Shown here one piece after another: positions 1-35,140 of a stretch of DNA of 35,140 bases. How positions within the stretch are numbered: the stretch's first letter is position 1; the number at the start of each line of letters is the position of its first letter. This DNA is from Leptospiraceae bacterium (GTDB lineage Bacteria; Spirochaetota; Leptospiria; Leptospirales; Leptospiraceae): NCBI GenBank assembly GCA_947458405.1, contig CANGZW010000027.1, positions 1-35,140 on the forward strand, in the 5' to 3' direction. Under the pieces are notes generated by a model that was not told where the DNA came from, did no database searches, and saw nothing but the letters and a program-made list of their open reading frames with translations. Made by a program: the position numbers and the translations under genes.

Positions 1-1
1 A

Positions 2-553
2 CTTCTCACAAAAGAAGCCAGTTTTATCATTACATCTATGATGGAAGATGTTATAAAAAAAGGAACGGGTAGGGCTGTAATTAACAATGGAGTCAATCGA
101 CCTGTGGCAGGAAAAACAGGAACAACAAATAATTTTAGAGATGCATGGTTTGTGGGCTATACTCCTGAATTGGTTGCCAGTGTATGGTTGGGGTATGATA
201 TTGGAACACTTTCTTTGGGCAGGGGTATGTCAGGAGGAGTTGTTGCCACACCTATATGGGGAAAATTTGTCGCCAATGCCTTAAAAGGCGATAGTATTAA
301 AAATTTTGAATTTGGAAAACTAAATATTGAAAAAAACAAGGTTTGTGCCCAGTCCGGAAAGGTTCCCGGACCATCCTGCCGCAAAATCATTGAGGAATAC
401 TTTATACCGGGAACCTTGGATCCCGATACTTGCAATGATCATCTTGGTTATTCTCCAAATATTGATCCAAATTATATCCGGGAGATAACAGAGCTAAAAT
501 TATCTAAAGATAAGGATGAGACTAAAAAGAAGAATGCAAAAAAGAATCCATAG
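2..553 (+). CDS. Class A penicillin-binding protein (PBP1A-like), C-terminal fragment
   Basis: This is the 3' end of a gene that begins before the window; the frame is open from base 2. It encodes the end of the transpeptidase domain of a bifunctional peptidoglycan synthase. Such enzymes polymerise and cross-link murein on the periplasmic side of the inner membrane. The sequence shows the conserved run leading to the KTG box (GKTGTTNNFRDAWFVGYTP), preceded by the usual stretch ending in GTGRAV. After it come the VWLGYD and GG(V)xxxPIW elements found in PBP1A/1C transpeptidases. The SxxK and SxN motifs lie upstream, outside the window. The last ~40 residues are a lysine-rich tail ending in KKKNAKKNP. 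An M23 peptidase gene follows after 16 bp, which suggests a wall-remodelling operon. The class A assignment rests on C-terminal similarity only; a class B PBP is less likely given the GTG and PIW context. Confidence 0.88.
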   Translation, partial: LLTKEASFIITSMMEDVIKKGTGRAVINNGVNRPVAGKTGTTNNFRDAWFVGYTPELVASVWLGYDIGTLSLGRGMSGGVVATPIWGKFVANALKGDSIKNFEFGKLNIEKNKVCAQSGKVPGPSCRKIIEEYFIPGTLDPDTCNDHLGYSPNIDPNYIREITELKLSKDKDETKKKNAKKNP

Positions 554-569
554 TACAAATTAGGATTAT

Positions 570-1670
570 ATGTTTTTCCAAAAACCCAGAAAAATACCAC
601 ACGGTCGAGAATTGCTCAGAACAAACAATTTCTCTCTTATTTATCTGGGAAAAGGAAACTTTCATTATTCATTCACCAGCGAAAAAAAACTTATTTATGG
701 TGACATTGATTTCAATCATAAAAAATTTCGAGTTTACCCTTTAATATTTTTAACCCTCACTGTCGTATTGGCATTGTTCTGGGGAAATGAAAATATTGAC
801 CCAGCCACCAAGACAAATACCAAAAAAATTGAAATTTTTGCCCCCGAAGTTGAATCAGAAAATGATGAGAGAAATCGCTATGCCAAGGAAGCAGACGAAT
901 CATTTCTAAGGGACACAGAAATTTACAAAAAAAATCTAGTGCAATCAGATGGAGTAAGATTTAAAACAATCTATGCTAGAAATGGCGAAACTATTGAAGA
1001 AATCGCTCAGAGGTATAAAGTTTCCACCGCACTCGTCTCCAGTAAATCTAATCTTCCTGAAAAGTTGGAACTCAAAGAGGGAACGCCCATCTTGATTCCG
1101 GAAAAACCGGGAATCCTTCATAAGTTCAAGTCTGGTGATACACTTGCAAAAATAGCATCCGCCTACAAGGTATCAATCGATGATATACTCACTGAAAATA
1201 GTCTGGAATCAGGTGATTTATTTAAAGTGGGACAAAAAATATTTTTACCGGGTGCGGAAGTTCCCGAGCCTCCACCTATTTGGGTAGCTCCCGTATCCTC
1301 ACGAGTAATTACATCGGGGTTTGGTTGGAGAAATTTCCCCCGCGAACAATTTCACCAGGCATGGGATTTAAAAGCAAATTATGAAACAGTGTATGCGGCC
1401 CGTTCAGGGAAAGTGACATACAGTGGATGGCTTGGTGGATATGGAAATGCAATTATTATTGAACACACAAAAGAGATAAAAACACTCTACGGGCACAACT
1501 CAAAATTATTAGTTCGAGAAGGGGAATACATTCAGGGAGGAAAGGCAATCTCTAGGTCTGGCTGTACGGGATATTGTTTTGGTCCCCACCTTCATTTTGA
1601 GGTTATCAGAAATGGTGAAAACATCGATCCCAAGCATTACTTTAAACCGATGGGATTTTATACCAATTAA
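570..1670 (+). CDS. LysM-domain M23 family metallopeptidase (peptidoglycan endopeptidase)
   Basis: A 366-residue membrane-anchored murein hydrolase. Residues 1-53 are basic and cytoplasmic-looking, one transmembrane helix spans about 54-71, and the rest should be periplasmic. Two LysM peptidoglycan-binding modules follow (about 131-178 and 183-228). The second has the classic FKSGDTLAKIASAYKVS pattern. The M23 (LytM/Gly-Gly endopeptidase) domain fills about 245-355. Its zinc ligands are intact: H262 and D266 (HxxxD), H309 in LYGH, and H340/H342 in HLHFE. It should therefore be active rather than an EnvC/NlpD-type degenerate activator. The start ATG has AGGA about 7 bases upstream. It directly follows the PBP gene and precedes a lipoprotein hydrolase, consistent with coordinated wall synthesis and turnover. 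Confidence 0.93.
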   Translation: MFFQKPRKIPHGRELLRTNNFSLIYLGKGNFHYSFTSEKKLIYGDIDFNHKKFRVYPLIFLTLTVVLALFWGNENIDPATKTNTKKIEIFAPEVESENDERNRYAKEADESFLRDTEIYKKNLVQSDGVRFKTIYARNGETIEEIAQRYKVSTALVSSKSNLPEKLELKEGTPILIPEKPGILHKFKSGDTLAKIASAYKVSIDDILTENSLESGDLFKVGQKIFLPGAEVPEPPPIWVAPVSSRVITSGFGWRNFPREQFHQAWDLKANYETVYAARSGKVTYSGWLGGYGNAIIIEHTKEIKTLYGHNSKLLVREGEYIQGGKAISRSGCTGYCFGPHLHFEVIRNGENIDPKHYFKPMGFYTN

Positions 1671-1682
1671 ACCCTTATATTT

Positions 1683-2837
1683 ATGATAAAAAGTTTTTTA
1701 TTTAGATTAATTTTAAATTTTAATATTTTAAGTAAAATTAATATATATATTTTCATCTTTACTTTAACTATTAATTGTTCCTCCACTGTCGAAAATATCA
1801 ATAATATAATTAAAGAAGAAGAAAGTTTGAGCTCTCTCTTGAACAATAAAATGCCAGAGGGCTATGATCTTTCCAAAACAATTCGAATTTATTTTGCTAC
1901 CAACAGAAAAACTGTTGGAGCACCAATTTGTGGTGATACATTTTATTCAATCCAAAGTGACACAGAGCTACGCTTTGGAATTTGTGATGTAAATGTTCCC
2001 TTTTTTCATGATATTGGAAATTTGGATTTTGATCCTGCAAAGGGAAGAGATCTTTCTTTTTTGTTTCAATATCATAAACTCATCAATAAAGATTTACTAT
2101 TGAGTAGTTTAGGCAGAAATCCATCTTCTGAAATTATTGTGTTTGTTCATGGATTTAATGTTAAATTCGAGGAAGCTATCTTAAGGTCTGCACAAATAAA
2201 ATATGATTTAAAATTTTCAGGGGATGTAGTGTTATACACCTGGCCAGCAGGTGCTGAAGAAGGACTTTTAAATAAGTTTCTTATCAATGATACGTACAAC
2301 TTAAATTTTCAAAATGCAAAAAACTCCAGAGCTTATTTTAAAACATTTTTTCTGAATATTTTAGAATCTAAAAAAAAGGTTCATTTAATAGTTCATTCCA
2401 TGGGTCATCAAGTTGTAATACCTGTTATAAATGAAATTTACAGAGAAAAAAATAATAAATTCATTGAAGAATTGGTCTTAAATGCTCCCGACTATGATTC
2501 TAGAGAGTTTATGCAAATAGTAAATAATCTAAAGAGTTCTTCCCGAAGAATTACAGTCTATTGTTCTCCAGGTGATAATGCCTTAGTAGCATCGAGTAAA
2601 GTAAATAGCAATAAACGGGTAGGATCCTGCGAAAAAATAAATGGAATAGATATGATCAATGTAAACCCGGTAGATGCTCCTTTTTTAGGAATTGGAGGAT
2701 TGGGTCATGGTTATTACTCTTCCCGTCCTGTATTAACAGATTTATTTCAGGTAATACTAGGAATTGATGCACCCAAAAGACTTTTTATAAGACAATCCTC
2801 TCAGGATAATGCTGAAAATTATGTATTAAGAAGATAA
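1683..2837 (+). CDS. Lipoprotein alpha/beta hydrolase (DUF900-like)
   Basis: A 384-residue predicted lipoprotein. The N-terminus is basic and hydrophobic and ends in FTLTINC, so lipidation at C32 is likely. The body matches the alpha/beta hydrolase family known as DUF900. It has the oxyanion-side motif VFVHGFNVKFEEA (about 153-165), the nucleophile elbow VHSMGH with S239, and the LNAPDYDSREF segment. A late GLGHGYY segment (H342) supplies the probable catalytic histidine. D270 or D298 is the likely acid. The substrate is unknown. It lies 12 bp after the M23 peptidase and 42 bp before lpxA, so it may share their transcript and act at the envelope. No convincing Shine-Dalgarno sequence precedes the ATG. 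Confidence 0.82.
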   Translation: MIKSFLFRLILNFNILSKINIYIFIFTLTINCSSTVENINNIIKEEESLSSLLNNKMPEGYDLSKTIRIYFATNRKTVGAPICGDTFYSIQSDTELRFGICDVNVPFFHDIGNLDFDPAKGRDLSFLFQYHKLINKDLLLSSLGRNPSSEIIVFVHGFNVKFEEAILRSAQIKYDLKFSGDVVLYTWPAGAEEGLLNKFLINDTYNLNFQNAKNSRAYFKTFFLNILESKKKVHLIVHSMGHQVVIPVINEIYREKNNKFIEELVLNAPDYDSREFMQIVNNLKSSSRRITVYCSPGDNALVASSKVNSNKRVGSCEKINGIDMINVNPVDAPFLGIGGLGHGYYSSRPVLTDLFQVILGIDAPKRLFIRQSSQDNAENYVLRR

Positions 2838-2879
2838 GTTAAAATTTAATTACTTAAAATATGTTTATAAGGATAAAAA

Positions 2880-3659
2880 ATGAATATACACCCTACGGCA
2901 ATAATAGACAAGAATGCAGAGCTCGATGAAAATGTAACTGTTGGACCCTTTAGTATTATCGAAGGGGATGTAAAAATTGGCTCGGGAACAATAATAGAAA
3001 GTTGTGTACGAATTCACAGTGGGACTAGAATGGGTAAAAATAATCATGTCTTCCATAGTGCAACAATTGGGGGGATTCCACAGGATTTGGGCTTTAAACC
3101 GGAAATAAAATCTTTTGTAGAGATTGGTGATAGCAATATTATACGAGAAGGTTTTGTATTTCATAAAGGTTCTAAAGAGGGAAATTCTACTAAAATTGGA
3201 AATCATAATTATTTAATGGGAAATGGACATTTGGCTCATGATGTTCAATTTGGAGATCATAATATTATGGTTCAGAATACCATAATTGCAGGCCATGTTA
3301 AAATTTCGAACCGAGTCTTCATCTCAGGGCTTGTGGGAGTTCATCAATTCTGTCATGTGGGAGATTATGCTATGCTTGCCGGATGTGCCAAAATTGTAAA
3401 AGATGTTCCCCCTTTTACTCTAATTGATGGAAATCCAGCTACCATAATTGGATTAAATTCAGTTGCTCTAAAGCGATCCGGTTTTTCGGCAGAGTCAAGA
3501 GAAAAGATAAAGCATGCTTATAAAATTATTTATCACTCAGGAATGAATGTTTCCACTGCATTAAAAAAATTAAAAGAAGAAAATGATCCCGATGAGAATG
3601 TGCAAAAAATAATTAAGTTTATTGAAGGGTCTGATCGTGGTATCACAGATCATAGGTAA
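2880..3659 (+). CDS. lpxA: UDP-N-acetylglucosamine O-acyltransferase (LpxA), lipid A synthesis
   Basis: LpxA catalyses the first step of lipid A synthesis, transferring a 3-hydroxyacyl chain from ACP to a UDP-GlcNAc-type acceptor in the cytoplasm. The 259-residue protein begins with left-handed beta-helix hexapeptide repeats (about 1-185). The catalytic histidine is H120 in GHLAHD, and the family motif VHQFCHVGDYAMLAG is present. The C-terminal helical part carries GNPATIIGLNSVALKRSGF. From memory it is very close to the Leptospira interrogans enzyme, including the same length, an SDRG..xHR C-terminus and a lysine at 171 beside the acyl-chain pocket. That enzyme is known to prefer the 3-amino analogue UDP-GlcNAc3N. 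The AAGGA ribosome site is 6 bases before the ATG. The usual lpxD-fabZ-lpxB neighbours are absent; galE follows after 6 bp. Confidence 0.96.
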   Translation: MNIHPTAIIDKNAELDENVTVGPFSIIEGDVKIGSGTIIESCVRIHSGTRMGKNNHVFHSATIGGIPQDLGFKPEIKSFVEIGDSNIIREGFVFHKGSKEGNSTKIGNHNYLMGNGHLAHDVQFGDHNIMVQNTIIAGHVKISNRVFISGLVGVHQFCHVGDYAMLAGCAKIVKDVPPFTLIDGNPATIIGLNSVALKRSGFSAESREKIKHAYKIIYHSGMNVSTALKKLKEENDPDENVQKIIKFIEGSDRGITDHR

Positions 3660-3665
3660 AAATAT

Positions 3666-4640
3666 ATGAGAATACTTGTAACGGGTGGAGCAGGTTATAT
3701 AGGTAGTCATGTTGTAAGAGAATTGATGGATACCCGTAACCACGAAATTGTAGTTGTGGATACCATGGAAAAAGGTAATCCAATAAATTTATTTCCTGAA
3801 AATGAATTTATTGAGGGTGAAATTCAAAATAAATCTGTTTTACAGAAAGTTTTTTCCAAAAAAATAGATGCTGTATTTCACTTTGCTGCATGGAAAGCGG
3901 CAGGTGAATCAATGACGGATCCAGAAAAGTATTCTATAAATAATATCAATGGAACACTCACTCTTCTAACCACCATGGTTGAAAATGGAACTAAAAATAT
4001 TATCTTTAGTTCTTCTGCCGCAGTCTATGGATCTCCTGTTTATTTACCAATCGATGAAAAACATCCTTTAAATCCTGAAAACTATTATGGTTATACAAAA
4101 TTAGCTATAGAAGAAAATTTAAAGTGGTATGACAAATTAAAAGGTATTAAATATGCAGCACTGCGTTATTTTAATGCCGCAGGATATCATCCTGAAGGTA
4201 AGGTAAGGGGTCTTGAAAAAACTCCCGCAAATCTTTTGCCTATCATCATGGAAGTTGCTGTAGGAATGAAAGAAGAATTTGGGGTTTTCGGTGATGACTA
4301 CGAAACACCCGATGGCACATGTATAAGGGATTATATCCATGTTTCCGATCTTGCCACTGCCCATGTTTTGAGTTTGGATTATTTAGTAGAAAAAAAAGAA
4401 TCTTTGGTGGTTAATCTGGGATCTGAAAATGGTTATTCAGTAACAGAAATTATCAATGCAACTGAAAAAGTTTTAAATAAAAAGTTGAATTACACACTAA
4501 AACCCAGAAGGGCAGGGGATCCTGCAAAACTTTTAGCGGCATCTTCAAGGGCTAAAGAATTATTAAAATGGGAACCTAAATTTAGCACAGCTGAAAAAAT
4601 AATCTCTTCGATGTGGGAAGTTTATAAGAGCAGTGTCTAA
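3666..4640 (+). CDS. galE: UDP-glucose 4-epimerase (GalE family)
   Basis: An extended short-chain dehydrogenase/reductase of 324 residues. Members interconvert UDP-glucose and UDP-galactose (or the N-acetyl forms) using tightly bound NAD, feeding LPS and glycan synthesis. The NAD-binding GGAGYIGSH motif is at 7-15, SSSAAVYGS at about 115-123, and the catalytic YxxxK is Y141/K145. The GalE hallmark GTCIRDYIHVSDLATAH is present, followed by NLGSENGYSV. The length is slightly below the typical ~338 residues. It starts 6 bp after lpxA, which fits an envelope-polysaccharide role. Its stop codon overlaps that of the convergent lhgO-like gene by 4 bp. Acetylated versus non-acetylated substrate preference cannot be read from the sequence. 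Confidence 0.92.
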   Translation: MRILVTGGAGYIGSHVVRELMDTRNHEIVVVDTMEKGNPINLFPENEFIEGEIQNKSVLQKVFSKKIDAVFHFAAWKAAGESMTDPEKYSINNINGTLTLLTTMVENGTKNIIFSSSAAVYGSPVYLPIDEKHPLNPENYYGYTKLAIEENLKWYDKLKGIKYAALRYFNAAGYHPEGKVRGLEKTPANLLPIIMEVAVGMKEEFGVFGDDYETPDGTCIRDYIHVSDLATAHVLSLDYLVEKKESLVVNLGSENGYSVTEIINATEKVLNKKLNYTLKPRRAGDPAKLLAASSRAKELLKWEPKFSTAEKIISSMWEVYKSSV

Positions 4641-5830
4641 AAATTAAATTTTTCAACTACATGTTCGGCAAAAGGAAAAGAAGCAGTAAACGCAGGTGAT
4701 ACAGCATTCAATACATGAGTAGAAAATGTATCACCTTCTATCAAAAAATCCGAGACCAATTTTTTATCTTTAATGTGAATTAATTGGGCTCTGATTCCAA
4801 CTTTTCCCCATGTTTTAAAATTTTTAGGGTAAATATGATCCGCTAGCTCCATAGCTTTTTTAGCCATGTAATACCTTGAATTTTTTTTAATTTCTTCGAG
4901 TGCCAATTCTCTAAAAGGGAAATTAGCATTAAAAAAGAGTTCAATCTCTCTTTTTCCAATTGATAAAAATTCTTTTAGGGAAAAGGAAGAAAAGCCTTTA
5001 TAATTTTCCCTCCATAATCCAGGAATTGCTGTTGGACCAAGTTTAGCTTTTCTGTCAACAGTCACTGTAACATGCACGCCCAAAAAGGGATTTCTTAGAT
5101 CGGGAACTGGATATATATGTTTTTTAAATCCACCAGGAGCTTCATTTGAATATAAGTAAAGACCTTTAAAAGGGAGAATTTCATAATCACTAGAAAAACC
5201 AAAGTCCTTAGCTATTTTGTCCGCATAGAGTCCACCAGCATTGATAAAATGACCCGGTGTAAAATGATCAGTATTAGTTTTAATTGTATTTTCTTTTGAT
5301 TTACCTAAATATTTTTGATCATAGATAATTGTAATACCTTCTTTTATTGCATCTTGTTGTAGAGATGTCAATACTTCAATAGGATCTACACTGGAAGTTT
5401 TAGGAGAAAATAGTGCTTTTTTAAAAGTTTTTACTCTTGGTTCTAATTCTTTAGCTTCCTTTTCAGTGAGCTCATGGATATCAATTTCATTTATTCTACC
5501 CCTTTCAAATAGAGTTTTCATCTGATCTAAATCTTTCTCATCCTTTGCAACAACTAATTTACCGCATTGATTAATTGACAATTTTTTTGTAAGACAATAA
5601 TCAGTTAAAAACTCATTTCCTTTTTTTGTGAATTTAGCCTTTAGACTTTCAGGGGTATAATAAAAACCGGCATGTAGTACACCACTATTTCTTCCACTTG
5701 CATGATACCCTATAGTTTTTTCTTTTTCAAGAAGAGTTATTTTTAATTTTTTATTTTTTTTCTTAAGGGTTAGGGCTATGGCTGTTCCAATTATTCCCCC
5801 ACCTGTAATTAAAAAGTCTGGATTATTCAT
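4637..5830 (-). CDS. lhgO: L-2-hydroxyglutarate oxidase/dehydrogenase-like FAD protein (LhgO)
   Basis: A 397-residue FAD-dependent oxidoreductase of the DAO family. The family oxidises L-2-hydroxyglutarate to 2-oxoglutarate, passing electrons to oxygen or quinone. The dinucleotide-binding motif ITGGGIIGTAIAL is at 8-20. The LhgO signature HASGRNSGVLHAGFYY (43-58) follows an LEKE segment that should bind the FAD ribose. Later segments such as GHFINAGGLYADKIA and FKGLYLYS match the family, and the length is normal. Its ATG overlaps the TGA of the upstream SpoIIE phosphatase gene as ATGA, so the two should be translationally coupled. Glycerol-3-phosphate dehydrogenase or another DAO-family activity is a less likely alternative. 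Confidence 0.88.
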   Translation of the reverse strand: MNNPDFLITGGGIIGTAIALTLKKKNKKLKITLLEKEKTIGYHASGRNSGVLHAGFYYTPESLKAKFTKKGNEFLTDYCLTKKLSINQCGKLVVAKDEKDLDQMKTLFERGRINEIDIHELTEKEAKELEPRVKTFKKALFSPKTSSVDPIEVLTSLQQDAIKEGITIIYDQKYLGKSKENTIKTNTDHFTPGHFINAGGLYADKIAKDFGFSSDYEILPFKGLYLYSNEAPGGFKKHIYPVPDLRNPFLGVHVTVTVDRKAKLGPTAIPGLWRENYKGFSSFSLKEFLSIGKREIELFFNANFPFRELALEEIKKNSRYYMAKKAMELADHIYPKNFKTWGKVGIRAQLIHIKDKKLVSDFLIEGDTFSTHVLNAVSPAFTASFPFAEHVVEKFNF

Positions 5831-7581
5831 ATCTTAATTATTAATAACGTATAATCATCAGATAATTCAACCATTTGTCTAAAATCATCAACACTTTCTA
5901 CGATTTTATTTTTAATAAATTCTGGACTCATGCTAATATTTTCCATAAAAATAGATATTAATCTCTCTTCTCCAAACATTTCTTTTTTAAAATTAAAACA
6001 CTCTGTAATACCATCAGTATATAATAAAATAACATCACCTGTGTTGAAATCTCTTTCAACTAATTCAAAATTATTAAATTTTAATTTAGATCCCAATGGA
6101 ACTCCCTTCGCTCTGAGAAGTTCAATTTCTTTGGTTTGAGAATTATAATAGATTTGTCTATTATGACCTGCACTTGAATATCTAATTTTAGAATCAAAAA
6201 AATCGATTTGTAAAATCATAACTTCCACATGCATTAATGGTTCAAATTTAGTTTGAAGAATCGTATGACAAGAATTCATACTTTTTGAGGGGGAGATAAT
6301 TTTAGTGATTTCTGCTGAAATAATTGTTTTTGAAAGTTCCATGTAGAGGGCGGCAGGTATTCCTTTCCCTGCAACATCTGCAATTACAAAAGAATAAAAT
6401 CCATCCTTATGATAAATTATATCATAAAAGTCACCACCAATTTCCTTACTACTCACATAGGATTTGGCAAGTTGCATTCCATGTAATTCTTCAGGAATAT
6501 CAATTAAGGAAAATTTTTGAATTTTTCCTGCGATATTTAAATCTCTTTGTAGTAATTTATATTTTTCTTTTTCTTCCCTAGCTATCATTGATTTATAAAC
6601 TTCGGTAATCTGGCTAACCAATATCATCAATAATTTTAAATCATGCTTTTCAAAACTCTTTTTGTTTATTTTGTCGGTAACACTTAATATTCCTTTCATT
6701 TCTTCTTCAAAAAAAACAGGTATTGAAATAAAAGACTTAGTTTTATAACGATCTGTACTACCTATTTTCAAATCATCAGGATGCTGATTACTATCTACAA
6801 AGAGCGGTTCTTTAGTTAAAAATATTTTTTGTATTACTTCACTATTACTTTCATCTAAATAAAATTCTTCATCCGGAACAGGAATTCCTTTATTAAAAAT
6901 TAATTTCCATTTACCTTTTGTATTACTTTTCAAAAAAAATGATACTCTTTCTGCTTCTAAAATTTCAGAAATACACTTTCCTGCAATATTCATAAATTGT
7001 TCAAGATTATATGTATCTTTTAATGCCTGACTTACTAAAAAGAGTCCGTTTATTTCTTTAAGTCTGGATTCTTGTGACACAATTAGTTGTTTATTATGGA
7101 TTGCCATTGCTGCAACTTCACTTAGGAAAGTGAAAATTTTGAGGTCATCTTCACTGAATTCGTCTGTTTCTAGGGAATTGACACCTTCGATTACACCTAC
7201 AATTTTTCCTCTAGTTATCATGGGTGCGGCAATAATATTTCGTGTTTTGTAATTTATATAATTATCAATGTCTCTATAAACCCTATCATCACTTTCTGCG
7301 TTATTAATAATGATAGGCTTTTTGGTACTTAAAACAATTCCAGCCACACCTTTTCCTTTGGGAACCTGAAGAGAGAGGAGCTCCAAACTTTTCTCCCCTC
7401 TGGCAACATGAAAAATTAAATTTTCAATCTCATCATCATATAATAACAAGGAACAACCCTCGCAACTTAAAGCGTTTTTTGTTGTTTCGATAATTGAGCT
7501 TAAAAGAGAATTTAAATCATCTGAATTATTAATTCGATAAACAATATCTGTTAGTTCTTCTAATTTCAAAATTCTTTTCAT
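5827..7581 (-). CDS. GAF-GAF-SpoIIE (PP2C-type) serine phosphatase, RsbU-like
   Basis: A 584-residue cytoplasmic signalling protein. It has two GAF sensor domains (about 12-168 and 185-335), a helical linker with REEKEKYKLLQRDLNIAGKIQ (about 335-356), and a SpoIIE-type PP2C domain (about 365-584). Phosphatase metal motifs are intact: GGDFYD (D384), IADVAGKG (D402), YSSAGHN, YTDGITE (D523) and a C-terminal SDDYTLL. Such proteins usually dephosphorylate an anti-sigma-factor antagonist in partner-switching cascades. No RsbV/RsbW-type partner lies beside it here. The first GAF holds cysteines C40 and C43, which might sense redox, but this is speculation. It is the first gene of a two-gene minus-strand unit with lhgO (ATGA overlap). 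Confidence 0.92.
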   Translation of the reverse strand: MKRILKLEELTDIVYRINNSDDLNSLLSSIIETTKNALSCEGCSLLLYDDEIENLIFHVARGEKSLELLSLQVPKGKGVAGIVLSTKKPIIINNAESDDRVYRDIDNYINYKTRNIIAAPMITRGKIVGVIEGVNSLETDEFSEDDLKIFTFLSEVAAMAIHNKQLIVSQESRLKEINGLFLVSQALKDTYNLEQFMNIAGKCISEILEAERVSFFLKSNTKGKWKLIFNKGIPVPDEEFYLDESNSEVIQKIFLTKEPLFVDSNQHPDDLKIGSTDRYKTKSFISIPVFFEEEMKGILSVTDKINKKSFEKHDLKLLMILVSQITEVYKSMIAREEKEKYKLLQRDLNIAGKIQKFSLIDIPEELHGMQLAKSYVSSKEIGGDFYDIIYHKDGFYSFVIADVAGKGIPAALYMELSKTIISAEITKIISPSKSMNSCHTILQTKFEPLMHVEVMILQIDFFDSKIRYSSAGHNRQIYYNSQTKEIELLRAKGVPLGSKLKFNNFELVERDFNTGDVILLYTDGITECFNFKKEMFGEERLISIFMENISMSPEFIKNKIVESVDDFRQMVELSDDYTLLIIKI

Positions 7582-7770
7582 ATTTAATTAATTATGTAGT
7601 ATATATTGTGATATCTATGATAAAAATGATTTTAAAATTACCATACAATATATTAATTTGAAATTCTAATATCCTAATGTATAGTATTAATTTATTCTAT
7701 CCCATAAAAATTCAAAAAAAAAGAAATAATTTTCAGTAGAATTCAAAATAGTTATTTTAATAATATCCAT
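7582..7770. promoter_or_regulatory. Divergent intergenic region (phosphatase gene / exported protein gene)
   Basis: A 189-bp, extremely AT-rich gap between two divergent genes. It must hold both promoters if neither gene is read from elsewhere. Several TATA-like hexamers are present (for example around 7600-7610 and 7680-7690), but none pairs with a convincing -35 box, so I do not assign exact promoter positions. Confidence 0.4.
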
Positions 7771-8826
7771 ATGCAAAACATATTTTTATTACTACTTCTC
7801 TTCTCGACCTCTATATTCTCAGAATCAACTTTAAATATTCGAAAAATTGTCACCCAAGATTATATTTATAAGCCATATGAAGAAGAGGGATATTTTCAAG
7901 GTTGGAATTATTTATTTTTCAATAACGAGTATCATATTTTTATTACTTCTTTGATCAGCAATATGGGTCCTGGTGACAAGAATCACGGAATTGCTCTTTC
8001 TATTAAATCAGAAAAAACGGGGAATTTTTTTGTTACAAAAGAATTTAGTGTAAAAAGTCTCGAAGCTAGTAGGATTAATTATAATATTAAAAATTATAAT
8101 AATACCTTTGAACTGAAAGATAATAATTATGAAATAAAAGTATTTGCCGATGATGTTAAGCTTAATTTGATTTTTAAAAATGGTAAACAGGGCTTTACTC
8201 TTTCGGGGGATAGACATTATGTAAAAGAGGGAAGATTTGTGAGGGCAGATGTTCCTTTTTATCAAGCGGATGTAGAGGGTTATATGGATTTTAAAGGAGA
8301 GATTATTCCTTTAAAAGGTAAGGGTGGAATGGAGCATCTTTTGACAAATTGGGAAGTCTATAAATACAGCTCAAGATGGGAAATCATGAGGGTATTCTCT
8401 AAGGATGGTTATGCACTAATTACAGGTGGGTTTCATGGAAAGGAAAAGCTTCCCGGAGATTTCTTTAAGACTTTCGTGATACTAGATAAAAAAAATTCAA
8501 TAATACTTTCCGGAAGAATAAAAAAGGATGAACAAATAAAAATTGAAAAAGAAACCTTTTCAGGATACCTATTGCCAACTAAAGAGAAGATGTTTTTAAA
8601 TGAGGATAGCTCCTGTTATTATACAAGTGAAAACATAGATTCTCTGAGTAAAATAAATGTATTATCGAGTATTTCAGCTATATTAAGATTCTTTGTGAAT
8701 TTATTTTTTGCAAATCCATATATTTTAGCTTTTTCAACAAAGGTAACTGTTACTTGTCCTACAATATTTTCTTCACCTCTTGATTTTGATGGAGTGCATT
8801 CACAATACCTAATTAATCCAAAATAG
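7771..8826 (+). CDS. Exported protein, possibly of the AttH/CrtC/Svf1 lipocalin-like fold
   Basis: A 351-residue protein with a clear signal peptide (MQNIFLLLLLFSTSIFS, cleavage near residue 17). The body is beta-rich with repeated aromatic strands, such as GYFQGWNYLFFNNEYHIFI and NWEVYKYSSRWEIMRVFSKDGYA. The order of a GYFQGWNYLFF strand, a GYMDFKGE segment and an RWEIMRVF strand recalls the AttH / hydroxyneurosporene synthase / Svf1-like calycin group. I can only offer that as a possibility. Residues ~295-320 are hydrophobic, so the C-terminus may touch the membrane. No ribosome-binding site is obvious. The gene converges with the next one and their 3' ends overlap by 14 bp. Confidence 0.7.
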   Translation: MQNIFLLLLLFSTSIFSESTLNIRKIVTQDYIYKPYEEEGYFQGWNYLFFNNEYHIFITSLISNMGPGDKNHGIALSIKSEKTGNFFVTKEFSVKSLEASRINYNIKNYNNTFELKDNNYEIKVFADDVKLNLIFKNGKQGFTLSGDRHYVKEGRFVRADVPFYQADVEGYMDFKGEIIPLKGKGGMEHLLTNWEVYKYSSRWEIMRVFSKDGYALITGGFHGKEKLPGDFFKTFVILDKKNSIILSGRIKKDEQIKIEKETFSGYLLPTKEKMFLNEDSSCYYTSENIDSLSKINVLSSISAILRFFVNLFFANPYILAFSTKVTVTCPTIFSSPLDFDGVHSQYLINPK

Positions 8827-9676
8827 CTGTAAAAAAATCATTTATAATTTGCATGCATTCTTCAGGATTATCATGATGCATGTTATGAGATGACCCATTG
8901 ATTTCTTTATAAGTTAGATTTTTAAAATGGGATTTAATTTCTTCTAAATTATCGGGTTTTAAGTGAGTTTTTTCACCATAAATCATTAAAACTGGACTTG
9001 TGATACTTCTCCAGAGTTCCCTTGATAATTCGGGGGGAAATGGAATCGGAGAGGTTACCTTTAAGCGGGGGTCGTTCTTCCATGTGACATCTCCACCAAT
9101 CATTGGCTTTGTCAATCCATCAGCAAGTAGTACAATTTTATCCATAGAAAGATGGGAATAGACATAGGATAGTTTTTTAATTGCTTCCTCTTTCGAAATT
9201 TTTCTCCTAATCGTTTCTTTCTTACCTGTTTTTTTTGCCATTCCATCCAGCCAATTTCTAAGTCTGGACTTTTCTAAGGAATTGGTTTGTAATCCAGAAA
9301 ATCCTTCTAAGCAAATGAGACCCTTTACTTTTTCAGGAAAAAGACCGGTGTATCTCGCGGCAATTCCTGCACCCATGGAATGTGCTAAGATATAAAAATT
9401 TTCGGGCATAAGTGAGTTTATAACATTTTGTAAATCTAATAAATTTTCAGCTGGATGGTAAATTCCATCTTCATTCCAATCCGATCCCCCATGACCCCTA
9501 AAATCTAAACTCACAAGATTGAATTTTCTCTTTAATTCTTCATAGATAAATATATAAGTTTCTTTAGTATCATTAAAACCATGAAGCAACAGAATAGTTT
9601 GAGAATGATTTTTTTCACTCATTCCAATTTCAATATTTCTTCCATGGGATAAAATTTTTGAAAGTTCGTGGTACAT
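8813..9676 (-). CDS. Alpha/beta hydrolase
   Basis: A 287-residue cytoplasmic alpha/beta hydrolase with no signal peptide. Motifs in order are ILLLHGFNDTKET (oxyanion HG, about 28-40), LVSLDFRGHGGSDW (54-67), and the nucleophile elbow AHSMGAG with S100. Next comes LICLEGF, then LMIYGEKTHL in the region of the acid residue. A late SSHNMHHDNPEE supplies the catalytic histidine. This layout is typical of esterases, epoxide hydrolase-like enzymes and C-C bond hydrolases, and the substrate cannot be predicted. The start ATG is at 9676. It is a single gene, convergent with and overlapping the exported protein gene by 14 bp. Confidence 0.85.
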   Translation of the reverse strand: MYHELSKILSHGRNIEIGMSEKNHSQTILLLHGFNDTKETYIFIYEELKRKFNLVSLDFRGHGGSDWNEDGIYHPAENLLDLQNVINSLMPENFYILAHSMGAGIAARYTGLFPEKVKGLICLEGFSGLQTNSLEKSRLRNWLDGMAKKTGKKETIRRKISKEEAIKKLSYVYSHLSMDKIVLLADGLTKPMIGGDVTWKNDPRLKVTSPIPFPPELSRELWRSITSPVLMIYGEKTHLKPDNLEEIKSHFKNLTYKEINGSSHNMHHDNPEECMQIINDFFTAILD

Positions 9677-9820
9677 TTTTAAATTATATTTGTATGCAAA
9701 TAAATTAGCAACAATTTTAAGGATGCAAAAAAGGTAAAAACCTACCCTTTGGTCAATATGTAATTAGAATTAATTTAATTTTTAAATTATATAAAAAAAC
9801 TATTTTTAACAAAAAAAATC

Positions 9821-9849
9821 TTGACTCTTTTTATTAAAATAAGCTTAGT
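9821..9849 (+). promoter_or_regulatory. Possible promoter for the FYDLN-miaA-hfq cluster
   Basis: TTGACT at 9821-9826 is a good -35 match. With 17 bases of spacing the -10 position is CTTAGT (9844-9849), which is weak. Transcription would start only a few bases before the ATG at 9862, giving an almost leaderless mRNA. This is consistent with the lack of a Shine-Dalgarno sequence there. Pattern match only. Confidence 0.35.
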
Positions 9850-9861
9850 TACTTTTTTTTA

Positions 9862-10245
9862 ATGGTAAAAAAGAAAAAATTAGAAAAACCCTCTAAAAAG
9901 GAAGTTGCTAAAAAGACTCCCCCTTTGGCCCCAAAAGCTAAGAAGAAATCTGCTTCCTCTCAGGTAGTCGCATCGGATGAACAAGTGAATTCCCTTGGAA
10001 AAAAGTTTACCTGTCATAGTTGTAATGCTAAGTTCTACGATTTGAACAAAACTGAAAAAATTTGTCCCAAGTGTGGTGCGGATCAAAATGCAAAACCAAC
10101 TATCAAACAGAAGACCAAAGCCTCAAAGATTAGCGAATACGATGTTTCCGATGAGGAAGCTACAGAAATCCCCGATGAATTAGTAGCGGAAGGTGAGGAG
10201 CTCGAGATTGATGAGGAGGTAGCTTTAGATGAGGAAGAAGTCTGA
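9862..10245 (+). CDS. FYDLN-type zinc-ribbon acidic protein (TIGR02300-like)
   Basis: A 127-residue protein with three zones of very different charge. The N-terminus (1-32) is lysine-rich ([16 protein letters not shown]). The centre is a zinc ribbon, [20 protein letters not shown], with cysteines C51/C54 and C68/C71. The tail (about 95-127) is almost entirely acidic. The FYDLN motif inside the ribbon is the hallmark of the TIGR02300 family of unknown function. Its charge layout would suit binding to nucleic acid or ribosomal proteins, but this is inference. It ends 5 bp before the GTG assigned to miaA, and probably heads the miaA-hfq-manC transcript. Confidence 0.88.
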
Positions 10246-10250
10246 AAATA

Positions 10251-11132
10251 GTGGTTTTAAGTGCTCCCACAGGAGCAGGTAAAACGGCTTTAACCCTAGA
10301 GCTAAATCCAGATATCTTTGAAATAGTCTCCTTTGATTCTAGACAGGTTTACAAGGAGCTCCAAATTGGCACCTCTAAACCCTCCTTATTGGAGAGAAAT
10401 TGCATTCCTCATCACTTAATTGATATTTTAGAACCCAATGAAAAAATATCAGCTAGAGAATTTGTGAACTTAGCAAACCATTCCGTTGGTAATATTCTCA
10501 GTCGAAAAAAAATTCCAATTCTGACCTGTGGTACAGGATTTTACCTGAAAGCCTTCCTATATGGAATGTTTGAGTTTCCGGAAGTTAGTCCAGAGACTAA
10601 AAAGATTATATCACAACTCTCAAGAGAAGAAAAATTATCCCAATTACAAATTCAGGATCCTATTCGGTTCCAGGAGCTTAATCCGAATGATATATATAGA
10701 ATAGAGAGGGCGCTTGAAATTGCTTTAGAAGGGGGCAAATGGCATGATTACTCAACTCCTAGTGGGGGTTATCTCCAAAACCTATCAGTTGAATGGATTC
10801 CCCTTTATATAGACACTCCAAGGGATGTTTTATATAAGAGAATTAATCTAAGGAGTGAAAGTATGATTCAAAATGGACTTCTCACTGAAACAAAAAATGT
10901 TATGGAGAATTATGGGGAAGATTGTTTTGCATTAAATTCCTTAGGATATAATTTTGCAGTTGAAATTATACATGGAAAAATTACATTAGAATGTTTAAAA
11001 GAGAAGTTTTCTCAAAGTCATAGAAATTATGCAAAAAAGCAAATAACCTGGTTTAAAAAAGAAACTATTCTTAAACCACTACTATGGGATGAGGCACTCT
11101 CTTTACTAAAAAAAATAGAAATTCAGGGATAG
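10251..11132 (+). CDS. miaA: tRNA dimethylallyltransferase MiaA
   Basis: MiaA transfers a dimethylallyl group to N6 of A37 in tRNAs that read UNN codons. The 293-residue protein carries the P-loop APTGAGKT near its start, the DSRQVY motif that positions substrate, and [14 protein letters not shown] late [11 protein letters not shown] completes the family core. The length is normal. There is no ATG in the frame: GTG at 10251 is the best start, with the purine-rich GAGGAAGAAG at 10231-10240 as ribosome site. An alternative CTG at 10242 would overlap the preceding TGA stop and add the residues MKI before VVLSAPTG, giving a fuller first beta strand. hfq follows after 4 bp, the classic miaA-hfq linkage. 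Confidence 0.95.
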
Positions 11133-11136
11133 AGAA

Positions 11137-11382
11137 ATGTCTGCAAAAAATAATATTCAAGACTACATTCTAAACACAGCCCGCAAAGAAAAAATAGAGC
11201 TAACAATTTATTTACTCAATGGTGTACCACTAAAAGGCAAGGTTACAAGTTTTGATAATTTTACAATTATCATAGAAAATGATACTAAGCAAAATTTAAT
11301 TTATAAACATGCTGTATCTACCATAATTCCATCCAAAATAATTAAATTTCAACAAGAAGAAATTAAAGAAACTTCTAACTAA
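11137..11382 (+). CDS. hfq: RNA chaperone Hfq
   Basis: An 81-residue Sm-like protein that forms a hexameric ring and pairs small RNAs with mRNAs. Sm1 is [19 protein letters not shown] (30-48) and Sm2 is [12 protein letters not shown] (54-65). The proximal-face residues Q8, D9, F42, K57 and H58 match the classical pattern. The residue after D40 is asparagine, where E. coli has glutamine. The rim pair is R16/K17, followed by E18. The C-terminal tail is short (about 15 residues). It starts 4 bp after the miaA stop with AGAGAA as a weak ribosome site. Its presence implies sRNA regulation in this organism. Confidence 0.96.
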
Positions 11383-11429
11383 AAATTTTAATATAATCAT
11401 CTAGAACCTCAAATGACTGGAAAAATGCT

Positions 11430-12506
11430 TTGAACTCAAATTCATCAAATCTTAACAATCCCGTTGTTTTAATTTTGGCGGGGGGAAAGGGAGAAAGATT
11501 CTGGCCTAGGTCAAGGGAGTCTACTCCAAAACAGCTTCAAAAAGTTTATTCAAGTAAAACTTTATTGAGAGAAACTATTGATAGAGCTTTGAGTATAACA
11601 GATATTTCAAGGATATATATTGGAACGAATAATGAGCTTAAAAAATCTATCTTAAAAATAGAAAAAAAATTTCCTAAATCAAACTTTATAATTGAGCCTG
11701 AGGGTAAAAATACCGCACCAATTATAGCGTTAGCCAGTCTTATTTTTCAAAAGAAATATGGAGATCCTGTGCAGGTTGTATTGTCTGCAGATGCATATGT
11801 AAATCCGATGAAAGAGTTTACATTAAATCTCAAGGAAGCAATATATGCAGCAAATGAGGATAATCTGGTTCTGTTGGGAGTAAAACCAAATAGACCAGAA
11901 GTAGGCTATGGCTACATATCAATTGGAAAAGATTTATCCTTGGGATCAAAGGTAAGTTCCTTTCATGAAAAACCGGATTTAAAGAATGCCATTAAATTCT
12001 TAAAAAAGAAAAACTTTTTTTGGAATCCGGGGATATTTGTATGGAAAACTTCTGTAATACTTTCTGAATTTGAAAAGTATGCTTCTTATATAATTAACCC
12101 GCTAAAAAAATCATACCCATTTAATGCAAATGAATTACAATCTGTATTCAATCAACTTCCAACAGAAGCGATTGATACTGCTATTATGGAAAAAAGTTCT
12201 AAGATAGTCATGATTAAATCAACTTTTCAATGGGATGATGTGGGTTCCTGGATATCTTTAGAAAGAGTATTACAGGGTGATCAAAATAATAATTATCATA
12301 TTGGTAATAAATCTTATCATTTCAAAGCCACAGGTAATATATCTTCTTCTTCAAAAGAGATGGTAGTATTTTTGGGAGTGAATGATCTAATCCTGGTGGA
12401 AGAGGAGGATGTAATTTTACTGAGTTCTAAAAAAGGCATTGGTGATATAAAACTACTTCTATCTGAATTCAAGAAAAATAAAGATTTACAAAAGTATTTG
12501 AAGTAA
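11430..12506 (+). CDS. manC: Mannose-1-phosphate guanylyltransferase (nucleotidyltransferase only)
   Basis: Makes GDP-mannose from mannose-1-phosphate and GTP for surface glycans. The 358-residue protein has the pyrophosphorylase signature [22 protein letters not shown] (from about 14). It continues with [37 protein letters not shown] and WDDVGSW. All are typical of the ManC/AlgA guanylyltransferase domain. The usual PSDH-type motif reads LSADAYV here. The fused phosphomannose isomerase domain of type II enzymes is absent. The start is TTG at 11430: an in-frame stop lies at 11394 and no ATG intervenes. The gene is 47 bp after hfq. Confidence 0.9.
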
Positions 12507-12563
12507 GTTTTTGGCAATAGGCCCTGAATACCGTTGGGGATTGAATAAAAGGAGAATTTTTGA

Positions 12564-12659
12564 ATGCCTTCTGGTAAAAAAAGAAAACGTAGAAAAATAG
12601 CTACTCATAAGAGAAAAAAGAAACGAAGGGCCAACAGACACAAGAAAAAAGGTAAATAG
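12564..12659 (+). CDS. 31-residue basic peptide, AURKAIP1/COX24 (mS38-like) family
   Basis: A tiny ORF encoding MPSGKKRKRRKIATHKRKKK and ending RRANRHKKKGK. A strong AAGGAG ribosome site (12549-12554) lies 9 bases before the ATG. The pattern MPSGKKRKRxKxxTHKRKKR..NRHKKK is the AURKAIP1/COX24 domain, best known from Bacteroidota and from mitochondrial ribosomal protein mS38. By analogy it probably binds 16S rRNA in the small subunit near the decoding region. It is below most gene-caller length limits. An intrinsic terminator starts 17 bp after its stop, so it closes the manC transcript or has its own. Confidence 0.9.
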   Translation: MPSGKKRKRRKIATHKRKKKRRANRHKKKGK

Positions 12660-12675
12660 AATCAACTTGTCTACC

Positions 12676-12720
12676 GGGAGGTAGTGGTTTTCACTACTTC
12701 TCAGTCCATTTTTAATTTTT
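12676..12720 (+). terminator. Intrinsic terminator after the mS38-like gene
   Basis: An 11-bp stem, left arm 12676-12686 (GGGAGGTAGTG) and right arm 12692-12702 (CACTACTTCTC), contains two G-T pairs and has a GTTTT loop. A T-rich tract follows (12709-12720). It would end the FYDLN-miaA-hfq-manC-peptide unit. Confidence 0.75.
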
Positions 12721-12775
12721 GTGAATCACAAATCAGTATATTAAGCAAAATTTATTATATACCGATGTTTTAACC

Positions 12776-13516
12776 ATGGTATATGAATCAGACATTGACC
12801 ACTACAGAACTTGGTGGAAACGCTCTCGTGCAGTTACACAGGGCTATCAAAAGGCTTACAAAGCAAAGACTCCAGCAGGCGACAACTTACAGGTAGAATT
12901 TAACTTTCATGATGGTCTTGTTAAATTACAAATCGAACCATTTTCAGAATTGGGTTCGGCTTATACTTCTACAATAAAAAGAGGAACTACAATAAGGGAA
13001 AGGGATGTTTTACATGGTATAAATATTCCTCTAAAAAAAAAGTTTTATCCCTTCCGGGTAATTTTTTCCTGTCTGCCCGATCAAGATATTTTGGATTGTA
13101 TCGGAGGAGTTTATGAGATAAGCAAAATTCCACTCTTTAAATACAGAGTTTCTGATAAAACTGATATTCAATATGAAGTAGAAGCAGGAAAGTTTCTGAA
13201 TCCAGAATCTTGGTACCAAAGATTTTTATCAAAATTCAAAGAAAAATCAAAAGAGAAAAAAAGTACCTATATAGAAGAATTAAAAGTAAGAGCTGTAGAT
13301 GATATCAACGATAGTATATTAGGATTTTCGATTGCGGCTGTTCTTTATTTCCATTTTTTTGATTTTGTTGTCTTAGGATGGTCATTGGCGCTTTTTGGGT
13401 TTTTATTTGGTGGTGTGGATTGGGTATTTAGAAATAGGGCTCCTTTGTTCTTAAAAATATTTCTTTTTTTGTTTATGGGATCATATTTTTTCTATACAGG
13501 TTATACACGTTTCTAA
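12776..13516 (+). CDS. Conserved membrane protein of unknown function
   Basis: A 246-residue protein I do not recognise. The first ~175 residues are soluble with mixed beta strands (for example LQVEFNFHDGLVKLQIEPF) and no signal peptide. The C-terminal ~70 residues hold three closely spaced transmembrane helices (about 180-200, 200-217 and 224-243), ending in GSYFFYTGYTRF. This puts a cytoplasmic N-terminal domain on a small membrane anchor. Three close cysteine or glycine positions are not arranged as a metal site. It begins after the terminator at 12720, so it should have its own promoter; no clear Shine-Dalgarno sequence precedes the ATG. CheW follows after 9 bp, so co-transcription and a membrane signalling link are possible but unproven. 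Confidence 0.75.
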   Translation: MVYESDIDHYRTWWKRSRAVTQGYQKAYKAKTPAGDNLQVEFNFHDGLVKLQIEPFSELGSAYTSTIKRGTTIRERDVLHGINIPLKKKFYPFRVIFSCLPDQDILDCIGGVYEISKIPLFKYRVSDKTDIQYEVEAGKFLNPESWYQRFLSKFKEKSKEKKSTYIEELKVRAVDDINDSILGFSIAAVLYFHFFDFVVLGWSLALFGFLFGGVDWVFRNRAPLFLKIFLFLFMGSYFFYTGYTRF

Positions 13517-13525
13517 AGAATAAGA

Positions 13526-13999
13526 ATGAGTATGGCAAAGCAAGACTATCTGAATGAACAATACATAACTTTTACAATAGGAGAAGAGGACTATGCCATC
13601 TCCATCGTGAATGTGGAAGAAATTGTAAAAGTTACTAATCTAATCAAAGTTCCCAAATCCCAAGATTACTTTGTAGGTTTAATGGATATTCGGGGTAGAG
13701 TAGTAAATATGATTGATCTCTCTAAGAAGATCATGAATAAAAAATCCAATGATTCTAATATGAACCGTGCTATCATTGTGAAAATTCAGGGAAAATCAAT
13801 TGGTATAATCGTAGATAAAGTATCCCATGTAGTTCATTTTTCTGAAAATCAAATTGACCCGCCCCCACCCTCTGTTAAAGGTATGTCCTCAAGATACATC
13901 ATTGGAGTAGCTAAAAGAGAAAATCGATTTATTATTCTCATGGATATTGAAAAAATTCTCACTACTGAAGAGCTCAGTGAAGTTACTGCAGTGATCTAA
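13526..13999 (+). CDS. cheW: Chemotaxis coupling protein CheW
   Basis: A 157-residue single-domain CheW. It links chemoreceptors to the histidine kinase CheA in membrane arrays. Characteristic stretches are YITFTIGEEDYAISIVNVEEI (about 13-33), VPKSQDYFVGLMDIRGRVVNMIDL (about 42-65), and IIVDKVSHVVHF. The sequence ends with YIIGVAKRENRFIILMDIEKIL. All core strands are present and the length is normal. No cheA, receptor or methylation gene is adjacent, so it is a stand-alone copy such as spirochaetes with several chemotaxis clusters often carry. The ATG codon at 13526 and the third-residue ATG are both plausible starts. Confidence 0.94.
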   Translation: MSMAKQDYLNEQYITFTIGEEDYAISIVNVEEIVKVTNLIKVPKSQDYFVGLMDIRGRVVNMIDLSKKIMNKKSNDSNMNRAIIVKIQGKSIGIIVDKVSHVVHFSENQIDPPPPSVKGMSSRYIIGVAKRENRFIILMDIEKILTTEELSEVTAVI

Positions 14000-14073
14000 T
14001 AGCCACGCAAATATCTCTTTATATTATAAATTAGTTTAGTAATAATAAAAAAAAATTGTCGATATTTATAAAG

Positions 14074-15954
14074 ATGATTCATCTTCCCAAAAATAAGAAA
14101 ATATATCTATCTATTGTATATGTTTTGCCCTTATTTCTAGCTACATATCTATACTCCCAAGATGAAAAGTTTACCATTAAAGAACCTTATCAGATAGTAA
14201 GCAAAAGTGATTTAAAAGAAATTGAATTCAGAGAAGAAGATTCTCCCGAAAAGTTAGAAGAAAAAATATCCAAAATTATACTCTTAATTGATTCGTATTA
14301 CTCTCAATTTCCTGATGATAGAAGGACTGATTCAGAAAGAAAGCGGGCTGGAGAATATTTAGATCCCAAATCAGGGGAAGTGTCACGTAAATTTAGAGAA
14401 AATGCGGGAAGATATCCCTTGCAATTAAATGTTAATTCAGTAAGACTCATCAAAGGTCAGACTTCTCTATTGCCTTCCAACTCAAGTTTGATTGAGGACT
14501 CTTTTACCCTTTACAAATTATACTCCAATTTAGGCTTCTTGTATTCCAAAAAGAATGACACAGATAAAGCTATTTCATCTTTTTCTACTGCACTAAAATT
14601 TCATGATTTTTCTCAAAATGAGGATACCTTTTTTAAAGAAATTAACTCAAAAGATAATTTAGAATCAGTAAGAATTGAAAAAATCAAACAGCACAAAGAA
14701 ACTCTGACTTCAAAAATAAACCAAGAAAAATTAATTGAATCTAAGATTGATACCTTTCATTTAACTGCGGCGGTTTCTGCTCGCGAAGGTAAACCTCTAG
14801 CAGATGAAAAAGCATTTCGTAAAGAAATTGAAGCCTTAAATCTCGAGTTAACTTCAAAAGTAGATGCGTATAACAAATCTCTCGAAGGATTATTTGTTTC
14901 TCTTCAAATAGAAAAGGGACTCTATGATTCCAAAGTGATAAAGGAATTTGCATTTCAAGTCAAGGCAAAAGAACTACAAGAGAGAACCCTTCAAAGAATC
15001 ACAAAGCCATATCCATTGATTGATCCCGACAAAGAGTCCGGTTTTATTGGATATTTTCAATTATTAGAATTTGCCCATCGATTAAATCCTCTGGATATTG
15101 ATATATTAAAATATTTGGGAGATGAATTTAAGGCCACAGGTAAAACACAAAAAGCTATTGATTTTTATACTAAATATATGGTTATTAATTCTCCAGAAAA
15201 AAAATTAGAGAATGAAGTATGTCTATCCCTAGCCGGTCTTTACTCTTCAGGTAAAAATTATATTTTAGCAAAAGAGTACTATGATCGCTACTTAAATTTA
15301 GGTGGTAAAGAAAATGAAAAAAAAGATTATTATTTTGTATTGGGTGATTTATTAATCAAAAGATTGGGTAATTTTGAAGAAGCAGTTATCTATTTAGATA
15401 AATACATTGGTTCAACTTCAACTCTTAAATTTCCAGAAGATGATTATATTAATAATATAAAAATATTAAAAAATCGTATGTCATCTTACTTTTATATAGC
15501 GAAATATTATAAATCAAAGATAAATAGAGACTTAGAAGATCTAAATTTACAAAAATCTTATGAAGAATATTATAAAATTAAAAATTTAGAATCTTCTTTT
15601 GAAAATAAAATGGCATTAAAAAAAGAAGAGTTAGTCGCCCTTAAAAAGAAAGCAATCATTTCGACTGATCCATTAGTTTTAGAATCCTTAGAAGAAGAAA
15701 ACAAAAAATTTGACTCTCTAAAATCCGTCAAAAAATCAATAAAATCTGAAATGGATACTCTTTTATCCATAGATTTATTATTTCAAATGGCTGAGAGAAA
15801 TGAGAATAAAAGAGACTATGAAAAGACAGTCTTAATGTACAGAGAAATTCAGGATATAGGAACTCCCCCTGATAGGGAACTTGCTCTCAGGAATATACGT
15901 AGAATAGAACTTATTAAATACGATGGAATCAATAGAGAGAGGATTTCTCGTTAA
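14074..15954 (+). CDS. Exported TPR-repeat protein with coiled-coil segments
   Basis: About 626 residues from the ATG at 14074; a TTG at 14056 in the same frame would add six residues (MSIFIK). The N-terminus MIHLPKNKKIYLSIVYVLPLFLA... ending in LYSQDE looks like a signal peptide. Charged helical stretches follow, some probably coiled coil (about 55-80 and 200-290). A TPR-like region covers roughly 330-450, including LKYLGDEFKATGKTQKAIDF, LAGLYSSGKNYILAKEYYDRYL and the following VLGDLLIKRLGNFEEAVIYL. Lysine-rich helices lie near 510-570. TPR proteins of this kind act as periplasmic or envelope scaffolds; no enzyme motif is seen. The stop codon abuts the convergent small gene at 15955. Confidence 0.82.
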   Translation: MIHLPKNKKIYLSIVYVLPLFLATYLYSQDEKFTIKEPYQIVSKSDLKEIEFREEDSPEKLEEKISKIILLIDSYYSQFPDDRRTDSERKRAGEYLDPKSGEVSRKFRENAGRYPLQLNVNSVRLIKGQTSLLPSNSSLIEDSFTLYKLYSNLGFLYSKKNDTDKAISSFSTALKFHDFSQNEDTFFKEINSKDNLESVRIEKIKQHKETLTSKINQEKLIESKIDTFHLTAAVSAREGKPLADEKAFRKEIEALNLELTSKVDAYNKSLEGLFVSLQIEKGLYDSKVIKEFAFQVKAKELQERTLQRITKPYPLIDPDKESGFIGYFQLLEFAHRLNPLDIDILKYLGDEFKATGKTQKAIDFYTKYMVINSPEKKLENEVCLSLAGLYSSGKNYILAKEYYDRYLNLGGKENEKKDYYFVLGDLLIKRLGNFEEAVIYLDKYIGSTSTLKFPEDDYINNIKILKNRMSSYFYIAKYYKSKINRDLEDLNLQKSYEEYYKIKNLESSFENKMALKKEELVALKKKAIISTDPLVLESLEEENKKFDSLKSVKKSIKSEMDTLLSIDLLFQMAERNENKRDYEKTVLMYREIQDIGTPPDRELALRNIRRIELIKYDGINRERISR

Positions 15955-16254
15955 TTAAGGCTTTATTGATTTTGAAATATATTTAATTAATTCATCTACT
16001 AAAAATTCACAGATAACAGAGTCTTTTAAAGAAATTTCTTCCGAATCGCTTGTAAATAATTTTTCATTTATTCTGAGGAGCTTATAGTTGATTAATTTCT
16101 CTTTTGGTGTATTATTTTTGTTTTTGGATAATAAAATGTGAGTCTTAAAGATTCCGTCATTTTTAGGATCAATTATCTTTGTTTTATGGTAAGCCTCTAT
16201 AAATAATTTTAACTTATCTTTTATTTCCTGCTTTGTTTTTATTTTATCTTCCAA
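15955..16254 (-). CDS. Small protein of unknown function (99 aa)
   Basis: A 99-residue, lysine-rich soluble protein I cannot assign. The start is TTG at 16254, supported by AGGA 8 bases upstream on the minus strand. Codon use resembles the neighbours. Its stop directly abuts the convergent TPR gene with no spacer. It contains a compact mixed helix/strand pattern (IFKTHILLSKN, LINYKLLRINEKLF) and ends DELIKYISKSIKP. No signal peptide, membrane helix or metal motif is visible. It is divergent from the next secreted protein gene. Confidence 0.6.
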   Translation of the reverse strand: MEDKIKTKQEIKDKLKLFIEAYHKTKIIDPKNDGIFKTHILLSKNKNNTPKEKLINYKLLRINEKLFTSDSEEISLKDSVICEFLVDELIKYISKSIKP

Positions 16255-16337
16255 TTTAAAATTCCTAAAAATAAATTCTTTTTTTCTTTCACTTTTTTTT
16301 ACCCTGTAATATATTCTATATTTTAAAGGAGTTATTC

Positions 16338-17054
16338 ATGTTAAATATTAAAATATTAATATTGCTATTAATTTTATTTTTTAATAGTAAAATTTTTGCT
16401 TTTGGAACCTATTCAGAGGGTTGGGTAAGTGCTAAAATTATACAATTTGAAAGCAGGGGATTGATTTTTGAATCATATGAGGGTATAATGGAGCTAAGTA
16501 CTTTTTCTAATGATGAAAAGTGTGACGAAGAAAAAGACGAATGTTATACAGTCACAAAACAAAAAATTCCATTTAGCGTAAGACCTGAAAATTCTGAAAC
16601 TGTAAATTTATTAATGAAAAGTTTAAATCAGGATTTAGTCATAAATTATAGGATACACAGAATTGAGGCAATTGCACTCTCATCGGAGACAGAGCTTATT
16701 CAAGCACTTGCACCTGTTAATTCAATGCCTACCGAATTAGAAAGTGATAAATTAATTGTTTCGAAAACGGGAGCAAAACGAAATTTTTCTGTTTCGGGAA
16801 AAATCCTACGCCTTGAATATCAGGGAACAATTATTGGAACCTATGAAGGGTTGTATCTTGATGAGGTTCGGGCAAGGGTTCATCCATTTTCTATTACTGA
16901 TGAAAAAATGGCAAATTATGCTTGGAATACTATGAAGTCTAATATGAAAAGTAATTTAGGAATTTCAGTCGCTTTTGCTACAGGATTTAGAAAATCAAAT
17001 TATGATTTATTTGAAATTAACTATAAAGCTCCTGCGGGTGGGGTTTATAAGTAA
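16338..17054 (+). CDS. Secreted protein with two internal repeats, unknown function
   Basis: A 238-residue protein with a signal peptide (about 1-21, cleavage near KIFA). A textbook AAGGAG (16326-16331) lies 6 bases before the ATG. The mature part looks like a tandem duplication. Residues ~28-115 and ~149-230 share the order KI-(I/L)-x-(F/L)-E-x-x-G, then SYEG / TYEG, then IPFSV / HPFSI. Each ends with a helical MKS segment followed by a beta strand. The first unit alone has a loop with two cysteines (C62, C69), which could form a disulfide in the periplasm. The family is unknown to me. It is a single gene, divergent from the 99-residue gene. Confidence 0.8.
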   Translation: MLNIKILILLLILFFNSKIFAFGTYSEGWVSAKIIQFESRGLIFESYEGIMELSTFSNDEKCDEEKDECYTVTKQKIPFSVRPENSETVNLLMKSLNQDLVINYRIHRIEAIALSSETELIQALAPVNSMPTELESDKLIVSKTGAKRNFSVSGKILRLEYQGTIIGTYEGLYLDEVRARVHPFSITDEKMANYAWNTMKSNMKSNLGISVAFATGFRKSNYDLFEINYKAPAGGVYK

Positions 17055-17218
17055 TTTTCATAATTTTTGAAAAATTATAATAATATTAAAATTTATAATT
17101 ATATTGTTTACAATATTGGAATCAAATATTTGGAATAATTTTAGCTGTTTTTCTGGTTATATTCTTAGTATTGGGAAACGGTTCTTTGGCAAAATAATTT
17201 AAAACAAAACAAACCAAA
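17055..17218. other. Intergenic region with AT hairpin and hydrophobic reading-frame remnant
   Basis: Just after the upstream stop lies a perfect AT-only inverted repeat (ATAATTTTT at 17060-17068 and AAAAATTAT at 17070-17078) without a clean T-tract. Further on, a plus-strand frame ending at 17197 reads YWNQIFGIILAVFLVIFLVL then GNGSLAK. This resembles a single-span membrane peptide but has no ATG, GTG or TTG start ahead of the helix. Confidence 0.4.
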
Positions 17219-17220
17219 TT

Positions 17221-17262
17221 AAAAAAAAACATTATGAAATATTTACATATCTCATAATGTTT
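17221..17262 (-). terminator. Intrinsic terminator of the TIG-protein/SDR unit
   Basis: A perfect 11-bp inverted repeat, AAACATTATGA (17227-17237) and TCATAATGTTT (17252-17262), has a 14-base loop. On the minus strand it follows the stop at 17270 and is succeeded by a run of nine T residues (17221-17229, partly in the stem). Confidence 0.75.
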
Positions 17263-17269
17263 ATTTATT

Positions 17270-19372
17270 TTAAGCTCTGACTATTTCACTCACATTCAAT
17301 TCAGCTTCCATTTGATCATCTAGCTCAATTGCAACTTGAGTATTATCTTCCTCGTCATCTTCTTCGGAAAATCCACTTTGATACCAGGGCATTTCTGTCT
17401 TATCGGGCAAATCTAATTCATCCTCTTCATTGATATCTTCTTCTTTGATAATTGTTTGCGAGCTAACATTGGAGGGTAAATTTTGAGAAGTATATACTTC
17501 TAATCCTGAGTTAATTTTAACCTTATCAAAATTATTTTCATTCTTAAAATGGATTGTGACCGAATAATTTCCGGGGGGAAGATTTGGTGATTTAAAATCA
17601 ATTTTTCCTTCGGGTAATAGGTTTCCTCTTAATCTATATACCTCATCTTCTTTTTGTAGTACAAGTTCTGTTCCCGGAGGAATTTTTCCAGCTGTGACAA
17701 TGAGAGAAGAATTATCAAAGGATGGAATTTTGGTTGGTTCAAAACTTATAATTTCTAGGCAATTTTCCGTTAGAATTGGAGCAAAGTCATTGTGTAATAT
17801 GTTGATACTTATAAATCCAGGATTTGTTCTTTCTGGCAAAAGAAAGGAAATCGCATTTGAGTTAATAAAATCTATATTGATTGGCTCATTTATATCATCG
17901 ATAAGAATTTTCATATTTTGAACGAATCCTGCTCCTAGAATATGCAGTCTTACATTTTTTTGGTTCACAGGAATATAATAGGGCTTAATTTGATTGATTA
18001 CAATTTTATCAGAAACAAATTTTCCTGTTATATAACCAGTCTGACTCACTCCCAAAAGACCCAAAAAAGAGGATGGAATATCGGGAAGTCCGGCCAAGGG
18101 ATTCGAATTTAACAGATTATACATATATATGATAATTCCAACAATGGTGAAAGAAAATAATTGAAGTCTGGGTAAATCTATGGATTCACCCGAACTAAAC
18201 AAGTTATTTAAAAGAGGAGGGGTTTTCAAAATTTCATTTTTGGGTTTTTTGGAACCTAGACTATGGGCAGTGATAAGTCCGCCATAACTTATCGAAAGTA
18301 ATCCAATCAAGGAGGGATTAAATTCCGGTATTATACCATTTCCTAAAAGAACACCGGAAGATATTGTAATATAAAAATATCCTCCCAACAATAGAACAGT
18401 CCAGGAAAATGCCTGAAACCTTGACAAACTATATGTATTAGTAGCTTTGTCTATGAGCAATAAACTTAAATAATTTTTCTTTTTTAAAATTTTAACTATA
18501 AAAATATGTAATAAACTTATTAATGCTATTGTGAAGCCCAACATCCATAGCTTCCAATAATCTGATAGTATTACTAATTTTTTATAATCACTGGGTCTAC
18601 CATTGACAAAGATTCTAAGGTAAAGATTTTGTTTGAATAAGAATGTACCGGGGATTATTTTTGTTGATGGCATATTAAATTTTAGTTCTTGTGTACTACC
18701 ATTTAAGATAGGAGAAAGATAAAATGGTTTTCTTTCTCCTACATCAATAATGCCTTCTTCCTCTTTGTCATTTAATTCTCCAAAAGATACAGAAATTAAA
18801 TCCAGGTCATTTCCAAAATTTTCTCCAATTATCGTAATTGTGTCACTACCTTTTCCGGCTTCTGGATTTAAAACTTGAATAAATGGTTGTTTACCCGGAG
18901 AGGAGTTTCTATTGGGAACTTCTATTTCTTTTGTAGCTTCTAAGGTTATTTGATCCTCATTTTTGTAAGAATAAATATTAAATATCTTAAGTCCCGAATC
19001 TATTTTTTGTTTTGTTTTTATTAGAAATTCTACACTATTTTGGTCTTGGAGGTTTGTTTTAGCCGAATTATTGATATATATAGCCTTGGTTGTTCCTATT
19101 TCAAAAGAATATTTTTTTGGTTTTGTGCCACCAAGTGCTTCCACAAAGTCACCAGATTTTTTTACCTTAATTTTAATTTTATAAATATCCTTAGAAATAT
19201 CCTTTGGAGTGAATTCTTCAATAACAAATTGGCTCGGTTTTGAAATCTTAGCAGGCTCTTCTGCATTAATTTTAGAATTCGTTAAATTAAAAAATAGCAA
19301 ACAAAAAGAGATAAGAGCTGAATTTATTGTTTTAAAGACTTTTAGTTTATTACTCATGAATTTTTTTAACAT
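17270..19372 (-). CDS. Large TIG-domain membrane protein with duplicated membrane module
   Basis: A 700-residue envelope protein. AAAGGA 6 bases upstream supports ATG at 19372. A signal peptide or anchor covers about 10-37. A periplasmic region follows with a TIG/IPT Ig-like domain (about 162-265, starting PFIQVLNPEAGKGSDTITII). Transmembrane helices lie at about 274-292, 320-342, 353-372, 404-421 and 433-450. Two units look duplicated: LSRFQAFSWT...PEFNPSLIGLLSISYGG (316-365) and LPRLQLFSFT...PDIPSSFLGLLGVSQTG (400-446). A second TIG-like region (about 463-540) and a third beta domain (about 550-620) come next. The acidic tail is rich in E and D. Function is unknown; TIG domains usually mediate binding. 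An SDR gene lies 19 bp upstream. Confidence 0.83.
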   Translation of the reverse strand: MLKKFMSNKLKVFKTINSALISFCLLFFNLTNSKINAEEPAKISKPSQFVIEEFTPKDISKDIYKIKIKVKKSGDFVEALGGTKPKKYSFEIGTTKAIYINNSAKTNLQDQNSVEFLIKTKQKIDSGLKIFNIYSYKNEDQITLEATKEIEVPNRNSSPGKQPFIQVLNPEAGKGSDTITIIGENFGNDLDLISVSFGELNDKEEEGIIDVGERKPFYLSPILNGSTQELKFNMPSTKIIPGTFLFKQNLYLRIFVNGRPSDYKKLVILSDYWKLWMLGFTIALISLLHIFIVKILKKKNYLSLLLIDKATNTYSLSRFQAFSWTVLLLGGYFYITISSGVLLGNGIIPEFNPSLIGLLSISYGGLITAHSLGSKKPKNEILKTPPLLNNLFSSGESIDLPRLQLFSFTIVGIIIYMYNLLNSNPLAGLPDIPSSFLGLLGVSQTGYITGKFVSDKIVINQIKPYYIPVNQKNVRLHILGAGFVQNMKILIDDINEPINIDFINSNAISFLLPERTNPGFISINILHNDFAPILTENCLEIISFEPTKIPSFDNSSLIVTAGKIPPGTELVLQKEDEVYRLRGNLLPEGKIDFKSPNLPPGNYSVTIHFKNENNFDKVKINSGLEVYTSQNLPSNVSSQTIIKEEDINEEDELDLPDKTEMPWYQSGFSEEDDEEDNTQVAIELDDQMEAELNVSEIVRA

Positions 19373-19391
19373 ATTTTGTCCTTTGTACTTT

Positions 19392-20180
19392 TTATTTAGT
19401 GGCAGGGGAAGGTATAAAAATAGATGTAAGAGAACTCAACAATATATTCAATGGTTCTGGAAAATGCTTATAGAGAGTAGTAATTACATTATTAAAAATT
19501 CCAGGTATTACAATTGTTTTTTCATATTGAAAGGCTTCTTCAACACATCTTGCTATTTCTTCAGGCTCTGAAAAAGGTAATACAAAAGATTCATAATCTT
19601 TTGTCATAGACGTTTTTGTTAATCCGGGTAAAACCGACCCTATATAAATATTGTGTTTTTTGAATTCAATATTCATTGTGATACTCAATGAAATAAGGGC
19701 TGCTTTTGATGCTGCATAAGTGGAATTTCCAGGAAAGGGCAATAGACCCGCAATTGAGCTGATTGTAACTATCTTTCCTTGTTTTTTTTCTACCATCTCA
19801 TTTAGAATATTTTTCAGGAAGAGAAGGGGAGCTAAATAATTTACCCAGAGTTCTTGTTGAAAATTGGAATTAGTTTGAGATAAAAAAACACTATTTGTGC
19901 TAATTCCTGCATTTAAGACAATATATTCAACAAATCCAAAATTTAAGGTGACTTTTTGAGATAAATTATTAGCTTCTTCTTCTGATGAAAGATCAGAAAC
20001 AACATAATCAGCTTTCCCTCCGGAGTTTATAATTTCTCTCTTCACTCTGGCTAAATCTATTTCTGTTCTGGCTACAAGAATTGTAAAAAACCCCAGTTTA
20101 GCAAAATGTCTGGCTATTGCTTCCCCAATTCCCCGGGAGGCACCGGTTATTAGAATTCTTTTTTCATTTAAATTATTCAA
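19392..20180 (-). CDS. Short-chain dehydrogenase/reductase (classical SDR)
   Basis: A 262-residue classical SDR, an NAD(P)-dependent oxidoreductase. Motifs are TGASRGIG (12-19), NAGIS (90-94), and the catalytic serine near S142 in TISSIAG. YAASK follows with Y155 and K159, then PG in LPGLTKTSM. R38 (ARTE) after the second beta strand hints at NADP(H) preference. The substrate is not predictable; the C-terminal LYKHFPEPLNILLSSL is hydrophobic and might bind membrane or lipid. The start is TTG at 20180: AAGGGG lies 8 bases upstream and there is no in-frame ATG nearby. It precedes the TIG-protein gene by 19 bp, so the two are probably co-transcribed. Confidence 0.9.
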   Translation of the reverse strand: MNNLNEKRILITGASRGIGEAIARHFAKLGFFTILVARTEIDLARVKREIINSGGKADYVVSDLSSEEEANNLSQKVTLNFGFVEYIVLNAGISTNSVFLSQTNSNFQQELWVNYLAPLLFLKNILNEMVEKKQGKIVTISSIAGLLPFPGNSTYAASKAALISLSITMNIEFKKHNIYIGSVLPGLTKTSMTKDYESFVLPFSEPEEIARCVEEAFQYEKTIVIPGIFNNVITTLYKHFPEPLNILLSSLTSIFIPSPATK

Positions 20181-20351
20181 AGGCTAAACCCCTTAACCTT
20201 ATTTACGTCATATTTCTAAATTCTAACAGAAAATAACTATGTCTCATGAAAAAATTTTCAACTAAAAATATTTTTAGAAAGAATTGATTGGAGTTTTAAT
20301 AATAAATAATTCCGAAACTTAAGAAAAGATAATTCGTCTAATTAATAGAAC

Positions 20352-21134
20352 ATGAAATTAAATATTTTAAAAGTTATTTACCTATTCTGCCTTTTATTCC
20401 TGATCCCTAATAATATTTTTACTCAAACACCTAATCCGCAGAGTTTACTTGCGAAGTGGGACAAAGAAACATCCCTAGAAGATGGAACATACACTGTAAA
20501 AATTATTGGAGAAGGGCCTGCCTTAACCGAAACGGATGTTATACTATTTTCACGTGGGAAATTAGAAAGATTTTTCTTATTTCTAAACACAGAGGGAGAA
20601 GCCAAGTCCAAGTTTTATTCGGATAGTAATAACAATGGGCTTTACCTTTCATTTAAAAATAGATCAAATATATTTAAATTATCAATGCCTGAAAGTATAG
20701 AAAAGGAATTTCCCGAGACCTCATTTTCGTACTACGAATTATCAGGTTTTCAAATTGAAAAAACATTTACTGTAGAGAATATAGATACCTACTCTACTAG
20801 GGATAGAAAATACTGGAAAATAAATGTAGTACCTATTGTTAAAAATACCTATGGTAAATTAACATTATACTTTGAAAGAGATACACTAAATCCATATAGA
20901 ATAGATTTTTTCTCTCCTGATAATATATTATCAAAAATTTTGAGAGTGCGTTACGGAAAAATCTCAGTAGAATCAAAAGATAAAAAAGAAGAAAAAACAA
21001 TTATCAACGAATATGAAATGACCTTTATGGAAAATAGTGAAAAAAGTTTTATTAAAATATTATCATTAAAAACTCATCCCTTGCCCGAAAAGTCACTATT
21101 TAATGAAAAAAATTTAGTATTCATAAATAATTAA
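20352..21134 (+). CDS. Exported LolA-like outer-membrane lipoprotein-sorting family protein
   Basis: A 260-residue protein with a signal peptide (MKLNILKVIYLFCLLFLIPN..., cleavage near IFTQ, residue 24-25). The mature part is built of antiparallel beta strands, as in the large LolA-like family that has an unclosed-barrel fold binding lipids or lipoproteins. Supporting pieces are DGTYTVKIIGEGPALTETDV, the YWKINVVPIVKNTYGKLTLYFERDTLNPYRID stretch and LSKILRVRYGKI. In this family a similar strand pair reads along the lines of 'W.l.v.p......y.k..l.vd......r.e'. It is not a canonical LolA. It stands alone, with 171 bp upstream divergent from the SDR gene. Confidence 0.65.
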   Translation: MKLNILKVIYLFCLLFLIPNNIFTQTPNPQSLLAKWDKETSLEDGTYTVKIIGEGPALTETDVILFSRGKLERFFLFLNTEGEAKSKFYSDSNNNGLYLSFKNRSNIFKLSMPESIEKEFPETSFSYYELSGFQIEKTFTVENIDTYSTRDRKYWKINVVPIVKNTYGKLTLYFERDTLNPYRIDFFSPDNILSKILRVRYGKISVESKDKKEEKTIINEYEMTFMENSEKSFIKILSLKTHPLPEKSLFNEKNLVFINN

Positions 21135-21144
21135 AATTTAGTAA

Positions 21145-21225
21145 TTACTCTGAGGATAGTTTAGACCTTACAGAAGATTGACAGAGAAGTCTGTCGGCAC
21201 TTATGTTACGCCCAAACCTGTTCAA
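21145..21225 (-). repeat. Candidate dispersed-repeat remnant in intergenic space
   Basis: An 81-bp stretch with about 42% G+C sits in flanks of much lower G+C. On the minus strand one frame is open from a TTG at 21225 to TAA at 21145 and reads NRFGRNISADRLLCQ then SSVRSKLSSE. It also contains the inverted repeat GACAG (21180-21184) / CTGTC (21191-21195). Composition and the isolated open frame suggest a decayed or miniature mobile sequence; no second copy is in the window. Confidence 0.4.
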
Positions 21226-21261
21226 TCATAATAAATACCTATTGAGTATTACTTATATTAA

Positions 21262-22569
21262 TCAATTATTTTTAATATAATTTATTAAAGATTCTTTTTC
21301 ATTAAAATGTGGAAATTCAATTATATAAGAAAGACATTTTTTTAAGATATTTCCATATTCTCTGTTATTTAATTCAGGGAAATTTTCTTTTAGATCTATA
21401 CCTGAAATTTTTAATTCTTTTAATGTCAGAGGTGGATTCGTATTCATTATATTTATAAATTCATCTTTAAATAATAATACATCATTCATAGTTAATAAAA
21501 CAAAAGAAAGAGACAAAAGCCCATTTGTGTAGTTATTGATTTCAACTATTTCACCTGTATTGATACTAAATTCAGATAAAAGTTTTCGTAATGAAAGCGA
21601 GGAATTTGAGTTTAATTCCTTAGTAAAATTATTATCAATTAATTTATAAATAATATTATAATAGTAAATAGAGAATTTAATGATTTCATTTGAAAATTTT
21701 AAATTTTTTAATAGTTGTTCTAATTTTTTTGAATCTACATTTTTATTAAAAAGTACGACAAAAAATAAATAACTTATTCTAACAGATATTGGATTTTTAG
21801 ACAATCTTCCTAAGTTTTTATTTGCATCAATATACAAATTTTCAGTGATATCTAATTTCCAAAATAAAGAAAAATATCCTAATTTTGACAACTCATATAT
21901 TCCATTTTCAGGAAATTCTGAATTTAGTATTTTTAATAACTCATCATGAAATCTTTCGGTAGATATTTTTTTGGTAATATGTTTTGTTTTTTCTAAAGCT
22001 AAATATGTATTTTCATCAACTTTAAAACCTAGAATAGTCATAAATCGTATGCATCTAATAGGTCTAAGACCATCTTCCGTGAATCTTTCTATAGGACTCC
22101 CAATGGTTTTTATATTCTTATTTTTAATATCCTCCAATCCATTTTGAAGATCTATTAACTTATTATTAATTAAATCAAGAGCTATTGAATTAATTGTAAA
22201 ATCTCTACGTAGTACATCTTCTTCTAACGTATTACCAAATTCAATTGTATCGGGATGTCTTCCATCTGAATATCCCTGATCTTTTCTAAATGTAGTAATT
22301 TCATAAGAATTTTCTCCAATTAATATCGTTACAGTTCCGTGTTTTATACCCGTATCAATAACTCGTTTAAATATTGTTTTCACTTCTCCTGGGTACATTG
22401 AAGTTGTTAGATCAAAATCTTTGGGGATTTTTCCCATCACTAAATCCCTAACGGATCCCCCGATTAAATAGGAAATTTTACCCCGTTTTAGAATTTCACT
22501 TTGGATAAAAATTAAATTTTTTAGATGTTTCTCTTCTATAAGAGAAATAATATTTTCAAGTGAGGGCAT
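21262..22569 (-). CDS. CCA-adding / poly(A) polymerase-type nucleotidyltransferase (class II)
   Basis: A 435-residue class II tRNA nucleotidyltransferase-superfamily enzyme, which adds or repairs the 3' CCA of tRNA or adds poly(A). The head domain has LIGGSVRD (35-42) and the catalytic DFD (D51, D53). KHGTVTI and YEITTFR follow. EEDVLRRDFTINSIA (116-130) and RFTEDGLRPIRCIRF (162-176) are the neck/ATP-recognition motifs. The rest is helical. The motif style resembles Bacillus-type CCA-adding enzymes, but CCA addition, A addition only, or poly(A) activity cannot be separated by eye. It is the last gene of the minus-strand operon, starting 1 bp after the small gene upstream. Confidence 0.9.
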   Translation of the reverse strand: MPSLENIISLIEEKHLKNLIFIQSEILKRGKISYLIGGSVRDLVMGKIPKDFDLTTSMYPGEVKTIFKRVIDTGIKHGTVTILIGENSYEITTFRKDQGYSDGRHPDTIEFGNTLEEDVLRRDFTINSIALDLINNKLIDLQNGLEDIKNKNIKTIGSPIERFTEDGLRPIRCIRFMTILGFKVDENTYLALEKTKHITKKISTERFHDELLKILNSEFPENGIYELSKLGYFSLFWKLDITENLYIDANKNLGRLSKNPISVRISYLFFVVLFNKNVDSKKLEQLLKNLKFSNEIIKFSIYYYNIIYKLIDNNFTKELNSNSSLSLRKLLSEFSINTGEIVEINNYTNGLLSLSFVLLTMNDVLLFKDEFINIMNTNPPLTLKELKISGIDLKENFPELNNREYGNILKKCLSYIIEFPHFNEKESLINYIKNN

Positions 22570-22570
22570 G

Positions 22571-22855
22571 TTATAAATTAATTTGAGAACTAAATTCTAA
22601 TAATTTATCGACTACAGCATCTCTTAGAATTTCTTCTGTAATACGACCACTTATTTCGATAGAATTTTTTTGTTTATATCTAGCCGGTAAACTATTCATT
22701 AAATCAATATAAAAATCTTTAAATTTATCTTCAGACCAAGTAATATTTTTGTATTTTGGAATTTCTTCTTTTAGAATTTTTTTAAGTCTTCTTTCATTGG
22801 AATTTCTTATATCCCCAGTCCATTTTGTAAGACGAATAATTTTTTCTTTTTTCAT
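22571..22855 (-). CDS. Small protein of unknown function (94 aa) between fur-like and CCA genes
   Basis: A 94-residue basic protein starting MKKEKIIRLTKWTGDIRNSN. The longer frame opens at 22870, but the ATG at 22855 overlaps the TGA of the Fur-family gene as ATGA. Three further junctions upstream use the same arrangement, so I chose it. The sequence is helical and charged, with KWTGDIRNSNERRLKKIL and ISGRITEEILRDAVVDKLLEF. No signal peptide or membrane helix is present. The family is not recognised. Its position between a repressor and an RNA nucleotidyltransferase, and its basic character, would allow RNA or DNA binding, but nothing proves it. Confidence 0.75.
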   Translation of the reverse strand: MKKEKIIRLTKWTGDIRNSNERRLKKILKEEIPKYKNITWSEDKFKDFYIDLMNSLPARYKQKNSIEISGRITEEILRDAVVDKLLEFSSQINL

Positions 22856-23274
22856 TTGCAATTCCCGCAAATACCTTTAACGAGTATTTCAACAGAGCGA
22901 ATTTGATAATCTCCGGCTTCTTTAATTGCAAAGTGAAACATTTCATCAATTAAACATTCCATTCTTCCGCAGACTTCACAGGTTATATGTGCATGTTCTT
23001 TTAAAGTATCAATAATTTCAAAAAAAGTTGTTCTTTCTTTAGAAAGTAATGATTTAATTATTTTTTTTTCTTCAAACTCACTTAAGGTTCTATAAATTGT
23101 AACTCTGTCCCAATTTTTTTCTGAGTCGAGTTTTTCCATAATTTCTGAGTGAGAGAGTGGTTTGTGGGATAATAATAAAATATTGAATACGGCTACTCTT
23201 GTTTTTGTGATTTTTAAATGATTATCTTTAAGGGATTTTTCAATTTTTTCATCATTTGATAATTCTAGGGGCAT
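22852..23274 (-). CDS. Fur-family metal/peroxide-responsive repressor
   Basis: A 140-residue Fur superfamily regulator. The winged helix spans about 10-85, with the recognition segment NWDRVTIYRTLSEFEEK. The dimerisation/metal domain has the structural zinc cysteine pairs C99/C102 (CEVC) and C136/C139 (CGNC). H94 and H96 in EHAHITC are metal-site candidates. Four cysteines suit Fur, Zur or PerR, and the subtype cannot be decided. A short stretch between the wing and the CxxC is compressed relative to canonical Fur (FFEIIDTLKEHAHITC). The gene lies 1 bp after the lipoprotein gene and overlaps the next gene by ATGA, so it is an internal operon gene. Confidence 0.93.
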   Translation of the reverse strand: MPLELSNDEKIEKSLKDNHLKITKTRVAVFNILLLSHKPLSHSEIMEKLDSEKNWDRVTIYRTLSEFEEKKIIKSLLSKERTTFFEIIDTLKEHAHITCEVCGRMECLIDEMFHFAIKEAGDYQIRSVEILVKGICGNCK

Positions 23275-23275
23275 G

Positions 23276-23677
23276 TTATTTTTTCTCAGATATTTCGTTC
23301 CAAATTATACGGTACTTGACTCCTAAATATATGTCTTTTTTTAGTAATTCCCTTATTTTTTCGTCTTTATCTGACTGAATAAATAATTTCATAAATGGGA
23401 AATCTTTTTTTTGAGATAAAATGGAAATAATTTCATCTTCAGAAATATTTTTAGCTTCCAGGCATTTATCTTTATAATCCACTCCTTTGTAGCCCGCACA
23501 AAAAGTTGCCGCTTTAATATAATCACCCTCACTGAGGGCTCCATAAATCTCTTTCTCCAATGGATCCTTGTTGCAATTTGTTATTAGGAAAAGGATAATA
23601 AAAAAATATGTTATGAATTTTGAAAAGGAATAGTTACTGACTAAAAATTTTTGAAATTTAAAATACCGAATTATCAT
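23276..23677 (-). CDS. Small predicted lipoprotein
   Basis: A 133-residue protein with a long basic N-region (RYFKFQKFLVSNYSFSK), a hydrophobic core and the lipobox-like LFLITNC. Lipidation at C35 is likely, after which ~98 residues would be exposed on a membrane. The mature part contains two cysteines (C59 and C73) in FCAGYKGVDYKDKCLEA, which could form a disulfide. It is otherwise helical (DEKIRELLKKDIYLG). No family is recognised. Its ATG overlaps the stop of the tail-anchored protein gene (ATGA, 23674-23677) and it ends 1 bp before the Fur-family gene. Confidence 0.78.
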   Translation of the reverse strand: MIIRYFKFQKFLVSNYSFSKFITYFFIILFLITNCNKDPLEKEIYGALSEGDYIKAATFCAGYKGVDYKDKCLEAKNISEDEIISILSQKKDFPFMKLFIQSDKDEKIRELLKKDIYLGVKYRIIWNEISEKK

Positions 23678-24744
23678 TTCTTTATAAATGAGGAAAGTAG
23701 TACTCCAATTAATAATATTAATACAACGAGAATAAAGTAGAGTAAGGTGTTTGATTTATGAATCTCCTCTTTAAAATCATCGTCGCTCGGCACAGAAATT
23801 TTAACGGGGTTTTTTTCAATCGCATGCAATACTACGCCGTTTGATCCAGTGGCGAATATATGAAATTCCTTTTTAGGAGAGGTTAGAATTTTAAAAAATT
23901 TTCCAATGATTGGCTTAAATTTACCTTTGTCATCAATCCCCCCTAAATCTCTTGCAATTGATTGTTCTTCAGAAGTAGTTACCGGTAGATTAAAAAATAT
24001 CGCTTGTCCTTCTTTTAATTTAGCAAACTCCATTCCATTGAGAGGTGAAATACCTACATTGCAAGAAACTACTCTACTAAAGCCTTTGAAAATTTCCTGG
24101 AGGGTTCCATTGAATATATCTAAAGGATTCTCACCATTTTCTGCATTGGTATCCTTTTCCATTTCTACAATGTCAGGTATAAATGGATTTCTTACTGCTG
24201 GATAAGTGGATTTAAGTTTATTTTTATCATAAAAGTCCAAAGAGTTCATTTTTTCGATATCAATTGTGCTTCTCAGTGCCTTGATACTTGTTTCCTGTTT
24301 AACTGCTTCTTCCATATAGGTTGTAAATTCTTTGGTTTGTTTTAGTTCGATTTGAGAAATAAATTCGATTACTTTTTCATGGGGTAGGGAGCGAAAAATA
24401 GCTCTCCCAATTCTTTCGGAAAGTGTATCTTCAATACCACCCCCCCGAACTGCCTTTTCTAAATCCAAAATCATACCGTCAAAATTTTCAAAAGGATTAA
24501 TTTTGCGAAGTATTCCCGATGTTCCAAAAATGGAGTACATGGTGATAATTTTTCTTGTTCCCTCGGCCATAATAAAATAGATAAAACCATTTTTTCCGCT
24601 CATATCTATATAGAGTTTAATGAGATAAACATCTTTTTTTACACGAGATATAACTAAATCAGCATCCTCAGGAGTCTCAACAGACTCCCAAGTTAGTTTT
24701 ACATATTCTTCAGGGTTATTTATGTTTTCGCCGGGGTTACTCAT
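23674..24744 (-). CDS. Tail-anchored protein of unknown function (356 aa)
   Basis: A 356-residue protein without a signal peptide. Most of it appears cytoplasmic and ends in one hydrophobic helix (about 334-352, TLLYFILVVLILLIGVLLSSF) followed by IKK, which is a tail-anchor arrangement. The N-terminal half has beta-rich stretches (DVYLIKLYIDMSGKNGFIYFI). A middle region holds LSERIGRAIFRSLPHEKVIEFI. The later part carries FNLPVTTSEEQSIARDLGG and FHIFATGSNGVVLHAI. No known domain is recognised. ATGA overlaps link it to the GHKL ATPase gene upstream and the lipoprotein gene downstream, which argues for linked stoichiometry and a shared role at the inner membrane. Confidence 0.78.
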   Translation of the reverse strand: MSNPGENINNPEEYVKLTWESVETPEDADLVISRVKKDVYLIKLYIDMSGKNGFIYFIMAEGTRKIITMYSIFGTSGILRKINPFENFDGMILDLEKAVRGGGIEDTLSERIGRAIFRSLPHEKVIEFISQIELKQTKEFTTYMEEAVKQETSIKALRSTIDIEKMNSLDFYDKNKLKSTYPAVRNPFIPDIVEMEKDTNAENGENPLDIFNGTLQEIFKGFSRVVSCNVGISPLNGMEFAKLKEGQAIFFNLPVTTSEEQSIARDLGGIDDKGKFKPIIGKFFKILTSPKKEFHIFATGSNGVVLHAIEKNPVKISVPSDDDFKEEIHKSNTLLYFILVVLILLIGVLLSSFIKK

Positions 24745-25505
24745 TTAATTCCAAGATCACGAAGAACTTCCTCCCGGGACATTCCAGAATCCAATTTTTC
24801 TTGGAATCGATGTCTGAGCGGCTTGTAATCTGGGTTTAAAGGAACTTCAAGTCTAGCTGTGGTTTGGTTTTTTTCTTTGTCGTTATATATAGTAAATAAA
24901 TGACGGTCATATCCAGATTGAGCAAGCATTATTTCTACAAGAGTAATACCCATTCCAGCTCCCTCGGTATTATCTCCGTGATCCATATAAAACTGGAAAA
25001 GATTGTCGTACTTTTGAGCATTATGAAATTTTTGTCTTACCCTATCTTCTTCTCTTGGAAGAAGGGGAAAGTTATTTGTAATACTCATTATAATATGGTT
25101 ATCATTGTAATTGAATTTAATACTGACTAAGAGACCCTTTTCTTTCATTTTTCCTTTGTAAAAAGGAAATTTTTTATCTGTTAGATTTTCTTTGAACTGA
25201 CCCATCACTTCATCATATTTGGATTCATCAGTTTGGCTTACATTGTTTTCTTCAAATAAGATTCTCTTGATAGCCGCTTTGGTAGAGTTTGCAATTAGTT
25301 CTTTTGCAGAAGTATAAAAGAGCTCCATTAAATCTTCCCGATTGAAGGAAGCAAGAATAGACTGTAAGATATACTTTAATTTAGCTTCTCCTGAATCTCC
25401 AAGAACTCTGGTTAAAAAATTCAGAGGGGCTCTTCTGGATACAGCTGTATCTACTTTTTTGCAAAACGATGATTTTAAAAGTGGATCTAGCTCTTCAGTG
25501 TTCAT
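24741..25505 (-). CDS. Histidine-kinase-like (GHKL) ATPase domain protein without phosphoacceptor domain
   Basis: A 254-residue soluble protein. An N-terminal helical part (1-60) leads into a GHKL ATPase fold. The N-box is LMELFYTSAKELIANSTKAA (59-78; E69, N73) and the G2 box is TEGAGMGITLVEIM (180-193; G182, G184, G186). The G1 position reads MSITNNFPLLP (140-150), where kinases usually have DxGxG, so adenine recognition may be altered. There is no HisKA/DHp dimerisation helix pair or H-box. It is therefore an ATP-binding protein or anti-sigma-like kinase rather than a normal sensor kinase. The C-terminus RHRFQEKLDSGMSREEVLRD may be a docking segment. It is the first gene of the ATGA-linked operon with the tail-anchored, lipoprotein and Fur genes. 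Confidence 0.82.
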   Translation of the reverse strand: MNTEELDPLLKSSFCKKVDTAVSRRAPLNFLTRVLGDSGEAKLKYILQSILASFNREDLMELFYTSAKELIANSTKAAIKRILFEENNVSQTDESKYDEVMGQFKENLTDKKFPFYKGKMKEKGLLVSIKFNYNDNHIIMSITNNFPLLPREEDRVRQKFHNAQKYDNLFQFYMDHGDNTEGAGMGITLVEIMLAQSGYDRHLFTIYNDKEKNQTTARLEVPLNPDYKPLRHRFQEKLDSGMSREEVLRDLGIK

Positions 25506-25565
25506 ATATTATTTGATAGTAAATTGTATGAAAAGATATTGGTATAGCTTTTTTTTGTAAAGCAT

Positions 25566-26906
25566 TCATTTTAATATTTTATTAATTATTTCGTATACAG
25601 CTTTTATGTCGGCAGAACTCTTAAAAATATCGTTTTGAAATTTTTTATTTGTATTAAAAATTTCAGCATTGTGGAATTTTACTTTAAATTCTGTGAATTT
25701 TAACCCATTTGCAGTAGAAATAACCACTACGGTATCCTTTTCTGTTATTATTTCCTTACTCCTTAGCTTTTTTAGAGCCGCAAGTGCAACTCCTGTGTGT
25801 GGATCATTATAAAGTCCATATAAATCTCCTTCAGCTGCAGAATCTGACAATTCTTCTTCACTGGCATCTTCCACCACACCTTCAAACTTATTTAGGATTC
25901 GAATTGCTTTTTTTACAGACACTGGATTTCCAATTTGAATGGCTGAGGCGAGTGTTTTTTCAGCGATTTTTGGGGCAAAACCTTCAAATTTATTTAAATA
26001 AGAAAGGTAAAGTGGATTTGCATTGCGAGCTTGGGCTACCGCAATTCTGGGAAGTTTATCAATCATTCCTAGTTCCAGTAGCATTTCAAAACCTACCCCA
26101 AGAGCGGAAACATTTCCTAAATTGCCTCCGGGAATAATGATCCAATCGGGAACCTTCCAATCTAGCTGTTGAACAATTTCGATGGAGATAGTTTTTTGTC
26201 CTTCAATTCTAAGGGAATTCATTGAATTGGCTAGATAAATTGTGGGGTCTTTTGCTACCTCTTGGACGATTTTCATGCAACCATCAAAGTCTGTATCCAA
26301 TGAAATAACCTTTGCTCCATTGGAAACAGGTTGGATCAATTGGGCAGTGGAAACCTTATCTCTCGGTAAAAAAACAATTGTGGGAATTCCTGCTTTTGCG
26401 GCATATGAGGCTAAAGCGGCACTTGTATCTCCTGTACTTGCACAGGCTACTGCTTTGATTGGGGCACCATTTTTTCTCATCTGATTTACATGACTCACTA
26501 AAACAGTCATCCCTAAATCTTTGAATGATCCTGTATGGGATATACCACATTGTTTTATGTATAATTCTTGAATTTTTAAATCTTTCGCCCATCTAGAAGC
26601 CTGAAAAAGATGGGTCAATCCTTCTCCGGAAGAAATGATATTCTCTGTTTTTTGTTCGGGCAAAACAAATTCTCTTTTGCTCCAAATCCCACTGTTATAG
26701 GGAAATCCTGGTTTTCCCCATCTTTCTTGGAATAGATGTTTCCATGACTCCCCTGAGATTTTTTTTAATTCCTGTATATCATGAGTGACCTGAAGGAGTT
26801 CTCCACAGGATTCACAGGAATATATTACCGTTTGAAGGGAATAAGTTTTTCGGCAATCTGGATTTGTGCAGGAAAAATGGGCATGGGGCGAGAGGTTTCC
26901 GGTCAT
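25566..26906 (-). CDS. thrC: Threonine synthase
   Basis: Converts O-phosphohomoserine to threonine with pyridoxal phosphate, the last step of threonine synthesis. The 446-residue protein starts with a zinc-ribbon-like N-terminus (C13, C18, C31, C34), as seen in longer bacterial ThrC enzymes. It continues with the PLP lysine K129 in SHTGSFKDLGM and the phosphate-binding loop ACASTGDTSAALASYAAKAG. WIIIPGGNLGNVSALG then follows, and VVISTANGLKFTEFKVKFH lies near the end. It is a single gene: 60 bp separates it from the GHKL operon. The gene ahead of it is divergent gltB. Confidence 0.93.
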   Translation of the reverse strand: MTGNLSPHAHFSCTNPDCRKTYSLQTVIYSCESCGELLQVTHDIQELKKISGESWKHLFQERWGKPGFPYNSGIWSKREFVLPEQKTENIISSGEGLTHLFQASRWAKDLKIQELYIKQCGISHTGSFKDLGMTVLVSHVNQMRKNGAPIKAVACASTGDTSAALASYAAKAGIPTIVFLPRDKVSTAQLIQPVSNGAKVISLDTDFDGCMKIVQEVAKDPTIYLANSMNSLRIEGQKTISIEIVQQLDWKVPDWIIIPGGNLGNVSALGVGFEMLLELGMIDKLPRIAVAQARNANPLYLSYLNKFEGFAPKIAEKTLASAIQIGNPVSVKKAIRILNKFEGVVEDASEEELSDSAAEGDLYGLYNDPHTGVALAALKKLRSKEIITEKDTVVVISTANGLKFTEFKVKFHNAEIFNTNKKFQNDIFKSSADIKAVYEIINKILK

Positions 26907-27242
26907 AAAAATAATTTCGGTACAGCTTGGTAGAGTGACAAGAATAAAATCTTAGGAGGAATTATTCAAACTGGAACTAATATTGCATGTGAATTTAATA
27001 ACTGTTAACATTTTTAGGAATTGGTTTACTTTTGAGCATTATGCATAAAAATATAGCTATCAAATGGGATAGGATTGGAATTATTTCTATTCCTAGAAAC
27101 AATATCCTATGACGAGTGATTCTACATTCCTGTGACAATCGTTTGAGGGGTAAGTGCAGAAAAAGAAGTTTATTTTTGTGTACCATTTGGGGAAGTGTGC
27201 AGTATAGATTAAATTTATTTTAGCCGACTTGAGGGGAAAAAA
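26907..27242. promoter_or_regulatory. Divergent thrC/gltB intergenic region with hairpin
   Basis: A 336-bp gap with no convincing gene. On the minus strand a plausible thrC promoter is present (listed separately). Toward gltB lies an imperfect inverted repeat: ATAGGAT (27069-27075) pairs with ATCCTAT (27104-27110). Inside it GGAAT (27077-27081) pairs with ATTCC (27089-27093). Just before gltB, GAGGGG lies 6 bases upstream of the ATG at 27243. A structured gltB leader or operator is possible. Confidence 0.45.
26941..26969 (-). promoter_or_regulatory. Possible thrC promoter
   Basis: Reading the minus strand, TTGAAT (26964-26969) is a -35 match and TATTCT (26941-26946) a -10 match. They are spaced by exactly 17 bases. 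Transcription would start about 25-30 bases before the thrC ATG at 26906. Pattern match only. Confidence 0.4.
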
Positions 27243-30200
27243 ATGCAAAATGAAAGTATAGATATCAGTAAGATAAACCCCATCCCAACCGCCCAGGGAT
27301 TGTATGATCCCGAATTAGATAAGGATTCTTGTGGAGTTGGATTTGTAGCAAACATTCGAGGTGTGAAAAGTCGGGATATTTTAGATAAAGGTATAAAGCT
27401 CATGTGTAATCTCGAACACAGGGGAGCTGAAGGTGCCGATCCCAAAACGGGAGATGGGGCAGGAATTATGATTCAAATTCCAGATAAATTTTTTAGAAAA
27501 GTCCTCCCCTTTACTCTACCACCAGAAGGAGACTATGGAGTGGGAGTGCTATTTTTACCCCAGGATGAAATTATTCGGGAATCGGTAGAAACTATTATTG
27601 AAAAAGTTATCGTAGATGAAGGGGAAGAATTTTTAGGTTTCAGGGAAGTTCCAATCACACCTGAAAATTCGGGAGTTGTTGCCCGTATGACAATTCCTGT
27701 TTTTAAACAGGTTTTTATAGGAAAAAATAAAAATCTAAATGCAGGCGATGATTTTGAAAGAAAATTATTTTTAATTAGAAGATTAATAGATAGAAGGATT
27801 AGGTCTGAGCACAAATTAGATAGAAGTAAATATTACGTCCCCAGTTTTTCATCGAGAACCATAGTATATAAGGGAATGCTCCTCGGAAATCAAGTAAAAC
27901 CATTTTATAATGATTTATCGGATCCTGATGTTCACAGTGCATTTTGTCTTACACATACCAGATTTTCAACCAACACATTTCCCACTTGGGATTTAGCCCA
28001 TCCCTATAGATTTATAGCTCACAATGGAGAAATAAATACCCTTCGTGGAAATATCAACTGGATGACTGCCCGTCAGATGGTGATGGAGTCTCCTCTCTAT
28101 GGAGATGAACTAAAAAGAATGCTTCCAATTATTATGGAAGGTCAAAGTGATACAGCTACATTTGATACAGTTTTAGAATTGCTTAGAATGGGAGGGAGAA
28201 GTCTTCCGCATTCAGTAATGATGATGATTCCTGAAGCATGGTCCAAAAATCAAGATATGGATCCCGATAGAAGGGCTTTTTATGAGTATCACGCGGCAAT
28301 TATGGAGCCCTGGGATGGTCCTGCGGCAATAGCTTTCACGGATGGTAGAATCATAGGTGCTACCTTGGATAGAAATGGACTACGTCCTGCTAGATATATG
28401 ATTACCAAGAATGATGAAATTATTTTTGGATCCGAGGCGGGTGTACTAAACATCGCTCCTGAAGATATTGTTAAGCAGGATCGTTTGCGACCCGGAAGGA
28501 TGCTATTGATTGATTTAATCAAGGGTCAGATGATTGATGATGAGGAAATTAAACGTGAAATTTCTACCTCTAAGCCCTATAGACTTTGGGTGGAAGAAAA
28601 TATGATTCGCCTCAACCAATTGCCAGATCCAACGGGAGTAAAACAACCTGACCATGAAACAATTCTTGAGAGGATGAGAGCTTTTGGATACTCTACAGAA
28701 GATGTTTATACTGCTATCAAGCCCATGGCAATTGCGGGGGAAGAGCCAACCGGATCAATGGGTGTGGATTCCGCCCTACCAGTTTTGAGTGACAAACCCC
28801 AGCCCCTGTTTCGATATTTTAAGCAAAATTTTGCTCAGGTAACCAACCCTCCTGTAGATCCTATTCGTGAAGAGCTCGTGATGGAATTAACTACCTACAT
28901 TGGTCCCGAAGGAAATTTATTGGGAGAAACAGCCGAGCATTGTCATCGATTAGAATTGGAACATCCCATTCTCTCCAATGACGAATTTGAAAAAATAAAA
29001 CAAATTTCACAGGGTCATTTCAAGGCACAAACTTTTGAAATCCTCTTCGATCCAAACAAAAAACATGATATGAGAAATTCCTTGGATAGGGTTTGTTCAA
29101 AAGCCGCGGATGCTGTGCGCGGGGGCTATAATTTAATAATTCTTTCAGATAGGGGAGTCAATAAAAATAAGGCGGCTATCCCGAGCTTACTTGCCGTTGC
29201 AGGCTTACATCACTATCTAATTCGAGCAGGTCTTCGAACAAAAACAGGAATTATTCTTGAGTCGGGGGAGCCGAGAGAAGTCGCTCATTTTGCAGTCTTG
29301 TGTGGTTATGGTGTAAATGCAATCAATCCCTATCTTGCCTTTGAAACCATAGCTGATCTAATAAAAGAGGGAGCTATTACAGAAGTCACAGATCTAAAAA
29401 TAGCAAAGAAAAACTATATTAAATCCGTAGGAAAGGGCCTATTTAAAATCTTCAGTAAAATGGGGATTTCTACACTTCAGTCATATTGTGGGGCACAAAT
29501 TTTTGAAGCGGTTGGTTTGGATTCTGAATTAGTTAATAATTATTTTACAGGTACTGCCACTAGAATTGAAGGCTTAAGTTTGGAGATGTTGGAATTAGAG
29601 ACAGTTACCAGACACATGAATGCTTATGATCCTACTTTTTATCCCGGCACACTCGAGCCCGGAGGAGTTCACTATTATAGAAGAAATGGAGATGCTCACC
29701 TCTATACTCCCATTACAGTTCATAAACTCCAAAAAGCTACACAGGATAATAGCTATTCAGAATACAAAGAATTTTCTAAACTCATTGATGAGCAAAATGA
29801 ACAAATGATCACCCTGAGGAGTCTTTTCCGATTGGATGAAAAAAAATCAAAGCCTGTTCCCATCGAAGAAGTCGAGCCTGCTAAAGAGATCGTTAAGCGT
29901 TTTCAAACGGGTGCTATGAGTTTTGGTTCTATTAGTTGGGAAGCCCATACTACCCTAGCTATTGCTATGAATAGAATTGGTGCCAAATCCAATACGGGAG
30001 AGGGGGGAGAGGATCCCATTCGCTTTAGAACCCTCCCGAATGGAGATAGCATGCGATCTTCCATTAAGCAGGTTGCCTCTGCTAGGTTTGGTGTAACAAC
30101 GAATTACTTGGTAAATGCAGATGATTTGCAAATAAAAATGGCCCAAGGAGCTAAACCGGGAGAAGGGGGACAGCTTCCCGGGCATAAGGTGGATGATTAT

Positions 30201-31802
30201 ATTGGAAGGATGAGATACAGTACACCGGGTGTGACACTAATTTCTCCTCCGCCCCACCATGACATCTATTCTATTGAGGACTTAAAACAGTTAATCTTTG
30301 ATTTGAAAAATGTAAATCCACGGGCAAGGGTGAGTGTAAAACTTGTCTCAGAAATTGGAGTGGGTACAGTTGCGGCAGGGGTAGCCAAGGCACATTCTGA
30401 TCATATTTTAATTAGCGGACATGAGGGAGGAACAGGGGCAAGCCCCATTAGCTCCATTCACAATGCAGGAACTCCCTGGGAAATTGGTCTTGCGGAAACC
30501 CACCAAACCCTGGTTGCCAATGGTCTTAGGGATAGGGTTTATTTAGCTGTAGATGGTAAACTTTTAACAGGAAAGGATGTGATTGTGGGAGCCCTCTTGG
30601 GAGCCGAAGAGTTTGGATTTTCAACCTCAGCCCTAATAACTATGGGTTGCATTATGATGAGAAAATGCCACTTGAATACCTGCCCTGTGGGAGTAGCCAC
30701 TCAGGATGAATTTCTACGCTCTAAATTTACAGGTAAGCCTGAATATGTAGTGAATTATATGTTATTTATAGCAGAGGAAGTGAGAGAGATCATGGCTTCC
30801 CTTGGATTTAGAACTTTCAAGGAAATGATAGGCCAGGTGCAAATGCTCCGTTTTGAAAGACCTCATAAGCACTGGAAGGCAAGGGGTTTAGATTTTTCAA
30901 AAGTATTGAGCAAGCCCAAGGCACATTTTCCAACGGATTTATTTAGAACCAAAGAACAAAACCATGAATTAGACAAGCAACTTGACAATGATTTAATACG
31001 AAAGTCCAGAGCGGCCTTGGATTATAAACAAAAGGTAAAGTTTGAGTCTCCAGTTACCAACCTCAATAGAACCGTAGGAGGAATGCTAGCGGGGGATGTT
31101 GCTCGAAAATACGGTGAAGATGGTCTTCCGGAAGATACAATTGAGATTACCTTTACGGGAACTGCAGGACAGAGTTTCGGAGCCTTTGTAAACAGTGGTA
31201 TTACACTTAGGCTCATTGGAGAAGCCAATGATTATGTGGGCAAAGGTCTCTCCGGGGGAAAATTAATCATCAAAACTCCCGAAAAAGCCACCTATGATCC
31301 TTCTGAAAATATCATTGTGGGAAACACATGTTTCTATGGAGCTACAAGGGGATCCGCCTATGTAAATGGGATGGGTGGAGAGAGATTTGCAGTTAGAAAC
31401 AGTGGAGCCGTGGTAGTTGTTGAGGGAATCGGGGATCATGGTTGTGAGTACATGACCGGTGGAGAAGTGATTGTTTTAGGTAATACAGGAAGAAATTTTG
31501 CGGCAGGAATGTCGGGTGGGATTGCCTATGTTTGGGATAAGTCGGGAAATTTTGCCAGAAATGTTAATATGCAAATGGTGGAATTAGAGCGTCTTACAGA
31601 TTCAGAAGAAATTGATAAAGTATTACACCAGGTCACACTTCATAAAGAGTACACCGGATCTAAAGTTGCAACTGAAATATTAAAAAATTGGAAAATTGAA
31701 ACGGGTAAATTTGTAAAAGTAATACCAACGGATTACAAAAAAGCACTTCAAAAATTAAAGAATTCACCAAAACAAAATGAGGGGGTAAAAGTTCATGGGT
31801 AA
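27243..31802 (+). CDS. gltB: Glutamate synthase large subunit (GltB)
   Basis: Makes two glutamates from glutamine and 2-oxoglutarate with electrons supplied through GltD. The 1519-residue length is standard. After a ~29-residue propeptide the catalytic cysteine begins CGVGFVANIRG (C30), so N-terminal processing is expected. Domains in order are the class II glutamine amidotransferase (about 30-430), the central domain (about 480-760), and the FMN-binding synthase domain (about 850-1220). The 3Fe-4S cysteines are C1136, C1142 and C1147 (CIMMRKCHLNTCPVG). The GXGXG beta-helix domain covers about 1260-1450. A GAGGGG ribosome site precedes the ATG. gltD overlaps by 8 bp, giving a gltBD operon. 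Confidence 0.97.
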   Translation: MQNESIDISKINPIPTAQGLYDPELDKDSCGVGFVANIRGVKSRDILDKGIKLMCNLEHRGAEGADPKTGDGAGIMIQIPDKFFRKVLPFTLPPEGDYGVGVLFLPQDEIIRESVETIIEKVIVDEGEEFLGFREVPITPENSGVVARMTIPVFKQVFIGKNKNLNAGDDFERKLFLIRRLIDRRIRSEHKLDRSKYYVPSFSSRTIVYKGMLLGNQVKPFYNDLSDPDVHSAFCLTHTRFSTNTFPTWDLAHPYRFIAHNGEINTLRGNINWMTARQMVMESPLYGDELKRMLPIIMEGQSDTATFDTVLELLRMGGRSLPHSVMMMIPEAWSKNQDMDPDRRAFYEYHAAIMEPWDGPAAIAFTDGRIIGATLDRNGLRPARYMITKNDEIIFGSEAGVLNIAPEDIVKQDRLRPGRMLLIDLIKGQMIDDEEIKREISTSKPYRLWVEENMIRLNQLPDPTGVKQPDHETILERMRAFGYSTEDVYTAIKPMAIAGEEPTGSMGVDSALPVLSDKPQPLFRYFKQNFAQVTNPPVDPIREELVMELTTYIGPEGNLLGETAEHCHRLELEHPILSNDEFEKIKQISQGHFKAQTFEILFDPNKKHDMRNSLDRVCSKAADAVRGGYNLIILSDRGVNKNKAAIPSLLAVAGLHHYLIRAGLRTKTGIILESGEPREVAHFAVLCGYGVNAINPYLAFETIADLIKEGAITEVTDLKIAKKNYIKSVGKGLFKIFSKMGISTLQSYCGAQIFEAVGLDSELVNNYFTGTATRIEGLSLEMLELETVTRHMNAYDPTFYPGTLEPGGVHYYRRNGDAHLYTPITVHKLQKATQDNSYSEYKEFSKLIDEQNEQMITLRSLFRLDEKKSKPVPIEEVEPAKEIVKRFQTGAMSFGSISWEAHTTLAIAMNRIGAKSNTGEGGEDPIRFRTLPNGDSMRSSIKQVASARFGVTTNYLVNADDLQIKMAQGAKPGEGGQLPGHKVDDYIGRMRYSTPGVTLISPPPHHDIYSIEDLKQLIFDLKNVNPRARVSVKLVSEIGVGTVAAGVAKAHSDHILISGHEGGTGASPISSIHNAGTPWEIGLAETHQTLVANGLRDRVYLAVDGKLLTGKDVIVGALLGAEEFGFSTSALITMGCIMMRKCHLNTCPVGVATQDEFLRSKFTGKPEYVVNYMLFIAEEVREIMASLGFRTFKEMIGQVQMLRFERPHKHWKARGLDFSKVLSKPKAHFPTDLFRTKEQNHELDKQLDNDLIRKSRAALDYKQKVKFESPVTNLNRTVGGMLAGDVARKYGEDGLPEDTIEITFTGTAGQSFGAFVNSGITLRLIGEANDYVGKGLSGGKLIIKTPEKATYDPSENIIVGNTCFYGATRGSAYVNGMGGERFAVRNSGAVVVVEGIGDHGCEYMTGGEVIVLGNTGRNFAAGMSGGIAYVWDKSGNFARNVNMQMVELERLTDSEEIDKVLHQVTLHKEYTGSKVATEILKNWKIETGKFVKVIPTDYKKALQKLKNSPKQNEGVKVHG

Positions 31803-33231
31803 GCCAACAGGATTTGTAGAGTACAAGAGGGAATATTTACAATCTATCCCCCCCGAAACAAGAGTTAAGAATTATAAAGAATTTGAAGAATCTTTTACAG
31901 AAGATAAATCAAAGGAGCAATCAGCTAGATGCATGGATTGTGGTATTCCATTTTGTCAGGGTGATACAGGTTGTCCTGTAGAAAATTTAATTCCCGAATT
32001 CAATGATTTAGTTTATAGGGGAAGATGGAAAGAGGCTTTGGATAATTTGCATTCAACCAATAATTTTCCCGAATTTACTGGAAGATTGTGTCCAGCTCCC
32101 TGTGAAAGTGCATGTACATTGGGGCTCATTGCCCCATCTGTTTCGATCAAAGGCATAGAGAGAACAATTATTGACAGAGGTTTTTCTGAGGGCTGGGTGG
32201 TACCTAAGCCTTCATCAATACAAACTGGTAAAAAAGTGGCTATCATTGGATCGGGTCCTGCAGGCTTAGCCTGTGCACAGCAATTGGCAAGGGCCGGTCA
32301 CAGTGTCACAGTTTTTGAAAAATCAGACAGAGCGGGTGGATTATTACGATACGGAATTCCTGATTTTAAAATGGAAAAAACAGCCATAGACAGACGTATT
32401 ACGCAAATGGAAGCAGAAGGTGTTGTTTTTAAGACGAATGTAAATGTTGGAAAAGACATAACAGCTAAAGAATTAAGAAAATCTTTTGATTCTATTATAC
32501 TTGCAATGGGAAGCGAAACTCCGAGAGATCTACCCGTTGAGGGAAGAAATATGAAAGGTGTGTATTTCGCCATGGATTTCTTAACCAAGAATAATAAAAA
32601 AGTAGCTGGTGACCAAATTGAAATTATCAATGCAAAGGATAAAAATGTTATAGTAATTGGTGGGGGTGATACAGGTTCTGATTGTGTGGGAACTTCCAAT
32701 CGTCATGGAGCAAAAAGTGTTACACAAATTGAAATTTTTTCAGAACCACCCAAAACTAGAGATAACTCAACACCCTGGCCTTATTACCCTCGAATGTTGA
32801 GGACATCTTCAAGCCATGAAGAAGGTGTAACACGAAAATGGGCTATCAATACCCTCGGATTCAAAGGAAATGATAAGGGGGAAGTTACTGCTATTTATGG
32901 AAATCAAATTGAATTAAAGGATGGTAAAGCTCTTCCCGTTTCCGGAACCGAGTTTGAATGGCCTGCGGACTTAGTTTTTTTTGCCATGGGTTTTGTGCAT
33001 CCCGCCAAAGAAGGATTGATTTCTCAATTAGTAGAAGAGGGTCTAGAATTAGATAAAATGGGCAATGTGAAAGCAAATTTTGGAACGAAAGAGAAGTCTT
33101 TCGAAACAACATTAGAAGGTGTTTATGCCTGTGGAGATGTAAGACGGGGACAGTCCTTAATTGTTTGGGCTATTTCTGAGGGCAGAAAATGTGCGGATAG
33201 AGTTCATAAAGCACTCATGAAAACTATTTAA
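31795..33231 (+). CDS. gltD: Glutamate synthase small subunit (GltD)
   Basis: A 478-residue FAD- and NADPH-binding partner of GltB. It passes electrons from NADPH via FAD and two 4Fe-4S clusters to the large subunit. The N-terminal cysteine-rich region shows CMDCGIPFCQGDTGCPVENL and GRLCPAPCESACTLG. The FAD-binding motif VAIIGSGPAGLACAQQLA follows. VIVIGGGDTGSDCVGTSNRHG is the NADPH-binding motif and GVYACGDVRRGQSLIVWAI the C-terminal FAD motif. The length is typical. The ATG lies in the last 8 bp of gltB (31795-31802), so translation is probably coupled. Its 3' end overlaps that of the convergent thiL by 8 bp. Confidence 0.97.
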   Translation: MGKPTGFVEYKREYLQSIPPETRVKNYKEFEESFTEDKSKEQSARCMDCGIPFCQGDTGCPVENLIPEFNDLVYRGRWKEALDNLHSTNNFPEFTGRLCPAPCESACTLGLIAPSVSIKGIERTIIDRGFSEGWVVPKPSSIQTGKKVAIIGSGPAGLACAQQLARAGHSVTVFEKSDRAGGLLRYGIPDFKMEKTAIDRRITQMEAEGVVFKTNVNVGKDITAKELRKSFDSIILAMGSETPRDLPVEGRNMKGVYFAMDFLTKNNKKVAGDQIEIINAKDKNVIVIGGGDTGSDCVGTSNRHGAKSVTQIEIFSEPPKTRDNSTPWPYYPRMLRTSSSHEEGVTRKWAINTLGFKGNDKGEVTAIYGNQIELKDGKALPVSGTEFEWPADLVFFAMGFVHPAKEGLISQLVEEGLELDKMGNVKANFGTKEKSFETTLEGVYACGDVRRGQSLIVWAISEGRKCADRVHKALMKTI

Positions 33232-34117
33232 AATGTAAAAATCCAGTATCATTTAAAGTAATTCTTTTTCCATTTAGAGAAAGAATTACTTTTTTGGATT
33301 TATTCATTTTGCCAATTTTATTCACCCCTTTAACAACAATTTCCTCCGGACTTGTAAAAAGTATCACAAGCTCTTCTCCGGAAGTTACTATTTCTTCTAA
33401 ACTTAAATATCTTTGCAACAAGTCTAATTCTGGCAAATTATTCAATTCTAAAATCATTCCTAAATTACTGGCTCTACTCAATTTTTCCGCATCCTGAAAG
33501 AGTCCATCCGTTATATCCATTGCTGAGGTTATTTTATAATTATCCTTTAGGTTTGGAAAAATTTTAAAATCAGCTCTTGGCTGTAAATGTTTTTTGATAC
33601 TTTCCTTTCGAATGGCTTCCGAGGGTGACTTACTTTTATTTTTAAGCAAATTGAAACCCAATTTGGAAAATCCTATCTTTCCTGTTAAATATACATTGTC
33701 ATCAAATTGGGCATTCTCCCTTGAGACTGGATTTTTACATTCTCCTACCATTGTCATGGTCAAATTTGTGTAATGAGAAGAATAAGTATCCCCTCCACAT
33801 AGCTCAATTGAATATGATTTTAGTTCTTTTTTTAGGGTTAGACTAAATTTTTCCAACCAATCCGATTTTGAACTCAAGGAGGATAGTCCCAGGTTTAAAA
33901 AACAGAAAAGGGGCTTACCCCCGCTACTTAAAATATCCGAGGCGTTTACATGTAATAACTTTATAGCCAAATCTCCCGGAGAGCTCCATTTGTGTAAAAA
34001 ATGGGTTTTTTCGCTTAAAGAGTCTGTAGTATAGAGAAGTCCATTCCTAAAATAGCAATCATCCATTGGAAATGAATTCTTTGCAAAAAAACTCTGAATT
34101 ATTTTCAATTCTTTCAT
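33224..34117 (-). CDS. thiL: Thiamine-monophosphate kinase (ThiL)
   Basis: A 297-residue member of the PurM-like ATP-grasp-free kinase group. It phosphorylates thiamine monophosphate to thiamine diphosphate, the last step of cofactor synthesis. Family motifs are DDCYFRNGLLYTTDSLSEKTHF (19-40) and LLHVNASDILSSGGKP (54-69). GGDT (108-111), VYLTGKIGFSKLGFNLL (142-158) and MDITDGLFQDAEKLS (200-214) follow. The early acidic pair is DDC where many ThiL proteins have DDA. The length is near the usual 310-330, and the C-terminus is somewhat short (ending TLNDTGFLHFK). No other thi gene is nearby. It diverges from rplM with only 61 bp between start codons. Confidence 0.86.
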   Translation of the reverse strand: MKELKIIQSFFAKNSFPMDDCYFRNGLLYTTDSLSEKTHFLHKWSSPGDLAIKLLHVNASDILSSGGKPLFCFLNLGLSSLSSKSDWLEKFSLTLKKELKSYSIELCGGDTYSSHYTNLTMTMVGECKNPVSRENAQFDDNVYLTGKIGFSKLGFNLLKNKSKSPSEAIRKESIKKHLQPRADFKIFPNLKDNYKITSAMDITDGLFQDAEKLSRASNLGMILELNNLPELDLLQRYLSLEEIVTSGEELVILFTSPEEIVVKGVNKIGKMNKSKKVILSLNGKRITLNDTGFLHFK

Positions 34118-34127
34118 CTAAGAGATA

Positions 34128-34156
34128 TTGACAGGGTTTTGTTTTTTAAAAGACTG
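34128..34156 (+). promoter_or_regulatory. Possible rplM promoter
   Basis: A perfect -35 box TTGACA (34128-34133) sits in the 61-bp gap between thiL and rplM. At 17 bases spacing the -10 position is AGACTG, which is poor. The start of transcription would leave only ~16-20 bases before the rplM ATG at 34179. Supported mainly by the -35 match. Confidence 0.35.
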
Positions 34157-34178
34157 TCCATACAAGGTAAAATTTTTC

Positions 34179-34628
34179 ATGGCTACTATATCTCCAATAC
34201 ACAGAACCCCTTCTTTGAAGAAAGAAGAAATAAAAAAGAGCTGGTTTGTAGTGGATGCCGAAGGCAAAACACTCGGTAGACTCTGTTCTTCTATTGCCGC
34301 TAGACTCCGCGGTAAACATAAACCCACTTTTACTCCGAATCAGGATTGTGGTGATAATATTATTGTTATCAATGCAGGTAAGATTAAAGTTACCGGAAGA
34401 AAGAATGAATTAAAACTCTATCGTCATCACTCGCTTTATCCCGGTGGATTGTCAGAAATCCCATTTAAAGATCTCATTAAAGTAAATCCCGAGAGAATTA
34501 TCATTGAAGGTGTGAAAGGAATGTTACCTAAATCAAAACTTGGCGATAAGATGATCTCTCATTGTAAAGTTTTTGCTGGTACTGAGCACAATCTTGAATC
34601 TCAAAAACCTGTTAAATTGGAAATATAG
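34179..34628 (+). CDS. rplM: 50S ribosomal protein L13 (uL13)
   Basis: A 149-residue large-subunit ribosomal protein with the L13 core. It has [33 protein letters not shown] followed by [34 protein letters not shown]. It ends with [40 protein letters not shown]. An in-frame ATG further upstream (34128) lies inside the thiL promoter region. The internal ATG at 34179 is preferred because AAGGT lies about 10 bases upstream and the protein then starts [12 protein letters not shown]. rpsI follows after 8 bp, the conserved rplM-rpsI pair. Confidence 0.95.
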
Positions 34629-34636
34629 GACTAAAT

Positions 34637-35035
34637 ATGGCAAAAAATAAAGAATATTGGGCAGTTGGTAGAAGAAAAACTTCCGTAGCCCGTGTTAAAC
34701 TATCCGAAGGCACTGGAAAAATTACAGTTAATAAGTTAGATATTAAAGATTATATCAAATTAGGCGATGCAAAAGTTCAGGTGGCTCTTTCTCCACTGGG
34801 AACCATCAATGCAGTAGGAAAATTTGATGCCAGCTTTAACGTAAAGGGTGGCGGTGTAACCGGACAAGTCCAGGCCATTCGTCATGCTCTAGCTCGTGCC
34901 CTTGTTAAAGTCAGTGCAGATTCAAAGTCTCCTTTAAAAAAAGCGGGTTTCCTTACTCGGGATTCCAGAATGGTGGAACGTAAAAAATACGGTCTTCACA
35001 AAGCTAGAAGGGGAACACAGTTTTCTAAACGTTAA
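34637..35035 (+). CDS. rpsI: 30S ribosomal protein S9 (uS9)
   Basis: A 132-residue small-subunit protein. It starts with [26 protein letters not shown], then has [31 protein letters not shown] and [13 protein letters not shown]. It ends LLTRD-like ([20 protein letters not shown]), finishing RRGTQFSKR. The C-terminal SKR tail contacts tRNA in the P site in known ribosomes. The central region around [11 protein letters not shown] is slightly unlike the canonical DYF motif. The gene is followed by a terminator at 35107-35139. Confidence 0.96.
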
Positions 35036-35046
35036 ATTCTTTTTTT

Positions 35047-35081
35047 CATGGAAAATTTGGAATTTATTCAAATTCTCCATG
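35047..35081 (+). promoter_or_regulatory. Long inverted repeat after rpsI
   Basis: CATGGAAAATTTG (35047-35059) and CAAATTCTCCATG (35069-35081) form a 13-bp inverted repeat with one mismatch and a 9-base loop. The left arm is preceded by a T run and the right arm is followed, a few bases on, by an A run that could lengthen the stem. It might stabilise the mRNA end or act as a weak terminator. Confidence 0.4.
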
Positions 35082-35106
35082 ATTCAAAAAAATACTTTCA
35101 ATATAG

Positions 35107-35139
35107 GGATCGTACTTCAGAAGAAGTTCGATCCTTTTT
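35107..35139 (+). terminator. Intrinsic terminator of rplM-rpsI
   Basis: GGATCG-T-ACTTC (35107-35118) pairs with GAAGT-T-CGATCC (35123-35134) around an AGAA loop, with one T-T mismatch. Five T residues (35135-35139) follow at once. It is a well-formed intrinsic terminator at the end of the window. Confidence 0.8.
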
Positions 35140-35140
35140 G

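Follow-up and report, generated by a model that had tools for sequence, protein, structure and literature searches.

Partner-switching modules consist of a kinase of the RsbW/SpoIIAB type and a STAS antagonist. ComFB/CdgR proteins are cyclic-dinucleotide receptors, and known members are reported to act in competence and cell size in cyanobacteria (PMC12313861). For Fur-like regulators, another report describes four proteins in L. interrogans, with D or E at the position equivalent to Cys107 of the paralog analysed here (PMC8638851). A search of titles, abstracts and passages found no publication on DUF4899 (PF16240) or on the operon described below. The window was the whole analysed stretch of 35,140 nucleotides from a Leptospiraceae bacterium. 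On balance, it probably carries a composite Leptospiraceae operon that was joined from separable gene sets, namely a membrane-tethered GHKL switch and a Fur-ComFB-CCA cassette.

The six minus-strand ORFs at 21262-25505 were all intact with open reading frames, and were linked by three ATGA overlaps (24741-24744, 23674-23677, and 22852-22855) and two 1-nt gaps (positions 23275 and 22570), in agreement with the six coupled genes described in an earlier note on this DNA. The true unit begins one gene earlier, which that note had missed: thrC (25566..26906, minus strand), encoding threonine synthase (TIGR00260, 223.1 bits; cut-off 167.1), lies 60 bp upstream of the GHKL gene. The unit would be transcribed as one. 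Promoter matches equalled the shuffled mean (30 vs 30.2), and a weak terminator-like hairpin was located past the last gene (21180..21195, minus strand), the region holding 6 such sites vs 3.7 expected.

Comparison with relatives showed the complete series from thrC to the CCA gene, seven genes in unchanged order, in 5 of the 8 Leptospiraceae genomes, spanning two genera. Gene order was above chance: four genomes of a second genus shared it, with protein identities of about 32–59% for the six named genes (about 70% for thrC). Genome G023 lacked the tail-anchored gene alone and retained those for the lipoprotein, Fur, ComFB and the CCA enzyme. In G024 and G025, thrC, GHKL and the anchored protein were found at one site and Fur(-ComFB)-CCA at another, far off; the lipoprotein gene of G025 lay behind an RNase H gene, apart from both sets, and none was found in G024. 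The six-gene order, whose conservation in Leptospirales the earlier note had asked about, is thereby supported as conserved in relatives.

The thrC-GHKL adjacency was present in all 8 Leptospiraceae genomes (the genes no more than 60 bp apart, or overlapping by one base) and in 18 of 22 sister-family genomes, and was the oldest link seen; the sister-family genomes had this pair without any DUF4899 protein. The GHKL-anchored protein pair occurred in 7/8 family genomes. Fur adjoined the CCA gene, directly or with one small gene between them, in 8/8 family genomes, and by coordinates this linkage was seen in none of the 21 sister-family genomes with a Fur-like match, where the two often lay on different contigs. 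In the family tree, G024, with its split sets, branched first (93/97, not starred), and the group of joined-operon genomes, on which the position of G025 hangs, had values of 50/86. The joined state was commoner than the split one (6/8 family genomes examined).

The GHKL-like ATPase (24741..25505, minus strand; 254 aa) scored 16.6 bits against HATPase_c (PF02518), missing the gathering score of 26.4; its orthologs in G028 and G025 scored 15.4 and 21.1 bits, and that of G024 had no HATPase_c match among the matches listed. Residues E69, N73, K76, G182, G184 and G186 were invariant in 7/7 aligned proteins (G182-A-G-M-G186 in the window), and we take them to be the N-box (E..N..K) and the G2 box (GxGxG); in an alignment judged by eye, N144-N145-F146 stood where the DxGxG of the G1 box was expected. 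Profile searches gave no HisKA-type match, no TM was predicted, the N-terminal 75 aa of the window protein contained no His, and none was conserved among the 7 aligned. The DHp domain with its phosphoacceptor His that marks a histidine kinase was therefore absent, and the earlier note's ATP-binding, kinase-like protein was supported as a GHKL protein lacking a phosphoacceptor.

A profile search of genome contigs with the GHKL alignment found six relatives; an earlier contig search with the anchored protein alone had found none. In a tree of 56 rows, the thrC-linked GHKLs of the two families fell apart, and with four long rows removed (three G000 paralogs and G010) they formed one side of a branch (83/34); their orthology across the two families is neither shown nor rejected. 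PDB searches from the GHKL and ComFB alignments returned nothing useful, and no partner protein of the GHKL ATPase was identified in this analysis. The locus resembles partner-switching modules in its stand-alone GHKL ATPase without DHp, in the DUF4899 relatives of other genomes that stand beside HATPase and DUF4325 STAS-like genes, and in a GAF-SpoIIE phosphatase encoded within the window (5827-7581). It differs in that a STAS gene and a sigma factor are absent from the operon, and in that the GHKL protein had no HATPase_c_2 match; STAS-like genes were found solely where distantly related anchored proteins are encoded next to them.

The tail-anchored protein (23674..24744, minus strand; 356 aa) matched LIC10486 (NF047678), a spirochaete family to which no function is assigned, over nearly its full length, with residues 10-350 aligned to positions 11-361 of the 363-position profile (233.1 bits), and shares the tail anchor with the LIC10486/DUF4899 families, but fell below the 500-bit equivalog cut-off. 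DUF4899 (PF16240) was not matched by the window protein; it was matched by 13 of 50 aligned family members (E<=0.01), and one other relative scored 28.9 vs 25. A C-terminal TM was predicted in 50/50 family members, the window protein having this one TM, so that the membrane anchor put forward in the earlier note was upheld. In the predicted model (pLDDT 91.7), the C-terminal part reads as an SH3-like barrel. Foldseek searches with two models gave no match at E<=0.001, and the best VIA-align match was eIF5A (Z 6.1 over 59 residues, rmsd 2.6), within the range that the tool calls common. CheC/CheX appeared among the fold-search rows at ranks 26 and 39. Its soluble domain should, by prediction, face the cytosol, and direct contact of the anchored protein with a periplasmic lipoprotein would therefore be unlikely.

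Across the phylum, outside the block, DUF4899-type proteins were encoded near an ATPase at 32 of 75 loci (HATPase at 21, A1-family GHKL at 11). The remaining 43 had no ATPase neighbour, some being cut by contig ends, and 11 adjoined an FtsX/MacB-type permease instead. Among representatives, scores of 30.4 bits for DUF4325 and 80.9 bits for Response_reg were obtained. We tentatively propose, as a possibility short of even, that DUF4899/LIC10486 tail-anchored proteins dock stand-alone GHKL ATPases to the membrane across Spirochaetota. The two would form an undescribed signalling system of more than one type: one in Leptospiraceae that includes thrC, one in which DUF4325 STAS-like genes follow groESL, and one that includes CheY and GHKL-HDOD proteins.

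The next gene (23276..23677, minus strand) encodes a 133-aa protein with no confident Pfam family, putatively a lipoprotein or an exported protein held by an N-terminal anchor. Cys35, Cys60 and Cys72 were invariant in 5/5 aligned proteins. By the lipobox rule a small residue precedes the Cys; the residues preceding Cys35 were N, N, G, F and F.

The Fur-family protein (22852..23274, minus strand) scored 51.6 bits against PF01475 (gathering score 23.1), and C99, C102, C136 and C139 of its Cys4 site were invariant. The PF01475 match, the Cys4 structural motif and the H4 Arg, as in Fur, place it with the Fur/PerR family; it differs in having Cys in place of the E/D ligand. This Cys, at the regulatory metal-ligand position (Cys107, equivalent to E101/D104), was present in 8/8 orthologs, in 0/18 family paralogs, and at the same position in 3/3 Bacteroidota repressors. 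Arg62 together with Cys107 ruled out a canonical Fur (E101) or PerR (Asn in H4 and D104). The genome holds two further paralogs, one canonical Fur-type (C25) and one canonical PerR-type (C24), and by its residues the window protein is a third, non-canonical paralog with a Cys variant. The Fur box sought upstream was not found: over ten stretches upstream of thrC, GHKL and Fur (an eleventh was too short), window palindromes were at chance level with no perfect 7+7. G028 had 3 perfect palindromes, two of them overlapping (2/200 shuffles as high), and no upstream palindrome was common to different genomes.

The small protein (22571..22855, minus strand; 94 aa, with a possible alternative start, TTG 22870, that would lengthen the overlap) is ComFB-like. 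Seven orthologs, including that of the window (13.6 bits), scored 13.6–28.2 bits against ComFB (PF10719; gathering score 25), and those of G023 (26.7) and G025 (28.2) passed. Two orthologs above the cut-off thus resemble ComFB/CdgR receptors; the window form differs in being short, and its binding is a prediction. The last gene (21262..22569, minus strand) encodes a CCA/poly(A)-type tRNA nucleotidyltransferase, with a PolyA_pol head domain (PF01743, 127.9 vs 23) and the equivalog NF009814 narrowly missed (268.6 vs 290); the genome encodes a second CCA-type gene. The Fur-family and CCA-type assignments of the earlier note both agree with these matches.

In the composite reading, the first set would comprise thrC and the stand-alone GHKL ATPase, whose partner in Leptospiraceae would be the DUF4899/LIC10486 protein, and the second the CCA-type enzyme, the non-canonical Fur and the ComFB-like protein, to which the small exported lipoprotein would be less firmly attached. 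The anchored protein may bind the GHKL ATPase and place it at the inner membrane, where the ATPase would use ATP to switch a partner protein, in the manner of partner-switching systems rather than of a phosphorelay. The Fur paralog may bind a metal or react via the extra Cys and so tune its own cassette, and the signal sensed by the ComFB-like protein may be c-di-AMP or c-di-GMP. We count in favour the full order in 5/8 genomes, the split in 2/8, G023 without the anchored gene, the thrC-GHKL and Fur-CCA links, the 32/75 loci, the tail anchor in 50/50 and the first branch of G024; since the sets are separable in relatives, they suggest a fused operon, not one dedicated sensor. Against it, the tight packing would be equally expected of a single co-regulated function, and the prevalence of the joined state with the weak placement of G025 makes a secondary split possible. 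The HATPase score below cut-off, the 43 loci without ATPase, the sister-family pair without DUF4899 and the lack of an identified GHKL partner also count against it.

The earlier note had instead proposed an envelope sensor, built from the GHKL ATPase, the anchored protein and the lipoprotein, that feeds the Fur-family metal or peroxide repressor. Its GHKL, anchor and Fur components stand, as do the GHKL-anchor pair and the GHKL-anchor-lipoprotein-Fur order (5/8 genomes, two genera); the single envelope-sensing module feeding Fur is not supported, as that unit is not obligate, the sets lying apart in G024 and G025. With the anchor absent in G023, the lipoprotein elsewhere or not found in the split genomes, and the anchored domain predicted cytosolic, we regard this model as very unlikely. 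Free separation of the modules would also suit a housekeeping operon of convenience, in which thrC, the CCA enzyme (both housekeeping types) and small regulators share a promoter and are tied by expression level alone, but the thrC-GHKL, GHKL-anchor and Fur-CCA pairs were kept at 30–70% identity and ATPase neighbours of DUF4899 relatives recur in other genomes, which makes this explanation improbable. Compatible with the composite reading, yet doubtful, is a Zur-like or thiol-based redox role of the Fur paralog over tRNA repair and cyclic-dinucleotide signalling in stress: the distribution of the ligand-position Cys and the constant Fur-CCA linkage favour it, whereas the ligand role comes from alignment alone and the palindrome search yielded no operator.

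The dissection of the sets shows how far genes that overlap tightly in a single genome can mislead on function. It also defines a third Fur type, the Cys variant, whose gene is linked to that of a tRNA-repair enzyme in 8/8 family genomes examined. If the GHKL-anchor pairing is true, it would offer a first way into the function of a family found throughout the phylum, present in L. interrogans as LIC10486, and would suggest that spirochaetes have an ATP switch tethered to the membrane.

The six minus-strand genes of the window, encoding a GHKL ATPase, a tail-anchored protein, a lipoprotein, a Fur-family regulator, a ComFB-like small protein and a CCA-type enzyme, were intact, and their overlaps and gaps agreed with those described in an earlier note. 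The threonine synthase gene thrC (25566–26906, minus strand; TIGR00260, 223.1 bits vs. 167.1) ended 60 bp upstream of the GHKL gene; in the seven other Leptospiraceae genomes the spacing was 2 to 54 bp, or the two genes overlapped by one base. The gene thrC should be included as a member of the unit. A 700-aa protein with IPT/TIG domains and, by eye, TM stretches was encoded at 17270–19372 (minus strand).

Comparison of eight Leptospiraceae genomes from five genera showed that the operon is real and conserved, yet composite. The six-gene order described in the earlier note was conserved in part: with thrC, it was complete in five of the eight genomes (the window's genome G000, G026, G027, G028 and G029; two of the five genera), but it was split in G024 and G025, and the anchored-protein gene was missing in G023. 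The order in G023 was thrC-GHKL-lipoprotein-Fur-ComFB-CCA, with 118 bp at the site expected for the anchored protein, which had no match anywhere in this genome (75% complete). In G025, thrC-GHKL-anchor (contig C1, 64.8–68.1 kb) lay apart from Fur-ComFB-CCA (C1, 1677.8–1679.7 kb), and the lipoprotein gene was found at 221 kb of C1, immediately after an RNase H gene. In G024, thrC-GHKL-anchor was on contig C6 and RNase H-Fur-CCA on C34, and neither a ComFB-like nor a lipoprotein match was found. The thrC-GHKL pair and the Fur-CCA linkage were thus present in 8/8 genomes, the GHKL-anchor pair and the Fur-ComFB-CCA set in 7/8, and the lipoprotein adjoining Fur in 6/8; all sets were united with thrC-GHKL in 6/8. 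Since the gene sets occur apart, the flow from an envelope sensor (GHKL ATPase, anchored protein and lipoprotein) to a Fur-family repressor, as the earlier note had proposed, was weakened. In G024 and G025 alike, Na/H-exchanger-type antiporter genes lay close to the Fur cassette (L154, 6881–9031; L155, 2130–4127).

In the sister family, thrC adjoined the GHKL gene in 18 of 22 genomes; the adjacency was absent in G002, G003 and G008, and the G021 locus ended at a contig end. In several of these genomes the gene after GHKL encoded a product matching FapA_N or Jag_N (two representatives scanned); at loci such as L240 and L243, thrC-GHKL stood between a preceding TM protein bearing an APPP motif and the FapA_N/Jag_N protein. 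Relatives of the anchored protein were found in 0/22 sister-family genomes. No Fur match was near the CCA gene in the 21 sister-family genomes having Fur matches, most being on different contigs, so this was not decisive. In the rest of the class, A1-type GHKL genes (the family of the window's GHKL protein) were found in the examined flanks of 0/16 thrC loci, some ending at contig ends, a count without G145 (locus left out) and G220 (no thrC match). The four-gene tree placed G024 outside the other seven family genomes (93/97, not starred), and the place of G025 was not settled. The simplest history would be one of separate sets that were joined later.

The GHKL protein retained the N-box and glycine box and had no TM segment and no phosphoacceptor domain. 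Seven A1-type copies, counting this one, were present in the window's genome. A1-type matches occurred in 190 of 247 Spirochaetota genomes; the family being common in the phylum, the specific tie is therefore to thrC and the anchored protein. A GAF-GAF-SpoIIE protein of the RsbU-like phosphatase type (5827–7581, minus strand; SpoIIE 137.2 bits) could be an opponent of a GHKL kinase. The mechanism proposed for the operon, which we infer, goes beyond gene order and sequence.

Alignment to solved Fur assigned a Cys (Cys107 in the window) to the position of Fur E101 and PerR D104 (numbering of these model proteins) in all eight Fur orthologs. The same position in 18 paralogs of these genomes held Cys in none (8 Glu, 9 Asp, 1 Ser). 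The equivalent Cys was present in 3/3 Bacteroidota repressors compared, so the Cys type is not unique to Leptospiraceae; in contrast, L. monocytogenes PerR was without it at the aligned position. In L. interrogans, all four Fur-like proteins are reported to have D or E there (PMC8638851).

The ComFB cut-off was reached by two of seven orthologs of the small protein. A second ComFB paralog was observed elsewhere in the family (L157, 6372–6668, 26.0 bits; L158, 5453–5746, 23.5; L159, 5546–5836, 43.8; vs. 25). Cyanobacterial ComFB has c-di-AMP and c-di-GMP as ligands (PMC12313861). Class III cyclase genes followed CCA in G026 and G028 (domain scan), with a similar protein in G029 by eye; a GGDEF-EAL gene followed it in G027, a cyclase gene adjoined it in G025, and no cyclase gene came after CCA in the window. 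These neighbours are no more than suggestive.

The anchored protein (LIC10486/DUF4899 family) had relatives in 62 of 247 Spirochaetota genomes. A C-terminal TM was found in 50/50 aligned members and a second hydrophobic stretch in 5/50; the model predicted from this 50-row alignment had a mean pLDDT of 91.7 and a pTM of 0.62. The neighbour survey covered all 76 sites outside the seven blocks (one in G024), and an ORF was obtained at 75. An ATPase-type near neighbour was present at 32/75 loci, 21 of the HATPase family and 11 A1-family GHKL, the latter carrying HDOD in the scanned representative; the A1-type cases were not independent, because most came from one family (f23). The HATPase neighbours recurred in company with a DUF4325 STAS-like gene, one further unclassified gene and a gene for an exported protein; where the flank was visible, groES/groEL-like genes (labels by eye) preceded this set. 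Such loci, among others L076, L078, L161, L166, L208, L209, L211 and L215, comprised HATPase, DUF4325 STAS-like, a 156-aa protein, the DUF4899-type protein and the exported protein, and groES/groEL-like genes preceded the set in L076 and L078. A CheY-like gene was immediately upstream at 17/75 loci; L077, L087, L088, L162, L169, L175, L194 and L198 showed this order, with a GHKL gene nearby on the opposite strand (the scanned one an HDOD fusion). An FtsX/MacB-type permease was the near neighbour at 11/75 loci. The DUF4899-type gene was divergent from it in L083, L091, L093, L094, L193, L199, L201, L203, L204, L206 and L216, which is a different neighbourhood type (one permease representative scanned). 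The GHKL-DUF4899 pairing, found again across the phylum in altered company, is the most interesting part of the operon.
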